NCBI GenBank assembly: GCA_013177855.1
Contig: JABLYA010000001.1
Coordinates: 2,560,983-2,624,982 of the forward strand
DNA: 64,000 bases
DNA from: Ignavibacteria bacterium
GTDB lineage: Bacteria; Bacteroidota; Ignavibacteria; Ch128b
Reading direction: 5' to 3'
Shown here: piece by piece, positions 1 through 64,000 of the stretch
Layout of the letters: the number at the start of each line of letters is the position of its first letter
Numbering within the stretch: position 1 is the stretch's first letter
Position numbers and translations under genes: made by a program
Notes under the pieces: model-generated
Seen by the model: only the letters and a program-made list of their open reading frames with translations
Database searches by the model: none
Told to the model about the DNA's origin: nothing

Positions 1-503
1 AATTTTCGAGGCAGAACCGATACGAAAGGAAAGCCCCAATGTGGATCAGATAAAATATTTACCAACGAGAATTTATTCGGTGTGCTTAAATAGATTATTC
101 CATCGTTCTTAAGATAATTTTTAATATATCTCAGAAATTGTTCGGGATTTTCAATGTGTTCAATGAAATCCTGAAGAATTATGACATCAAATTTATCATT
201 AAAAGGAAGATCGAAAGCGTTACAATTAAATTTCTTGATTGATTTATGCTCAACCTGATTTGAAAGTTTAAATTCATCAATCTCAACAGAAAAGATTTCG
301 TTTTTCTCGTCAAGAAAATTTTGGATTGTTCCTCCGAAACCAGAACCGATATCAAGGACTTTTATGTTTGAAGTTTGTTTGTATTTTGAAATAATGCTTT
401 TAACGAACTTTCCACGCTCGAAAGAAATTTCTCTGCTTCGCTGCCATCTTAGATAATTTGGGTGATCGTGATCTAAATAATGCGGTTTATTTCCAGTTGA
501 CAA
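1..503 (-). CDS. Class I SAM-dependent methyltransferase (partial, runs off window start)
   Basis: This reading frame was translated by hand and is open from position 503 to the window edge, so its C-terminus is missing. It shows the SAM-binding glycine-rich motif I (VLDIGSGFGGT) about 45 residues in, an acidic end of strand 2 (VEIDEF), and later LQDFIEHIENPEQFL and LSTPNKYSL, typical of the Methyltransf_11/23 type found in polysaccharide and lipid gene sets. The likely start is TTG at 501-503, with GAGG seven bases upstream; it overlaps the preceding glycosyltransferase by 17 bp, which implies translational coupling. The substrate cannot be told from sequence; the glycosyltransferase neighbour suggests a glycan or lipid. 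The class is well supported, the start less so. Confidence 0.75.
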   Translation of the reverse strand, partial: MSTGNKPHYLDHDHPNYLRWQRSREISFERGKFVKSIISKYKQTSNIKVLDIGSGFGGTIQNFLDEKNEIFSVEIDEFKLSNQVEHKSIKKFNCNAFDLPFNDKFDVIILQDFIEHIENPEQFLRYIKNYLKNDGIIYLSTPNKFSLVNILSDPHWGFPFVSVLPRK

Positions 504-1569
504 TTCTCAACCTCGAACGAACTCCACTGAAAATTAAAATTAAACTATACAAAAATTCTGCGAAAGGTATGATGTAAAATGGATAATCAACTTTTATGAT
601 TGAACTGATTCTATTAATTGAAAGAACTTTTATGACCCAGTTGAAAAAAATAAAACTCAATAAGAATGGATCGAGAGTAATCATTGCAATTACTAAAAAA
701 ATATTAAGAGAGATATTCCCTCCATAAATAAGAGCAAGAATAATTTTAAGTTCGATCGGATAAAATTTACTTGCAGAAATGTGACGGCTTTTTTGTCTTA
801 TATAACTTTTAAAGTTTCTCGCACACTTAGTGAAAACAATTGAATCAGCATTTTCGATTAACTTTACATTTGCATTGTGTTTCAATGTGAGCTGAAGAAA
901 CAAATCATCATCACCGCTGAGCGATTTTTGAATTTTCTCAAATCCACCAAGTTTTTCAAATAAAGATTTCCTATAACTTAAATTTCTTCCATATGACATA
1001 TAAGGATAACCAGCGTTGTGGAATGCAGTCATCAATATTGAGGTGAATAAATTTTCATATCGAGCTAAATAATTAACGAGAGATTTTTCAGCCACAAAAG
1101 GGGAGTAGCCATAAACTAAGTCTATATTTTCATCAAATTCATCATTAATTGATTTAATCCAGTTCTGTTTTGGAATGCAGTCAGCATCAGTGAATAAAAG
1201 AATTTCACCTCGAGCATTGGCTATTCCGGTCTTGAGTGCATTCTTCTTTCCAGGATTGAAGGCATTCTTAATTAATCTAAAGTTTGGTTTATCTGAAATC
1301 AAATTTTGAGCAAGCTTGAACGAATCATCTTCAGAGAAATCATCAACAAGGATTACTTCAAATTTATCGACTGGATAATTTTGGTTTGAAAGAGAACTTA
1401 TGAGAGTTTCGAGATTAAAACTCTCATTTCTAAAAGCCACAATCACACTTATAAAATTTTCTTTCTTAGAAACAGATACCCGATTTTTTCTTTTGATAAA
1501 TAGGGCAATTAAAATAATTACATTCAGAGTTGTAATGTAAACGATTAAAATCGAGATTATTGAAAGCAA
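487..1569 (-). CDS. Membrane-anchored family 2 glycosyltransferase
   Basis: A 360-residue GT-A fold glycosyltransferase of family GT2, expected to move a sugar from a nucleotide-sugar donor to a lipid or glycan acceptor at the inner membrane. Residues 1-25 form an N-terminal membrane helix. The catalytic domain follows with ISVIVAFRNES, the donor-binding LVDDFSEDD, the DxD-like FTDADC and the acidic SGDDDLFLQL. The usual QxxRW element appears as RQKSRHIS. Two or three hydrophobic segments close the protein (about 270-350). Start is TTG directly after the TAA of the upstream lipoprotein gene, with GAGG nine bases before it. Acceptor and donor are unknown. Confidence 0.85.
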   Translation of the reverse strand: MLSIISILIVYITTLNVIILIALFIKRKNRVSVSKKENFISVIVAFRNESFNLETLISSLSNQNYPVDKFEVILVDDFSEDDSFKLAQNLISDKPNFRLIKNAFNPGKKNALKTGIANARGEILLFTDADCIPKQNWIKSINDEFDENIDLVYGYSPFVAEKSLVNYLARYENLFTSILMTAFHNAGYPYMSYGRNLSYRKSLFEKLGGFEKIQKSLSGDDDLFLQLTLKHNANVKLIENADSIVFTKCARNFKSYIRQKSRHISASKFYPIELKIILALIYGGNISLNIFLVIAMITLDPFLLSFIFFNWVIKVLSINRISSIIKVDYPFYIIPFAEFLYSLILIFSGVRSRLRIVNWK

Positions 1570-3198
1570 TTATCTCTGCCTCAAAATTTTAGATTTTTCT
1601 TTCAGTGATATTACTTCGTTAAAGAAAAATCTTGGATCCAGATTGTAATAACCAATTTCAACGAGGAATTTATCTTTAGATAACTCTCTGTTTTTTGTAA
1701 AGAAGTTCATTAGATAAGTCCTCAAATCAGAATTTTTGAACCAAACATTTCCAAATTTTTCACGAATTCTCGTTTTCATCATTGCCTCGGTAAAAATTGC
1801 ATTTAACTGTTCTACCTCTGCGAAATAGTCATTTAATGATAAAAACAATCGAGCTTTGTCACCTGGCAGCAAATTGAATCCAAGAATAGAATTATAAATT
1901 TGAATCAGACTATCCGGATTTGTTTGTGATGAATCTATCATCAAATACTCAACAATAAAATCGGCACATAATTTTCGCACATTGAAAAGTTTATTAAACG
2001 ATCTTTGCTTTAAGAAATTTGAAATCACTCTTGAAGAATTGAATAGATTATCTTCAAGAAATTTTTCTTCATCCAGCAGGTTTCCAAAGAGGTTGGAAAA
2101 TGTAAGAGGAATTACATCTCCACCAAAATATTTAATTTCAAAGAATTCATTTTTTGTAAATAGTTCAGGTAAGAGCTTCCCACATTCACTAAAAGCTTTA
2201 TAATAGCTTTCACATCCATTCGCTAAATCTAAAATTAGATTACTTTGTTCCGGAATTCTAATAGTAAAACCTCGAGTTTTTACAGGTAAGATTAATTTTG
2301 CTTTTCGTTTGTCTCTTTGTTCAAAAGCTATTTGCAAATTTGGCAGGCTATCAATCTTAAATCCGATTTGATAGAATGTTCTAAGAAAAATGTTTTGCAA
2401 ACTGTCTGATTTAAAATATCTTTCATATCGTGGATCTTTAGTTAGAGAATAGATATCTGAACTATTAAAATAGTCCTGTGAATACCTTTGAATTCTAAGT
2501 AATTCATAAAGTTGTTGAAAGTAAAAATCATTTGTTGAAGAAATGAAGTCATTTACGGTTGAATAAAATTTAGAGAGATCTTCCTGACGGATCATTGAGG
2601 CAAATTGGAGATACGAACCAAAGTTTAGAGAGTCGAGGATAATTTTTTTCCTTTTTTCCAGTAATTGTATTTGAAGCTTTTGCAGATTTTCTAAACTGTT
2701 GAGATTAGAATTATAAACACTTTTTCTCAGTCTTGGATTTGATTCATTTGTGAGATATTCTTTTAAGTCATCGAGTTTAAATTTTCCCTTGCGGGTTGAG
2801 AATGTAATTTCGTTTTTAAGTCTTTCGATTTGATCTTGCAATTGTGCAGTCTCTTTTTCGACAATCTTTTCATAAATGAAAACTTTTAATCGTTCTAACC
2901 TCTCAATTCTTTCTGGCCTTTGTTCAAGTTTTAGAAGATTGTTTATCAAATCAATATCGTTCTGGCTGAAAGTCTTATCATATTTTTTATAAAGATTTGA
3001 GATTAGAAACGGTTGGTTTTGAACATAGCTCTCATATTTAAGTTGATTGTATTCAATAACAAAATTTGAAATAACATTTCTGAGAGAATCAACTTGTCCT
3101 CGATAAAATTCGAGCTCATCTCTTTTAGCTCCTGGACAACCTAAAAGATTTATTAAGACTAAACTGGAAGAAACAATTATTAAAATTTTATTCTTCAT
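1570..3198 (-). CDS. Lipoprotein resembling an M3-type zinc peptidase that has lost its zinc ligands
   Basis: A 542-residue lipoprotein with a type II signal peptide and lipobox LLGC (Cys21), then an alpha-helical region rich in charged coiled-coil stretches (about 85-190). Residues about 309-385 follow the layout I know from M3-like gluzincins: an RGF.I..P segment, a helix that should carry HExGH, a YLGDNSVTE-like turn and a helix rich in F and L. Here the HExGH position reads SECGK (337-341), and the third-ligand Glu position is Leu365. All three zinc ligands therefore appear to be absent, while the catalytic-site Glu338 remains. This suggests an envelope pseudo-peptidase, perhaps a binding or scaffold protein. 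The resemblance is from memory of the family, not from a search. The gene overlaps the helicase gene by 11 bp. Confidence 0.55.
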   Translation of the reverse strand: MKNKILIIVSSSLVLINLLGCPGAKRDELEFYRGQVDSLRNVISNFVIEYNQLKYESYVQNQPFLISNLYKKYDKTFSQNDIDLINNLLKLEQRPERIERLERLKVFIYEKIVEKETAQLQDQIERLKNEITFSTRKGKFKLDDLKEYLTNESNPRLRKSVYNSNLNSLENLQKLQIQLLEKRKKIILDSLNFGSYLQFASMIRQEDLSKFYSTVNDFISSTNDFYFQQLYELLRIQRYSQDYFNSSDIYSLTKDPRYERYFKSDSLQNIFLRTFYQIGFKIDSLPNLQIAFEQRDKRKAKLILPVKTRGFTIRIPEQSNLILDLANGCESYYKAFSECGKLLPELFTKNEFFEIKYFGGDVIPLTFSNLFGNLLDEEKFLEDNLFNSSRVISNFLKQRSFNKLFNVRKLCADFIVEYLMIDSSQTNPDSLIQIYNSILGFNLLPGDKARLFLSLNDYFAEVEQLNAIFTEAMMKTRIREKFGNVWFKNSDLRTYLMNFFTKNRELSKDKFLVEIGYYNLDPRFFFNEVISLKEKSKILRQR

Positions 3199-5191
3199 TT
3201 ATTACCCATTCCTCATAATATTCTTGATCAATTGGTGCAATGAAACGAGATTTTTTGGAGTAAGTTACTCCATCGATTCTTGAAAACATAACGAGAGGAT
3301 ATGAAATAAATAAATTTCTTTTTGCTCTTGTGCAAGCTACATACAATAGTCTTCTTTCTTCTTCTATATCCTCGAAAGATTCAGATGCTCGGGTGTTTGG
3401 AAAGAAACCTTCAACAACTCCAATCACAAAAACCGAATGCCATTCAAGACCTTTTGCTGAATGAATTGTGCTGAGAGTTAGAAATTCATCTTCACTACCG
3501 GGACTTTCAATATCATAAACACTTTGAGTTGGCGGTTCAAGTGCAAGATCATCAAGGAATGAATTAAGCGAACGATATCTATCTGCGATTGCCTGGAAAA
3601 TTTCTAAATCTTTTAATCTCTTCTGGAAGTCATCGTATTTTTCTCTTAGTATTGGTTCGTAAAAGGGGAGAATAATGTTTAATCTTTCCGAAGGAGATAG
3701 AGATTTTCCGCTTGCTTCGTTCAGTACGCTAAATAATTTGAAAACACTATCGGGTAACGATTTATCTTTGAGGAATGAATTAAAACTAAATTTATGATTA
3801 TTAACAGCTTCTTCAATTTCATCTGTTAAGGCACGAGCTTTTTTAGGTCCAATGCCTGATAAAAGCTGAAGTATTCTAAACCAGCTGATTTTATCGATTG
3901 GATTATTCAGTATTCGAAGGAAGCTGATTAAATCTTTGATGTGAGCAGTTTCAATAAATTTTATTCCGCCAAATTTTCTATAGGGAATTCCAGCTTTGTT
4001 AAGTTCGATTTCAAGATCGTAAGAGATATAACCTGAGCGAAAAAGCACAGCTATATCCATTAACGAAATTCCTTCTTCTCTCAATTCTAGAATTTTATCA
4101 ACAACAAATTTTGATTCGAGAGTTGTGTTTTGTGCCGCAATGATTGAAGGCAATTCGCCGAATTCATTTCTTGTATAAAGCCGTTTCGGATATTTTTCAA
4201 TCATTGACGCAATAATCTGATTTGTGAAATTCAAAATAGCTTGAGTACTTCTGTAATTTTCTTCAATCGTAATGATCCTTGCATCAGGAAAATCTTTCGG
4301 GAAATCAATTATATTTTTGAAGTTTGCACCGCGAAAAGAATAAATGCTCTGAGAGTCATCTCCAACAACCATAATATTTCGTGAAGTACCGCCAAGAAGC
4401 TTTACAATTTCAGCTTGTAATTTATTTGTGTCTTGATATTCATCAACCATTATGTACTTGTAGTTTTTATGAATGTATCTTCGAAAGTCCTCATCCTTTT
4501 CAAGCAGTTCTTTTAATTTCAAAAGTAAATCATCATAATCGAGCAGAGCATTTTTCTTTTTAAATTTCTCGTATTCTTCTTTGAGTAGTTTTATATCGTC
4601 TAAAAATTCAATGAACTGTGGATATTGAGTTGAAAGAATATGTTCGATTGTAGTTTGTTTGTTTATTGCAAGGCTGATTATGTCGTAGAGAGTTTGTTTT
4701 TTTGGAAATCGTTTTCGTTGTTTATCAAAACCGAGATTTGTTCTAATTAAATTGATTACATCTTCCGCATCAGATTGGTCCAAAATTGTGAAGTTGCTCG
4801 GATAACCAATCTTCTCAGCAAATTTTCTTAGTATCATATTTGCAAAAGAGTGGAAAGTGCCGCCAGAAACTTTTTCACATCTCGAATCAATCAACGAAGC
4901 CGCACGACGCAGCATTTCCTGTGCTGCTTTTCGAGTAAAGGTGAGAAGTAAAATTGATTGTGGATTGACGCCAGATTCAACCAGTCGAGCAACACGATAA
5001 ACTAAAGTTTGTGTTTTACCAGTTCCAGCACCAGCAATTACAAGTACAGGACCTTCAGTTGTAATTACGGCTTCATATTGTGCTGGATTTAAAATGTTTT
5101 TGTAATCAATTTTATAATTTACTTCCTCAGGTCTTTTGACTAATGGTTCTGTATCAGTCGAAACTCTTTTTAGTATATATTTCTTTGCCAT
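3188..5191 (-). CDS. UvrD/PcrA-type superfamily 1A DNA helicase
   Basis: A 667-residue ATP-dependent 3'-5' DNA helicase of the UvrD/Rep/PcrA group. The N-terminus has the Q-motif region (LNPAQYEAV) and Walker A GAGTGKT (residues 54-60). LLTFTRKAAQEM is motif Ia, VDEYQDTN is motif II, GDDSQSIYSFRGA motif III, STIHSAKGLEW motif V and LLYVACTRAK motif VI. No C-terminal nuclease domain of the AddA/RecB kind is visible, and the length suits a housekeeping repair helicase. It overlaps both neighbours (22 bp with the small acidic membrane protein, 11 bp with the lipoprotein), so it is probably co-transcribed with them. PcrA, UvrD and Rep cannot be told apart here. Confidence 0.93.
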   Translation of the reverse strand: MAKKYILKRVSTDTEPLVKRPEEVNYKIDYKNILNPAQYEAVITTEGPVLVIAGAGTGKTQTLVYRVARLVESGVNPQSILLLTFTRKAAQEMLRRAASLIDSRCEKVSGGTFHSFANMILRKFAEKIGYPSNFTILDQSDAEDVINLIRTNLGFDKQRKRFPKKQTLYDIISLAINKQTTIEHILSTQYPQFIEFLDDIKLLKEEYEKFKKKNALLDYDDLLLKLKELLEKDEDFRRYIHKNYKYIMVDEYQDTNKLQAEIVKLLGGTSRNIMVVGDDSQSIYSFRGANFKNIIDFPKDFPDARIITIEENYRSTQAILNFTNQIIASMIEKYPKRLYTRNEFGELPSIIAAQNTTLESKFVVDKILELREEGISLMDIAVLFRSGYISYDLEIELNKAGIPYRKFGGIKFIETAHIKDLISFLRILNNPIDKISWFRILQLLSGIGPKKARALTDEIEEAVNNHKFSFNSFLKDKSLPDSVFKLFSVLNEASGKSLSPSERLNIILPFYEPILREKYDDFQKRLKDLEIFQAIADRYRSLNSFLDDLALEPPTQSVYDIESPGSEDEFLTLSTIHSAKGLEWHSVFVIGVVEGFFPNTRASESFEDIEEERRLLYVACTRAKRNLFISYPLVMFSRIDGVTYSKKSRFIAPIDQEYYEEWVINEE

Positions 5192-5763
5192 TTAATCTTT
5201 CTCATCCTTAAAGCAATTGGTGTATCAAAAATTTCTTTGTAGATAACTGCCTTCTTAAAATCATCTATCTCGCTTAATTGGAGCGAAAATTTCTTCTCTT
5301 CTAATGTTTTATCTTCATGTTCGAATTCATATGTATCAAGTTTTGAGTAATCAAATTCATCTATATCGGTATCTGGTATTGTAGACTCATAATCATAAGC
5401 TTCAATTTGAAAATCTTGATGAATTTTTTCCTCTAAGGTTTGCTTCGGTTGTGTTGATGCTATCTCATCTTCAAATTTAGGTTGTGATTTTTTTTCAATT
5501 GTTTCAGGCTCGAAAGTTATTTGACTAAATTCTTCGTCTTCTATTTCTGGAAAAGGTTCGGGCTCTTCTGTTTTATAACCAAATAATTCTTCAATCTCTC
5601 TCAAAATATCCTGAGAAGATTTTTCTTTTTCGGATGTAGGCAATGTCTCTGGTTCAGATGTTTCTGGTTTCTTCTGAACAGGTGGAGTCCTTTTCTTTAA
5701 AATTGGCGAAAGAAATGCATAAATAATAAACAAAATTATAAGCAGGTCAAATAAATTTTCCAT
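5170..5763 (-). CDS. Small acidic protein with an N-terminal membrane helix, function unknown
   Basis: A 197-residue protein I do not recognise. Residues 4-22 are a single hydrophobic helix (LFDLLIILFIIYAFLSPIL) followed by KKR, predicting an anchor with the rest in the cytoplasm. Residues 25-150 are low-complexity and very rich in Glu, Pro, Ser and Thr, probably disordered. The C-terminus (about 155-190) is more ordered: SLQLSEIDDFKKAVIYKEIF and ALRMRK. Its place just after the flotillin gene suggests a role in the same membrane micro-domain, as NfeD proteins have, but it has no NfeD fold that I can see. The 22-bp overlap with the helicase gene supports it as a real gene. Confidence 0.7.
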   Translation of the reverse strand: MENLFDLLIILFIIYAFLSPILKKRTPPVQKKPETSEPETLPTSEKEKSSQDILREIEELFGYKTEEPEPFPEIEDEEFSQITFEPETIEKKSQPKFEDEIASTQPKQTLEEKIHQDFQIEAYDYESTIPDTDIDEFDYSKLDTYEFEHEDKTLEEKKFSLQLSEIDDFKKAVIYKEIFDTPIALRMRKIKWQRNIY

Positions 5764-5787
5764 TCAAATTCCTTGCTTGCGATTTAA

Positions 5788-6771
5788 TTATTCTTTTTTC
5801 TTTTCAACGCCTTTAGAGATTGATTCACGCATTTCAGTATCTGCCTGGATGTTTCTGAGAGTGTAATAATCAAGGACACCGAGCTTACCTTCTCTAAGAG
5901 CCTGTGCAATTGCTTTTGGAATTTCAGCCTCAGCTTCAATTACTTTGGCTTTCATTCTTTGAACTTCAGCTTTCATTTCTTGTTCAGTTGCAACCGCTGC
6001 GGCTCTTCTTTCTTCAGCTTTTGCTCTTGCAATTTTCAAATCAGCTTCAGCTTGATCTGTTTGAAGTTTTGCTCCAATGTTTTCGCCAACATCAACATCG
6101 GCAATGTCAATTGAAAGGATTTCGAAAGCAGTTCCTGCATCAAGTCCTTTTTCCAAAACAGTTTTTGAAATTCTATCAGGATTTTCGAGAACTTCTTTGT
6201 GAGAATTGGCAGAACCAATTGTTGTGACGATTCCTTCCCCAACTCTTGCAATTATTGTGGTTTCACCAGCACCACCAACGAGTCGATCAATGTTTGCTCT
6301 GACAGTAACTTTTGCAATCGCTCTTACCTGAATTCCATCTTTAGCAACTGCGGCAATTGCGGGAGTTTCAATTACTTTTGGATTAACGCTCATCTTCACT
6401 GCTTCCAAAACATCACGACCTGCAAGATCAATTGCAGTTGCCCGTTCAAATGTTAATGGAATGTTTGCTTTATCTGCTGAGATTAATGCATTAACAACTT
6501 TCTCAACATTACCGCCGGCAAGATAGTGGGCTTCTAATTTACCAGTTTCGACTTTAATACCTGCTTTGGTTGCAGTGATTAAACTTTTAACGATAATATG
6601 CGGTGGAACTTTTCTTAATCGCATTCCGACCAGATCAGAAAATATTTTTAACTTAACTCCCGCAAAGTATGCAGTTATCCAAAGCCCGACTGGAATGAAG
6701 TAGAGGAAAATTATCAGGAATAATATAATTGCGAAAATTATTAAAACAGCTAAACCAGTTAGTGCTTCCAT
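5788..6771 (-). CDS. floA: Flotillin-like protein FloA
   Basis: A 327-residue SPFH-family protein of the bacterial FloA (YqfA, formerly UPF0365) type, which organises membrane micro-domains in known cases. Residues 5-30 are a hydrophobic membrane-inserted segment. The SPFH core follows ([20 protein letters not shown], then [20 protein letters not shown]). The helical Ala/Glu-rich flotillin tail (about 225-290: [20 protein letters not shown]) precedes the C-terminal segment [19 protein letters not shown]. Length fits the family. FloA genes often sit next to an NfeD-family gene; none is visible here, and the small acidic membrane protein takes that place. It is 9 bp downstream of the macro-domain gene. 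Confidence 0.93.
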
Positions 6772-6780
6772 TTCTACCTC

Positions 6781-7302
6781 TTAATTTTTGTTAGTTAATT
6801 TTTTGAGAACTTCTTCAAAAGTTTTTGAGGCATTTCCTAAAAGATAGAAGAACACCTCTTTTAGTGATTTTGCTTCAAAATTCAAAACCTCTCCAATCAT
6901 AATCTCTGCACACTCATCCATTGGAAAACCTCCGACACCTGTTCCAAGTGCTGGAAACGCAACCGAAGAAAGATTTAATTTTTCACAGAGTTGAAGAACG
7001 CTACGAGTTGCTTCTCGGATGTATTTTTCATTTGTGACTAAATCCTGTCCCATCACTGCAGCATGTATTACATATTTCGCGTTAAGATTACCTGCCGTAG
7101 TTTCAATTGCACTTCCAACTGGAATTGGTCCTTTTGAGACTGCTTCGTCTTCTATAATTTTCCCGCCTGCTCTTTTAATTGCTCCGGCTACACCCGCACC
7201 CATCCACAAATGATTATTAGCTGCATTTACAATTGCGTCAACTTTTGCAGTGGTTATGTCTCCTTGAATAATCTTAATTTCTGGATGTGATTTTTGGGTC
7301 AT
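6781..7302 (-). CDS. Macro-domain protein (O-acetyl-ADP-ribose deacetylase type)
   Basis: A 173-residue stand-alone macro domain, covering nearly its whole length. Seen are the strand IKIIQGDITTAKVDAIVNAAN, the diagnostic NAANNHLWMGAGVAGAI that binds ADP-ribose, and the second loop FPALGTGVGGFPMDECA. Proteins of this layout hydrolyse O-acetyl-ADP-ribose or mono-ADP-ribose from acidic residues; the exact substrate is not decided by sequence. It is the first gene of the minus-strand run that continues through floA and the helicase. The start ATG at 7300-7302 has only a weak Shine-Dalgarno sequence. Confidence 0.9.
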   Translation of the reverse strand: MTQKSHPEIKIIQGDITTAKVDAIVNAANNHLWMGAGVAGAIKRAGGKIIEDEAVSKGPIPVGSAIETTAGNLNAKYVIHAAVMGQDLVTNEKYIREATRSVLQLCEKLNLSSVAFPALGTGVGGFPMDECAEIMIGEVLNFEAKSLKEVFFYLLGNASKTFEEVLKKLTNKN

Positions 7303-7410
7303 AGTAATCTCATAAATGATTTTGTGTAAATATACGAATTGTAAAATTTTTAATGATTAATGAATTGATTGCATTCAAAAATCTTTGTTTAAATAGAGGT
7401 TGAGAAGGCT

Positions 7411-7440
7411 TTAAAATAAAAAACCCCACCGAAGTGGGGC
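7411..7440 (-). terminator. Rho-independent terminator of the cold-shock gene
   Basis: The perfect stem CCCCAC (7424-7429) pairs with GTGGGG (7434-7439) around a CGAA loop. On the minus strand it is followed by a run of T with a single A, so it ends transcription coming from the cold-shock gene 20 bp away. Confidence 0.85.
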
Positions 7441-7460
7441 TGATTAAAGTCAATCAAAAA

Positions 7461-7673
7461 TTATTTGATAACTTTTACTTCTGCAGCTTGCAATCCTTTT
7501 GGACCTTGCTTAACTGAGAATTCTACTTTATCATTTTCTGCTAAAGTACGGTAACTATTACCAAGAATTGATTGATAATGAACGAATACATCCTCGCCAT
7601 TATCTTGAGTAATAAATCCGTAACCTTTAGAACTGTTGAACCATTTAACGGTTCCTCTTCTTCGCTCTGACAT
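7461..7673 (-). CDS. Cold-shock domain protein (CspA family)
   Basis: A 70-residue single cold-shock domain that binds single-stranded RNA or DNA. RNP1 is KGYGFI and RNP2 is VFVHYQSI, after the typical start [11 protein letters not shown]; the C-terminus [20 protein letters not shown] is also standard. It has its own terminator and a long upstream region without genes. By analogy with other csp genes this region may hold a structured 5' leader: an arm CAGAC/GTCTG is visible about 110 bases upstream of the start. Whether it is cold-induced or constitutive cannot be read from the sequence. Confidence 0.95.
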
Positions 7674-7901
7674 ATCAGAAGCTCCTTTAATAATTTGTTA
7701 ATGATTTTGTTACTGAGACAGGTTTGAAGTTGATGCTTTAAGGAAGCTTTCTGAAGGTTCGAAAATTTTTGTTTCTACTACTACAGACTTACAAAACAAC
7801 TGTCTGCTAATTCAATATAGGTATAATAATGTTAGAAACCTAATTTTTGGAAAAAATAATTTATTATAAATAATCTCGGTTTGATTTAGATCACAAATCT
7901 C

Positions 7902-7957
7902 TAATCTCCGAGTAAGATTAAAGAATAATATTAATCCAGAGATGTACTCGGTGATTA
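7902..7957. repeat. Nested inverted repeat able to form a long hairpin
   Basis: Outer arms at 7902-7914 and 7945-7957 match at 12 of 13 positions (TAATCTCCGAGTA against TACTCGGTGATTA). Inside them a second perfect pair, GATTAA (7916-7921) and TTAATC (7931-7936), shares the same axis. It is not followed by a T run on the plus strand, so it is not a typical terminator. It could be part of a small RNA, a leader fold or a protein-binding site. Confidence 0.5.
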
Positions 7958-8327
7958 ATGTCAAAAAAATCCAACCCTGATTTATTGAATGTGAGCTTCA
8001 AAATATTTTGGAAGGACTTTTGTGCAAGAGAATATTTTAGATGATTTGAAACAACTTATTTTATAAATGAAGCTCTTCATGTTTCTTTAAATTTTGCTCT
8101 CTTTCCATCAATACAATTGGAGGCTACTCGTAGTGAAACTTTTTGAGGAATTTGCTTCTTCGGTTTTCATTATTTTCAAAAAGCAATCTGTGGGAAATTA
8201 TATTAAACGTTTTCTTTGATCTTTGATGATCTATCGTTGAATTAAATTTTTTGATTTGTTCTTTTATGATTTTTTATTACTAAAAATTTTAATTAATGAA
8301 TGATAGTTCAAAGAGCTGAAAAATAAA

Positions 8328-8400
8328 AACCATGAAGTGGTGAAATTACTTTAGACCTTAAATTGATCCCACAAAAGTAAAACTCCGAAGGAGTGATATT
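8328..8400. repeat. Two REP-like palindromic units
   Basis: Two short units share one layout: AACCATGAAGTGGTGAAATTA from about 8328 and AACTCCGAAGGAGTGATATTA from 8381. Each has an interrupted palindrome (ACCA/TGGT and ACTCC/GGAGT) around a GAA-containing loop, followed by GA-ATTA-like sequence. Their starts are 53 bp apart. They resemble the dispersed palindromes that accompany REP-associated transposases in other bacteria; no transposase is nearby. Confidence 0.4.
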
Positions 8401-8712
8401 ATAAAAAATGAACGGAAAATTGGTCAATTAGTAAAATTCGATTTTTTTGTTTTGAAATCCTGTTAGATGTGTAGAACTTTAAAATTTTCTGATCCTTTTA
8501 TCTTGTCTGAAAAAATTTCATCCGTTCTGAATTTTATTTTTGTATCTATGATTGTTTGTCTAAGCTTAAAATTAGAACCTTTTCACCTGCTTAATGGAGA
8601 AAATATCTTTCATTAAAAAATTAACTTTACATAGACCACTGGACTTGATAAAATAAAATCTTAAAGATAGCTTGCACAAGAAGACAACAAAAAAAATGAA
8701 AGGAAATAAAAA

Positions 8713-9174
8713 ATGGATAAGGAAATAATAAATAAAATTATCGAGATTCTTGGTAAAGAATCTTCGCTCAAAATAGCCTGCGGTATTTCAAGAAGAGGTC
8801 CGATTGATCTTGAACTTGACAAAAATAAAATCGAACGTGCGAGAATGTTTGAGATCGTAAAACCAGACTCACTCGAATTAACTGAGATGGGTAAAATTTT
8901 CGTTGCTAAAACCATATTTGACTATACAGATAATATGGTTGATGGCGATGATGAAGATGAAGACAAAGAAAAATTAGATGATGATGAAGATTGGGAAGAT
9001 GATGAAAATGATGACGATGATGATGAAGACGATGAGGAATTTTGGGAAGACGAAGACTGGGAAGAAGATGACGATGAGGATGAAGATTTCGACGATTGGG
9101 AAGAATGGGAAGAAGATGAAGACGAGGATGATGACGATTATTTTTCACCAGGAAGAAAAAGGCGAAGAAAATAA
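8713..9174 (+). CDS. Protein with a small folded N-terminal domain and a long Asp/Glu tail
   Basis: A 153-residue protein. Residues 1-75 look like a compact alpha/beta unit resembling a winged helix (INKIIEILGKESSLKIACGI, then SLELTEMGKIFVAKTIF). Residues 76-145 are almost entirely Asp and Glu with regularly placed Trp and Phe (EEFWEDEDWEEDDDEDED), and the last residues are basic (GRKRRRK). The layout recalls the delta subunit of Firmicutes RNA polymerase (winged helix plus acidic tail) or a DNA-mimic protein, but this is inference from layout only. It has a good ribosome site (AAAGGAAA, eight bases before ATG) and its own terminator, so it is a monocistronic gene. Confidence 0.75.
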   Translation: MDKEIINKIIEILGKESSLKIACGISRRGPIDLELDKNKIERARMFEIVKPDSLELTEMGKIFVAKTIFDYTDNMVDGDDEDEDKEKLDDDEDWEDDENDDDDDEDDEEFWEDEDWEEDDDEDEDFDDWEEWEEDEDEDDDDYFSPGRKRRRK

Positions 9175-9196
9175 CCCTTAATTAAAAATTAAATTT

Positions 9197-9246
9197 AAAG
9201 TTGAAGTTTTATCAACAGCGTTTTGATGAAGCTTCAACTTTTTTGT
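9197..9246 (+). terminator. Rho-independent terminator after the acidic-tail gene
   Basis: Ten-base arms AAAGTTGAAG (9197-9206) and CTTCAACTTT (9232-9241) pair perfectly, with an inner ATCAA/TTGAT pair, and are followed by TTTTG-rich sequence. Confidence 0.8.
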
Positions 9247-9266
9247 TTTAAAGTTTAAAATATTCT

Positions 9267-9297
9267 TTTGTAAAATCTTGAGCCTTTTTTAATTTTG
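9267..9297 (+). promoter_or_regulatory. Bacteroidota-type promoter for asnS and the nuo genes
   Basis: TTTG at 9267-9270, a 19-base spacer and TAATTTTG at 9290-9297 match the TTTG-N19-TAnnTTTG consensus of Bacteroidota primary sigma factors exactly. The start codon of asnS is only 21 bases beyond the -7 element, so the leader would be very short. Confidence 0.65.
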
Positions 9298-9318
9298 TAA
9301 AAATTTTGTGAATAAAGA

Positions 9319-10614
9319 ATGAAGAAAATCTATATAGAAGAATTAGATAAGTATATTGGACAGGAAATAGAACTTTCAGGTTGGGTAACTCATAAAAGAT
9401 CAAGCGGCAAGATTCGTTTCATTGTAATGCGAGATGGTTCTGGTATTTGTCAGCTGGTGCTTGTTAAAAATTTACTTCCCGAAGAAGTATTCAATAAATT
9501 CGATGAGCTGACGCAAGAATCTTCTTTCAAAGTTTTTGGATTAGTAAAAAAAGAAGAACGTGCACCAGGCGGATTCGAAATTGAAGTTAAAGATCTCCAG
9601 ATAATACATATCGCAAAAGATTATCCGATCACTCCGAAGGAACATGGAATTGAGTTCCTGATGGATCACCGTCACTTATGGTTAAGATCAAGCCGTCAAC
9701 ACGCAATTTTAAGAGTTCGACACGAGATTATTAATGCAATCCGAACATTCTTCAACAACAAAGGATTTATTTTAGTTGATGCACCAATCTTAACTCCAGC
9801 TGCTTGCGAAGGCACAACAACACTTTTTGAAACAGAATATTTTGATCTGGGCAAAGCTTATCTTACTCAATCCGGTCAACTTTACGCCGAAGCAGCTGCA
9901 ATGGCATTTGGAAAAGTTTATACATTTGGTCCAACTTTTCGAGCAGAAAAATCAAAGACAAGAAGACATTTAACTGAATTCTGGATGGTTGAACCTGAAG
10001 TTGCTTTTGCAGATTTGAACGACGATATGGATTTAGCAGAAGAGTTTGTTGAGTACATTGTGCAAACTGTCATTAAAAATAGAAGAAAAGAATTGGAATT
10101 TCTTGAGAGGGATATTTCGAAACTTGAAAATGTAAAACGACCATTCCCCAGAATTCATTATGAAGAAGCAATTGAGATCTTAAAAAGAAATGGGATAAAT
10201 TTCGAATGGGGAAATGATTTTGGTGGAACGGATGAAACAGTAATTTCAGAACAATTCGATAAGCCCGTAATGATTCATCATTATCCTGCTCAGGTTAAAG
10301 CATTTTATATGAAGCGAGACCCTAATGATGAAAGATATGCACTTGCAGTTGATATGCTTGCACCCGAAGGTTATGGTGAAATAATTGGTGGAAGTCAGAG
10401 AGAAGATGATTACGAAACACTTCTAAAACGAATTGAAGAACATAACTTACCAAGAGAAGCCTTTGAATGGTATCTCGATTTACGAAGGTATGGTTCAGTC
10501 CCGCATTCAGGATTTGGACTTGGTATCGAAAGAACAGTTGCCTGGATTTGTAAACTTGAACATGTCAGAGAAACCATTCCATTTCCAAGAATGATCTATA
10601 GAAATACACCTTAA
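9319..10614 (+). CDS. asnS: Asparaginyl-tRNA synthetase
   Basis: A 431-residue class IIb aminoacyl-tRNA synthetase that charges tRNA-Asn in the cytoplasm. The N-terminal OB-fold anticodon domain (about 1-105) is followed by the catalytic core. [11 protein letters not shown] leads into class II motif 1 ([18 protein letters not shown]), motif 2 is [21 protein letters not shown], roughly residues 213-233, and motif 3 is [14 protein letters not shown] near residue 400. The wording of motif 1, with AACEGTT, fits AsnRS rather than AspRS. A strong promoter sits just upstream, and only 23 bp separate it from nuoJ with no terminator, so it probably leads the nuo transcript. Confidence 0.95.
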
Positions 10615-10637
10615 GTTGTGGAGATAAAATTCAGATT

Positions 10638-11153
10638 ATGAGCCTTCAACTAATCACATTTATAATTCTTGCAATCATAGGACTTGCATCAGCAATAATG
10701 CTCGTCATTCAGAAAAACCCTGTCTATTCAGCTTTGCTTTTAATTATGCATTTCTTTGCCCTCGCTGGTTTTTATCTATTATTGAATGCTCAGTTTTTAG
10801 CAGTCTTGCAAATTCTGGTTTATGCAGGTGCAATTATGGTTTTGTTTGTGTTCGTAATTATGTTATTAAACTTGCAGAATGAAGAAGCCTTGAAAGATCC
10901 TTTTAATTTGAGGAAAATTATTGCAACTATTCTGGGTGTTGTGCTTTTCTTGCAATTTGGTGTTTTCTTCTTTATCAAAGCAAAGAACGATTTGGACATA
11001 ATACCTTCAAAGAATTCGGTTGAAGCTGGTTCAATTAAGAATATTGGCGAACTTTTATTTTCAACTTATTTAGTTCCGTTTGAAATTACTTCCTTTGTCC
11101 TTTTAGTTGGAATAATTGCGGCAATAGTTTTAGCAAAGAGGAAATTTGAATGA
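10638..11153 (+). CDS. nuoJ: NADH-quinone oxidoreductase subunit J
   Basis: A 171-residue inner-membrane subunit of complex I with five hydrophobic segments. The family signature is clear: [20 protein letters not shown] and the pi-bulge helix region [19 protein letters not shown]. It belongs to the membrane arm, linking quinone reduction to ion pumping. Its stop overlaps the start of nuoK by 4 bp (ATGA). The genes nuoA to nuoI are not in this window, so the complex is encoded in at least two places or the rest lies outside. Confidence 0.93.
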
Positions 11154-11452
11154 TACCAATAAGTTATTATTTAATTCTGAGTGCAGCATTTTTTACAATT
11201 GGTATAATCGGTGTACTTACCAGAAGAAATGCAATTATCATTTTTATGTGTATTGAATTGATGTTGAATGCAGTAAATTTAACCTTTGTAGCTTTTGCAT
11301 CATTCTTTGGTGATAGCAGCGGTCAGATTTTCGTATTCTTTGTTATGGCTGTTGCTGCTGCAGAAGCTGCAGTCGGATTGGCGATTATAATCGCTCTCTT
11401 TAGAAATAAACTTACAATCAATGTTGACGAAGTAAACATCCTTAAATGGTAA
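11150..11452 (+). CDS. nuoK: NADH-quinone oxidoreductase subunit K
   Basis: A 100-residue, three-helix membrane subunit homologous to MrpC. It has the conserved intramembrane glutamates in [18 protein letters not shown] and [19 protein letters not shown] that take part in proton transfer. The length is exactly typical. It overlaps nuoJ by 4 bp and is followed at once by nuoL. Confidence 0.95.
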
Positions 11453-11460
11453 AGGAAATA

Positions 11461-13395
11461 ATGATTACAAATTATATATACCTTGCAGTTGTTTTTCCTC
11501 TGATTGGATTTTTAATAAATGGTTTATTTGGTTCTAAAATTAAGAAAGAGAAAATAATTGGTTGGATAGGTAGCGGTGTAGTTGGGATTTCATTTCTAAT
11601 TTCTTTTATTTCATTTTTAGAAGTAAGCTCTCTCCCGGAAACTCAGAGGAAGATAATTGTACCATTATTCAAATGGTTAGCTGTTGAAGGAATTGATGTA
11701 TCGTTCAGCTATTTAGTTGATCCGTTGTCATTAGTAATGGCGTTAGTTGTAACTGGTGTTGGATTTTTGATTCATGTCTACAGTATTGGTTATATGCATG
11801 GTGATAAAGGTTTCTGGCGATTTTTTGCTTATCTCAATTTATTCATCTTTATGATGATGAATTTGGTCCTTGCTGATAATTTTGTTTTAATGTTTCTTGG
11901 TTGGGAAGGTGTTGGGTTATGTTCTTATCTCTTAATCGGTTTCTGGTATGATAGAAAATTCGAAAACTCTACAACTGCTGACGCTGCTAAGAAGGCATTT
12001 ATCGTCAATAGAATTGGTGACTTTGGATTTTTACTTGGGATGTTTTTGATTTATAAAACATTCGGCAGTTTGAATTTTACTGAAGTTTTCACGATGGCGT
12101 CAAAAACACCTGTTGCTGAGATAACTATAACAATGATTACATTATTCCTTTTCATTGGTGCAACAGGTAAGTCGGCGCAAATTCCACTTTATGTATGGTT
12201 ACCGGATGCAATGGCAGGTCCAACTCCTGTCTCTGCTTTAATCCATGCCGCTACTATGGTCACTGCTGGTGTTTATATGGTTTCACGAAGCTCAGTTCTT
12301 TTTGTGCAGTCAGAAATTACAATGACAATTATTGCAGTGATTGGTGCTTTGACTGCGATTTTTGCAGCATCAATGGGACTGGTTCAGAATGATATTAAAA
12401 AGGTATTAGCTTATTCAACAATCAGTCAGCTTGGTTATATGTTTCTTGCAACTGGAGTTGGTGCGTTTACGGCTGCAATTTTCCATCTTATGACACATGC
12501 TTTCTTTAAGGCTTTGTTATTCCTTGGTGCAGGTTCTGTAATTCATGCAATGCACGAAGAACAAAACATCAAGAATATGGGAGGTCTGAAAAAACATCTT
12601 CCAATTACTTATAAAACATTTTTAGTTGCATCACTTGCAATTGCAGGAATTCCTCCTCTCTCAGGATTTTTCTCGAAGGATGAAATTTTGTGGGAGACTT
12701 TTGCAACTGGTCATACCTTCCTTTACTTAATCGGATTAGTCACTGCTTTGATGACAGCTTTCTATGTTTTCAGATTGTTTAATCTAACTTTTGAAGGAAA
12801 TCCAAGATATCCTTCGCATATTCATCCTCATGAATCACCACAAGTGATGACAGTACCATTAATCATCTTAGCAGTTCTATCGGCAATAGGTGGTTTTGTT
12901 GGAATGCCGGCAGTTTTTGTTGGTGAAAATGGTAATCTATTCGCAAATTGGTTAAAACCAGTTTATGAACCAGCCGAAACATTTATTTTGCATATTAATA
13001 TTCATTCACATTCAACTGAAATTCTTTTAATGGTTTTATCTGTGGCTGTTGGTGTAACTGGAATTCTGCTTGCTCGTCACTTCTACTTGCAAAATATTAA
13101 ACCAATTGAATGGTTAATTACAAGATTCAAAAAACTTTATAATCTTCTTTTCAACAAATACTATGTTGATGAAATTTACGATTTCTTAATTGTTACTCCG
13201 CTCGTTAAAGTTTCAGAAAAATTCTTGTGGAAAATCAACGATACAATGATTATCGATGGTTTTGTAAATGCAACAGCTGAGATGATTGGTGAAACAGCAA
13301 AGTTGATCAGAAAAATTCAAACTGGTATTGCTCAATTCTATGCTCTAATAATGATTTTTGGAATAACACTCATAATCTTTCTACTATTATTGTGA
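11461..13395 (+). CDS. nuoL: NADH-quinone oxidoreductase subunit L
   Basis: The distal antiporter-like subunit of complex I, 644 residues from ATG 11461. This start is preferred because AAAGGAA lies four bases before it; an earlier in-frame ATG at 11446 would overlap nuoK and has no ribosome site. Conserved parts include GWEGVGLCSYLLIGFW, the TM7 lysine region TGKSAQIPLYVWLPDAMAGPTPVSALIHAATMV (spanning about residues 235-268), the helix AYSTISQLGYMF, and the long amphipathic lateral helix with a final membrane anchor (about 560-644). About 16 membrane segments are expected. Confidence 0.95.
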   Translation: MITNYIYLAVVFPLIGFLINGLFGSKIKKEKIIGWIGSGVVGISFLISFISFLEVSSLPETQRKIIVPLFKWLAVEGIDVSFSYLVDPLSLVMALVVTGVGFLIHVYSIGYMHGDKGFWRFFAYLNLFIFMMMNLVLADNFVLMFLGWEGVGLCSYLLIGFWYDRKFENSTTADAAKKAFIVNRIGDFGFLLGMFLIYKTFGSLNFTEVFTMASKTPVAEITITMITLFLFIGATGKSAQIPLYVWLPDAMAGPTPVSALIHAATMVTAGVYMVSRSSVLFVQSEITMTIIAVIGALTAIFAASMGLVQNDIKKVLAYSTISQLGYMFLATGVGAFTAAIFHLMTHAFFKALLFLGAGSVIHAMHEEQNIKNMGGLKKHLPITYKTFLVASLAIAGIPPLSGFFSKDEILWETFATGHTFLYLIGLVTALMTAFYVFRLFNLTFEGNPRYPSHIHPHESPQVMTVPLIILAVLSAIGGFVGMPAVFVGENGNLFANWLKPVYEPAETFILHINIHSHSTEILLMVLSVAVGVTGILLARHFYLQNIKPIEWLITRFKKLYNLLFNKYYVDEIYDFLIVTPLVKVSEKFLWKINDTMIIDGFVNATAEMIGETAKLIRKIQTGIAQFYALIMIFGITLIIFLLLL

Positions 13396-14924
13396 TGCCT
13401 ATGAAACATTATCTTCTTACTCTGACCATCTTTTTACCTTTAATTGGAGCAATTCTTTTACTTTTTATCAATAAGGAGAAAAAAGAACTGCTCCGTTATT
13501 TCGCGCTGATAGTCTCAACTCTGACTTTTATACTTTCGCTTGGATTATTTTTTGGATTTCGTGAAGATACAATTGGTTTTCAATTCATAACTAAGTTTAC
13601 CTGGATTAAAAATCTAAATATCAGTTATCATATCGGAATTGATGGAATTTCGTTGTTGTTAATTCTTTTAACTACTTTTCTGACTCCATTAACAATACTA
13701 TCAGCCTGGGAAAGTATTAAGTCTAAGGTTAAAGAATTCCTTTTCTTTTTCCTTGTGCTTGAGACGGGAATGATTGGAGTCTTTGCTTCTCTTGATTTGT
13801 TCTTATTCTATATTTTCTGGGAAGCAATGTTAATTCCAATGTACTTTATAATTGGTGTTTGGGGCGGGGAAAACAGAATTTATGCAGCAATAAAGTTTTT
13901 CCTCTATACAATGTTTGGTAGTTTATTGATGCTTGTTGCCATTATTGCTCTTGGCGTTTCTGCAATGGATAAACTTGGATATTTTACTACAGATTATACT
14001 TTGCTGAAAACTATTTCCCCAACTCTGACACATTCTACACAACTTTTAATGTTTTTAGCTTTCGCTTTGAGTTTTGCTATTAAAGTCCCGATCTTTCCAT
14101 TTCATACCTGGTTACCAGATGCCCACGTTGAAGCTCCTACGGCAGGCAGTGTAATTCTTGCTGGTGTTTTATTGAAAATGGGAACTTATGGTTTGCTGAG
14201 ATTCTGTTTAACTTTATTCCCACAAATTTCAATTGAGCTTGCACCATATATCAGTGTACTTGGAATAATTGGTATTATTTATGGTGCATTAGTTTCAATG
14301 GTTCAGCCTGATATGAAAAAATTGATTGCTTATAGTTCTGTGAGCCATTTAGGTTTCGTGGTGCTTGGGATTTTTGCAATGACCGTTGAAAGCTCACAAG
14401 GTGCTTTAATTCAAATGATCAATCATGGACTTTCAACTGGAGCTTTATTCTTATTAGTTGGAATGATTTACGACAGAAGACACACTCGTTTAATTTCCGA
14501 ATTTGGTGGAATTGCTAAGGTTGTGCCTGTATATTCAACAATTTTGTTGATTGTCTCTTTAAGTTCAATTGGTTTGCCAGGTTTGAATGGCTTCATCGGA
14601 GAATTCTTAATTTTAATTGGTTCATTCAAATCAACTGTGTTAAATAGTTATTGGTATGCTGCATTTGCTGCATCTGGGGTGATTTTTGCGGCTGTTTATT
14701 TATTATGGATGTATCAGCGAGTTGTCTTCGGTAAATTGGAAAATCCGCAAAATAAAGATTTAAAAGATTTGAATAAGAGAGAAATAGGATTGTTAATTCC
14801 AATTCTTGTTTTTATAGTTTGGATTGGAATTTATCCGTCAACATTTCTTAGCAAATCAGAGCTATCGATAAAATCAATTTTGAAAGATGTTAATCCTCAG
14901 AAAGTTGAATTAATAAAAAGGTAA
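13392..14924 (+). CDS. nuoM: NADH-quinone oxidoreductase subunit M
   Basis: A 510-residue antiporter-like complex I subunit with 14 predicted membrane helices. Key elements are FYIFWEAMLIPMYFIIGVWG with the TM5 glutamate, FAIKVPIFPFHTWLPDAHVE with the TM7 lysine, and AYSSVSHLGFVVLGI. The start may be GTG 13392, ATG 13395 or ATG 13401; all lie inside or at the nuoL stop, so translation is coupled. It is followed 7 bp later by an unusual neighbour, an Na+/H+ antiporter, instead of nuoN. Confidence 0.95.
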   Translation: MMPMKHYLLTLTIFLPLIGAILLLFINKEKKELLRYFALIVSTLTFILSLGLFFGFREDTIGFQFITKFTWIKNLNISYHIGIDGISLLLILLTTFLTPLTILSAWESIKSKVKEFLFFFLVLETGMIGVFASLDLFLFYIFWEAMLIPMYFIIGVWGGENRIYAAIKFFLYTMFGSLLMLVAIIALGVSAMDKLGYFTTDYTLLKTISPTLTHSTQLLMFLAFALSFAIKVPIFPFHTWLPDAHVEAPTAGSVILAGVLLKMGTYGLLRFCLTLFPQISIELAPYISVLGIIGIIYGALVSMVQPDMKKLIAYSSVSHLGFVVLGIFAMTVESSQGALIQMINHGLSTGALFLLVGMIYDRRHTRLISEFGGIAKVVPVYSTILLIVSLSSIGLPGLNGFIGEFLILIGSFKSTVLNSYWYAAFAASGVIFAAVYLLWMYQRVVFGKLENPQNKDLKDLNKREIGLLIPILVFIVWIGIYPSTFLSKSELSIKSILKDVNPQKVELIKR

Positions 14925-14931
14925 ATATAAA

Positions 14932-16371
14932 GTGAAAAAAATCCTGTTATTAATCGCTGTCTTGGTTATTACATTAATTGTTTCTTTTCCAGCCAACGCT
15001 TATGCTGATAATGTAATCGATACAACTCAAGTTGTTCATTCAGAGCACTCATCTGAACATAATATTTTTGAAAATCCACCATCACCTTATATGGTGATTC
15101 CTTTTATTGTTCTTCTTTTGATGATCGCAACTGGACCGCTTTTTTATCGTCACTTCTGGGAACACAATTATCCAAAAGTTTCTATCGCATTAGGGTCAAT
15201 AACAGTTTTGTATTATCTATTTATATTTAATGATCCTTTGAGCTTGCTTCATACACTTGAGGAATATATTTCATTTATCGCTCTTTTAACTTCTCTGTTT
15301 GTTGTTTCTGGAGGAATTTTAATCAGAATAGATAGAAAGGCGACACCAATTGCGAACGTAATTTTACTTTTTGTTGGTGCTGTAATCTCAAATTTAATTG
15401 GAACGACTGGTGCCTCAATGCTTTTGATTCGTCCTTATATAAGGATGAACAGGAACAGAATAAAGCCTTACCATATAATTTTCTTTATTTTTATTGTGAG
15501 TAACATTGGCGGCGGATTGACACCAATAGGAGATCCACCTTTATTTTTAGGATTTCTTAAAGGAATAGAATTTTTCTGGGTAATAAAACATGTCTGGTAT
15601 ATCTGGCTTTTAACGATTGCAATTGTATTAACTATCTTTTATCTCTTTGAATTGAAAAATTACAAAAACGATACTGATGTTGATAAAGAATTTTCTGGTA
15701 AAATTGAAATTCGTGGGAAGAAAAATTTCTTATATCTCCTGATAATAATAATTTCAGTATTTCTTGATCCAGCGGTTTTAAGCTGGGTTCCTTCGCTTGG
15801 TGAATTACCTTTTGGAATTAGAGAGATTATAATGTTTTCAGTCGCCTTCATCTCATATCATAGAGCGGATAAGGAAGCCTTGAAAGGGAATGAGTTTGAT
15901 TTTGAACCAATAAAAGAAGTTGCATTTCTCTTTGTAGGAATTTTTGCGACAATGATCCCAGCACTTCAACTTGTTGCTTATGAGACACATACTTACGGTG
16001 AAAAACTAACAGCTGATATCTTTTACTGGGGAACAGGAATTCTTTCTTCAATTCTAGATAATGCACCTACATATTTGAACTTTTTAAGTGCTGCAATGGG
16101 TAAGTTTGGGTTAAATATTGATAATTTCCAGCATGTGAAAGAGTTTGAATTACACGATCCAATTTATTTGATGGCAATTTCTGTAGCTGCTGTTTACTTC
16201 GGTGCAATGACTTATATAGGCAATGGTCCTAATTTTATGGTTAAGTCAATTTCAGAAAGCTCTGGTATTAAACTTCCATCATTTTTTGGGTATGTAGTTA
16301 AATATTCAATTCCAATTTTACTTCCAGTTTTTACATTGATCTGGTTATTATTCTTTTATGGGAGAGGCTAA
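14932..16371 (+). CDS. NhaD-type sodium:proton antiporter inside the nuo operon
   Basis: A 479-residue polytopic membrane protein of the ion-transporter superfamily, nearest in my judgement to NhaD-type Na+/H+ antiporters. A signal-like segment (residues 1-25, ending ANAYA) precedes a short His/Ser-rich loop and about 11 helices. Typical sequences are VGAVISNLIGTTGASMLLIRP, a 21-residue half beginning near residue 147, NIGGGLTPIGDPPLFLGFLKG in the same half, and the matching LDNAPTYLNFLSA and YIGNGPNFMVKSI of the second half. It starts with GTG. It sits between nuoM and nuoN with spacings of 7 and 3 bp, which ties its expression to complex I. Direction and ion specificity are inferred. Confidence 0.8.
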   Translation: MKKILLLIAVLVITLIVSFPANAYADNVIDTTQVVHSEHSSEHNIFENPPSPYMVIPFIVLLLMIATGPLFYRHFWEHNYPKVSIALGSITVLYYLFIFNDPLSLLHTLEEYISFIALLTSLFVVSGGILIRIDRKATPIANVILLFVGAVISNLIGTTGASMLLIRPYIRMNRNRIKPYHIIFFIFIVSNIGGGLTPIGDPPLFLGFLKGIEFFWVIKHVWYIWLLTIAIVLTIFYLFELKNYKNDTDVDKEFSGKIEIRGKKNFLYLLIIIISVFLDPAVLSWVPSLGELPFGIREIIMFSVAFISYHRADKEALKGNEFDFEPIKEVAFLFVGIFATMIPALQLVAYETHTYGEKLTADIFYWGTGILSSILDNAPTYLNFLSAAMGKFGLNIDNFQHVKEFELHDPIYLMAISVAAVYFGAMTYIGNGPNFMVKSISESSGIKLPSFFGYVVKYSIPILLPVFTLIWLLFFYGRG

Positions 16372-16374
16372 ATT

Positions 16375-16740
16375 ATGAGTACTATTAAAGAAGCTTTAGA
16401 TAAAAAGAAGAATGGAATTTATTACAACAATCGGGTTATTCTTCCTTTTAAGTGTGAATTCTTGAAAATTATTTTTGAGGATAAAATTATCACAGATTTT
16501 TCCTCCTCAAGTTCCGAAGTTGAAATTATTGAACATGAAAATTTTACAGATATTTATTTCAAGAAATACAAAGATATTCAGAATGAATTCTCTAAGTATG
16601 AAAATATTAAACTTATAGTTTGTGAAAAATCTGATGATATATTTGACTTTTCAAAACACATTAAATTATTGCTCTATGTAGAAAATGAGCATAAAATTCG
16701 CATCGAGTTACCCGAAGAAAATCAAATTATTATAGATTAA
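16375..16740 (+). CDS. Small soluble protein of unknown function in the nuo operon
   Basis: A 121-residue protein without signal or membrane segments that I do not recognise. It is rich in Lys, Ile, Glu and Asp and appears to be mixed alpha/beta: NNRVILPFKCEFLKIIFEDK, a short Ser-rich stretch SSSSSEVEII, then IKLIVCEKSDDIFDFSKHIK. The single cysteines at about 28 and 83 are not in metal-binding patterns. It starts 3 bp after the antiporter gene and ends 2 bp before nuoN, so it is certainly part of the operon. An accessory or regulatory role for the antiporter or complex I is a guess from position. Confidence 0.7.
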   Translation: MSTIKEALDKKKNGIYYNNRVILPFKCEFLKIIFEDKIITDFSSSSSEVEIIEHENFTDIYFKKYKDIQNEFSKYENIKLIVCEKSDDIFDFSKHIKLLLYVENEHKIRIELPEENQIIID

Positions 16741-16742
16741 CT

Positions 16743-18170
16743 ATGGAACTACAGAACTACTTAAATACATTGCCGGTAATTTTAGTTTCAATTGCTTTTG
16801 TAATTACTCTTTTAATTGAAGCATTTTATAAAAAAGGTGAGAATTTAATTTATTGGTTCTCGCTTGTTGTTTTGTTGTTTACAACTGTTTATTCGCTTCT
16901 CACAATAAATAAAGTCGAATTAAATTTTTATGGGACAGTTCAAAGCGGCGGAATTTCTAATCTAATTTATTTTATTCTCTCTCTTACCACATTTCTGGTT
17001 TTGATTTCATCCAGAAACTATCTTCAAAGAACAGGTTATCATCATGGAGAATTTTACATATTAATCTTGAGCTCTTTACTTGGAATGATGTTGATGACTT
17101 CTTCAAGAGATTTAGTTTTAACTTTTCTTGCTCTCGAACTTATGTCTTTAAGTTTTTATGTACTGGCAGGCTTTAATAGAAAGGTTATTTTTAACAATGA
17201 AGCTTCATTAAAGTATTTCTTACTTGGCGCTTTTGCATCAGGATTTTTATTGTATGGAATTGCGTTAATTTATGGTTCAGCTCAAACAACAAATATCCAG
17301 GCAATTATTCAAAACTTTTCTGAATTACTTTATAAGCCGCTATTCAATCTTGGTTTAGTTTTATTAATAATAGGATTTTCATTTAAAGTTGCTTCTGTTC
17401 CATTTCATATGTGGGTGCCTGATGTTTATGAAGGAAGCCCAACCGTTGTCAGTGCTTTTATGTCTACCGCAGGTAAAACAGCAGCTTTTGTAGCTTTAAT
17501 TGTTGTTTTATATGGAACTCTTTCTGCTCGAGTAGTTTTTGAAGATATTTCAAAAATTATTGGCTGGCTTGCAATTGCATCGATGCTTGTTGGTTCAATT
17601 ACTGCTATTGCTCAAAGTAATTTGAAAAGAATGCTTGCATATTCCAGCATTGCACACGCTGGTTATATGTTGATTGGTATTGCAGCTGCTAATAAGCTTG
17701 GAATGAGTGGAGTGATTTTTTATTTAACAGTTTATTCGTTTATGAATATAGCTGCTTTTATAATGATTTCATTTCTTGAGAGTGACTTTGAGAAGAGAGT
17801 TAGCCTTGATGACTTCAAAGGTTTAGCAAATACTCATCCATGGTTTGCAGCGGTGATGTCAATTTTGATGTTTGCGCTTTCCGGATTGCCCCCATTTGGT
17901 GGATTCTTCGGTAAGTATTATGTATTTCTTTCGGCTGTTAGAGCCGATATGACTTATCTTGCAGTTGTTGGTGTAATATCAAGTGTGATCTCAGCTTATT
18001 TTTATTTGAGAGTAGTTGTTTATATGTATTTCAAAACAAGCGACGAGAAACAAAATTTGTTCAGCTCTGCTGGGGATTATTTTGTTTTGACGATTTGTGT
18101 TTTATTTATCATTCAACTTGGTTTAACTCCTAATTTTGTTCTTGATATGATTACAAGGTTTTTATTATAA
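16743..18170 (+). CDS. nuoN: NADH-quinone oxidoreductase subunit N
   Basis: A 475-residue antiporter-like complex I subunit with 14 predicted helices. Conserved parts are LTFLALELMSLSFYVLAGFN with the TM5 glutamate, FSFKVASVPFHMWVPDVYEG with the TM7 lysine, and MLAYSSIAHAGYMLIGIAAAN. It closes the complex I set nuoJKLMN here, displaced from nuoM by the antiporter and the small unknown gene. The next gene starts 1 bp beyond its stop. Confidence 0.95.
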   Translation: MELQNYLNTLPVILVSIAFVITLLIEAFYKKGENLIYWFSLVVLLFTTVYSLLTINKVELNFYGTVQSGGISNLIYFILSLTTFLVLISSRNYLQRTGYHHGEFYILILSSLLGMMLMTSSRDLVLTFLALELMSLSFYVLAGFNRKVIFNNEASLKYFLLGAFASGFLLYGIALIYGSAQTTNIQAIIQNFSELLYKPLFNLGLVLLIIGFSFKVASVPFHMWVPDVYEGSPTVVSAFMSTAGKTAAFVALIVVLYGTLSARVVFEDISKIIGWLAIASMLVGSITAIAQSNLKRMLAYSSIAHAGYMLIGIAAANKLGMSGVIFYLTVYSFMNIAAFIMISFLESDFEKRVSLDDFKGLANTHPWFAAVMSILMFALSGLPPFGGFFGKYYVFLSAVRADMTYLAVVGVISSVISAYFYLRVVVYMYFKTSDEKQNLFSSAGDYFVLTICVLFIIQLGLTPNFVLDMITRFLL

Positions 18171-18171
18171 C

Positions 18172-19758
18172 ATGATTAAAGTCACGACATCAGCAGAGAT
18201 CAGAAAGCTTGATCATTTAGCTACCGAGATCTTCAACATTCCTTCCTTAATTTTAATGGAAAACGCTGCTATTGGCGTAGTTGATTTTATATCAGATTTA
18301 TCTAAAGAAAAAACTATAAACAATATTTTGATCCTTTGTGGTCATGGTAATAATGGCGGTGACGGATTTGCAATTGCAAGACATCTTACAAATCGTGGTT
18401 ATAATGTTTGTGTAGTTTTAGTTGGTGATCTTAACAAGATCTCAGGTGATGCTAAAATTAATTTTGACATAATAAAAAAAATTTCGAGTAAAGAGGAAAA
18501 TCTAAAAGTTTACATCAATCCGAAATCCTTAAATAAAATTAAAGAATATTTTGACGAACCATTTGATTTAATCATTGATGCACTTCTCGGAACTGGATTA
18601 AATTCCGAAATAAGAGAACCGTTTCGTTCCACTATTAAATGGGCTAATGAATATAAATCAATTAAGTTGTCAGTAGATATCCCCACAGGACTTTCAAGCG
18701 ATAATGGTAAAATTTTAGGTGAAGCTTTTTCAGCTGATTATACATTAACAATGGGATTGCCTAAAGTTGGTTTGTTAATTAACGATGGTCCAAGAGTTTC
18801 AGGTAAAATTGAAATTGTTGATATAAGTTATCCAGATTATTTGAGTAACTCAATAGAAATTAGAAAAAATTTAATTGAAGAAATTGACGTTTACGAAAGA
18901 TTACCAAAAAGACCTTATGATGCTCATAAATATTCTGTAGGAAAAGTTTTTGCAATTGCAGGCTCAGCTGGATTGACTGGCGCAGCTAAAATGTCCTGTG
19001 AAGCTGCTTTAATTTCAGGCTGCGGTGGTGTTCTTTTATTAACAACGCAGAAACTTTTAAATATTTATGCGAAAAGTCTAAAGGAAGTAATGACTTATCC
19101 TTTAAAGAATAACAATGGTAATTACTTTGTTCAAAGTGATTTTGATGAAATTAAATCGAAGATTGATTGGGCTGATGTTTTAATGATTGGTCCTGGTCTT
19201 GGTCAAAATGAAGAAACTCAAAAATTTTTGAAAAGAATTTTACTTGAATATCCCGAAAAGAAAAAAGTTATTGATGCAGATGGATTAAACTTACTTGCTA
19301 ATTTTATAAATGATAAAAATCTGTCATTGAAAAATTCTATTTTAACTCCACACCTGGGTGAATTTGCGAGACTTACGAAAAAAAGCATCGATGAATTAAA
19401 AGAAAACATTTTTGAAATGGGATCAAATTTTGCGAAAAAATATAAATCGATTTTAGTACTCAAAGGTGCGCCAACGATAATTTTTGATCCTGATGGCAAT
19501 TCATTTATAAATTCAACTGGCAATAGTGGAATGGCAACAGTTGGAATGGGTGATGTATTAACAGGAATAATAAGCAGTTTTTATGCTCAAGGACTTTCAG
19601 CAATTGATGCAGCAATAACTGGTGTATTCCTACATGGATTAGCAGGTGATATAGCTGCTGTAAAAAAAGGTAAGCTTAGTTTAATATCAAGTGATGTGAT
19701 AAAGTCAATTCCCAAAGCAATTAAAATAGTTGAAGTCATTAATCAGGAACTTGATTAA
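18172..19758 (+). CDS. nnr: Bifunctional NAD(P)HX epimerase / ADP-dependent dehydratase
   Basis: A 528-residue cytoplasmic repair enzyme that restores hydrated NADH and NADPH. The N-terminal YjeF_N epimerase domain (about 1-215) shows LILCGHGNNGGDGFAIARHL and DALLGTGLNSE. The C-terminal ribokinase-like dehydratase (about 225-525) shows VMIGPGLGQNEETQKFL, ILTPHLGEFARLT and the catalytic GNSGMATVGMGDVLTGIIS. Its tight link to nuoN (1 bp) makes sense for NADH metabolism, though this enzyme is found in many contexts. Confidence 0.93.
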   Translation: MIKVTTSAEIRKLDHLATEIFNIPSLILMENAAIGVVDFISDLSKEKTINNILILCGHGNNGGDGFAIARHLTNRGYNVCVVLVGDLNKISGDAKINFDIIKKISSKEENLKVYINPKSLNKIKEYFDEPFDLIIDALLGTGLNSEIREPFRSTIKWANEYKSIKLSVDIPTGLSSDNGKILGEAFSADYTLTMGLPKVGLLINDGPRVSGKIEIVDISYPDYLSNSIEIRKNLIEEIDVYERLPKRPYDAHKYSVGKVFAIAGSAGLTGAAKMSCEAALISGCGGVLLLTTQKLLNIYAKSLKEVMTYPLKNNNGNYFVQSDFDEIKSKIDWADVLMIGPGLGQNEETQKFLKRILLEYPEKKKVIDADGLNLLANFINDKNLSLKNSILTPHLGEFARLTKKSIDELKENIFEMGSNFAKKYKSILVLKGAPTIIFDPDGNSFINSTGNSGMATVGMGDVLTGIISSFYAQGLSAIDAAITGVFLHGLAGDIAAVKKGKLSLISSDVIKSIPKAIKIVEVINQELD

Positions 19759-19782
19759 AGAAACTAAGTTAGATAATTGAAA

Positions 19783-19814
19783 TTTGCTAAATACTTTTTC
19801 AAGATTTATTTTCG
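19783..19814 (+). promoter_or_regulatory. Possible promoter of the TonB gene
   Basis: TTTG (19783-19786), a 20-base spacer and TATTTTCG (19807-19814) resemble the Bacteroidota consensus with one mismatch in the -7 element. It lies 25 bases before the start codon. Confidence 0.35.
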
Positions 19815-19838
19815 AACCAAATTAAGAGGAAATGAAAA

Positions 19839-20498
19839 ATGCCAGTATACAAAACACCAAAAGCTGATCTAAGGAGAAAATATACAAGGTATGTTGAGAT
19901 AAGTTTAATTATCTCCTTAGCTTTATTAATAATCGCTTTTAAGTTTTTCCCAAAAGTAGAAGCAGGTGAGAAACAGGTTCAAGCAGTTCAAGAGCTTGTT
20001 AATGTTGAGGATATCGTAAAAACTAAACAGGAAAATCGTCCTCCACCTCCACCAAAACCACCAATACCAATTGAATCACCATCTGATAATGTGCTCGAAG
20101 ATGTTGAGATCGGAAGTACTGAGATTGATCTAACTCAACAGATTGAAGCTCCACCACCTCCACCGAAAGAGGAAAAGAAAATAGTTGAAGAAGATATCCA
20201 GTATTTTGAAGTTGTGGAAGAGATGCCTGAACCAATTGGTGGAATAGAAGCAATTCAGAAAAAGATTGTTTATCCTGAAATTGCCAAAAGAGCTGGTGTT
20301 GAAGGTAAAGTTTACATCTTAGCTTATGTTGATGAAAATGGTAATGTGACTAAAACTGAAGTTTTAAAAGGAATTGGCGCTGGCTGTGATGAAGCAGCTG
20401 AAAAGGCTGTCCGTGAAACTAAGTTTAAACCAGGTAAACAAAGAGGAAAACCAGTCAGAGTAAAAGTTGCTGTTCCTATTATTTTCAAGCTTAATTAA
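19839..20498 (+). CDS. TonB-family energy transducer
   Basis: A 219-residue protein that would pass proton-motive force to outer-membrane TonB-dependent receptors. The membrane anchor is at about residues 20-40 (ISLIISLALLIIAFKFFP). The periplasmic linker has two proline runs (RPPPPPKPPIPIE and APPPPPKEEK). The C-terminal domain (about 135-219) has the usual YPEIAKRAGVEGKVYILAYV, DENGNVTKTEVLKGIGAGCD and ETKFKPGKQRGKPVRVKVAV. It has a strong ribosome site (AAGAGGAA) and a terminator directly after. No ExbB/ExbD gene is adjacent. A TonB-dependent receptor is encoded further on (52374-55178). Confidence 0.92.
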   Translation: MPVYKTPKADLRRKYTRYVEISLIISLALLIIAFKFFPKVEAGEKQVQAVQELVNVEDIVKTKQENRPPPPPKPPIPIESPSDNVLEDVEIGSTEIDLTQQIEAPPPPPKEEKKIVEEDIQYFEVVEEMPEPIGGIEAIQKKIVYPEIAKRAGVEGKVYILAYVDENGNVTKTEVLKGIGAGCDEAAEKAVRETKFKPGKQRGKPVRVKVAVPIIFKLN

Positions 20499-20522
20499 GA
20501 TTTGCCAGAAAAGATGAACTTG

Positions 20523-20559
20523 AAATAAAAAACCCCGATGCGTTCGGGGTTTTTTATTT
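20523..20559. terminator. Bidirectional terminator between convergent genes
   Basis: Sixteen-base arms at 20523-20538 and 20544-20559 are perfectly complementary, with the CCCCGA/TCGGGG core, a five-base loop and A/T tracts on both sides. It serves the TonB gene on the plus strand and could serve the HIT gene on the minus strand. Confidence 0.9.
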
Positions 20560-20638
20560 TAAATCTCGAGTACTAAGCTTTTGGTTTAATGGATAATTCG
20601 AAATAAATAAATCTTTATCTCGCCTTTGAATTAAATAA

Positions 20639-20980
20639 TCATCCTGGAGGCCAGGACATCATTCTGCCACCAATCAAATGCAGATGAATATGAAAAACTG
20701 CTTGACCAGCGTTTTTGCCTGTATTAAGTACAAGTCGAAAACCACTTTCATCAATACCTAATTTTTTTGCGTATTCTTTTGCCTGGAAGATTAACTCGCC
20801 AAGCAAATTGATATCACTCGATTCAACATTACTGATTTTATCAATATGTTTCTTTGGGACAAAAAGAACATGATAGGGAGCAACTGGATTTATATCATTA
20901 AATCCGATGATGTTTTCGTTTTCAAAAACGATTTCAGAATTGATCTCTTTGTTTATGATTTTGCAGAAAATACAATCCAC
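20639..20980 (-). CDS. HIT-family nucleotide hydrolase (HINT/PKCI type)
   Basis: A 113-residue histidine-triad protein that binds purine nucleotides and typically cleaves AMP-lysine or similar phosphoramidates. It starts CIFCKIINKEINSEIVFEN, with the zinc-type CxxC pair, and carries the active-site HIHLHLIGG (HxHxH). Length and order fit HINT1-type proteins. Its start overlaps by 1 bp the stop region of the NtrC-type regulator, so both are probably in one transcript. Confidence 0.93.
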   Translation of the reverse strand: MDCIFCKIINKEINSEIVFENENIIGFNDINPVAPYHVLFVPKKHIDKISNVESSDINLLGELIFQAKEYAKKLGIDESGFRLVLNTGKNAGQAVFHIHLHLIGGRMMSWPPG

Positions 20981-22338
20981 TACTTTTCCTCCTTCTCTAT
21001 TCCGTATTTTTTTATTTTATTATAGAGATGACTTCTCTGAATTCCAATTGCTTCAGCAGTTTTTGTGATGTTCCAATTGTACTGATTTAATTTCTTAATA
21101 ATAAAAATTTTTTCCATCTGATCTTTAAAGTCTTGAAATGAGTCAATTGAAAAATCAATTTCCGCATCTGATTTTGAGTAAGGGAATAATTGTGCTTTAA
21201 CATCATTCAAATCATAAACCTGTTTCGGATTCATTATTATGATTCTTTCGACAAAGTTTTTTAGTTCTCGAACATTACCTTTCCATTCGAGATTCTTTAA
21301 ATATTCAATTGCATCGTCATTGAATTTTTTTACTGGGAATTTATTTTCTTCACAAACTTTTCTGGTAAAATGCTCAATTAAAAGGGGAATATCTTCTCTT
21401 CTTTCTCTTAAAGGTGGAACATTAATCACAATCACACTTAGCCTGTGAAATAGATCTTCACGAAATCTACCTTCTGCAATTTCCTTCATTAAGTTTTTAT
21501 TTGTTGCAGCAATAATTCTAACATCTACAGGAATTTTATTTTTTCCTCCGACCCGCTCAATTGCACCTTCTTCAATTGATCTCAAGACTTTTGCTTGAGC
21601 ATTCAAAGACATATCGCCAATTTCGTCTAAGAATAATGTTCCGCCATTTGCCTGTTCGAATTTCCCAATTCTCTGTGAAGTGGCTCCTGTAAATGCACCT
21701 TTTTCGTGACCAAAAAGTTCTGATTCTATTAATTCATTTGGAATAGCTGCACAGTTAACTTCGACAAACGGTTTGTTCGACCTATTGCTGTATCGATAAA
21801 TTGCTTGTGCAACCAGTTCTTTGCCTGTCCCATTTTCACCAGTAATTAATACGCGTGAATTTGTTGGCGCGACTTTTCGAATTGTCTCTAATATATTTTT
21901 GATCGCCTGACTTTGCCCGATGATCTCGTATTTGCTTTCAACTTTTTCTTTGAGTTGCTTATTCCTTAATACAAGATTTGTTTGATTAACAGCGTTACGA
22001 ATTGTTATTAAAAGTTTATCTCGATCGATTGGTTTTTCGATAAAATCATAGGCTCCTTTTTTGGTTGCCTCAATAGCGTTACCAAGACTTGCATGAGCGG
22101 AGATCATTATAATTGAAACTGCATCATTTATCTCTTTAATTTTTGTTATAGCTTCAAGCCCATCCATTTCGGGCATTTTAATATCGAGCAGTATGGCTTT
22201 GTAATCATTTGATTTAATTTTTTCGATCCCTTCCATTGCGTTTGATGCAGATTCAACGATGTAATTTTCATATTCAAGAATCATTTTGATTGATTCACAA
22301 ATGGAGGGATCGTCGTCAATTATTAATATTTTTTCCAT
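20980..22338 (-). CDS. NtrC-type sigma-54-dependent response regulator
   Basis: A 452-residue transcription activator in three parts. The receiver domain (1-120) has phospho-acceptor Asp52 in [11 protein letters not shown] and the lysine in FIEKPID. The AAA+ domain (about 135-380) has Walker A GENGTGKE, the sigma-54-contacting GAFTGA loop, Walker [13 protein letters not shown] and the R-finger region [10 protein letters not shown] Fis-type helix-turn-helix closes it ([21 protein letters not shown]). It should work with a sensor kinase and RpoN; neither is encoded in this window. The target genes are unknown. Its first 23 bp overlap the upstream gene. Confidence 0.93.
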
Positions 22339-22954
22339 AACTCAAACTTTTTTCTTTTGCTAAAATAACGCTTGGAGGAATAATTTTACAACGAAGCATT
22401 TGACCAAATTCTGAACCAAGTTGATTGATTCTTAAATCTCGTTGATCTACTTTTCCATCGATCTTAAAACTTTCTTCAAATTCTTCGACGAATTCACCAA
22501 GACTCTCGGAAAATTCTTTGCCGAAAGTATAACTTAAATAAGCTGTCGAAAAAAAGTGAACAATTTTGTCTTTATCTCCAAACTCAGAATTTGGTGAGTC
22601 TTCAAATAATCTTGATGGAAGATTTTTTACTTTTCGAGACAACAAAACCTTGTCATAGTTGATAAAGACTGAAAATGGAATCAATAATTTTATAAATGGT
22701 AATTTTACTTTGAACACAGGATAAGTCATTGTACCAACACAGCAAAAAAGCAATGCATCTCCAATATTCGAATCAGCAATTGAAAGAGCAAAAGAAAAAA
22801 TTGAATCGACTGCTTTTAGATTAATTTCCCTATTATCACTATTTAATAAATTTGCTGCTATAAAATCGTTCACTTTACTACCATATTCGTAGATATCTTT
22901 TACCTGTCCAGAACTTATTACGAAAGATATTAGGATCAGAAATAAAACTTTCAA
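22316..22954 (-). CDS. Exported protein of unknown function with a VanZ/YfiM-like pattern
   Basis: A 212-residue protein with a signal peptide (MKVLFLILISFVISSGQ). I cannot name its family. The second half has a spaced pattern DKDKIVHFFSTAYLSYTFG, then EEFEESFKIDGKVDQRDLRI and NQLGSEFGQML. The order D..H, E, D..D, N..G..fG recalls VanZ-like and YfiM-like (DUF2279) envelope proteins, which is a loose resemblance only. It overlaps the regulator gene by 23 bp and the carboxylase gene by 4 bp, so it lies inside a tightly packed minus-strand operon. Confidence 0.65.
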   Translation of the reverse strand: MKVLFLILISFVISSGQVKDIYEYGSKVNDFIAANLLNSDNREINLKAVDSIFSFALSIADSNIGDALLFCCVGTMTYPVFKVKLPFIKLLIPFSVFINYDKVLLSRKVKNLPSRLFEDSPNSEFGDKDKIVHFFSTAYLSYTFGKEFSESLGEFVEEFEESFKIDGKVDQRDLRINQLGSEFGQMLRCKIIPPSVILAKEKSLSYGKNINN

Positions 22955-24600
22955 GTTTGAATCACTCCTGTGATGAATGGTTTTGTGATAGGAGAATGAT
23001 TTGCCATTTCAATACCTAAGGAAACTATTTTTCTGATTTCTCTTGGATCAATTATTTCATCAATCCAGAGACGGGCTGCTGCATATAACGGTTCACTTTG
23101 TTTTTCGTAACGATCAGAAATTTCTTTTAGAAATTTTTTCTTTTCTTCTTCGCTTATTTCTTTTCCTTCCTTCATCATTTGATTTATTTTAATATTTAGT
23201 AAAGTGTTGCTCGCTTGATTTCCACCCATTACAGCAATTCTGGCATTTGGAAATGCAAAGATTAATCTTGGATCATAAGCTTTACCACACATTGCATAAT
23301 TCCCGGCACCGTAAGAATTTCCAACGATAAATGTGAATTTAGGTACAACAGAATTTGCAACAGCATTAACCATTTTTGCACCATCTTTTATAATTCCACC
23401 GTGCTCAGCTCTTGATCCAACCATAAAGCCAGTAACATCCTGCAAGAATACCAATGGAATTTTTTTCTGATTGCAATTCATTATGAAGCGAGTCGCTTTA
23501 TCTGCACTATCTGAATAAATAACTCCGCCAATTTGAATTTCACCAGTTCGAGTTTTAACAAGAGATCTTTGATTGGCAACAATTCCAACAGCCCAACCAT
23601 CGATCCGTGCGTAAGCTGTGATAATAGTTTTGCCGTAATTTTTTTTGTATTCGTCAATTTCGCCATCATCTACGATACAGCTCAAAACATCATACATATC
23701 GTAAGGAGTGATAGTGTCTGTAGGTAAAATTCCGAGAATATCTTCTGGCGGATTTTCAGGCGGCTTGGAAGCAGTCCGATTAAATCCTTCAAATCTTTGA
23801 CCTGATATTTTATCAACCAAATTTCTAATTAATTGAATTGCTTCTTCATCATTCTTGACTTTGTAATCTGTCACACCGCTAATTGAGGAATGCACATCAG
23901 CACCACCGAGACTTTCATTATCAATTTCTTCACCAATTGCAGCTTTTACTAAATGACTTCCAGCAAGGAAAACACTTCCAGTACCTTCAACAATTATCGC
24001 TTCATCGCTCATAATTGGAAGATAAGCACCACCTGCGACACAGGGTCCCATTATTGCAGCAATTTGTGGAATTCCCATTGCTGACATGATAGCGTTATTT
24101 CGAAAAATTCTCCCAAAATGTTCTTTATCCGGGAAAATTTCATCCTGCATTGGGAGATAAACACCCGCACTATCAACCAGATAAATAATTGGAAGATGAT
24201 TTTCCATTGCTATTTCTTGAGCACGGAGATTTTTTTTGCAGGTGATTGGAAACCAGGCTCCTGCTTTTACTGTTGCATCATTTGCAACAATCACGCATAA
24301 TTTTTTCGAGACATAACCGAGACCAACGATTGTTCCAGCAGCTGGAATGTATTCGTCATAAAGATCATTGCCGGCAAAGATACCGAGTTCAAAAAATTCT
24401 GTCCCTTCATCTATCAATAACTTAATTCTATCACGAACAAATAGTTTTCCTTTTTTCTTATGAGATTCAATTGCAGACTTTCCACCGCCTTCTTTGATTT
24501 TTTCGGCTTTCGCATTAATAATTCGTAATAAATTTTTGTGATAATCCAAACGTTCGAAAAATGTCGAGTCTTTTTTTATCTGTCTGTTTAATTTGGTCAT
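22951..24600 (-). CDS. Acyl-CoA carboxylase beta subunit (methylcrotonyl-/propionyl-CoA type)
   Basis: A 549-residue biotin-dependent carboxyltransferase subunit, with two crotonase-like halves. The N-terminus (KGKLFVRDRIKLLIDEGTEF) and IYLVDSAGVYLPMQDEIFPD closely match the methylcrotonyl-CoA carboxylase beta group, as does QDVTGFMVGSRAEHGGIIKD in the second half. The reaction moves CO2 from carboxybiotin to an acyl-CoA. No alpha subunit (biotin carboxylase with biotin carrier) is encoded nearby. The 4-bp overlap with an acyl-CoA dehydrogenase gene supports leucine or a similar branched-chain degradation step. Confidence 0.9.
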   Translation of the reverse strand: MTKLNRQIKKDSTFFERLDYHKNLLRIINAKAEKIKEGGGKSAIESHKKKGKLFVRDRIKLLIDEGTEFFELGIFAGNDLYDEYIPAAGTIVGLGYVSKKLCVIVANDATVKAGAWFPITCKKNLRAQEIAMENHLPIIYLVDSAGVYLPMQDEIFPDKEHFGRIFRNNAIMSAMGIPQIAAIMGPCVAGGAYLPIMSDEAIIVEGTGSVFLAGSHLVKAAIGEEIDNESLGGADVHSSISGVTDYKVKNDEEAIQLIRNLVDKISGQRFEGFNRTASKPPENPPEDILGILPTDTITPYDMYDVLSCIVDDGEIDEYKKNYGKTIITAYARIDGWAVGIVANQRSLVKTRTGEIQIGGVIYSDSADKATRFIMNCNQKKIPLVFLQDVTGFMVGSRAEHGGIIKDGAKMVNAVANSVVPKFTFIVGNSYGAGNYAMCGKAYDPRLIFAFPNARIAVMGGNQASNTLLNIKINQMMKEGKEISEEEKKKFLKEISDRYEKQSEPLYAAARLWIDEIIDPREIRKIVSLGIEMANHSPITKPFITGVIQT

Positions 24601-25745
24601 AGCTCACTCAGAATTGATTTAGCGATAATTAATCTTTGAATTTCGGAAGTTCCTTCACCAATTGTTGTTAGCTTAACATCTCGATAGAACTTTTCAACTG
24701 GAAAATCTTTTGTAAAACCATATCCACCATGGATTTGCAGAGCCTGTTCAGTTATTTTAACTGCAATTTCACTGGCATAAAGTTTAGCAAGAGAAGCTTC
24801 GTATGAAACATCTTTCCCTTGATCTTTGAGAGCAGCTGCACGGTAGACCAGTAGACGAGCTGCTTCAATCATTGTTTTCATATCAGCAAGCTTAAATTGA
24901 ATTGCCTGAAATTCGGAAATTGACTTTCCAAATTGTTGTCTTTCTTTTGAATATTTTAATGCTGCTTCATAAGCTCCTTCTGCAAGTCCTAATGCCATTG
25001 CAGCAATTGAAATTCGTCCACCTTGAAGAACCTGAAGAGCATTCATAAATCCTTCATCTTCTCTGCCAAGAAGATTTTCTTCAGGAACAGTAAGATTATC
25101 AAATGAAAGTTGAGCAGTATCACTTGCTCTGCATCCGAGTTTGTTTTCTTTTTTTAAGACAATGTAACCAGGAGAGTTAGTTTCAACGATAAATGCGGAA
25201 ATTCCTTTTTTGCCTTTTTCAGGATTTGTTTTTGCAAATACGACAGCAACTTGACCGACTGAGCCATGAGTTGCGAATGTTTTAGATCCATTGATTATGT
25301 ATTGACCATTTTCTTTTCTTGCGATTGATTTTAGACTTCCTGCATCACTGCCTGAAGTTGGTTCAGTCAGGCACCATGCACCAATAAATTTACCTTGAGC
25401 TAAATTGACTAAATATTTTTCTTTTTGTTCTTTCGTTCCAAATAAATTAATGTGATTTGTACAAAGTCCATTATGTGCTGCAACGGATAGAGAAATTGAA
25501 GGGTCATATCTTGCAAGTTCCTCGACTACCAACGCATAATGCGTATAACCAAGTCCTGCACCACCAAATTCTTCAGGAACAAGTATCCCCATAAATCCCT
25601 GCTCACCAAGTTTTGTAAAAACATCTCTGGGGAAAATTTGATCTTCATCCCATTTCATAATGTTAGGAAGTATCTCTTTTTCTGAAAATTCTCTTATTGA
25701 TTGTTGAATTAGCATGAGTTGTTCATCGAGACGATAACCGAACAT
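24597..25745 (-). CDS. Acyl-CoA dehydrogenase
   Basis: A 382-residue FAD flavoenzyme that oxidises an acyl-CoA to the 2-enoyl-CoA, passing electrons to ETF. Signatures are GAWCLTEPTSGSDAGSLKS, FIVETNSPGY, ERQQFGKSISEFQAIQFKLA, QALQIHGGYGFTKDFPVEKF and the C-terminal YRDVKLTTIGEGTSEIQRL. In the family that last motif carries a catalytic Glu in many short and medium-chain members. Being upstream of and overlapping the carboxylase beta gene suggests isovaleryl-CoA or a related substrate. A strong ribosome site (GGAGG five bases before ATG) begins the operon. Confidence 0.92.
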   Translation of the reverse strand: MFGYRLDEQLMLIQQSIREFSEKEILPNIMKWDEDQIFPRDVFTKLGEQGFMGILVPEEFGGAGLGYTHYALVVEELARYDPSISLSVAAHNGLCTNHINLFGTKEQKEKYLVNLAQGKFIGAWCLTEPTSGSDAGSLKSIARKENGQYIINGSKTFATHGSVGQVAVVFAKTNPEKGKKGISAFIVETNSPGYIVLKKENKLGCRASDTAQLSFDNLTVPEENLLGREDEGFMNALQVLQGGRISIAAMALGLAEGAYEAALKYSKERQQFGKSISEFQAIQFKLADMKTMIEAARLLVYRAAALKDQGKDVSYEASLAKLYASEIAVKITEQALQIHGGYGFTKDFPVEKFYRDVKLTTIGEGTSEIQRLIIAKSILSEL

Positions 25746-26382
25746 TATACCCTCCGGAGTGAGTTTTTGATTTGCAATTAATATTATATGAAATAAAGGA
25801 AGCCGAATATTTGTAAGATTTAAAATTCAAATTTTGTCTCATTTATTTGAGCTGAATTTTGAAGAGAACCGTTCAATTCTATTTTGATTACTTATAACTG
25901 GAACGACTTAACTTTTGGTGCAAAATAAAAAATTGATTAGATAAAATCTTAGTTAGTTTCTTCAAAGATCTTAATGAATAATTTTGGGCAAAGGAAATTT
26001 TAGAATTTCAAAAGATAGTTTGTAAAAATTTTGATCTAAACCCAATTCTTAGTCAATTATTATTAATAAATCATAAGATTTAGGTAGCTAAAAAGTGAGC
26101 AATTACTGACATTTAAAATTAGGCATATGACTTATTTACAATTTCATACATCAAAATAAATTCGCACTGAAAATTGATTATGGATAATAAATTTTATTCC
26201 TGATCAAGTTCTTTTGTAGAGTTACGTTATCAAACAGAAAGTTAAATTAGAAGCTATTTAGTTATCCTCTAATCATCCCGCTCTTGAAAGCTTTATTTAA
26301 CTTTCCGCCATAGATCTTGATTAGAAAATAAAATACAATTCAATGTTTAATTAAGTAAAACAAAAGTCAAGGAGGAACTAAA
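25746..26382. other. Gene-free spacer between divergent genes
   Basis: These 637 AT-rich bases have no supported reading frame and no recognisable tRNA. They should hold the promoters of the acyl-CoA dehydrogenase operon (minus) and the first beta-propeller gene (plus). I could not find a clear TAnnTTTG element in either direction. The only strong signal is the ribosome site AAGGAGGAAC just before 26383. Confidence 0.5.
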
Positions 26383-27609
26383 ATGAAAGTCTTAATTACC
26401 TTTTTAACTTTTTTATTAGTTGCCACTGTTAATGCGCAGTGGGTTGGAGACAATGAAGGATTTCTTGGCGGTAATGTTAAAGGATTTGCAGTTATTAATA
26501 ATAAATTATTTGCCGGTACAGATGCATTTGGTGGAGTATATCTGCATGAAAATTCAGTCACTTGGGTACAAAAAAATAATGGTTTGACAAATAAGCAAGT
26601 TAATTCAATAATTGCAAAAGATGGGAAAATGTATGTTGGCACAACTAATGGTGGAGTATTTGTTTCAACTGATGAAGGAGAAAGTTGGGTATCAAAAAGC
26701 ATAACATCAACGACTTCAACAATTTATTCCTTGGGTGTAAATGGTCAAACTATATTTGCCGGCTCCTTAAATGGTATCTTCATTTCAACTAATGGAGGAG
26801 ACAGTTGGAGTGCATCTACAAATGGTTTCCCGAATTCACCCGTTACATCAATACTTGTTAACGGTAACGAAATTTTTGCTGCGACTTATGGTGCAGGTGT
26901 CTATTATTCCAATGATAATGGATTATCGTGGGTACCTAAAAACAATGGAATAAGCATTTTAGCGTTATGGGCTATTACATCTCACAATAATTTACTGATC
27001 GTTGGTAGTAATAGTGGGTTATATTATTCAAATGATAACGGGAATAGTTGGAATTTATTTGGGATTTATAACAACCGTCCCTTTAAAAGTCTTTTAAGTT
27101 ATGGAAATACGATGTTTGCAGGTAAGTCTGAGCCAGCATCAACAAATTTTCTATTTAGTACTAATAATGGTGCAATATGGCAAATATCTAGCGATGGTTT
27201 CACATCAAGCGTTTATGAAATCATTGCAATAGGTGTGAACAATGGTTATGTCTATGTTTCTACACCCGGTTCTGGTTACAGAATTCATAGAAGACCATTA
27301 TCTGAAATAGTTACATCAGTTGAAAGCTTGGATGAAATTCCTACAGAATTTACTTTAAACCAAAACTACCCAAACCCCTTCAACCCAAGCACAAAAATCA
27401 GTTGGCAGTCTCCGGTTAGTGGTTATACAACATTAAAAGTTTATGATGTGCTTGGGAAAGAAGTTGGTACACTGGTTAATGAATATCTTAACGCAGGAAG
27501 TTATGAAGTTGAGTTTAATGCATTCGGTTTAAGTAGTGGAGTTTATTTATGCAGGTTAATTAACAACAGTGGATATTCAAAAACTATAAAAATGTTATTA
27601 AGTAAATAA
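26383..27609 (+). CDS. T9SS-exported Asp-box beta-propeller protein, copy 1
   Basis: A 408-residue secreted protein. Residues 1-19 are a signal peptide ending VNAQ. The body (about 20-305) is a repeat protein of sialidase/Asp-box type: VSTDEGESW, ISTNNGGDSW-like and YSNDNGLSW units alternate with IFAGTxxGG strands, as in a six- or seven-bladed propeller. No sialidase catalytic residues could be picked out. The C-terminus (about 325-408) is a T9SS type A sorting domain beginning NQNYPNPFNPSTKI and ending TIKMLLSK. It is the first of three related genes, 11 bp ahead of the second. The role is probably adhesion or surface binding; this is not shown by sequence. Confidence 0.88.
   Translation: MKVLITFLTFLLVATVNAQWVGDNEGFLGGNVKGFAVINNKLFAGTDAFGGVYLHENSVTWVQKNNGLTNKQVNSIIAKDGKMYVGTTNGGVFVSTDEGESWVSKSITSTTSTIYSLGVNGQTIFAGSLNGIFISTNGGDSWSASTNGFPNSPVTSILVNGNEIFAATYGAGVYYSNDNGLSWVPKNNGISILALWAITSHNNLLIVGSNSGLYYSNDNGNSWNLFGIYNNRPFKSLLSYGNTMFAGKSEPASTNFLFSTNNGAIWQISSDGFTSSVYEIIAIGVNNGYVYVSTPGSGYRIHRRPLSEIVTSVESLDEIPTEFTLNQNYPNPFNPSTKISWQSPVSGYTTLKVYDVLGKEVGTLVNEYLNAGSYEVEFNAFGLSSGVYLCRLINNSGYSKTIKMLLSK
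27364..27600 (+). repeat. Shared sorting-domain DNA, copy A
   Basis: This C-terminal segment is near-identical in DNA to the ones at 28617 and 30992. A stretch of 77 bases (27379-27455) is identical to 28632-28708. The last third differs from the other two copies: it lacks the AGQTRN codons and ends in its own sequence. Confidence 0.85.
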
Positions 27610-27620
27610 AGGGCATTCAA

Positions 27621-28868
27621 ATGAATTATAAATTTTCAATATCAGCATTTCTTTTCTTGATATTGTTTATTGTAGTTTATCTTAATGAAGCAAGTGCTCA
27701 GTGGATACAACTTAATACTTCCTTTGGAAAAAGGATTACAGGTTTACATGTAAGCAATTCTTCTATTTATGTTTCTACTGATTCAAATGGTGTATATTTT
27801 TCCAGTGACGGTGGATTATCTTGGGTTCAAAGAAATTCTGGCTTAACTAATTTACGAGTACTTAGTTTGACGAAGAAAAATAATACTCTTGCCATCGGGA
27901 CTCGTGGAGCTGGTGTTTTTATTTCTACAAATGATGGAATTTCTTGGTCGGTATCAACTACAGGAATGGCACTGCCGTATATTTATGCGTTGCTTATTAC
28001 TACACCAAATAATTATATACTGGCTGGTAGTGGTGGTTATGGCGGTTACATATCAACCGACAATGGTTCAGTATGGAGTTCAAACCTTACGACCACATGG
28101 ATAGTAAGTCACTATTTTGAAACACCAGCGGGCTATTATTTGTGTACCGCAGGTCCAGTACTATTTAAGAGTACAAATGAGGGTTTGAGCTGGAACCAAA
28201 TTCGGAGTGCAAGTACGAACCTGATTGCAATCGCAACTACTCCCAGACAGCCATCAGGTTTTAACATTTTCGTAAGTAGTCTAGATGGTATTTTCCGATC
28301 AACGAATGATGGTGCAAGTTGGACAGAGGTGAATAGTGGATTAGATTACCGTTGGGTAACTGCTCTTGTAAACAGTGGCATTAACTTATTCGCTGGTTCT
28401 AATGGGGGCGGTGTTTATTTATCTACAAATAATGGAACAAATTGGAGTAAGATAAACACGGGATTAACAAATCTGTTTATTACAAAACTTTTTATTGATG
28501 GTGGATTTATTTACGCAGCTACGGAAAATGGTGTGGTTTACCGAAGAACTCTATCAGAAGTGATAACATCAGTTGACCAAGAAGAGATTAATATCTCTAC
28601 TTTCTCGCTGAACCAAAACTTTCCAAACCCATTCAACCCAAGCACAAAAATCAGTTGGCAGTCTCCGGTTAGTGGTTATACAACATTAAAAGTTTATGAT
28701 GTGCTTGGAAAAGAAGTTGCTACACTGGTTAATGAATATCTTAATGCTGGAAGTTATGAAGTTGAGTTTAATGCTGGACAAACTCGTAATCTCTCAAGTG
28801 GAATTTATTTCTACAAATTACAGGTTGGTGAATTTGTTCAAACTAAGAAAATGATATTGGCAAAGTAA
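27621..28868 (+). CDS. T9SS-exported Asp-box beta-propeller protein, copy 2
   Basis: A 415-residue paralogue of the preceding gene. It starts with a longer, different signal peptide (about 1-26, ending ASAQW). Asp-box units are frequent: FSSDGGLSW, ISTNDGISW, KSTNEGLSW, RSTNDGASW and LSTNNGTNW. This suggests six or so blades. The T9SS sorting domain begins NQNFPNPFNPSTKI and ends FVQTKKMILAK. The propeller blades differ from those of copy 1 although the sorting domains are nearly the same in DNA. It is probably co-transcribed with its neighbours (11 and 10 bp gaps). Confidence 0.88.
   Translation: MNYKFSISAFLFLILFIVVYLNEASAQWIQLNTSFGKRITGLHVSNSSIYVSTDSNGVYFSSDGGLSWVQRNSGLTNLRVLSLTKKNNTLAIGTRGAGVFISTNDGISWSVSTTGMALPYIYALLITTPNNYILAGSGGYGGYISTDNGSVWSSNLTTTWIVSHYFETPAGYYLCTAGPVLFKSTNEGLSWNQIRSASTNLIAIATTPRQPSGFNIFVSSLDGIFRSTNDGASWTEVNSGLDYRWVTALVNSGINLFAGSNGGGVYLSTNNGTNWSKINTGLTNLFITKLFIDGGFIYAATENGVVYRRTLSEVITSVDQEEINISTFSLNQNFPNPFNPSTKISWQSPVSGYTTLKVYDVLGKEVATLVNEYLNAGSYEVEFNAGQTRNLSSGIYFYKLQVGEFVQTKKMILAK
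28617..28860 (+). repeat. Shared sorting-domain DNA, copy B
   Basis: Second copy of the sorting-domain DNA. It shares its first part with copy A (77 identical bases at 28632-28708). Its last part matches copy C: the segment coding FNAGQTRNLSSG and VGEFVQTKKMI is nearly base-for-base the same. Confidence 0.85.
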
Positions 28869-28878
28869 GAGGCTTAAA

Positions 28879-30202
28879 ATGAAAAACTTGAAAACTTACT
28901 TAGGGTTTTTTATAGTAGTTCTTTTTTTAATTCTACACTACGATTGTGTTGCCCAGAATATGGTTTCAACCGAAAGTCGTACTAACGCCGTTTCATTATT
29001 CAGCGGTGCTTATATGAGGAAATATCCACCATCTTATGAAAAATCTAATCTTCAAGGAGTTGTGCAACGGTATTCACCTGAAGCATTAGTTGATGGAACT
29101 ACGGAGAAAATTTGGTGCTCAGCAGAAGGATCAGTTTCTTCTCTTACATTTGAAATTGAACTTATTGAAACGTATGTAATCTCCGAATTTGAATTTAGTA
29201 ACTTAGTTGAAACAAATCCACGAGGAATGTGCGCGAAAGATGTTGTAGTAGAAATCGCTTCAACATTGAAAGGTAATTTTCGAAAAGTTCTGGAAACCAA
29301 GCTTGAGGAGTATGAGAATTCGAAATTTTCTATTGAACCAACGGAAGCACGTGTTGTACGCTTGACCATTAAAAGTAATTTTGGTAATAAAGATTACACT
29401 GAACTTGCGGAGTTCAAGGCATGGGGCGAGCCGAAAAATAAAAACATTGCAACTATTAATATAAATGGTATATGGGAATCCAATTGGGGGAAAGTTGATT
29501 TCAAACAAAATGGTACGCTTGTAAGTGGTCACTATGAATTTAACCAAGGAAAAATTCGTTTCGGCGGCATTCAGCGTAATAGAGTGACATATACTTGGAT
29601 TGAAGACGTAGTACAGCAAAGTGGCAATACAATTATGTTTCTTAATGAAGAGGGTGATAGACTTATAGGTATTTGGAGTTTCGGAAATGACTGGAGTAAT
29701 TACGGTTTCTGGATTCTTGAACGAGAGAATGGTATCCCCTTCAATCCTATTACTGAAACGATAACTGACGAAACTCTGTCGCAAAAAGACACATTGAAGA
29801 TGGATGATGTTAAAAAAGATGATGCTATAGTTGAAGAGATGAAAAAAGAATTAACATCAAAAAAAGAAGATAACTTTATACGGGGTCAACTTCAAGAAGA
29901 ATTCTGCTGAAATACTTCAGGAGTCATTACCCGTTCTACAACAAGTCCTGGAAGTATTAAAATCAAGCTCGAATATTAATATTAGGATCGAGGGACATAC
30001 TGACAATGTTGGCTCCGCTGAATATAATCTAAAACTTTCAAGAGAACGTGCAGATGCAGTAAAAGAATTTTTAATTAAGAATGGAATTGAACAAAATAGG
30101 ATTTCCGTTATTGGAAAAGGTGAGGAATTTCCTATTGCCGATAATGAGACGGAAATCGGTCGCTCGTTAAATCGAAGAGTGGAAATTCATGTGGTTGAAT
30201 AG
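28879..30202 (+). pseudogene. OmpA-family protein with discoidin-like domain, reading frame broken at an A7 tract
   Basis: Two frames make up one gene. The first (28879-29910) has a signal peptide (to about residue 24), a discoidin-like (F5/8 C) region with SPEALVDGTTEKIWCSAEG and VVRLTIKSNFGNKDYTELAE (about 55-180), and a beta-rich domain with repeated G.W units (NGIWESNWGKV, IGIWSFGNDW). It then ends early after KKED. The continuation in the +1 frame reads KITLYGVNFKKNSAEIL, IEGHTDNVGSAEYNLKLS, RISVIGKGEEFP and RSLNRRVEIHVVE up to the TAG at 30200-30202. That is a normal OmpA peptidoglycan-binding domain. Removing one A from the A7 run at 29859-29865 restores the frame. It may be a true mutation, a sequencing error in a homopolymer, or phase variation. 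Confidence 0.8.
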
Positions 30203-30358
30203 TGGAAGTTATGTTTTTCCTATGGATTAGCTTAGACGATCTAATAATCGCAATTTAATCAGGTTTTATGGTTGATCTTTTTTCACTATGCGGTGACTTT
30301 CAATTACTAATAAAACAATATGACATTTTATTAATAATAAAGTTAAACAAGAATTAAA

Positions 30359-31243
30359 ATGAAAGTCTTATTTACCTTTTTGACTTTTTTATTAGTTGCA
30401 AATGTTAATGCGAAGTTGGTGCAAAACAATGGACCGTACGGTGGGTTTGGGCGCGCGTTCGCCATTACTTCTAGCGGAATAGGAGATACAAGTGTTTACG
30501 CCGGGACCGATGGCGGTGTGTTCCGTTCGACTAACAATGGATCGAGCTGGACAGAGATCAGCGCCACCTCCACCATCACACGGATCACGAAAGACCGATC
30601 TCTTGCAGTGTCATTCAATGAAGCAGGCGGGACGAATATCTTCGTCGGAACTCACGCCAACGGTATTTTCCTTTCCACCAATAATAGTGAAAGCTGGACG
30701 CAGGTGAACACCGGGCTGACGAATTTAAACATTTACGCTCTTGCGACATCGGGCACGAACGTTTTCGCCGGGACGTATGGCGGTGGGGTCATCCTTTCCA
30801 CCAACAACGGCGCAAGCTGGACTCCATTCAATACCGGCTTGTCGAGTCTCCACGTCATTTCTCTTACGATCTCGGCAGACAATCTCTTCGCAGGAACCGA
30901 AAACGGAGGCGTCTGGAGGAGACCACTGTCACAGATCACCGCGGTCGAGGGACAGGCTGCGGGTGTTTCTGCCGAGTTCAGTCTTGGTCAGAACTACCCA
31001 AACCCCTTCAACCCAAGCACAAAAATCACCTGGCAGTCTCCGGTTAGTGGTTATACAACATTAAAAGTTTATGATGTTCTTGGGAATGAAGTTGCTACAT
31101 TGGTTAATGAATATATTAATGCAGGAAGTTACGAAGTCGAGTTTAATGCTGGACAAACTCGTAATCTCTCGAGCGGAGTTTATTTCTATAAATTACAGGT
31201 TGGTGAATTTGTTCAAACTAAGAAGATGATTTTAATTAAGTAA
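30359..31243 (+). CDS. T9SS-exported Asp-box beta-propeller protein, copy 3, with a GC-rich central segment
   Basis: A 294-residue relative of the two propeller genes upstream. The signal peptide (VLFTFLTFLLVANVNA) is nearly the same in DNA as that of copy 1, and the sorting domain (from NQNYPNPFNPSTKI, about residue 211) matches copies 1 and 2. The central part (about 22-208) has Asp-box units RSTNNGSSW, LSTNNSESW and LSTNNGASW with AGTYGGGV strands, fewer than in the other copies. Its DNA, from about 30425 to 30990, is clearly GC-richer, with codons such as GCC, CTC and ACG; in 30541-30600 I count 34 of 60 G or C. No clear ribosome site precedes the ATG. Confidence 0.85.
   Translation: MKVLFTFLTFLLVANVNAKLVQNNGPYGGFGRAFAITSSGIGDTSVYAGTDGGVFRSTNNGSSWTEISATSTITRITKDRSLAVSFNEAGGTNIFVGTHANGIFLSTNNSESWTQVNTGLTNLNIYALATSGTNVFAGTYGGGVILSTNNGASWTPFNTGLSSLHVISLTISADNLFAGTENGGVWRRPLSQITAVEGQAAGVSAEFSLGQNYPNPFNPSTKITWQSPVSGYTTLKVYDVLGNEVATLVNEYINAGSYEVEFNAGQTRNLSSGVYFYKLQVGEFVQTKKMILIK
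30992..31240 (+). repeat. Shared sorting-domain DNA, copy C
   Basis: Third copy of the sorting-domain DNA. Its first 37 bases are identical to those of copy A, and its end resembles copy B. The change from GC-rich to AT-rich sequence falls right at its start. Confidence 0.85.
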
Positions 31244-31377
31244 TTTATTTCTGGTATTAAATATGACATTAAGAAGAAGAACATCTAATGTGATCGAACT
31301 TGGAAATGTTCAATTTGAAGTTTCCACTAATGAACCTATAAAAACAACAAATCAATAAACAACAAAGGAGTAAAATC

Positions 31378-31959
31378 ATGAAGCTAAATTCATTAAAGCT
31401 CGTTCTGATAGTTTTTACACTATCATCATTATTTCTCATTGGTTGTCAGAAAAAAGAGGACAATCCTACAGGTCCCGGCGATGGAGGAAACACTCAAACC
31501 GGAGCTGGAACTATGTCTGCTAAAATTGATAATGTAAATTGGTCAGCTTCTGCAATTCCTGGTTCTCCAATACCAGCTGCCTATGCTGACTTTTCAGTTT
31601 CTGGCAGTCAGTCAGTTTTACAAATTATGGGAACTCAGATAAGTGGGTCTACTGCTTCCACAATTCTCATAAGTTTAAATAATGTTAGATCAACTGGAGA
31701 ATATAGTCTTGGTGTACCAGGATTAAATTATTTTGGATATGGCGTAGTAAGCTATAGTGACGGAAGTGCTTACGGAACAGCCTATCAACCTGGTCAAGAC
31801 CAATATACTGGAAAAGTGACCATAACAAAATTTGATGAAACAAATAAGATTGTCTCTGGCACATTCTATTTTACCGCAAAAGCTGCTTCAGGAAATGCGA
31901 CTGGAGAAAAACGGATTACTGAAGGAAAATTTGATGTAAAGTGGGGAATATTTAATTAA
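31378..31959 (+). CDS. Lipoprotein of unknown function, tandem copy 1
   Basis: A 193-residue lipoprotein with signal peptide and lipobox FLIGC (Cys23), then a Lys/Glu/Gly-rich spacer (KKEDNPTGPGDGGN). The folded part (about 40-193) begins GAGTMSAKIDNVNWSAS and is predicted to be all beta. It ends GKFDVKWGIFN after the strand FDETNKIVSGTFYFTA. This resembles small Bacteroidota lipoproteins of the DUF6252 kind, as far as I can recall. It has a clear ribosome site (AAAGGAG) and its own terminator. The function is unknown. Confidence 0.8.
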   Translation: MKLNSLKLVLIVFTLSSLFLIGCQKKEDNPTGPGDGGNTQTGAGTMSAKIDNVNWSASAIPGSPIPAAYADFSVSGSQSVLQIMGTQISGSTASTILISLNNVRSTGEYSLGVPGLNYFGYGVVSYSDGSAYGTAYQPGQDQYTGKVTITKFDETNKIVSGTFYFTAKAASGNATGEKRITEGKFDVKWGIFN

Positions 31960-31976
31960 TACACTCTATATTTTAA

Positions 31977-32020
31977 GAGAAGGTGATCGAGAAACTTAAA
32001 TCGTTCACCTTCTTCTTTAT
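31977..32020 (+). terminator. Rho-independent terminator after lipoprotein copy 1
   Basis: AGAAGGTGA (31978-31986) pairs with TCACCTTCT (32005-32013) and is followed by T-rich sequence. Confidence 0.75.
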
Positions 32021-32158
32021 AAACTGAAAAAAGTATCTAATTAAATTTTTTACCTCCCTCTAAGTTAAAAAGTGATTAATAAAATTCTTCATTTGTCGTA
32101 TTGAACTATTAATCAAGGATTCTAATTTGCATATGTAAAAAATTAGGGAGGTAATAAA

Positions 32159-32710
32159 ATGAGAAAACTAATTAATTCACTTGCAACATTTTTTGTCGTG
32201 TTTATTTTGATTTTCTCGGGTTGTAAAAAAGAAGACAACCCAGTAGATGGAGGAATTAGTGGTCCTACACAAACAGGTGCTGGAACTATGAGCTGTAAAA
32301 TTGATGGACAGAATTGGTCGTCTACAACTATGCCAGGTGCACCAGTTCCAGGAGCGTATGCTCAGCAAATATCAGGTAATACTTTTACTATTGTTGGAAT
32401 GCAGGTGAGCGGAACAGTTACATCAGTTATTAATATCTGGTTAACAAATCTCACTGGAACAGGAGAATACAAATTAGGAATAGCTGGTGTTAATGGTGCG
32501 ACTGGATATGCAAATTTATCTTTTCAACCTGGAAATGCTTATACGACCAGTTCGAGTGAAACAATCAAAGGTAAAGTTAGTGTCATTAAGTTTGATACAG
32601 CAAATAAAATAATCTCCGGAACATTTGAATTTACCGCGGAAGGACAAAATCCTTCAGATAAAAAAGTTGTAACTGAAGGTAAATTCGATGTGAAATGGGG
32701 ATACTTTTAA
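32159..32710 (+). CDS. Lipoprotein of unknown function, tandem copy 2
   Basis: A 183-residue paralogue of the lipoprotein just upstream, from a tandem duplication followed by divergence. Lipobox is IFSGC (Cys22), followed by KKEDNPVDGG. The same landmarks occur: TQTGAGTMSCKIDGQNWSS, TGEYKLGIAGVNG, FDTANKIISGTFEFTA and TEGKFDVKWGYF. An extra cysteine (in MSCKID) distinguishes it. A strong ribosome site (GGGAGG) precedes the ATG. A possible promoter is TTG, 19 bases, TAATTTGC in the 200-bp gap, one base short of the consensus. A good terminator follows. Confidence 0.82.
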   Translation: MRKLINSLATFFVVFILIFSGCKKEDNPVDGGISGPTQTGAGTMSCKIDGQNWSSTTMPGAPVPGAYAQQISGNTFTIVGMQVSGTVTSVINIWLTNLTGTGEYKLGIAGVNGATGYANLSFQPGNAYTTSSSETIKGKVSVIKFDTANKIISGTFEFTAEGQNPSDKKVVTEGKFDVKWGYF

Positions 32711-32719
32711 TTACTTTAA

Positions 32720-32748
32720 GGGGCAGGTTTAAGCCTGCCCTTATTCTT
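32720..32748 (+). terminator. Rho-independent terminator after lipoprotein copy 2
   Basis: GGGCAGG (32721-32727) pairs perfectly with CCTGCCC (32734-32740) around a six-base loop, followed by TTATTCTT. Confidence 0.85.
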
Positions 32749-32790
32749 GATGATAATGAAAAATTAAAAACCCAACAAATCATATACATA

Positions 32791-33012
32791 ATGATTGAAA
32801 GAATAAAATTCACAGCAAAAAAGTATTTCAAATCTAAATTGAGCCATTTAATACTTTTGATTTTAATATTGAATGTTGTTTTTACGAGCGGATATATTTT
32901 TTATAAATTCTTTTATACGAATGAATATGGATTTAATGATTATGCAAAATTACTTCTCAGTGGAATTCTTTTGCTGCTTTATTTTTATACCCTCATAAAA
33001 AATAAAGATTAG
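32791..33012 (+). CDS. Small two-helix membrane protein, unknown function
   Basis: A 73-residue protein from ATG 32791 with a basic N-terminus (MIERIKFTAKKYFKSK) and two hydrophobic helices (LILLILILNVVFTSGYIFY and LLLSGILLLLYFYTLI). An earlier in-frame start exists but would run through the terminator at 32720, so the short form is chosen. No clear ribosome site is seen, which lowers confidence. I do not recognise the protein. Confidence 0.45.
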   Translation: MIERIKFTAKKYFKSKLSHLILLILILNVVFTSGYIFYKFFYTNEYGFNDYAKLLLSGILLLLYFYTLIKNKD

Positions 33013-33033
33013 CTCGCAAGCAAATTTTTGAAT

Positions 33034-33987
33034 TCATTGACCATTTTTAAAATTATCAACCAACTCACGAACTACATTCGAAACTTTCTCTCTATTCTCA
33101 AGAATTAATTGAAGTTTTTCATCAAGAATCTTTACTCTCTCGTCATTCCATAATTCTTTTTTTAGATAGTTCGAGATTAAATCTTTAATGCGGTTCTTAA
33201 ATCTTTGTTCTCTCTTTAATTTTAGTTGACCAGTTTTTTCTAAAAATTCTTTATGCTCTAAAATCTTTAGATAGAGTTCTTCGATGCCTTTATTTTCTGA
33301 TGCAGTTGTCTTGATAATTGGAGGTAACCAAATATTTTCATCGTGTTCTTTGAAAGAAAGAATAAATTGAAGTGAAGCAACTGCCTGATCAGCACCAGCC
33401 CTGTCAGACTTGTTCATTACAAAAATATCCCCAATTTCCATTAAACCTGCTTTCATTGCTTGAATTGAATCACCTGATTCAGGCACAAGTACAACAACAG
33501 TTGTATCTACATTATTTGCAACATCAAGTTCAGATTGACCAACGCCAACTGTTTCATAAATAGTAAAGTCAAATCCTGCAAAATCAAAAACATCACCAGC
33601 CTCTGAAGCAAATTGATTTAATCCGCCAAGGCTTCCTCTTGATGCCATACTTCTGATAAAAACATTTGGATGAGTTCCAATTTCAGACATTCTAATTCTA
33701 TCACCAAGAAGAGCGCCTCCAGTAAATGGAGAAGTGGGATCTACTGCAATTACTCCAACCGAAAAATTTTTAGAGACGAGTAATTTGACGAGAGCATTTG
33801 TCAAAGTACTTTTACCAGCACCTGGGGGACCAGTGATTCCAACTCTGTATGAATGACCATATTTAGAAGAAATTCTATCAATGATTTGTTGTGCAATTTT
33901 TGTGTTGTTTTCAATCTCAGTCAGAGCTCGAGCAATTGCTTTTTTATCTTTATGTGAAATTTTTTCTATGAATTGATCAATGTTCAT
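33034..33987 (-). CDS. meaB: MeaB/ArgK-type GTPase for methylmalonyl-CoA mutase
   Basis: A 317-residue G3E-family GTPase that gates cobalamin loading and protects methylmalonyl-CoA mutase. Seen are Walker A GITGPPGAGKSTLTNAL near residue 53, the Asp of DPTSPFTGGALLGDRIRM, the switch region FIRSMASRGSLGGLNQ, TVGVGQSELDVANNVDTTVV and the NKxD base motif VMNKSDRAGAD. The C-terminal helical arm is shorter than in some members. The mutase genes are not in this window. It overlaps the epimerase gene by 4 bp at the end of a minus-strand operon. Confidence 0.93.
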   Translation of the reverse strand: MNIDQFIEKISHKDKKAIARALTEIENNTKIAQQIIDRISSKYGHSYRVGITGPPGAGKSTLTNALVKLLVSKNFSVGVIAVDPTSPFTGGALLGDRIRMSEIGTHPNVFIRSMASRGSLGGLNQFASEAGDVFDFAGFDFTIYETVGVGQSELDVANNVDTTVVVLVPESGDSIQAMKAGLMEIGDIFVMNKSDRAGADQAVASLQFILSFKEHDENIWLPPIIKTTASENKGIEELYLKILEHKEFLEKTGQLKLKREQRFKNRIKDLISNYLKKELWNDERVKILDEKLQLILENREKVSNVVRELVDNFKNGQ

Positions 33988-34904
33988 TTTGCAAGTGATT
34001 TATAATATTCGATAGTTTCTCTTAATCCATCTTCAAGTTTGGTGGAAGGTTTCCAACCAAATTTTTTGAATAATTTTTCAGAAGTAATAACAGACCGCAT
34101 TTGTTCACCTGGCTTTGCAGGTCCATGAACTTCTTTTATTGAATTATTAAAATTTTGATTAATCAATCTGAATAATTCGTTTACACTTGTTTCGATTCCG
34201 GTTCCTACATTATAAATGTCAGATTCTTCTTCATTTAAAGTTAGAAGATTTGCTTTTACTACATCTTTAACATAAACATAATCTCGCGTTTGTTCACCGC
34301 TGCCATTGATAATTGGTTGATCGCCAGCCAATATTTTATCAAGGAAAATACAAACTACACCTGCTTCTCCGAGCGGATTTTGTCTTGGTCCATAAATATT
34401 TGCATATCTCAGAATAGTATATTTTAATCCATGAACTTCTTTATAGAAATAAAGATATTTTTCTACGCTGAGTTTAGAAATTCCATAAGGTGAAAGTGGC
34501 TGTTGCTTGTGGTTTTCATCAGCGGGGAAGTAATCCTGTTCGCCATAAACTGCACCACCTGTAGATGCGAACATAAATTTTTTAACTCCAAATTTGATAG
34601 AGTTTTGTAGAAGATTCAAAGTACCGATGATATTGACTCCAGCATCATAAATTGGATCAGTAACAGAACGGCGAACATCGATTTGTGCTGCGTGATGATT
34701 TACGACATCAAATTTCCCTTCATCAAATATTTTTGTTAAATCATCACGAATATCTATTTCATAAAATTTTGCTCTGGGATTTATATTTTCTTTGCGACCT
34801 GTGGTTAGATTATCTATGATGGTTACATTGTGACCGTTTTCAATGAATGCATCAACAATATGAGAGGCGATGAAGCCAGCTCCGCCAGTTACCAGAATGT
34901 TCAA
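33984..34904 (-). CDS. NAD-dependent sugar epimerase/dehydratase (GalE-like)
   Basis: A 306-residue extended short-chain dehydrogenase. The Rossmann motif GGAGFIASH (7-15) is followed by NVTIIDNLTTGRKENI and NHHAAQIDVRRSV, and the catalytic YGISKLSVEKY carries the YxxxK pair. RYANIYGPRQ and GSGEQTRDYVYVKDV are standard for UDP-glucose 4-epimerase-like enzymes. It probably acts on a nucleotide sugar for envelope glycans, but the exact substrate is open. It sits 1 bp from nadD and overlaps meaB. Confidence 0.88.
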   Translation of the reverse strand: MNILVTGGAGFIASHIVDAFIENGHNVTIIDNLTTGRKENINPRAKFYEIDIRDDLTKIFDEGKFDVVNHHAAQIDVRRSVTDPIYDAGVNIIGTLNLLQNSIKFGVKKFMFASTGGAVYGEQDYFPADENHKQQPLSPYGISKLSVEKYLYFYKEVHGLKYTILRYANIYGPRQNPLGEAGVVCIFLDKILAGDQPIINGSGEQTRDYVYVKDVVKANLLTLNEEESDIYNVGTGIETSVNELFRLINQNFNNSIKEVHGPAKPGEQMRSVITSEKLFKKFGWKPSTKLEDGLRETIEYYKSLAK

Positions 34905-34905
34905 T

Positions 34906-35520
34906 TTATCCTCCGTAGTTTTTATATAATTTGTGTTTAGTTATATACTTTTCAACTTTTTCAGGTACAAGATATTTAATGCTCTTATTAGAACGAATAT
35001 TATTTCTAATCATTGTGCTTGAGATTTCAATATCTGGAATTTGACAGACGAAGATTTTTTTACCTCTTAGTTTTGCGGGTAATTTTTGATTAACTCCACC
35101 GCGATTTGTTACAATCAATTTTGCAAGTTGTAAAATTGTGTCTGGCTCTTTCCAGCGATGAAAATCTTTAATGTTATCTGCACCAATTACAAAATACAAA
35201 TCATCAAACTTTTTCTTAAAATATTTTAAAGTATCAACGGTGTAGGATTTTCCTTTTCTTTTGATTTCAATATCTGATAATTCAAATTTTGGATTATCTT
35301 GAATTGCAAGTTTAATCATCTCAAGTCTTGATTCAGGTGGAGCAAAATCTTTGTCTGATTTAAGAGGCTGAATGTAACAGGGTACAAAAATTATTCTGTC
35401 GAGATTGAGCTCATCACAAACAGTATTTGCAAGAATCAAGTGTCCGATATGAATTGGATTGAATGAACCGCCAAGAATTGCAATTTTCTCTGTTGATTTC
35501 TGTTTCAAGTTAGTTTCCAT
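34906..35520 (-). CDS. nadD: Nicotinate-nucleotide adenylyltransferase
   Basis: A 204-residue enzyme that makes deamido-NAD from nicotinate mononucleotide and ATP. The nucleotidyltransferase motif GGSFNPIHIGHLILAN and the C-terminal ISSTMIRNNIRS are both present, with FVIGADNIKDFHRWKEPDTI between them, the usual NadD wording. Length is typical. A ribosome site for it is not outstanding; the spacing to the PrsW-like gene (2 bp) implies coupling. Confidence 0.95.
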   Translation of the reverse strand: METNLKQKSTEKIAILGGSFNPIHIGHLILANTVCDELNLDRIIFVPCYIQPLKSDKDFAPPESRLEMIKLAIQDNPKFELSDIEIKRKGKSYTVDTLKYFKKKFDDLYFVIGADNIKDFHRWKEPDTILQLAKLIVTNRGGVNQKLPAKLRGKKIFVCQIPDIEISSTMIRNNIRSNKSIKYLVPEKVEKYITKHKLYKNYGG

Positions 35521-35522
35521 AT

Positions 35523-36509
35523 TTATTCAGAATAAAGTAATCCTTCCGATTCAAGTTCGAGTTGCTGTAATTTTTCTCGAAGTTGTTTTATTTCACTTTC
35601 GTAAGAACTTCTCAACTTGTCCGAAGAAATATTTCTAAGTTGATTTTTCCGAAATGCAAGAGTTGTTGCAAAATTAATGTAATCTTTCCTGAGGTCTTCT
35701 TTAATCCAACCTTTTGTATTTCTTAATTTATACTCTGAAATAATTGAGGCAAAATCTGGTTTTAATCTACCGTTTATAATCTCATCATTCATTTCATAAG
35801 CAATGATATTTTTTTCAAAAGATAGAGATAATTGTAATAAGGAGTAAATTAAAGTCAGAGATACAAGAACAAATATTAATCCAAAGATAAAAGTCCAGCT
35901 AAAAGTGGCGGTAAAATTCCAGAAAGCATGAATGAAAACTGATATTAAATAACCTGCGATCATATAAAAAATTTTTTTCTTAATCGGTTTGAATTTGCTT
36001 AAAGCAAGAAAACATCCAAATGTTGATGTGCTTATAAAATGAACAGAAACGGAAAAAATATTTCTTATAAAAGCCAGATGAATTAGATCATCAAAATTTG
36101 AAGTTGAGTAGAGGAAATAAAGAAAATTTTCAGTTAATCCGAATCCAAGTCCAATTGCACCACCGTAAACAATACCATCAGTTAAGTTATCAAATTTCCT
36201 TTTGCTTACAGTTAGAATTAAGAAAAATCCTTTTGCAGCTTCTTCAATAACTGGTGCTGTAAAAACAGTTGCTGCTAATTCTATCAAAAATTTATCGTAT
36301 ATAACCGCATTAAATAGCTTATTAATTTGTAAACTGAAAAATATACTGATTAAGACTGCACCAATCATTCCCCATAAAAAATGAAGCAAAAGTAATTTAA
36401 TTGGTTCGCGATCGTATTTATCAAGCCGCCATAAAATTACAAGGTAGGCAACAACTGGAAGTACAGCGAAAAAAATAGATGAAATTAACATCACTAACTT
36501 TTCAACCAC
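35523..36509 (-). CDS. PrsW-family intramembrane metalloprotease
   Basis: A 328-residue polytopic membrane protein with seven or eight hydrophobic segments in the first 220 residues. It carries the three PrsW motifs: IEEAAKGFFL, GFGLTENFLY and the late HAFWNF. PrsW of Bacillus cleaves an anti-sigma factor; here the substrate is not known. The last 100 residues are soluble and helical (LRNTKGWIKEDLRKDYINFA and a coiled-coil-like EIKQLREKLQQLELE), which is longer than the minimal family member. It overlaps the permease gene by 16 bp. Confidence 0.88.
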   Translation of the reverse strand: MVEKLVMLISSIFFAVLPVVAYLVILWRLDKYDREPIKLLLLHFLWGMIGAVLISIFFSLQINKLFNAVIYDKFLIELAATVFTAPVIEEAAKGFFLILTVSKRKFDNLTDGIVYGGAIGLGFGLTENFLYFLYSTSNFDDLIHLAFIRNIFSVSVHFISTSTFGCFLALSKFKPIKKKIFYMIAGYLISVFIHAFWNFTATFSWTFIFGLIFVLVSLTLIYSLLQLSLSFEKNIIAYEMNDEIINGRLKPDFASIISEYKLRNTKGWIKEDLRKDYINFATTLAFRKNQLRNISSDKLRSSYESEIKQLREKLQQLELESEGLLYSE

Positions 36510-37732
36510 TTAATGATTTCTTGTAGATTGGGAATTTTACCATAACTTAAAATTGCAACTCTAAAAATTTTACCTGAAAACCAGATCACAAAATAAATTG
36601 ATAGTAATAAAATTATAAGGCTTGCAATCTTTTCTAATAAACTAATCTCGAAAAGACTTACTCTCATTATCATCATTGGTGCAGTAGTCAGTGGGAAATA
36701 TGAAAAATAAACTGCAAGGTTTGATGAAGGATTTTCAATAATTATTGACGATATAATTATTGGAAAAACGATCAGAATACTTAAGATACTCATTATAGAT
36801 TGTAAATCCTGTTCGGTGCTTCCAATTGATCCAACACCAATAAATAAAGCTGAATATAAAATGTATCCTAAAATGAAGTAAAGAAAAACGAAACCCGCAT
36901 TTTGTAGCTGAATATACTGAAGAACCATTGGTCCAAGTGCTGAGACAGCTATCAAAATCCAGATGAAAATTTGAGTTAAACCTAATGCACTGAGACCAAT
37001 TATTTTACCAGCCATTAAATCCTTTGCTGAACAGGATGAGAGTAGAATTTCAATTATTCGATTTGATTTTTCTTCAACAACGCTTCTGACAAGTGAGCTT
37101 CCGACCATCAAAAGAGACATTATCAATAACCAAACAAATGCAAATGTTCCAATGTAAACTTTTTCTAAGTCAAGATTTTCTTTTCCTTCTGGTGAAACTT
37201 TTACTCTTTTAATTCCAACTGGTTGAGTAAGCTTTTCAGCAAGTTTTGAATCCAGATTATGATCATTAAACTTTACTTTTAATATTGATTGATTAATCGC
37301 TTTATCAATTCTAGTTATATCTTTAATCCCAGACATTTTTTCTGAATGATATTCTACAATAAACGAGTCGGAATTCACTTTTTCAACATATATTAATCCT
37401 TCGATGATTTTACTAAGTATAAGTTTAGAAGCGGAGTCAATTACTTCTTTTGTATTTAATCGGGGGAAATCTATTCTTTGAATTAAAAATGTGGGCTGAC
37501 CATCAATAGTTTTATATTCACTCAAAGAGATCTCAAGCTCTTTTTGAATAGAAATATTTTTCTCAATCAATCCGATGACTTTAGTTTCTTTATCTTCATC
37601 AGAAGTTAGTAAAGCTGGAGCAAGTGCAATCCCGAAGATGATTAGTGGGAAGAAAAAAGTCATAAAGATGTATGTTTTGTTTTTAATCTTTTCTAAATAT
37701 TCCCACTTAGCTATAACCAAAAATTTTTTCAT
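36494..37732 (-). CDS. ABC-2-type permease (NatB-like)
   Basis: A 412-residue membrane protein that pairs with the ATPase encoded next to it. One helix near the N-terminus (YIFMTFFFPLIIFGIALAPAL) is followed by a large extracytoplasmic domain (about 45-225) and five C-terminal helices. SSLVRSVVEEKSNRIIEILL is the family signature between helices 2 and 3, as in NatB and similar ABC-2 exporters. In Bacillus NatAB exports sodium; the substrate here cannot be read. It is 3 bp after the ATPase gene. Confidence 0.88.
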   Translation of the reverse strand: MKKFLVIAKWEYLEKIKNKTYIFMTFFFPLIIFGIALAPALLTSDEDKETKVIGLIEKNISIQKELEISLSEYKTIDGQPTFLIQRIDFPRLNTKEVIDSASKLILSKIIEGLIYVEKVNSDSFIVEYHSEKMSGIKDITRIDKAINQSILKVKFNDHNLDSKLAEKLTQPVGIKRVKVSPEGKENLDLEKVYIGTFAFVWLLIMSLLMVGSSLVRSVVEEKSNRIIEILLSSCSAKDLMAGKIIGLSALGLTQIFIWILIAVSALGPMVLQYIQLQNAGFVFLYFILGYILYSALFIGVGSIGSTEQDLQSIMSILSILIVFPIIISSIIIENPSSNLAVYFSYFPLTTAPMMIMRVSLFEISLLEKIASLIILLLSIYFVIWFSGKIFRVAILSYGKIPNLQEIIKWLKS

Positions 37733-37735
37733 TGT

Positions 37736-38623
37736 TTAGATCTCTTTAATTGTTCTTATGAATATAGAGTGAAGTGAAGGTTCTTTGAGTTCGAACGAAG
37801 TAATATTATAATTCATTAAAAGCTTTTGGATTAAGTCTTTTGTATTCAAATTGTCCTTTAAAAAAATCTCAGCATAATTTTCGTAAAGGAGAACTGATTC
37901 AAACTCGGCATAGTTTTTCAAGTTATTATCCAGATTCGTTCCTCTCAAATGAAGATTCATTCGCCCAAATTGTTTTTTAATCTCATTGAGATAGCCGTAA
38001 AGAACCTGTTTGCCTTTATTAATAAGTAAAATTTTATTACAGAGTTTTTCAGCGATATCCATTTGATGAGTTGAAAGCATTACAATTTTGCCTTCATCTA
38101 AAAATTCTTTAATTAATTCCACGACTAAATCTTGATTGATCGGATCAAGTCCTGAGAAAGGTTCATCTAAAACTAAAATTTTTGGTTCGGAAATAAAGGC
38201 GCTGATTAATTGTATCTTTTGCTGATTTCCTTTTGATAATTCATTGACCTTTCGATTGGCAGTCTCTTTCATTTCAAGTTTATTTAAATAATAATTGGCT
38301 CGTTCTTTCACAAAACTTCTTGACCTGTCTTTTAATTCGCCGAAATAGGTCAACACATCTATTACTCGACTTTTTAGATAAAGGCCTCTTTCTTCTGGTA
38401 TGTAACCAATAAAATTTTTAATGTCTAAATAATTTTTCTCATTAAACAAGATCTCGCCTTTGTCAGGTTGAATTATATTGAGAAGACATCGAATTGTTGT
38501 GGTTTTGCCTGCACCGTTTGGACCTAAAAGTCCAAAAATTTCACCTTCATTAATTTCAAAACTTAGATTGTCAACTGCTACAATGCCCGAGAATTCTTTA
38601 TGAAGATTTATAACCTTTAACAT
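37736..38623 (-). CDS. ABC transporter ATP-binding protein (NatA-like)
   Basis: A 295-residue ABC ATPase, first gene of a six-gene minus-strand run. Walker A is LLGPNGAGKTTTIRCL, the signature is LSKGNQQKIQLISAF, Walker B is ILVLDEPFSGLDPINQ and the switch histidine is in MLSTHQM. The C-terminal extension (about 215-295) is of the DUF4162 kind found with ABC-2 exporters. A possible -7 promoter element TATATTTG lies on the minus strand at 38655-38662, but its -33 partner is poor. Confidence 0.93.
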   Translation of the reverse strand: MLKVINLHKEFSGIVAVDNLSFEINEGEIFGLLGPNGAGKTTTIRCLLNIIQPDKGEILFNEKNYLDIKNFIGYIPEERGLYLKSRVIDVLTYFGELKDRSRSFVKERANYYLNKLEMKETANRKVNELSKGNQQKIQLISAFISEPKILVLDEPFSGLDPINQDLVVELIKEFLDEGKIVMLSTHQMDIAEKLCNKILLINKGKQVLYGYLNEIKKQFGRMNLHLRGTNLDNNLKNYAEFESVLLYENYAEIFLKDNLNTKDLIQKLLMNYNITSFELKEPSLHSIFIRTIKEI

Positions 38624-39031
38624 AATTTTTTTCTTTTATTGTTTCTGATTTTTTCAAATATAAAATTATTTGAATTTGTAAGCTTAAAGGTTTCATTAAG
38701 CATCATTATCAACTGGAGGAAGTTTTGAGAATTAATTATCATCCACGAATTAGGCGGATAATCAAGAATATCGTGCTGTCAATTACTACAATTAGTCGTT
38801 GATTTGATAAAGAAAACCAATCATTACTTTTAATAAGTCAAATAAGTTTTTATTTAATACTCTAAGAAAATAAGATCATCTTAATGGCTCGGCATTATGA
38901 AAGAATATTTTAATCGCAAATCATTAATGCTGGCAAGTAGAAATTTGAAATAAATTTCTCTTCATCAACTGCTTTTCGAATTTCTTACTTAATTTTCTTT
39001 AAATTTGAATTAGAAAAAATTTGGAAGGTAA
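38624..39031. other. Gene-free spacer between divergent operons
   Basis: There is no supported reading frame in these 408 bases. Two possible -7 elements were seen: TATATTTG on the minus strand (38655-38662) toward the ABC operon, and TAAATTTG on the plus strand (39000-39007) toward pcm. Neither has a convincing TTTG partner at the right distance. No RNA gene was recognised. Confidence 0.45.
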
Positions 39032-39673
39032 ATGTACGAAGACGAAAAAGAGAGATTAATTAGAGAGCTGATCCAGCAAGGAATTAAAGATGAAAAAGTT
39101 CTTGAAGCAATTCGGAATGTTCCCAGAGAATTATTTGTCCCTGAAGTTTTAAGACATCAAGCATATAAAAATGTTGCGCTTCCAATTGGGAAAGGGCAAA
39201 CAATTTCTCAGCCGCTTACTGTTGCAATTATGACTGAAGCATTAAGAGTCAAAAAGGGAATGAAAGTTCTTGAGGTTGGAACAGGCTCGGGTTATCAAGC
39301 TGCTATTCTTGATTATCTTGGTGCAAGAGTTTTTACAATTGAGCGAGATTTTGATTTGTTTAAAGAAGCAAGGCGAAGATTTAAGGAACTCGGTCTTAAT
39401 ATTTCAACAATTTGTGGAGATGGGACTTTGGGTTGGAATGAATTTGCACCTTACGATGGAATTATTGTCACAGCAGCCGCACCCGATGTTCCCAAACCTC
39501 TAAAAGATCAACTTGCAATTGGTGGTAGACTTGTAATTCCAGTTGGTTCAAGAGCTACGCAGGTTCTTTACATATTAACTAAAAAAGATGTAGATGAATT
39601 TGAGATTGAAAAAATTCCTGCGTTTCAATTCGTTCCGCTTATTGGTATTGAAGGATGGAGAGACGAGTTTTAG
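39032..39673 (+). CDS. pcm: Protein-L-isoaspartate O-methyltransferase
   Basis: A 213-residue SAM-dependent enzyme that starts repair of isoaspartyl residues in aged proteins. Typical features are VPRELFVPE, the GKGQTISQPLTVAIMTEAL substrate loop, motif I VLEVGTGSGYQAAIL and the post-motif ITVTAAAPDVPKPLKDQL-like strand (here IIVTAAAPDVPKPLKDQLA). It ends with IGIEGWRDEF. The start is ATG 39032 with a GGAAGG ribosome site. Its last 19 bases overlap miaA. Confidence 0.95.
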   Translation: MYEDEKERLIRELIQQGIKDEKVLEAIRNVPRELFVPEVLRHQAYKNVALPIGKGQTISQPLTVAIMTEALRVKKGMKVLEVGTGSGYQAAILDYLGARVFTIERDFDLFKEARRRFKELGLNISTICGDGTLGWNEFAPYDGIIVTAAAPDVPKPLKDQLAIGGRLVIPVGSRATQVLYILTKKDVDEFEIEKIPAFQFVPLIGIEGWRDEF

Positions 39674-40599
39674 CGATTGTTGGTCCAACTGCTTCGGGTA
39701 AAAGTAAATTGGCAATTAAGATTGCTCAAAGACTCAAGACAGAAATTATCTCAGCTGACTCCAGACAAATTTTCAAGGAACTAACAATTGGAACAGCAAA
39801 GCCAGATGAAGAAGACTTAAAAAAGATCAAGCATCATTTTATTAATCATATTTCATTAAACGAGCAATATGATGTTGGAAAATTTGTGAAGGAGGCTGAA
39901 AAAATAATCAACGAGCTGCATTCACTAAACAAGATCCCAATTGTCGTCGGAGGGTCTGGACTTTATATAAATTCACTTCTTTATGGAATATTTGAAGGAC
40001 CTTCAGCCGATGAAGAAATAAGACAATCACTTGAAAAAGAACTTCGAGAAAAAGGACTTGAAAGTTTATGCCAGAAATTAATGGAATTTGATCCTGAAAC
40101 TTGTGCAAAAATTGATAAGAACAATCCACGAAGAATTATAAGAGCACTCGAGGTTTATTATCTCACGGGAAAACCAATTTCTCAAATTCAAAGAGAAAAA
40201 CATAAAACACCAGAATTCGAAACTTTAATTTTTGGACTAAAATGGGAAAGACAAAAATTGTATGAGAGAATTAATCGAAGAGTTGATCAGATGATCAAAG
40301 CAGGACTAATTGATGAAGTTCAAAACATTCTGAAGAAGTTCGGCGGAGATGTCAATGTAGCTCTTCAAACCGTGGGTTATAAAGAAGTGATTGAATTTCT
40401 CAATGAGGAAATTAGTTATGACGATATGATTGAATTGATTAAAAGAAATACGAGAAGATATGCGAAAAGACAATTGACCTGGTTTCGAAAAGATAAAAAT
40501 ATCCAATGGATTGAAATTCAATCGGAAGATGAGTTTGAAGAAATAGCTGAAAGAATAATCAATAAAATAGTTGAGGGCAAAAATGAAAGACAAAATTAG
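39655..40599 (+). CDS. miaA: tRNA dimethylallyltransferase
   Basis: A 314-residue enzyme that adds the isopentenyl group to A37 of tRNAs reading UNN codons. The P-loop is IVGPTASGKSKLAI, followed by SADSRQIFKELTIGTAKPD and the loop IPIVVGGSGLYINSLLYG. The C-terminal RRYAKRQLTWFRKDKNIQWI is also standard. The start, 19 bp inside pcm, is ATG 39655 in GAAGGATGG. The end overlaps the next gene slightly (17 bp from its chosen start). Confidence 0.95.
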   Translation: MERRVLAIVGPTASGKSKLAIKIAQRLKTEIISADSRQIFKELTIGTAKPDEEDLKKIKHHFINHISLNEQYDVGKFVKEAEKIINELHSLNKIPIVVGGSGLYINSLLYGIFEGPSADEEIRQSLEKELREKGLESLCQKLMEFDPETCAKIDKNNPRRIIRALEVYYLTGKPISQIQREKHKTPEFETLIFGLKWERQKLYERINRRVDQMIKAGLIDEVQNILKKFGGDVNVALQTVGYKEVIEFLNEEISYDDMIELIKRNTRRYAKRQLTWFRKDKNIQWIEIQSEDEFEEIAERIINKIVEGKNERQN

Positions 40600-41950
40600 A
40601 ATCGCTTCTGGGCAGGGATTTTGGGGAGATTTGCTCGAAGCTCCTTATCAGCAAGTTACAAAAGGTCCAATTGACTATCTGGTGATGGATTATCTTGCCG
40701 AAGTAACTATGTCAATTCTTCAAAAACAAAAAAAGAAAGATCCTAATCTTGGTTACGCAAGAGATATTCCTGAATTAATGAAAAGAATTTTACCAATTTG
40801 TGTTGAGAAAAATATTAAAGTAATTACCAATGGTGGCGGTGTAAATCCACTTTCCTGTGCAATTGAAGTGAAAAAAGTGGCTGAAAGTTTTGGCTTTAAA
40901 AATTTAAAGATAGGGGTTGTTCTTGGTGATGATATATTAAATCGAATTGATGAATTAATTCAATCGGGAATTGATTTAAAAAATATGGAAACAGATGAAA
41001 GCATTATAACCATTAAAGATAGAATCTTAAGTGCAAATGTTTATTTCGGAAGTCAACCAATTGTAGAAGCTCTAAAGCAAGGTGCACAAATTGTCATCAC
41101 TGGAAGAACTACTGATACCGGATTAACTCTTGCTCCAATGGTATATGAATTTGGTTGGGATTATTCAAATTATGATTTAATGGCTGCTGGTACAGTTGCA
41201 GGACATATTCTTGAATGTGGAGCTCAATCTACTGGTGGAAATTTTTTAGGTGATTGGGAGTCAATAGAAAATATGGCTGAGATTGGTTTCCCAATTGCTG
41301 AAGCTTATCCCGATGGAACTGTGATAATAACAAAACATGAGAATACTGGTGGACTTGTTTCGATTGAAACAGTTGCTGAACAGCTTGTCTACGAAATTGG
41401 TGATCCACAAAATTATATTACTCCCGAGTGCATAGCCGATTTTACTTCAATCAAACTTGAACAGGTTGGAGAAGATAGAGTCAAAGTTTATGATGTAAAA
41501 GGTAAAGCTCCAACAGAATTTTATAAAGTTTCAGCTTCATATTTTGATGGATATTCGGCAGTAGGAACATTGACCTACACCTGGCCTAAAGCTCTGACAA
41601 AAGCAAAAGCAGCTGATAAGATTTTGAGAAAGAGACTTGAATTACTTGGATTAAAGTTTGATGAAATTCGAACAGAGTTTCTTGGTTACAATGCTTGCTT
41701 TGGTCCACTTGCAAAAGAAATTGATGAAGATTTAATAAATGAAGTTGTTTTTAGAATTGCGGTTCGAGGTAAAGATTATAACGCAGTTGAAAGATTTGGA
41801 AGAGAAATTGCTCCTCTAGTATTGACTGGACCACCGAGCGTTACTGGATTTGCCGGAGGACGACCAAGAGCAAGTGAGGTTGTTGCCTATTGGCCCTCAC
41901 TTATTCCGAAAAATTTAGTGCAACCTGAAATTGAACTTGTGGAGGTTTAA
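40583..41950 (+). CDS. AtuA-like protein (DUF1446), N-terminal subunit
   Basis: A 455-residue cytoplasmic protein of the AtuA/DUF1446 family, named after acyclic terpene use in Pseudomonas. The function in most bacteria is not settled; an acyl-CoA-related role is often proposed. Seen are IASGQGFWGDLLEAPYQQV, ITNGGGVNPLSCA, VITGRTTDTGLTLAPMVYEF and HILECGAQSTGGNFLGDW. The start ATG 40583 is chosen because GAGGG precedes it; an in-frame TTG twelve bases earlier is the alternative. The C-terminal part found in fused family members is encoded separately by the next gene. Confidence 0.85.
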   Translation: MKDKIRIASGQGFWGDLLEAPYQQVTKGPIDYLVMDYLAEVTMSILQKQKKKDPNLGYARDIPELMKRILPICVEKNIKVITNGGGVNPLSCAIEVKKVAESFGFKNLKIGVVLGDDILNRIDELIQSGIDLKNMETDESIITIKDRILSANVYFGSQPIVEALKQGAQIVITGRTTDTGLTLAPMVYEFGWDYSNYDLMAAGTVAGHILECGAQSTGGNFLGDWESIENMAEIGFPIAEAYPDGTVIITKHENTGGLVSIETVAEQLVYEIGDPQNYITPECIADFTSIKLEQVGEDRVKVYDVKGKAPTEFYKVSASYFDGYSAVGTLTYTWPKALTKAKAADKILRKRLELLGLKFDEIRTEFLGYNACFGPLAKEIDEDLINEVVFRIAVRGKDYNAVERFGREIAPLVLTGPPSVTGFAGGRPRASEVVAYWPSLIPKNLVQPEIELVEV

Positions 41951-41951
41951 A

Positions 41952-42269
41952 ATGAAAATAAGATTAATTGATATTGCTCACGGAAGAAGCGGTGATAAGG
42001 GCGATTCGGCAAACATTGGAATTATTGCTTACGACGATAAAGGCTATGAGATTTTGAAGAAATACTTAACTGCTGAGGTTGTAAAAAAATATTTTGAAGG
42101 GATTTGTTTTGGTGAAGTTGAAAGGTATGAAATGCCAAATATTCGAGCTTTAAATTTTATTCTTCACAATGCACTTGGTGGAGGTGGAACGGTTTCATTA
42201 AAACACGATGCTCAGGGAAAAACTTTAGCCTCAGCACTGCTGAGAATGGAAATAGATGTAGATGATTAA
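41952..42269 (+). CDS. AtuA-like C-terminal domain protein
   Basis: A 105-residue protein that corresponds to the C-terminal part of fused AtuA-like proteins. It begins IRLIDIAHGRSGDKGDSANI and includes FILHNALGGGGTVSLKHDAQ. The start ATG 41952 has GGAGG six bases upstream, better than any earlier start. It follows the large subunit by 1 bp, so the two would be made together and probably form one complex. Its stop overlaps the stop of the opposite-strand AAA gene by 4 bp. Confidence 0.83.
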   Translation: MKIRLIDIAHGRSGDKGDSANIGIIAYDDKGYEILKKYLTAEVVKKYFEGICFGEVERYEMPNIRALNFILHNALGGGGTVSLKHDAQGKTLASALLRMEIDVDD

Positions 42270-43432
42270 ATTAATCTAATAAATCGTAGATAATCTTCAA
42301 TATTGCGTATTATGATTTTCTCAGAGGCTCTGATTTTGTCGAACAATAGTTTTTGTTTTTCATTTAAGTCAGAATTGTACTTAACCTCGAGTAATGTATT
42401 ATTAAATTTAAAATCGATTTCTATTCCGTTCTCTAGAACATAGCAAGGCTTTTTATCTTTAATTTCGAAGTAAACTATATTTTCAAAAATTGAACCAATG
42501 TCTCTTAAACCTGTAATTGAGTTTCTTATACCAATATCAGCGGCATAAATTTTTTTTGGAGTTCTGATTCTTTCATTTAATTTACCACATCTTTCCACAG
42601 GATAGATCAAAAAAGTTTCTGTAAAATAATCGAAGTATCTTTTGACAGTCTCCGATGAAATACCTAAAACTTTTGAGATTTTTGATAAACTAAAATTTTT
42701 GCCCGTTCTTTCCATTAGAATTCTAAAGAAAGTCTTTAAGGTTTCAACATCTTTGACCCCACGATAGAATGCAATGTCTTTATATATTATTGAATCGATT
42801 AAATTATCTATGTATTCAATTTCTTCGGTTAGAACATATTCTGGTATTCCGCCAAACTTTAAATATTTTTCGAAGAATTTTTCGGCTAAGTACAATTCAG
42901 ATTTTTGAAATTCTAATTTCTTGAATTGCAAAAATTCTTTGAAGTCAAGTGGATCAATTTCAACTACTGAGGCTCTTCCTGTCAATAAACCTCTTTTATC
43001 CCTTAAAACCGATGTTGATGAAGAAGAAGCAAAAATTTTAACATTTTCATTATCGTATAGATTTTTTAATTCAAGGTGGATATTATTTCGATAAGAAACT
43101 TCATCAAAGAAAAGATAAATTTTTTCGTTTCGTTTTAGTTCATTTATTTTCCTGAACTCACGAACGAGATCTATTGTGTTTAATTTCTCAAGTAAGACGG
43201 AATCAAGGGAAACATAAAAAATGTTTTTAGGATTGATCTTATATTGTAGTTCTTTGATTAGTAATTTCATTAGTGATGTTTTGCCAACTCTGCGTAATCC
43301 GGTTAAAAATGTTATAGATTTTTGATTTAATTTCTTTCTTAAAATCTCAAGAAATTTCTCTCTCGGAATTAGGTCAGGAGAATATTCCTTTTCCCACCAT
43401 GGGTTAAAACTAAAAAGTTCTTCTGTGATCAT
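42266..43432 (-). CDS. AAA ATPase with DUF4143-type C-terminal domain
   Basis: A 388-residue stand-alone ATPase. The AAA domain (about 25-175) has Walker A GLRRVGKTS (45-53) and Walker B KIYLFFDEVSY. A winged-helix-like stretch follows (NFSLSKISKVLGISSETVKRYF), and then the DUF4143 region. The end of the protein has EIDF ... LLEVKY, which fits a PD-(D/E)xK nuclease-like core. Such proteins are common in accessory regions of bacteria and archaea, and their role is poorly known. It lies alone between convergent and divergent neighbours, with twin palindromes upstream. Confidence 0.88.
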   Translation of the reverse strand: MITEELFSFNPWWEKEYSPDLIPREKFLEILRKKLNQKSITFLTGLRRVGKTSLMKLLIKELQYKINPKNIFYVSLDSVLLEKLNTIDLVREFRKINELKRNEKIYLFFDEVSYRNNIHLELKNLYDNENVKIFASSSSTSVLRDKRGLLTGRASVVEIDPLDFKEFLQFKKLEFQKSELYLAEKFFEKYLKFGGIPEYVLTEEIEYIDNLIDSIIYKDIAFYRGVKDVETLKTFFRILMERTGKNFSLSKISKVLGISSETVKRYFDYFTETFLIYPVERCGKLNERIRTPKKIYAADIGIRNSITGLRDIGSIFENIVYFEIKDKKPCYVLENGIEIDFKFNNTLLEVKYNSDLNEKQKLLFDKIRASEKIIIRNIEDYLRFIRLI

Positions 43433-43463
43433 TTTATAAACTTACTTTTTATAAAACTAAAAA

Positions 43464-43518
43464 TTTTATTTGGCAACACCAAATAAAAATGCACGATTTT
43501 ATTTGCTTTCACCAAATA
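43464..43518. promoter_or_regulatory. Twin palindromes upstream of the AAA ATPase gene
   Basis: Site 1 is TTTTATTTGG (43464-43473), CAACA, CCAAATAAAA (43479-43488): ten perfectly paired bases per arm. Site 2, 33 bp further on, is TTTTATTTG (43497-43505), CTTTCA, CCAAATA (43512-43518). The same arms in the same spacing, about three helical turns apart, look like operators for a dimeric regulator. They lie 31 and 64 bp before the AAA start codon. Confidence 0.55.
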
Positions 43519-43586
43519 CGCTCAAATGCTTTTTGCTCTTAAAAAATTCCAGAAAAGTTTGTCAATATTCTAATTGATTTAATTCG

Positions 43587-43594
43587 TAAATTTG
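43587..43594 (+). promoter_or_regulatory. Possible -7 promoter element of prfB
   Basis: TAAATTTG matches TAnnTTTG and lies 22 bases before the prfB start. No TTTG is found at 19-21 bases upstream of it; the nearest is 25 bases away. Confidence 0.3.
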
Positions 43595-43615
43595 TACTTA
43601 AAATTGAGAGGATAT

Positions 43616-44723
43616 ATGTACGAAGAACAGAAAAGACTATTAGAAGAATTAAACGGACGACTCGAAGATTTACGAGGTTATCTTTGACATTGAGAAGAAA
43701 AAAGAAATCATTAAAGAATTAGAGGAAAAAACTCAACAACCTTCATTCTGGGACGATCAGCAAACCGCTCAAAAAATACTTCAGGAAATTAAAAATTACA
43801 GAGAACTCATTGAACGCTTCGAAAAGGTCGCCAAGTTAGGCAAAGATCTTAACGATTTGATTGAACTCGCAGAAACTGAAGAAGATGAAGCATTTTTATC
43901 TGATATTGAAAAAGAAGTTGATCAATACAAAAAAGAAATTGAAGAACTCGAATTCCAAAATATGTTGAGCGGTAAGGATGATGCAAAAAACGCAATCCTT
44001 ACTATACATGCAGGAGCGGGCGGAACAGAAGCTCAGGATTGGGCTGAAATGCTTTTGAGAATGTACCTCCGTTGGGGCGAGAAAAATGGTTACCAAATGA
44101 ATGTGATGGACATTCTTGAAGGGGATGGAGCTGGAATTAAAAGTGCAACTGTGGAAGTAGTAGGTCCTTATGCTTATGGTTATTTGAAGTCTGAAAGCGG
44201 TGTCCATAGACTTGTACGGATTTCACCTTTCGATGCGAATAAAAGAAGACACACCTCGTTTGCAGCAGTTTTTGTAATGCCTGAAATTGAAGATGATATT
44301 GAAATTGAAATTAATCCGGCGGATTTAAGAATTGATACTTTTCGTTCTGGTGGAAAAGGTGGACAGAATGTAAATAAAGTAGAAACCGCTGTTAGAATTA
44401 CTCACATTCCAACTGGCATTGTTGCAGCCTGTCAGAGTGAAAGATCTCAATTGCAAAACCGAAACAATGCAATGAAATTGCTTAAAGCTAAATTATATCA
44501 GCTTGAGCTTGAAAAACTTAATCAACAAAAAAGTGAACTTGAAAAATCGAAGATGAAAATTGAGTGGGGCAGTCAGATTCGTTCATATGTTTTTCATCCA
44601 TACAATCTTGTAAAAGATCATCGAACGAATTACGAAACTTCTGACACTCAGGGCGTAATGGATGGTGAAATCAATGATTTCATTAAAGCATATTTGATGC
44701 AATTTGGAAAAGAAACAAAATAG
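43616..44723 (+). CDS. prfB: Peptide chain release factor 2, made by +1 programmed frameshift
   Basis: A 368-residue release factor for UGA and UAA. The first 23 codons start at ATG 43616 (with GAGAGG upstream) and end at an in-frame TGA at 43685-43687. Translation continues in the +1 frame from GAC 43686 to the TAA-type end at 44723. Recognition motif SPF is at residues 203-205 and the catalytic GGQ at 248-250, very close to the E. coli positions. The helical domain 1 includes [16 protein letters not shown]. The gene is standard for the family. It is followed 12 bp later by a YjbQ-family gene. Confidence 0.95.
43674..43688 (+). promoter_or_regulatory. prfB autoregulatory frameshift site
   Basis: The site reads GAGGTTATCTTTGAC. 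CTT followed by TGA and C is the known slippery context for RF2, and the GAGG just upstream can act as the internal Shine-Dalgarno stimulator. Low RF2 lets the ribosome shift +1 and finish the protein. Confidence 0.92.
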
Positions 44724-44735
44724 CGGAGAGAATAA

Positions 44736-45149
44736 ATGAAATCTTACACAGAATATTTATGGTTTAATACAAAAAAGCGAAGAGAATATATTAATATCAC
44801 TCGAGAGGTCGAAGAGGCAGTTTCGAAAAGTGGAGTAAAAGAAGGTATGGTGTTAGTAAGTGCAATGCACATTACCGCAGGAGTTTATGTAAACGATGCT
44901 GAAAGTGGACTTATTCAGGATATAGATGAATGGCTCGAAAAACTTGCACCATACAATCCAAATTATCGTCATCATCGGACTGGTGAAGATAATGGAGATG
45001 CTCATCTGAAGAGTTTATTAATTCATCATGAAGTAATTGTTCCAATTACAGATGGTCATCTTGATCTCGGTCCCTGGCAGCAAATCTATTACGCCGAATT
45101 TGACGGTCAGAGAAGAAAACGAGTAATCATTAAAGTAATCGGCGAATAA
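44736..45149 (+). CDS. YjbQ-family protein (UPF0047)
   Basis: A 137-residue single-domain protein of the YjbQ/UPF0047 family. Members have shown weak thiamine-phosphate synthase activity; the true role is unsettled. The conserved residues are in [40 protein letters not shown] and [20 protein letters not shown], which provide the family His and Glu/Asp residues. It is 12 bp after prfB and probably shares its transcript. Confidence 0.9.
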
Positions 45150-45153
45150 TTGA

Positions 45154-46050
45154 TCATTCTTGATAAATTTTTATTAATCGCGGCAAATCAATCTTTGTCA
45201 TTTCAAATATTGCTGAAATAATTTTTTCTCTTTTTGTTTGATCTGATTTTAGAAACATTTCAAAAAATATTTCAGGGGCAATTTGCCAGCTTACACCATA
45301 TTTATCTTTAAGCCATCCACACATTTGAATCTGACCGTTCTCAGATAATTTTTGCCAGTAATAATCAATCTCATCCTGGTTTCTGCAATTGATGAAAAAA
45401 GAAATCGCCTCATTAAAATCGAAATTATGCTGGACTTTTCCACCACTGCTCGCATTAAATAAATTTTTAGAAAGACTGAATTGAGAAAAAAGTATAGCTT
45501 TTTGATGAATATCTTCCTGATCAGGGAATGGATATTCCAATAATATTTTTGAATCTGGGAATATGGCTGTGTAAAATTTAACCGCTTCATCAACTTTCAA
45601 ATATTTTGAATTCACAAATAATAAGCTCGGAACGATCTTCTGGTTTGAATTTATTTTGTTAATATCCAGCTGCCAGCACACACCAAATTTATCCTTGACA
45701 AAAGCATATTTGTCGCTCCAGAAATACTTATCTTTCGGCATCAACACACTACCACCATCAGTCAATGAATTATACAATTTTTCAAACAGCTCATCGTCAT
45801 CACAATAAACATAAAAGGAGATTGCTTCACTTATTTTAAAAATCGGACCGCCATTAAGAGCGATAAATTTTTGATTCATTAATTCAAAAATCACCGTTGA
45901 TATTGTTCCTTCCTCCTTTCCATGATATTCGAAACCAACTTTGGTGTATGGAACTGTAAATAGAATTCTTGATTGTGGAAAGATTGAAGTATAAAATTCA
46001 GCAGCTTCTTCAGCTTCGCTGTCAAACCATATGCAGGGATTAATTTCCAT
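45154..46050 (-). CDS. Tandem VOC-fold protein (PhnB/3-dmu-9_3-mt type)
   Basis: A 298-residue protein made of two homologous glyoxalase-fold halves (about 1-135 and 140-275). Each begins with the pattern of PhnB-like domains: INPCIWFDSEAEEAAEFYTS and SLLFVNSKYLKVDEAVKFYT, followed by IFPQSRILF or IFPDSKILL. Each half contains the GVCWQL/GVSWQI end strand (FGVCWQLD and YGVSWQIAPE). A stand-alone tandem of this kind is common; activity and substrate are unknown. It is 2 bp downstream of the DUF1801 gene. Confidence 0.88.
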   Translation of the reverse strand: MEINPCIWFDSEAEEAAEFYTSIFPQSRILFTVPYTKVGFEYHGKEEGTISTVIFELMNQKFIALNGGPIFKISEAISFYVYCDDDELFEKLYNSLTDGGSVLMPKDKYFWSDKYAFVKDKFGVCWQLDINKINSNQKIVPSLLFVNSKYLKVDEAVKFYTAIFPDSKILLEYPFPDQEDIHQKAILFSQFSLSKNLFNASSGGKVQHNFDFNEAISFFINCRNQDEIDYYWQKLSENGQIQMCGWLKDKYGVSWQIAPEIFFEMFLKSDQTKREKIISAIFEMTKIDLPRLIKIYQE

Positions 46051-46052
46051 TT

Positions 46053-46517
46053 TTATTTTCTCCTTGAATTTATTTGTTTAAGATAAAGTTTAATATAAGT
46101 ATGTGCATCCATCTTTTTCATCAATTCTTCGATTAAATCAAAAGGTATATCTTTCTCATCTGTAAAGCGAATATAACTTTTTCCTATACCAAGTTTTTTC
46201 TTTGATATTTTGGAATATTCATTTACAAACCATTGGAATAATTTGTCATCCATATATAATACCATATGATAAAGTGAAATATAATTTTTATGATCCGCCA
46301 GGCTGAGAAATGGCAAAGGCTCATTTTTATTACAATGATAGCCATCGGGAAAAATTGATTCTGGAACGACAAAACCTGGCATCCCAAAACTTAGTCTTTC
46401 TTCAAATTCTTCTGGCATATTGTTCTTAATAGTGTCCCAAAGTTTTAAGAATAGAGTTTTTCTATTCCCTGGGATTGATTGAATGTAATCATTGATAGTT
46501 TTTAATTTACTTTTCAT
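46053..46517 (-). CDS. DUF1801-family (YdhG-like) protein
   Basis: A 154-residue cytoplasmic protein. Its start (INDYIQSIPGNRKTLFLKLW) and the middle (YISLYHMVLYMDD, KKKLGIGKSYIRFTDEKDIP) resemble the DUF1801/YdhG family of small proteins whose role is unknown. The pairing with a PhnB-like gene occurs elsewhere in my recollection. It is the first gene of the two-gene minus-strand unit, divergent from the envelope block. Confidence 0.78.
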   Translation of the reverse strand: MKSKLKTINDYIQSIPGNRKTLFLKLWDTIKNNMPEEFEERLSFGMPGFVVPESIFPDGYHCNKNEPLPFLSLADHKNYISLYHMVLYMDDKLFQWFVNEYSKISKKKLGIGKSYIRFTDEKDIPFDLIEELMKKMDAHTYIKLYLKQINSRRK

Positions 46518-46597
46518 ATTTAATTCAATTTTTTTGATTTTAAGAAAATTGAAAACACTATCATCATTAAGTATATTTAAAAAAAGTTTAAAAATAT

Positions 46598-48577
46598 ATG
46601 AGTGTGAAAGTAATGTTTAGATATCTAATTACAATTCTTTTAATTTTTGCTTCTATAACTTTTCCGCAGGAATCTCAAAAACTTTCAAAAGTTTTGAAAG
46701 ATGATAATTCGAAATACACCAATGTTGGAAATATTGGTCTAACAATTACGAACTTTGGAATGTATGGTCACGGATTTACTCTCTGGCCTCGACAACCTAA
46801 CTGTGAATATCCAAAAGGTAGTGGTATCGAGCATATTTTTGACGGAAGTCTCTGGGTTGGTGGAGTAGTAGATGGACAAATTAGAGTTACCACTGGTTCT
46901 GTTGACGCATCATCTGTTGGTGCGCGTGGTGGAGGATTTGAATTTACAAACACTCAGGAATCAGTAATAATAGAGAGATCATCGCTTCTTACAAGTAAGT
47001 TTTATAGCCCGCAGGCTATCAGTCATCAAGATTTTATTGCGGAGTATTCTGATACTTCTACAAGATTGCTCAGTGGTGAAGTTATACCCGATCATAACCC
47101 TCTCGGAATAGCTGTTCGTCAGGAAAGTTATGCCTGGAATTTCCCGTTTGCTGACTTTTTTGTAATTATGAATTACTGGATTAAAAATGTTTCTAACAAA
47201 CGAATTGAAAATGTTTATGTAGGATTATGGACAGACGCAGTTGTTCGTAATACCAACGTTACCTCACCTCGAGTCGGTTCACCCTTCTTCACGCATGGCG
47301 GAAATGGATATATTGATTCACTTCGATTAGGTTATGAATTTGATTACGATGGTGATCCTGGTTTTTCTGATAGTTATTTTGCAGTTAAGTATTTAGGTTC
47401 GATTCCTAAAATTGATACTGCTTACTTTCAATCCTGGCAATTTAGAAACACAACTGATCCAGTTTATTTTTCACCACAGGACGATATTCAACGATATCAA
47501 AAGTTATCTGAATCTTTAAGAAGAGACAGGATTGATCCACTAAGATTAACTCCGAGTAATCGTTCATTTCTTATTTCAACAGGACCTTTCAGATATTTAG
47601 AACCAGGTGATTCAATTAATGTGACATTTGCGATTGTCTGTGCAAAAAAATTCGGGTCTGATCTTCCAAAATTCGATACAGAACTTCAACGAAAAAATCT
47701 ATATTCAAATGCACACTGGGCACAACTTGTTTATGATACAAAATATCGATTTCCTGAGCCACCTGTCTCACCAAAAATTAAAGTTGTTCCAGGGGATAGA
47801 AAAGTAACTTTATACTGGGATAATTCTGCGGAATTATCAGTAGATCCATTATCCGGTAAAAAAGATTTTGAAGGTTATAGAATCTATAAAAGTCAGGCTG
47901 GAATTGATCTCACTCAATCTCAAGATTTAAATCAATTGTTAATAAAAGTTGCTGAATTTGACAGTGCTGGAAATGATTATGGTTACAATACAGGTTTCAA
48001 TTACATAAAACTTGACGCACCAAAATTTTTTGAAGGTGATACAACTGCATACTGGTATAAATTTGAATTTGATAATTTATTAAATGGCTGGCAGTATATT
48101 TTTTCTATTACTGCATTTGATAAGGGCGATCTTGAGAACAACATCGAGAGTTTGGAAAGCAGTATTTCCGCTTCGGCCTTGCGAGTATTTCCTGGAACTC
48201 CACCAAAATCAATTGATGAAGCTGAAATTGGAGTTTATCCGAATCCCTACTATGCAGGTGCAATCTGGGATGGACCACAGGAAAGACAGAGAAAAATCTA
48301 TTTCTATAATTTACCTGAGGAATGTGAAATAACTATTTATACTCTGGCTGGTGATGTTGTAGCTGTTCTGGATCATAATCAGAAATATAATGGCAGTGAT
48401 ATTCGCTGGTTTGAAACATATTCAAAAGAAGGAAATCAAATTCTCTCAGGCGGTGAACATGCGTGGGATTTAGTCACAAAATATGATCAAGCGATTGCTT
48501 CTGGTCTTTACCTGTTTACTGTAAAAGACAAGAAAACGGGGAAAATAAAGACCGGTAAATTTTTAATCATTAAGTAA
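46598..48577 (+). CDS. Large exported protein with a T9SS-like C-terminal domain, unknown function
   Basis: A 659-residue secreted protein. The signal peptide is at about 6-24 (MFRYLITILLIFASITFPQ); the true start may be ATG 46598 or ATG 46613. The body (about 35-395) is beta-rich with no family I recognise (HIFDGSLWVGGVVDGQIRVT, SYAWNFPFADFFVIMNYWIK). A fibronectin III-like segment follows (about 400-520, PPVSPKIKVVPGDRKVTLYW). The C-terminus has VYPNPYYAGAIWDG and IASGLYLFTVKDK, a sorting domain variant. A possible promoter (ATTG, 20 bases, TATATTTA) lies upstream. Proteins of this layout are common in Ignavibacteria. Confidence 0.8.
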   Translation: MSVKVMFRYLITILLIFASITFPQESQKLSKVLKDDNSKYTNVGNIGLTITNFGMYGHGFTLWPRQPNCEYPKGSGIEHIFDGSLWVGGVVDGQIRVTTGSVDASSVGARGGGFEFTNTQESVIIERSSLLTSKFYSPQAISHQDFIAEYSDTSTRLLSGEVIPDHNPLGIAVRQESYAWNFPFADFFVIMNYWIKNVSNKRIENVYVGLWTDAVVRNTNVTSPRVGSPFFTHGGNGYIDSLRLGYEFDYDGDPGFSDSYFAVKYLGSIPKIDTAYFQSWQFRNTTDPVYFSPQDDIQRYQKLSESLRRDRIDPLRLTPSNRSFLISTGPFRYLEPGDSINVTFAIVCAKKFGSDLPKFDTELQRKNLYSNAHWAQLVYDTKYRFPEPPVSPKIKVVPGDRKVTLYWDNSAELSVDPLSGKKDFEGYRIYKSQAGIDLTQSQDLNQLLIKVAEFDSAGNDYGYNTGFNYIKLDAPKFFEGDTTAYWYKFEFDNLLNGWQYIFSITAFDKGDLENNIESLESSISASALRVFPGTPPKSIDEAEIGVYPNPYYAGAIWDGPQERQRKIYFYNLPEECEITIYTLAGDVVAVLDHNQKYNGSDIRWFETYSKEGNQILSGGEHAWDLVTKYDQAIASGLYLFTVKDKKTGKIKTGKFLIIK

Positions 48578-48588
48578 GGAGTTCAAAG

Positions 48589-50715
48589 ATGAAAAGAAGT
48601 ATTTTATTATTTTTAACATTGTTTTCAATCTCTTTATTTGCTCAAACTCAATATCCTTTAGTTTCTATTCGAGATATTCAATTTCAACCTCCAGATTCAC
48701 TTGCAGCTGGAAAAGACAATTCACCAAAGCTTGGCGATACAGTTAGAGTTATTGGTGTCGTGATGATTGCACCACTTGATAATCCTAACACAACAAGACG
48801 GCCAATTATGTGGGCTGGTGCAAGGTGGCAAACTTACATTGCCGATACTAATTATAATGAAAACGAATGGGCAGGACTTAATGTAATTCAGCACGATACA
48901 AGTGCCGCCGGTCAATCTACTTATTTTGATTTACTCGATACCTGTATGATAGTGGAGATTACTGGAAGAGTAGAAGAGTTTGGAACAACTTATCGGCAAA
49001 CACAATTAGCCGTTTTGACAACAAGACCGGTTAATGTACTTGGTCAAAAAGATTTTAGAAAAAGTCCTGTATTAGTTAATGTTTCAGACTTCGCAACAGG
49101 CACAACACCAAATCTTGTAACTGGTGAGAAATATGAAGGAATGTATGTTGAATTTAGAAATGTAATTACTTCCGATGCTAACGCAACAAACGGGACTTTT
49201 GCAATTAATGATGCGCAAGGAAATAAAATATTTATTCATGATCAATCTGGATATTTTACAAGGCGCGCTCATCAATTAAGAACCTGGGATCCACCAGTTA
49301 ATGGAACTACCTTAGAATATATTCGTGGTGTGATAGGAACAGGTTCGCAAGGATATGTTTTAAGACCAATGCTTCCAGATGATTATAAAGTTGGGACTAT
49401 CATTCCACCAGCTATTTCATCAATTCGAAGAGATTTAAATACTGTAGGACCCAATCAACCTGTAACAATTACTGCATCGATTTCTGATCTGGATGGAACT
49501 GTTGCACAGGCAAAAATTAAGTATCGAGTAAATGGTGGAACATTAAATGAAATTAATATGAGTTTAGTCAGTGGAACAACCTGGAGCGGAACAATTCCAG
49601 GAGTTCAAGATTCAGCGTTAGTTGACTATTTCATCTGGGCTATTGATAATGCAGGCAACTCATCTATTAACCCAGTTGACACATCAAGATCAAGATACTT
49701 TTATCTTGTCTTAAATAGACCGCTTACAATTCAAGATGTTCAATATGCACCATTTGGAAATGGTCTTGGTGGTTACTTAAACTATCGAGTTACAATTCGT
49801 GGTGTTGTTACTGCTGATACATCAGATTTACGCGGTGATGGAGGTTCAGTATCCAGAAGAGCTTATATTCAGAATGGAACTGGTCCCTGGAGCGGTATCT
49901 GGGTTGCCGGTTTAGCTGGTGATGAACTAAGAAAAGGTCAGGATGTCACAATTTCAGGATTGATAAGGGAAATCAATTCCCACACTGCTATTGACTCAGT
50001 CACTCAATTAATCGTCAATTCAAATAATAATCCAGAACCAGAGGCTCAGCTGCTTACAACTGGTGAAATTGGTGGTAAAACAAAAGGAACAATTAGCGCA
50101 GAAAAATGGGAAGGTGTATTGATAAAATTCAATAATGTTACAGTCACAAATACTAACGCTGATGGTAATCCAGGTCCTGGTGGTGGTGGAAATAATAACT
50201 TTGGCGAGATTCTAATCGACGATGGTTCCGGTAATTTAAGATTGGAGACACAGGAAGGACCACATCCATATCATAATAATTGGTCAACCACTTTACCTGC
50301 GAACAAAACTATTGCACTAAATGTTGGTGATAGATTTACTACAATTAAAGGTATTTTATTCTTCTCATTTAGTAACTATAAAATTGTCCCAAGAAAAGAA
50401 GATGATTTCATCGGATATCAAACTAGCGTCGAAGGTGAAATTTTACCAGATAAATTTATCTTGAAACAGAATTATCCAAACCCATTTAATCCATCAACAA
50501 TCATTGAATACAATCTTCCTGAAAGTGCAAATGTTACACTTAAAATTTATGATTTGATGGGCAGGGAAGTTAAAACCTTAGTTAATAGTGAGTATCAGAG
50601 TAAAGGATTATACAAATATTTCTTGAATGCATATGATTTAAGCAGTGGAGTTTATTTCTATCATCTACAGACTGATAAATATTCATCTGTCAAGAAGATG
50701 GTTTTAATAAAATAA
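48589..50715 (+). CDS. T9SS-exported protein with two OB-like domains
   Basis: A 708-residue secreted protein: signal peptide 1-18 (ending SLFAQ), then two domains of the DUF5689/OB-like type. One is at about 30-260 (GDTVRVIGVVMIAPLDN, EKYEGMYVEFRNVITSD), the other at about 385-600 (VTIRGVVTADTSDLRGDGG, EKWEGVLIKFNNVTVTN). An Ig-like domain lies between them (ITASISDLDGTVAQAKIKYR). The sorting domain starts near 627 (NYPNPFNPSTIIEYNLPE). There are 11 bp between it and the previous gene, and a good terminator after it. Confidence 0.85.
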   Translation: MKRSILLFLTLFSISLFAQTQYPLVSIRDIQFQPPDSLAAGKDNSPKLGDTVRVIGVVMIAPLDNPNTTRRPIMWAGARWQTYIADTNYNENEWAGLNVIQHDTSAAGQSTYFDLLDTCMIVEITGRVEEFGTTYRQTQLAVLTTRPVNVLGQKDFRKSPVLVNVSDFATGTTPNLVTGEKYEGMYVEFRNVITSDANATNGTFAINDAQGNKIFIHDQSGYFTRRAHQLRTWDPPVNGTTLEYIRGVIGTGSQGYVLRPMLPDDYKVGTIIPPAISSIRRDLNTVGPNQPVTITASISDLDGTVAQAKIKYRVNGGTLNEINMSLVSGTTWSGTIPGVQDSALVDYFIWAIDNAGNSSINPVDTSRSRYFYLVLNRPLTIQDVQYAPFGNGLGGYLNYRVTIRGVVTADTSDLRGDGGSVSRRAYIQNGTGPWSGIWVAGLAGDELRKGQDVTISGLIREINSHTAIDSVTQLIVNSNNNPEPEAQLLTTGEIGGKTKGTISAEKWEGVLIKFNNVTVTNTNADGNPGPGGGGNNNFGEILIDDGSGNLRLETQEGPHPYHNNWSTTLPANKTIALNVGDRFTTIKGILFFSFSNYKIVPRKEDDFIGYQTSVEGEILPDKFILKQNYPNPFNPSTIIEYNLPESANVTLKIYDLMGREVKTLVNSEYQSKGLYKYFLNAYDLSSGVYFYHLQTDKYSSVKKMVLIK

Positions 50716-50723
50716 ATTTAGTA

Positions 50724-50760
50724 ATGGTCAGGCTGATTTTTTGCCTGACCATTTTTTTAT
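50724..50760 (+). terminator. Rho-independent terminator after the OB-like cargo gene
   Basis: ATGGTCAGGC (50724-50733) pairs perfectly with GCCTGACCAT (50743-50752), followed by a run of seven T. Confidence 0.9.
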
Positions 50761-50808
50761 TTTGAATGATTGAAGTTTGATTACTTTAGAAATAAGAGAA
50801 ATCACCAT

Positions 50809-52377
50809 ATGAATAAATTTTTAATTACAATTTCATTGTTAATTTTTATAGTAATATTTATTTCCTGCTCCGAAAAGATTACAGGAAGTAAAGTCGAAAA
50901 TCTTCCTCCTGATACAAAAATATTCTTGTTCCCGGATTCAACTTATGGAATTAGCAAGCAAAAAAGTAAGTTACCTGTTTACTGGTGGGGAGATGATCCA
51001 GATGGATTTGTTATAGGTTATTATATCAAGTGGGAAAATCAACCCTGGAGTTTTACTACTATAACAGATTCAATTTTTACTCTTGCCATTGCTGGAAGCG
51101 ATACTTCATACACTTTTTATGTTGCATCTGTTGATAATTCTGGCAATGGGAAATATGATAATCAGGTAATTAGAAACAATGAAAATTATGGCCCAGAACC
51201 ATTTACCGATTTTAATGGAAATGGTGTTTATGACAATGGTGAACCTTTCGTAGACATTGGGAATATTGATCCAACTCCAGCAGTTTTCAAATTCCCAATT
51301 AAAAATACTCCGCCTGAAATTTCCTTCCAAAAAAATTCAGAAGTTCCTGAGACAACTTTTACAGCTGCGAGTTTTGCATGGAATGCTTCTGATATTGATG
51401 GAGATGAAACCATTGAAAAAATTTATATCGCATTAAACGATACAAGTTCATTTGTCGAGATACCTGGGTTTGTTCGTTTTATCACAATTGTAGCTAATCC
51501 GCCGTTCAGTTCAAGTACAGCTGATGCAACTATCTATTTAGGTTCATCACTCAATCAGCCATATTCAATAAAGTTACCAAATTTAAGATTGGATAACTTG
51601 AATCGATTTTATCTCAAAGCAAAAGATATCGCAGGTGCTTTTAGTAAAACTATTGTAATGCCTGATACAACAAAAATCTGGTTTGTCAAAAAACCTAAAG
51701 GTGAAATTTTAGTAATTGACGATTATACAATTGCCGACAACGCTGAAAGATTTTATTTGGCAATGTTCGATAGTATTGGTCTGGGCAATAAGATTGATTA
51801 CCTTGATATTAAATATGGTAAGACATCAACAACGCCAGGAATATTTTTACCAAAATTTATTAACCCAACTTTTACTGCAACACTTAAATTATTTAAATCA
51901 GTTTTCTGGTTTACAGATAATGATCCAACTCTTGAAGTTGCACAATTGACTTTGAGAAATTATTCCGAGAGCGGGGGAAAAGTTTTATTATCAATGATCT
52001 TCCCTCAAACATTTGATACTCGAAGTTTGGGTGATTTTTTACCAATCGATAGCGTTTCACCAGTTCCGATTAATTTTATCCCTGTGAATACACCAGTTAA
52101 TCTTACAACCGATGGACAATTACTTGGTTATCCGCCACTTCAGAGAGATGCATCTCCATCACCAGTTGCAAGAATTCGGACTTTCTATCCAAATTCTGCG
52201 GCTTCAAAAAGTTTGTATACGCTTGGACTTTCAGGAAATCCAATAATCGGTTTTAGAGATAATGAAGGCAGGAGAATTTTTATTGGTTTACCTTTGCATC
52301 GATTAAACGGTGGTTCATCAAAAGTTAGAGCATTCTTTCAGAAAGTTTTTATAAGTGAATTTGGAGTTACGCCATGA
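50809..52377 (+). CDS. Large lipoprotein with Fn3-like domains, unknown function
   Basis: A 522-residue lipoprotein. ATG 50809 is taken as the start because it gives a normal type II signal (MNKFLITISLLIFIVIFISC); an in-frame TTG 39 bases earlier adds only charged residues. Two immunoglobulin/Fn3-like parts follow (about 30-130 and 165-290), with an EF-hand-like DFNGNGVYDNGEPF between them. The C-terminal half begins KGEILVIDDYTIADNAERFY and looks like a Rossmann/GATase-like domain. It overlaps the TonB-dependent receptor gene by 4 bp, so the lipoprotein may be that receptor's partner. Confidence 0.75.
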   Translation: MNKFLITISLLIFIVIFISCSEKITGSKVENLPPDTKIFLFPDSTYGISKQKSKLPVYWWGDDPDGFVIGYYIKWENQPWSFTTITDSIFTLAIAGSDTSYTFYVASVDNSGNGKYDNQVIRNNENYGPEPFTDFNGNGVYDNGEPFVDIGNIDPTPAVFKFPIKNTPPEISFQKNSEVPETTFTAASFAWNASDIDGDETIEKIYIALNDTSSFVEIPGFVRFITIVANPPFSSSTADATIYLGSSLNQPYSIKLPNLRLDNLNRFYLKAKDIAGAFSKTIVMPDTTKIWFVKKPKGEILVIDDYTIADNAERFYLAMFDSIGLGNKIDYLDIKYGKTSTTPGIFLPKFINPTFTATLKLFKSVFWFTDNDPTLEVAQLTLRNYSESGGKVLLSMIFPQTFDTRSLGDFLPIDSVSPVPINFIPVNTPVNLTTDGQLLGYPPLQRDASPSPVARIRTFYPNSAASKSLYTLGLSGNPIIGFRDNEGRRIFIGLPLHRLNGGSSKVRAFFQKVFISEFGVTP

Positions 52378-55178
52378 AGAAGTTTTTAATTTTATTTGTA
52401 CTTATAAATTCCATACTTTGGTCTCAAGAAAAAGCAACACTTACAGGTAAGGTGACCGATGCGAAAACAGGTGAACCGCTTCCAGGAGTTAATGTTGTAA
52501 TCAAAGGAACCTATTATGGAGCTGCAACAGATATTAATGGAAATTACATTATTAGAGATTTAAATCCTGGAACATATAATATTGATGTCTCGCTGATTGG
52601 TTACAAGCTTGTTCAATTTACTGGAGTAAAAATTAATCCAGGTGAAAGAAAAGTATTAAATGTTAAGATGGAAGAAACAGTTTTAACTCTTGGCAGTGAA
52701 GTCGTTGTCATTGGTGAAAAACCTTTGATTGATGTTGAAGAAACTTCGAGCAAAAAATCAATTTCAAAAGAAGATATTGAAGTTGCTTTGGTTGAAAATG
52801 TGAAGGATGTTGTTACTCAACAAGCCGGGGTTGTTTATTCAGACAATGCTGTGCACATTCGCGGCGGTCGATCTTATGAAAATGCTTTCTTGCTAGATGG
52901 TGTTTCTATTCAGGATCCATTGGCAGGAACTGGATTTGGACTTCAACTCAGTGCATCATCAATTGAAGAGGTTGAAGTTATTACTGGTGGTTTTAATGCA
53001 GAATTCGGACAGGCAACCTCCGGTGTAATTAATGTAAGAACCCGAGAAGGCGGTAGAGATTTTCACGGAAATTTTTCCTGGAAAAAGGATAATTTTGGTT
53101 TCAACAAAAATTCGAGTTACTCTTTCAATACTGATATCATTGAAGCGAGTTTATCTGGACCTGAACCAATCACAACATATATTTTACCATCGCTGGGAGT
53201 CAAAATTCCGGGTGAGATCACATTTTATGGAAACTTTTACGGCGGTTTCAGTGATGGTATAACTCAGGGTTGGGTGAAAACAAAAGCAAAGAAATTATAT
53301 TCCTCAATATTTTACGGTTCGAGGTTTGCACTACGTCAGGAAAACAGCTGGTTCTGGTTAGGAAAATTAACTTATAAAATCAGTCCAACAATAAAGTTAT
53401 CTTATTCATTCAATCAATCTGTGAGTATTAATCAGAATTCTCAATCACTTCAAACAAATCTTGAGTATGTTGAGCCAAGCCCAGGCTATCAATACGAATT
53501 TCAATACAATTTAGATAATGCAAATGTTTATACTCATAATAATATCTTTCACATTTTTAGTTTAACTCATACTTTAAGTGCAAAGACATTTTATGAAGTA
53601 AAGTTCTCAAGATTTTTTACTCACCTTCGAGCTGATGCGAATGGACTTTACTGGAAAGATTATCAAGAACCAAAAGATATAACAAATCCGCCTCTTGAAT
53701 ATTATAATACAAATAGAGACACAATAGGAGTAATTCCAGGTGATGGTTTCTGGGATTTTGGAAATCCATTTACCTGGCATGATCACCATGTTGAAGAATA
53801 TAATTTGAAATTTGATTTAACGACTCTCTTCACAGAAAAAAGTAAATTCAAAACAGGTTTCGATTTAAGTGTCCGTGAAATGCAGCTTGTAGATATTTAT
53901 AAACCGTGGATTGGTGAACTTGGTTTGAATAATGATATTTATAAAGTATATCCAGCTCAAGGTGCTTTTTATGCACAGAATAACATTAATTTTAGCGGAA
54001 TGATATTAAACTTTGGCCTTCGATTTGACTTCTGGTTCCCTGGAAAGTTTGTTGATGATGCTGTGAATAATCCAGATGTAATTACAATTCCAGATGAAGT
54101 TCGAAAGCGATATATGGATCATACATTTAATGTATTTGGCAGAAGAATGAAAGCTCGATTGAGCCCACGACTCGGAATCTCGCATCCGATATCTGATAAT
54201 CAAACATTATTCTTTAGTTATGGACATTTCAGTAAATGGCCTCGACCGCAATTTGTCTATGCTAAGTTAACTCCAGCTGCTGCAAAATCATCATTCCAGA
54301 AGTTTGGAAATCCTGATTTGAATCCTGAAACAACTGTAGCTTACGAACTTGGAATTCGAAATCAATTTTCTCTTGATGATGTGTTTACATTGACAGCATA
54401 TTATAAAGATATTTTTGATTATGTTTCAACCAGGACTGCTCGAATTCAAAATCCAAGACTCGGTTCAAGTAATTTTATTACTTATGTGAATCAAGATTAC
54501 GCTCGTTCACGTGGAATTGAAGTAGAATATCGAAAAAGAATTGGCAGATGGTTCAATGGTTCTATCAATGCTTCTTATTCAATTGCAACAGGTAAAAGTT
54601 CAAGTGCCGATGAAGGTGTGCTTGTCTTAAGAGGTGATCTCGATGAATCAATTAAAGAAGATTATATGATCTGGGATAGACCAATTCAGGCATCATTGAA
54701 TTTAAATTTCTATGTCGAAAAGAATAAACCACTATTCGGCTTTGGACGCGGCGTTCTGGATGATTATAATCTTTATATTAGAGTCTTCTATCAATCCGGC
54801 AAAAGATATACTCCTTATTATTTTACCGGACAATATCTTGAAGATGGCAGACCTGTTTATACAATTGATAGAAAAAACCGAAATGGAGCAATAGGAAAGA
54901 ATTGGTTCTGGGTTGATATGAATTTTGAAAAGTTCGTAACTATTTCAAACTGGAAATTCTCAATTCGCATCGAAGTGAATAATGTTTTCGACTTTAAGAA
55001 TTCAGCAATAATAAATCCTGTAACAGGCAGAGCCTATGAGTATGGTGATCCAACTCCGCTTAGCTGGAATGATCCATTGTATCCAAGTTATCAAGCACCG
55101 CTTGATCCTTATCCATACAATCCAGCTCGATATCTAACTCGCAGAAATGTAAAAGCAGGTATTACTTTGAGGTTTTAA
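52374..55178 (+). CDS. TonB-dependent outer-membrane receptor with carboxypeptidase-regulatory-like domain
   Basis: A 934-residue outer-membrane receptor. The signal peptide is at 1-17. A CarboxypepD_reg-like domain (about 20-105) reads LTGKVTDAKTGEPLPGVNVV and DINGNYIIRDLNPGTYNIDV. The plug (about 120-235) has VTQQAGVVYSDNAVHIRGGR and FNAEFGQATSGVINVRTREG. The 22-strand barrel makes up the rest, ending in Phe (NVKAGITLRF). The ligand is unknown. Energy would come from a TonB protein such as the one at 19839. It begins 4 bp inside the lipoprotein gene and is followed by the PorV-like gene. Confidence 0.92.
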   Translation: MKKFLILFVLINSILWSQEKATLTGKVTDAKTGEPLPGVNVVIKGTYYGAATDINGNYIIRDLNPGTYNIDVSLIGYKLVQFTGVKINPGERKVLNVKMEETVLTLGSEVVVIGEKPLIDVEETSSKKSISKEDIEVALVENVKDVVTQQAGVVYSDNAVHIRGGRSYENAFLLDGVSIQDPLAGTGFGLQLSASSIEEVEVITGGFNAEFGQATSGVINVRTREGGRDFHGNFSWKKDNFGFNKNSSYSFNTDIIEASLSGPEPITTYILPSLGVKIPGEITFYGNFYGGFSDGITQGWVKTKAKKLYSSIFYGSRFALRQENSWFWLGKLTYKISPTIKLSYSFNQSVSINQNSQSLQTNLEYVEPSPGYQYEFQYNLDNANVYTHNNIFHIFSLTHTLSAKTFYEVKFSRFFTHLRADANGLYWKDYQEPKDITNPPLEYYNTNRDTIGVIPGDGFWDFGNPFTWHDHHVEEYNLKFDLTTLFTEKSKFKTGFDLSVREMQLVDIYKPWIGELGLNNDIYKVYPAQGAFYAQNNINFSGMILNFGLRFDFWFPGKFVDDAVNNPDVITIPDEVRKRYMDHTFNVFGRRMKARLSPRLGISHPISDNQTLFFSYGHFSKWPRPQFVYAKLTPAAAKSSFQKFGNPDLNPETTVAYELGIRNQFSLDDVFTLTAYYKDIFDYVSTRTARIQNPRLGSSNFITYVNQDYARSRGIEVEYRKRIGRWFNGSINASYSIATGKSSSADEGVLVLRGDLDESIKEDYMIWDRPIQASLNLNFYVEKNKPLFGFGRGVLDDYNLYIRVFYQSGKRYTPYYFTGQYLEDGRPVYTIDRKNRNGAIGKNWFWVDMNFEKFVTISNWKFSIRIEVNNVFDFKNSAIINPVTGRAYEYGDPTPLSWNDPLYPSYQAPLDPYPYNPARYLTRRNVKAGITLRF

Positions 55179-55180
55179 TT

Positions 55181-56182
55181 ATGAAATTTGAAATGAAATC
55201 TAAATTAATCTTAACTATATCTTTATCAATTTTATTCTTCCAATCGATAGAAACTAAAGCTCAACTTCTCCCAGTTCTTGGTGGGCAAAGAGCTGGAATT
55301 TCAACAATGCAATTTCTAAAAATTGGAGTTGGTGGTCGAGCAATAGGAATGGGGGAATCTTTTATCGCTGTTGCAAATGATGCTTCAGCTCTTTATTGGA
55401 ATCCTGCTGGAATAGTTCAATTTTATGATCATCAAGTTATGTTTTCTCACACTGAATGGGTTGCAGATATTAAACACGAATTTGCAGGTTATGTCCATCA
55501 TTTGTCCGATGTTGATGCAGTCGGAATTTCTTTTACATCATTGCATATGGATGATATGAAAGTCACAACCGAGCTTATGCCTTTTGGAACAGGTGAATAT
55601 TTTTCCTTTGGTGATATTGCTATTGGGTTGAGTTATGCTCATAAATTTACTGAACAATTTAGTTTTGGCTTTACTATCAAATATGCACGAGAAACTTTAG
55701 ATAAATTATATATGGATGGTTTCTTAGTTGATCTTGGAACTTACTATTGGACTGGATTAGGCACATCGAGATTTTCTGTTTCGGTTACAAACTTTGGTGG
55801 AAATATGGCCCCTAGAGGAGAAGTAACTTTGTTGAATGGTAAAAAGATCACCGAATTTCAATCTTTTTCTCCACCGACTATGTTTAGAATTGGTTTTGCT
55901 GTTGAGCCCGTTTATAATGAAACTCATAAACTGACTACTTCAATTCAAATAAATCATCCAAATGATAATTCAGAAAATCTCGCTCTTGGGTTGGAATATT
56001 CCTGGCAGAATTTATTTTTCCTTCGTGGTGGATACAAACTTAATGTAGATGAACAAAGATTTGCATTTGGTGCCGGTGTGAAGGCTCCAATATCTTTTGC
56101 TAATCTCTCTTTTGATTATGCTTATAACAGCTTCACACGACTTGGCAGTACTCACAGATTCTCAATAATCTTAGGAATATGA
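55181..56182 (+). CDS. PorV/PorQ-family outer-membrane protein
   Basis: A 333-residue outer-membrane beta-barrel of the PorV/PorQ (UPF0164) group. The signal peptide covers about 1-28 (ending TKAQ). The diagnostic first strand set is QFLKIGVGGRAIGMGESFIA and VANDASALYWNPAGIVQF. In characterised T9SS members, PorV shuttles cargo from the translocon to the attachment complex; PorV-like paralogues in such operons may have other partners. It is encoded 2 bp after the receptor gene and overlaps the NHL lipoprotein gene by 4 bp. Confidence 0.9.
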   Translation: MKFEMKSKLILTISLSILFFQSIETKAQLLPVLGGQRAGISTMQFLKIGVGGRAIGMGESFIAVANDASALYWNPAGIVQFYDHQVMFSHTEWVADIKHEFAGYVHHLSDVDAVGISFTSLHMDDMKVTTELMPFGTGEYFSFGDIAIGLSYAHKFTEQFSFGFTIKYARETLDKLYMDGFLVDLGTYYWTGLGTSRFSVSVTNFGGNMAPRGEVTLLNGKKITEFQSFSPPTMFRIGFAVEPVYNETHKLTTSIQINHPNDNSENLALGLEYSWQNLFFLRGGYKLNVDEQRFAFGAGVKAPISFANLSFDYAYNSFTRLGSTHRFSIILGI

Positions 56183-57267
56183 AAATGAGGAAACTTTATC
56201 TTATTATTCTTCTATCGTCTATTTTAATCGGATGTGGTGAAAAATTAGATTTAACAGAATTCACAAACACTGGTAGAATTGGTACTTTCTCAACCGATAC
56301 GGCTTATGTTCCAATAAACCCACCCTGGACAGGTTTTAATAATCCTTCCGATGTTATGGTTGGCAGAGAGCCTTTTATTTATGTCGCTGATACTGACAAC
56401 GATCGAGTAGTGGTATTAAATCTTGCAGGGCAAATGATTGGTTCAATTGAAATTAAAAAGCCAGTTGCTCTTGCTCAAGATTATAGATTGAATTTATTTA
56501 TTTGCGCAGAGTTTGATACTTTGATAAATGGAGTTCAAAAAACTTTTGGTGCTCTTTACAAAGCTGATTTGTTTGCTTATCAACATAATTTCAGTCAGGT
56601 TCGATTAGAAAGATTACTTCCAAAATCTTCTCTCGATTTTTCAAAGGAACAAAGAAGATACACAGGTGTTGCTGTATTTTATGATAACTCATATCTAGTT
56701 ACGAGAACAGGTCCTGATAATTCAAGTTTTATTGATCCGGATAATGCGATTTTGGAATTTGTTCAGGTTAAAAATCCTGATGGATCGGTAAAAGATTCAC
56801 TAATCGGAAGGTTACCAAACTTTGAAGCAACTGGAAGTGGTTTAATGTCAATTAATGAACTATCTGGCATAACTGCTTTTAATCGTAAAAACTACGAGAT
56901 TGTAACAACTCAAACCGGAAATACAAATTTTAAAGTACAGTGGTTAAGATTTATTGTGACAAATGAATATGCTGGTTATGTAAGTAAATTCGATCCGGAA
57001 GATCCCCGAGTTGATATTCTCAAAATTGGAAAATTTGGAAAACCAGAAGATGTAACTGTTGATAATTCAAACAATGTCTATGTAATTGATAGTGAGAAGG
57101 ATAGTTTGTTCAAATTCAATCAATATGGGACGGAGATGCATTCATTTGGCGGAAGTAATCTATTTAAAAACCCAAAAGGTGTTGCTTTCTTCGATAGGAC
57201 TCTTTACATCTGTGATAGTGGTAACAATAGAATTCTAAGATTTATACTCTCCACTGATATCAGATAA
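56179..57267 (+). CDS. NHL-repeat lipoprotein
   Basis: A 362-residue lipoprotein with lipobox LIGC (Cys19). It forms a beta-propeller with NHL-like repeats: NPSDVMVGREPFIYVADTDN DRV in the first blade, then GKPEDVTVDNSNNVYVIDSE and PKGVAFFDRTLYICDSGNNR later. Blades between about 110 and 260 are less regular. Such propellers bind ligands or partners; no enzyme residues are evident. The start overlaps the PorV-like gene (ATGA). It is 32 bp before the phospholipase-D-type gene. Confidence 0.82.
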   Translation: MKMRKLYLIILLSSILIGCGEKLDLTEFTNTGRIGTFSTDTAYVPINPPWTGFNNPSDVMVGREPFIYVADTDNDRVVVLNLAGQMIGSIEIKKPVALAQDYRLNLFICAEFDTLINGVQKTFGALYKADLFAYQHNFSQVRLERLLPKSSLDFSKEQRRYTGVAVFYDNSYLVTRTGPDNSSFIDPDNAILEFVQVKNPDGSVKDSLIGRLPNFEATGSGLMSINELSGITAFNRKNYEIVTTQTGNTNFKVQWLRFIVTNEYAGYVSKFDPEDPRVDILKIGKFGKPEDVTVDNSNNVYVIDSEKDSLFKFNQYGTEMHSFGGSNLFKNPKGVAFFDRTLYICDSGNNRILRFILSTDIR

Positions 57268-57299
57268 ACTATTCATTAAAAAATTTCAGGAATCAAAAA

Positions 57300-59600
57300 G
57301 TGAAAAGAATAACTCTTTTAATCGCATTATTTATTTTTAATTCATTGTTTGCGCAGATTACTATTACACCCATTTCTCAATTAAGATTTAATAATGCCAG
57401 TGGAGTTCCAGTTGATTCAGGTAATATTTTTACTGTAACTGGCATTGTAACTGTTGCAAATGAATTTAATAGTCCTTCATACATTCAGGATAATACTGCA
57501 GGTATTGCCGTTTATGCACGTGGAACTGGATTGTTTTCTGCCAGTGTTAAACCTGGAGATTCAGTGATTGTAACTGGAAAATTGACGCACTATAGAGGAT
57601 TAACTCAATTTGATCCTGTCATTTCTTTTCAGAGGGTTGATTCAAATAAAGTAGTAGAGCCACTGGTTCTTACAATCAACGATATTAAATCGCAAGATTG
57701 GAATGGTTATGAAGCTTACGAAGGCATGTTGATTAGAATAAACAATGTGACAGTTTCAGCTTCAGGTACCTGGACTGGAAATACTAATTACACAATTACT
57801 GACTCAACTGGTTCAATGCAATTGAGAATTGTTAGTGGGACAAATCTAGTCGGTCAAACAATTCCCACAGGAAAGTTTGATGTAATTGGTGCACTTGGTG
57901 CTTATAAAACTTCACCACCATACGATGCAACTTCTTATCAATTACTCCCAAGAAATGTTTATGATATAATTACAGATTTAAAACCATTTATTCTCCAACC
58001 AATTGTTGTATCCAATGTCACTTCAACATCATTTAAAGTTTATTTTGAAACCATGCACGATGGAAACACTGAAGTTAGATATGGTTTTACTCAGAATCTT
58101 GAGATTGGCTCTTTTATCGATAACAATTTGACAAAATATCATCAGATTGTTATTTCGGGGTTACAGCCTAATACTCGTTATTACTTCAGAGTTTATTCCA
58201 CAAATCAGTATGGAACAAGTGAAGGTCCACTTGATTTTGTAGTCACAGCTTCTGATAGTCAATCTACCGGTAAAATTAATGTGTATTTTAATTCAACTGT
58301 CGATCAAACTGTAGCTATACCTGGTAATGAAGCTCGAGGAAATGTAAATCTCACTGAAAAATTAATTGAGAGAATAAATGCTGCTGAATACTCCATCGAT
58401 ATGTGTGTTTATAGTTTTTATAATCAACCTTCAATTGTCAATGCATTAATTGCAGCGAAAAACAGAGGTGTAAAGGTTCGAATTGTTTATGATAAACGAA
58501 CAACTCAAAACTCTATGCAGGCTTTAATTAATGCTGGATTCTTGATCAGCAAAAGGCCAAGTATTGATGGAATAATGCACAATAAATTTTTTGTATTCGA
58601 TGGTAGAGATGCAAATCCTGCAAATGATTGGGTCTGGACTGGAAGCTGGAACCTATCGGCTGATGAAAGCTCGTGGCTTAACAATGTAATCGAAATCAAT
58701 GACTATGCTTTAGCCCAGGCTTATACTAAAGAATTTGAGGAAATGTGGGGAAGCAATACTGATGTTCCAAATTCATCTAACGCTAAATTTGGACCATATA
58801 AAACTGATAATACTCCTCATAATTTCACAATCAATGGAAAAGAGTTTCAACTTTATTTCAGTCCAACTGATCAAACTACATTAAAAATAAGAAACACTCT
58901 TGCAACTGCTGACTCATCAATTTACTTTGCTCTTTTAACTTTTACCAGATCGGATATTGCAAATACAATCGTTTCGCGAGTTCAATCAGGTGTTAAGTTA
59001 AGAGGAATTATCGATAATGTTAATGACAGCGGTTCACAATACAGTTTCTTAAGAAATTATGGAGAATTATTCGATTACAATTTAACTGGAACTCTTCATC
59101 ACAAGTATGCAATAGTAGATGCTTCTTGGGTTGATTTAAATCCTTATGTTATCACAGGTTCCCATAACTGGTCAAATTCTGCCGAGCAAGACAACGATGA
59201 AAATACATTAATAATTAAAGATGTCTTCATTGCAAATCAGTATATGCAAGAATTTAAAAGAAGATATAATGATTTGGGAGGAACTGGTACTTTTACTATT
59301 CCAGTAATTAGTGAAGTAAAGGAAAAATACATTCCTTATAAAGTTGAACTTCAACAAAACTTTCCAAATCCTTTTAATCCAGTTACAACTATTGCATTTA
59401 CTTTGAGTGAAAGAATGCCTGTTAGACTTGTTTTGTATAATTCTCTTGGCCAAGAAGTTAAAGAAATTTTTAATAGCATAGCTGATGCAGGGAAGACAGT
59501 AATTGATTTTAGAGCTGATGGATTACCTTCTGGTGTTTATTATTACACTTTGTATGCACAAAATCAAAGTATATCGAGAAAAATGGTTTTGATGAAGTAA
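57300..59600 (+). CDS. T9SS-exported phospholipase D-family protein
   Basis: A 766-residue secreted protein. Domain order: signal peptide 1-19; OB-like domain about 25-215 (IFTVTGIVTVANEFNSPSYI); fibronectin III about 235-320 (TRYYFRVYSTNQYGTSEGP); PLD domain about 330-650; sorting domain from 686 (NFPNPFNPVTTIAF) to the end. Both HKD motifs are intact: HNKFFVFD (His427) and HHKYAIVD (His600). The order suggests an extracellular nuclease or phospholipase; OB-like plus PLD suggests DNA or RNA as a substrate, which is inference. The start is GTG. Confidence 0.88.
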   Translation: MKRITLLIALFIFNSLFAQITITPISQLRFNNASGVPVDSGNIFTVTGIVTVANEFNSPSYIQDNTAGIAVYARGTGLFSASVKPGDSVIVTGKLTHYRGLTQFDPVISFQRVDSNKVVEPLVLTINDIKSQDWNGYEAYEGMLIRINNVTVSASGTWTGNTNYTITDSTGSMQLRIVSGTNLVGQTIPTGKFDVIGALGAYKTSPPYDATSYQLLPRNVYDIITDLKPFILQPIVVSNVTSTSFKVYFETMHDGNTEVRYGFTQNLEIGSFIDNNLTKYHQIVISGLQPNTRYYFRVYSTNQYGTSEGPLDFVVTASDSQSTGKINVYFNSTVDQTVAIPGNEARGNVNLTEKLIERINAAEYSIDMCVYSFYNQPSIVNALIAAKNRGVKVRIVYDKRTTQNSMQALINAGFLISKRPSIDGIMHNKFFVFDGRDANPANDWVWTGSWNLSADESSWLNNVIEINDYALAQAYTKEFEEMWGSNTDVPNSSNAKFGPYKTDNTPHNFTINGKEFQLYFSPTDQTTLKIRNTLATADSSIYFALLTFTRSDIANTIVSRVQSGVKLRGIIDNVNDSGSQYSFLRNYGELFDYNLTGTLHHKYAIVDASWVDLNPYVITGSHNWSNSAEQDNDENTLIIKDVFIANQYMQEFKRRYNDLGGTGTFTIPVISEVKEKYIPYKVELQQNFPNPFNPVTTIAFTLSERMPVRLVLYNSLGQEVKEIFNSIADAGKTVIDFRADGLPSGVYYYTLYAQNQSISRKMVLMK

Positions 59601-59625
59601 TTTTAAATTTGATGGTTATTAAATG

Positions 59626-59657
59626 TTTGTTCTACTATATACATTTTTTTAATTTTG
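59626..59657 (+). promoter_or_regulatory. Possible promoter of atpDC
   Basis: TTTG (59626-59629), 20 bases, TAATTTTG (59650-59657): a match to the Bacteroidota-type consensus with a spacer one base longer than usual. It is 44 bases before the atpD start. Confidence 0.5.
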
Positions 59658-59701
59658 AATTTAATTTTGGTCAATTAACACACATAAAATGAGGAAACTA
59701 A

Positions 59702-61517
<1,816 letters not shown>

Positions 61518-61539
61518 TTTAGAAATTATAACTTTTGTA

Positions 61540-61578
61540 AATCCCGAAAAGACAAAAAATCTTTTCGGGATTTTTTTA
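61540..61578. terminator. Bidirectional terminator between atpC and the ktrA-like gene
   Basis: AATCCCGAAAAGA (61540-61552) pairs perfectly with TCTTTTCGGGATT (61560-61572), followed by T on the plus strand. It overlaps the stop of the minus-strand gene by a few bases. Confidence 0.88.
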
Positions 61579-62265
61579 TTCAGTCAATTTTGAAATATCT
61601 TTTTCCCGTCCAAATAAAATTAAAATATCGCCTTCCTCAATTACAGTTCCTGGACCTGGCACACCAATTATTCGTTCTCTTATTTCTTCCTGCTTTGTGG
61701 TTTTGTTCATTACTTTTGTGATTTTTTTAATTGTAATAAGATTTACATTGTACTTTGTTCTGATATCGAGCTCTTGAAGAGTTTTCCCCACAAATAAAGA
61801 AGGAGCGGGTATATAAGCAATTGTGTAGTCTCCGCCTAATTTTATCCACTCAAGCACATCTTCATACATTAAAGAGCTTGCTAATTTATCTGCAACTTCT
61901 TCTTCGGGTGAAATTATATGATGAACTCCAACCTTTTCAAGAATAATTTTATGGATTGGTGTAGTTGCACGAGCAATAATTTTTTTAACTCCTAAATTGA
62001 TCAGATTCATAACCGTCAGCAGAGTATTCTCAAATTCCTGACCTATTGAAATTACAACTGCATCCATATCTTGAATACCCTGAGCTTTCAGAGCTTTTTC
62101 ATCTGTTGCATCCAGTCTTACTGCTACTGCAACAGTGTCTTTAATTTCTTCAACTTTCTCAAAATCATTATCTATAGCCAGAACTTCTGCACCTTTTTCC
62201 GATAAATGTTTTGCAAGGTTCTGACCAAAATCTCCAAGTCCGATTATTGCAATTTTCTTTGCCAC
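61576..62265 (-). CDS. KtrA/TrkA-type regulatory subunit of potassium uptake
   Basis: A 229-residue cytoplasmic RCK protein. Its N-terminal Rossmann domain (1-140) has the NAD(H)/ATP-binding IIGLGDFGQNLAKHLSEKGA and the acidic strand end VLAIDNDFEKVEE. The TrkA_C domain (about 145-229) ends EEGDILILFGREKDISKL. A single RCK unit fits KtrA rather than the double TrkA of enterobacteria. It is 12 bp after the transport subunit gene and forms a ring that gates it in known systems. Confidence 0.93.
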   Translation of the reverse strand: MAKKIAIIGLGDFGQNLAKHLSEKGAEVLAIDNDFEKVEEIKDTVAVAVRLDATDEKALKAQGIQDMDAVVISIGQEFENTLLTVMNLINLGVKKIIARATTPIHKIILEKVGVHHIISPEEEVADKLASSLMYEDVLEWIKLGGDYTIAYIPAPSLFVGKTLQELDIRTKYNVNLITIKKITKVMNKTTKQEEIRERIIGVPGPGTVIEEGDILILFGREKDISKLTE

Positions 62266-62277
62266 TTTTTGTTCTCC

Positions 62278-64000
62278 TTAAACTGTTGATATATATTCTG
62301 ATGGATAGTCATATTTAGGTTGAGCTACTTCTTTTGAGAAAGAAGTTAAAAATGTTATAGGTCCAACGCGGCCGATGTACATCAAAATTACTATAATAAA
62401 TTTCCCTATTTCACTGAGATATGGCGTAATTCCTCTCGATAAACCTACTGTTCCAAATGCAGAGAATTGTTCAAATATTATATCTACAAGACTAAATTTT
62501 TCCGTGATTGATAATATTACAGTTGTTAGAAAAATAAACGAAAGCGAGAAAGCGATTTTAATGAAAACACGATGAATAATTTCATCAGGAATTTGTCTCT
62601 TATAAATTTCAATTTTTTTCTTTCCGCGAACAAAATCATAAATAGCCATAAAACTAATGAAAGCAGTTGTAGTTTTAATTCCGCCTCCAGTACCTCCTGG
62701 AGATGCACCGATAAACATAAGTAAAATATAAACCAAAGAAGTTGAGATTAATAATTCATTAATGGGTATAGTATTAAAACCTGCTGTTCTGGTTGTAATT
62801 GATTGAAAGATCGAAGCTAAAATTTTTTGATCTTCACTTAAATTTTTTAAAGAGTTTCCATATTCCAAAACGTAAGTAATGATCGCTCCTGAGAAAATAA
62901 GAAAGAGTGTAGTTAAAAGAATTATTTTACTTTGCGTTGAAAGATATTTTACTTTAGCTTTTTTTCTTTTGAAAGGTATCGTGGTTAATTCAAAAAGATT
63001 TGATAATGTTCCAAAACCAAGTCCGCCAAGGACAATAAGCATTCCAATAGTTCCAACAGATAAGTAATTATATCTTAATCCTTCGTACATTAAATTTTCA
63101 GAAAAGGTTGAAAATCCTGCATTACAGAAAGCAGAAATTGAATGAAATACTGAGTGGAAAATTTTTTCACTTAAAGGCATTTGCAATTTGCTCATGCTAT
63201 GAAAGAATAAAATTGCGCCTATAGCTTCAATGATAAATGTAGTTAAAATTATCTGAATTAATGTGTATTTAATTTTACCTAACTTTTCTTCCTCAATCAG
63301 GTCACCAATTAAAACTCTTTCTTTGATGCCAAGTCCGCCAGCAAAAAATAGTGCAAAAAAAGTTGTTAGAGTCATTACACCAAGACCACCGATCTGAATT
63401 AATCCAAGAATAACAATCTGTCCAAAACGTGTAAAGTAAGTTGCAGTGTCGACTACAATTAAACCAGTTACGCAAACTGCACTTGTAGAAGTAAAGAGGG
63501 CATCAATAAAAGAAATTTTTCCATCAACGGTAGCTTTGGGCAGTAATAAGAGGCCTGTTCCAAATAAAATTAAAAGAAGAAAGCTTATCAGAAAAAGTTT
63601 GGCGGGTTGGATTTTATATTCCGCAATAATATGGCTTAAACGAACTCCTTTAATTATCAAGCTGATGATTATATAAATCTGAATTACAATGATGTAAAAT
63701 AAATTTAAATCAAAGACATGAAATGTTCGAGCCATTCTTGAAAAAATGTATGGGAAAAAGATGAATAAGATTGTATGAATAATTATTAATGTCATTATAA
63801 AAATGTCAAACCATCGGGATCTCAAATACTCCTTTCGGTCTTCAGCGTAATAAATTCTGCCAGATTGATAAAAAATAAAAAGCAGAAATACTAGAATATT
63901 TACGGCATTTAAAAAATTGTTTAAGTTATCTGAGATGTAAAATCCATATTGAAGAATAAAAGTAGAAAAAGCGAGCAGAGCAATAAATAAAAGAAATCTG
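62278..64000 (-). CDS. KtrB/TrkH-type potassium transporter, N-terminus off window
   Basis: A membrane protein of the SKT (Trk/Ktr/HKT) superfamily. The frame stays open from 62278 to the window end, so the start is beyond it. A TTG at 63823-63825 would give 515 residues but interrupts a hydrophobic helix-bearing stretch that continues upstream (FLNAVNILVFLLFIFYQSG). Selectivity-filter regions are visible: TSTSAVCVTGLIVVDT, AFCNAGFSTF, SITTRTAGFNT and AFGTVGLSRG, each with the key glycine. The protein has an extra N-terminal membrane part compared with a minimal KtrB, as in some group members. It works with the KtrA-like protein. Confidence 0.9.
   Translation of the reverse strand, partial: RFLLFIALLAFSTFILQYGFYISDNLNNFLNAVNILVFLLFIFYQSGRIYYAEDRKEYLRSRWFDIFIMTLIIIHTILFIFFPYIFSRMARTFHVFDLNLFYIIVIQIYIIISLIIKGVRLSHIIAEYKIQPAKLFLISFLLLILFGTGLLLLPKATVDGKISFIDALFTSTSAVCVTGLIVVDTATYFTRFGQIVILGLIQIGGLGVMTLTTFFALFFAGGLGIKERVLIGDLIEEEKLGKIKYTLIQIILTTFIIEAIGAILFFHSMSKLQMPLSEKIFHSVFHSISAFCNAGFSTFSENLMYEGLRYNYLSVGTIGMLIVLGGLGFGTLSNLFELTTIPFKRKKAKVKYLSTQSKIILLTTLFLIFSGAIITYVLEYGNSLKNLSEDQKILASIFQSITTRTAGFNTIPINELLISTSLVYILLMFIGASPGGTGGGIKTTTAFISFMAIYDFVRGKKKIEIYKRQIPDEIIHRVFIKIAFSLSFIFLTTVILSITEKFSLVDIIFEQFSAFGTVGLSRGITPYLSEIGKFIIVILMYIGRVGPITFLTSFSKEVAQPKYDYPSEYISTV

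Follow-up and report, generated by a model that had tools for sequence, protein, structure and literature searches.

Gene Locus and Genomic Context

The window, by which we mean the whole 64,000-nt stretch of DNA analyzed here, lies in a 3.66-Mb genome of 10 contigs and carries on its plus strand an open reading frame (positions 8713-9174) for a 153-residue protein with a strongly acidic tail. This reading frame, for which the preliminary description gave the coordinates and strand found in the ORF list, is a real gene, as attested by orthologs with conserved start, tail and genomic context and by the NG86 substitution rates in the N-terminal domain. The encoded protein consists of an N-terminal domain (residues 1-78, positions 8713-8946), delineated by an AlphaFold2 model of residues 1-81 and by 34 columns that are invariant in the alignment of three orthologs; an acidic, aromatic-spaced tail (residues 79-146, positions 8947-9150), which is recognized by its composition in all three orthologs and is predicted to be disordered from its low pLDDT; and a terminal basic cluster GRKRRRK (residues 147-153, positions 9151-9171). 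Upstream of the start codon, the ribosome-binding-site-like sequence GAAAGGA (positions 8698-8704, plus strand) is identical in all three aligned upstream regions. The gene is followed by an intrinsic terminator with a 19-bp stem and a T-rich tail (positions 9197-9241, plus strand), which was detected by a pattern scan, has a fold z-score of -5.8 and agrees with the earlier claim that the gene has a terminator of its own; the corresponding hairpin is strong at ortholog locus L003 (z-score -7.7) and absent at L004 (z-score 0.1).

The acidic-tailed protein gene is located between the divergently transcribed cold-shock protein gene csp (positions 7461-7673, minus strand; cold-shock domain PF00313, E-value 8.1e-28) and a class II aminoacyl-tRNA synthetase gene (positions 9319-10614, plus strand), which we take to be asnS and which is followed by presumable nuo genes, the names of these downstream neighbors being assigned by sequence and not by family search. 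The gene order csp, acidic-tailed gene, asnS, nuo is kept in all three genus members compared. Outside the genus, we inspected the region upstream of the synthetase gene in five genomes (L043, L042, L045, L046, and L048), two from another genus of the same family and three from other families, and none of these five regions, including about 840 nt in L042 and 570 nt in L046, contains an ORF of the acidic-tail plan; the L044 contig ends 42 nt upstream of the synthetase gene and is uninformative.

The gap that precedes the acidic-tailed gene covers positions 7674-8712 in the window; in L003 and L004 it measures 284 and 347 nt, respectively. The preliminary description of a 1-kb gene-free region is thus correct for the window, but this length is species-specific, and about 165 nt of the region constitute the conserved leader of csp. 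This leader (positions 7674-7840, minus strand) has a mean column identity of 92% over 191 columns in the three genus members, and it is nearly unchanged although the synonymous sites of the neighboring gene are saturated. Its fold is predicted without covariation, the Rfam cspA model scores 34.9 bits on the leader plus coding region versus a cut-off of 78, and all Rfam matches near the acidic-tailed gene fall below their gathering scores; the leader may be a conserved regulatory leader. For the segment at positions 7861-8700 (840 nt, 26.9% GC), neither the rest of the window nor the equivalent place in the two relatives offers a long match; this segment may be an insertion particular to the species or a sequence in decay.

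Composition and Conservation of the Acidic Tail

The last 75 residues of the protein (79-153) comprise 53 Asp/Glu, nine Trp/Phe/Tyr and eight Lys/Arg, with a net charge of -45 and a calculated pI of 4.05; residues 1-78 have a net charge of -2, within the range of -2 to -3 for the N-terminal domains of this family. The preliminary description spoke of a nearly pure Asp/Glu tail of 70 residues: the tail is indeed strongly acidic, but "nearly pure" is a little strong for the densest 70-residue segment, which contains 55 Asp/Glu. The runner-up among the 60 window ORFs with an ATG start and at least 80 codons has 23. The spaced aromatic residues and the basic end noted earlier are both evident from this composition and from the terminal GRKRRRK. 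At the nucleotide level, the entire genome contains five runs of nine GAN codons, all of them within the acidic-tailed gene, while the reversed pattern, which served as a control, has no matches in the genome; by the standard of this genome, the tail is therefore exceptional. An 11-codon GAN pattern has no match, the longest GAN runs in the gene being shorter. Across the class, nine-GAN runs are not unusual: 35 of 80 genomes, this one among them, have at least one.

Acidic tails were also read on other proteins in loci L071-L099, from plus-strand patterns only. Two STAS-domain (PF01740) proteins of 237 and 239 residues, in L086 (genome G079) and L088 (genome G059), have long Asp/Glu-rich C-terminal tails and share the tail idea on a different domain. 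A 120-residue protein in L079 (genome G011), which combines a 60-residue N-terminal part that has no Pfam match with a 60-residue acidic tail, is a possible analog.

An acidic tail with Trp/Phe residues is present in all three orthologs; in the two others it is shorter and less charged (net charge -30 and -24). The basic end is retained in each of the three proteins as GRKRRRK, GPRRRK, and GKGRRR. Pairwise identities are 0.41-0.49 for the tails and 0.49-0.64 for the N-terminal domains, compared with 0.20-0.24 for shuffled tails, and thus both the composition and some of the residue order are kept. The preliminary description had made its reading depend on relatives that share the tail, and the orthologs do share it.

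A polyanionic tail with Trp or Phe every few residues in all three orthologs would suit a protein that acts as a chaperone of, or a decoy for, some basic nucleic-acid binder (a cold-shock, HU-like or ribosomal protein), in which case the tail would mimic nucleic acid and keep the partner soluble or inactive and the N-terminal domain would dimerize or add specificity. The constant csp neighborhood also fits such a role; however, the unrelated neighbors asnS and nuo are equally constant and nothing links the protein directly to a basic partner. Moreover, the tail is predicted to be disordered and the model has no DNA-like folded surface. On balance, we consider this role quite unlikely. For the DNA-mimic protein that the preliminary description named as an alternative, in which a folded surface would copy the charge pattern of DNA, the predicted disorder speaks neither for nor against, as the tail might fold on a partner.

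Predicted Fold of the N-Terminal Domain

AlphaFold2 with the three-row alignment predicts residues 1-81 as a compact domain with a mean pLDDT of 90.4 and a pTM of 0.78 (four of the five domain models are near pLDDT 90 and one is at 50). The predicted elements are helices 3-13, 15-23, and 37-45, a short hairpin at about residues 48-57, and a long helix 58-77; this helix-hairpin-helix layout is in keeping with the winged-helix-like domain suggested in the preliminary description. Helix 37-45, in the position of a recognition helix, carries the invariant residues K39, R42, and R44 and is preceded by an invariant GPID loop. In the full-length model, pLDDT is about 45-51 over most of the tail, which is accordingly predicted to be disordered.

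A Foldseek search of the PDB and a viral library gave no match at an E-value of 0.001 or lower. VIA-align comparison of the Foldseek candidates yielded best Z-scores of 4.1 for the domain model and 4.3 for the full model, with nearly all matches being winged helices of the MarR, PadR or HxlR type at weak Z-scores of 3.5-4.3. Since a Z-score of about 4 does not reach the level at which kin can be told from a common arrangement, the term winged-helix-like is fair but not proven for the modeled domain. The likeness to MarR, PadR, and HxlR proteins lies in the order of helices, the wing, and the post-wing helix; the differences are that the N-terminal domain has no match to Pfam or NCBIfam families, is not basic overall, and is followed by an acidic tail.

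These matches to DNA-binding proteins, together with the three invariant basic residues on the putative recognition helix and the divergent csp arrangement kept in all three genomes, would suit a winged-helix regulator with an autoinhibitory tail. In such a protein helix 37-45 would read DNA, possibly in the intergenic region between csp and its own gene, while the tail would compete in cis and tune the affinity. However, a net charge of -2 to -3 is unusual for a domain that reads DNA, the three aligned upstream regions share no conserved operator-like block besides the ribosome-binding site, and the Z-scores of about 4 may reflect a mere common arrangement; we therefore regard a regulator of this kind as unlikely.

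Family searches returned little for the N-terminal domain. Pfam has no match at an E-value of up to 10 with residues 1-75 of the window protein or residues 1-81 of the three orthologs, the NCBIfam search of the N-terminal domains gave one chance match (glucuronate isomerase, E-value 0.15), and PHROGs gave no credible match. The PADLOC model PDLC01849 of a CARF-wHTH protein (CARF3) matches two of the three orthologs weakly with its end, at residues 8-64 and 11-63 (E-values 0.011 and 0.027); the matched end is presumably a winged helix. The match is below significance, and the acidic-tailed protein has no CARF domain. Toxin B chains, which appeared in a sequence search against solved structures (E-values 0.16-0.48), were discarded as partial matches that share no context.

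Orthologs, Distribution, and Selection

At an E-value of 0.01 or lower, the N-terminal domain was found in 3 of 149 genomes (this genome and its relatives), namely in this genome and two other members of the genus. The two other orthologs have 144 and 137 residues, and in the 81 aligned columns of the N-terminal domain they share 52% and 47% identity with the window protein. For residues 1-78, the NG86 dN values of the three pairs are 0.40, 0.38, and 0.30, whereas one pair has a dS of 1.6 and the other two are saturated, so that their dS is not computable, a contrast that points to purifying selection on the N-terminal domain.

Searches beyond these genomes did not extend the family. A contig search with the single protein found nothing, and one with the three-row alignment returned just the two genus members (L040 and L041, both metagenome-assembled Ignavibacteria). 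The three-row profile matched 19 of 391 genomes of the class at an E-value of up to 0.1, comprising the three orthologs and 16 partial matches (E-values 0.006-0.098), and 42 of 395 genomes of the phylum, a set that overlaps with the former, with 41 of these matches being weak (E-values 0.018-0.098). ORFs at two of the 16 weak class loci, L017 and L014, were inspected and include no protein of this plan. We treated the weak partial matches (E-values above 0.006) as chance, with the proviso that loci beyond these two could hide a distant relative. No orthologs were found for other genera in these three genome sets, or in searches of viral contigs, phages, and plasmids. The literature covered by our search, which has most subscription journals outside it, yielded no published account of the protein. 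Judged from these sequence comparisons, the acidic-tailed protein is a genus-restricted orphan and represents a conserved unnamed family.

This restriction to one genus would also be natural for a protein with an altogether different function, related for example to the membrane, translation or metals, in which the tail would provide solubility or cation binding; acidic runs turn up fairly often in genomes of the class, even on unrelated domains such as STAS. Yet purifying selection on the N-terminal domain is clear, the domain is predicted with confidence to be a winged-helix-like unit, and the basic C-terminus, which mere solubility would not need, is kept. We find such an explanation somewhat improbable.

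Comparison with the RNA Polymerase Delta Subunit and Sigma Region 1.1

The delta subunit (RpoE; HARE-HTH domain, PF05066), known from Gram-positive bacteria such as Bacillus, docks on RNA polymerase between the beta-prime shelf and jaw, and nucleic acid is displaced. The acidic-tailed protein resembles delta in combining a folded N-terminal domain of 80-90 residues with a disordered tail of 75-83 residues and similar net charge (-45 here and -47 in delta), and in both proteins a cluster of opposite charge is attached to the tail. They differ in that the basic cluster is at the C-terminus in all three orthologs and at the start of the tail in delta, and in that the wing is followed, in the model of the N-terminal domain, by a C-terminal helix of 20 residues, which delta is not known to have. 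In the Bacillus subtilis protein, residues 1-90 are folded and residues 91-173 form a disordered acidic region with a net charge of -47, the first 70 residues resemble sigma region 1.1, abolishing the basic stretch at the tail start makes the delta effect stronger, and sigma factors that lack region 1.1 are favored by delta (PMC7749165).

The preliminary description had compared the plan of the protein to delta, and with respect to layout and tail charge this likeness holds. Membership in the delta family is not upheld: besides the different location of the basic stretch, the HARE-HTH family (PF05066) has no match at an E-value of up to 10 in the window protein or any of the three orthologs. 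The hhalign probabilities are 0.04% against one HARE-HTH domain and 0.22% against residues 1-100 of Escherichia coli sigma70, both comparisons being of low power with three rows and an Neff of 1.6 (MarR reached 0.12%). When a single HARE-HTH stretch was used as a phmmer query to gather delta sequences, none were retrieved. Delta and sigma region 1.1 do not appear in the lists of structure matches, which is not evidence against either. The structure matches of both models are too weak to speak for or against a HARE-HTH fold of the N-terminal domain. The comparison with delta is therefore one of likeness, with kinship unproven.

The genome has a sole protein with sigma70 region 3, which is 285 residues long (L102, positions 1261-2118, minus strand; genome G000, contig C2) and contains regions 1.2, 2, 3, and 4, with region 1.2 starting at residue 15 and no match to region 1.1. 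The Pfam scan for sigma70 covered four of the six genomes of the family, and in the remaining two the open frames are 292 and 285 residues long. Moreover, region 1.1 (PF03979) scored above the cut-off in none of 61 genomes (this one and its relatives) versus 6 of 14 controls, and a published account describes the primary sigma factor of Bacteroidetes as lacking region 1.1 (PMC6847099). Thus, the main channel of RNA polymerase would here be free of sigma region 1.1, and an acidic tail acting in trans would face no competing region 1.1. A channel-occupying role like that of region 1.1 is conceivable for the acidic tail in trans; unlike region 1.1, the tail belongs to a separate protein, and PF03979 has no match in the three orthologs. 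The relatives searched lack region 1.1 as well and have no acidic-tailed gene, so that the structure of the sigma factor is compatible with such a role and not diagnostic of it.

Proposed Role of the Acidic-Tailed Protein

Tentatively, we propose that the protein may be a tethered polyanion whose target is a machine that handles nucleic acid, with RNA polymerase as the likeliest candidate. We favor this reading over the others discussed above but consider it doubtful. The small winged-helix-like domain would dock on the machine, and the disordered tail with its charge of about -45 would enter a positively charged nucleic-acid channel, where it would compete with DNA or RNA. This competition could result in release and recycling, or in less non-specific binding, in the manner of the Bacillus delta subunit. 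By folding back, the basic C-terminus may restrain the tail, a part that in delta falls to the basic stretch at the tail start.

Several observations argue for the tethered polyanion, including the delta-like layout and charge, the acidic-aromatic tail with its basic end in all three orthologs, and a sigma70 lacking region 1.1, a type of sigma factor that delta favors. Others argue against it: the N-terminal domain shows no kinship in sequence to either HARE-HTH or sigma region 1.1, its nearest folds are MarR, PadR, and HxlR proteins, which are weak matches and not delta, the tails of the two relatives carry weaker charges of -30 and -24, and the neighboring genes csp, asnS, and nuo give no pointer to transcription. 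The restriction of the gene to one genus also counts against it, because the partner would have to manage without the acidic-tailed protein in all relatives. A more specific version, in which the protein would be a convergent, non-homologous delta, appears improbable to us. Within a phylum that has no region 1.1 in its primary sigma, this Ignavibacteria genus would then have built a polymerase accessory subunit of its own by joining a winged helix to a polyanionic tail, and the regulatory basic patch would sit at the tail end opposite to that in delta.

If the protein does bind RNA polymerase, the clearing of nucleic acid from polymerase by a tethered polyanion would have arisen independently outside Gram-positive bacteria, and this in a lineage with no acidic region 1.1 in its sigma factor. 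Otherwise, the orthologs still constitute a conserved family that has no name and whose design is simple and open to testing.

PF05066 matches two other proteins of this genome, of 246 and 341 residues, both of which lack an acidic tail. The 341-residue protein (L063, positions 1276-2301, plus strand; genome G000, contig C8) combines the HARE-HTH domain with a MUG113 domain (PF13455).
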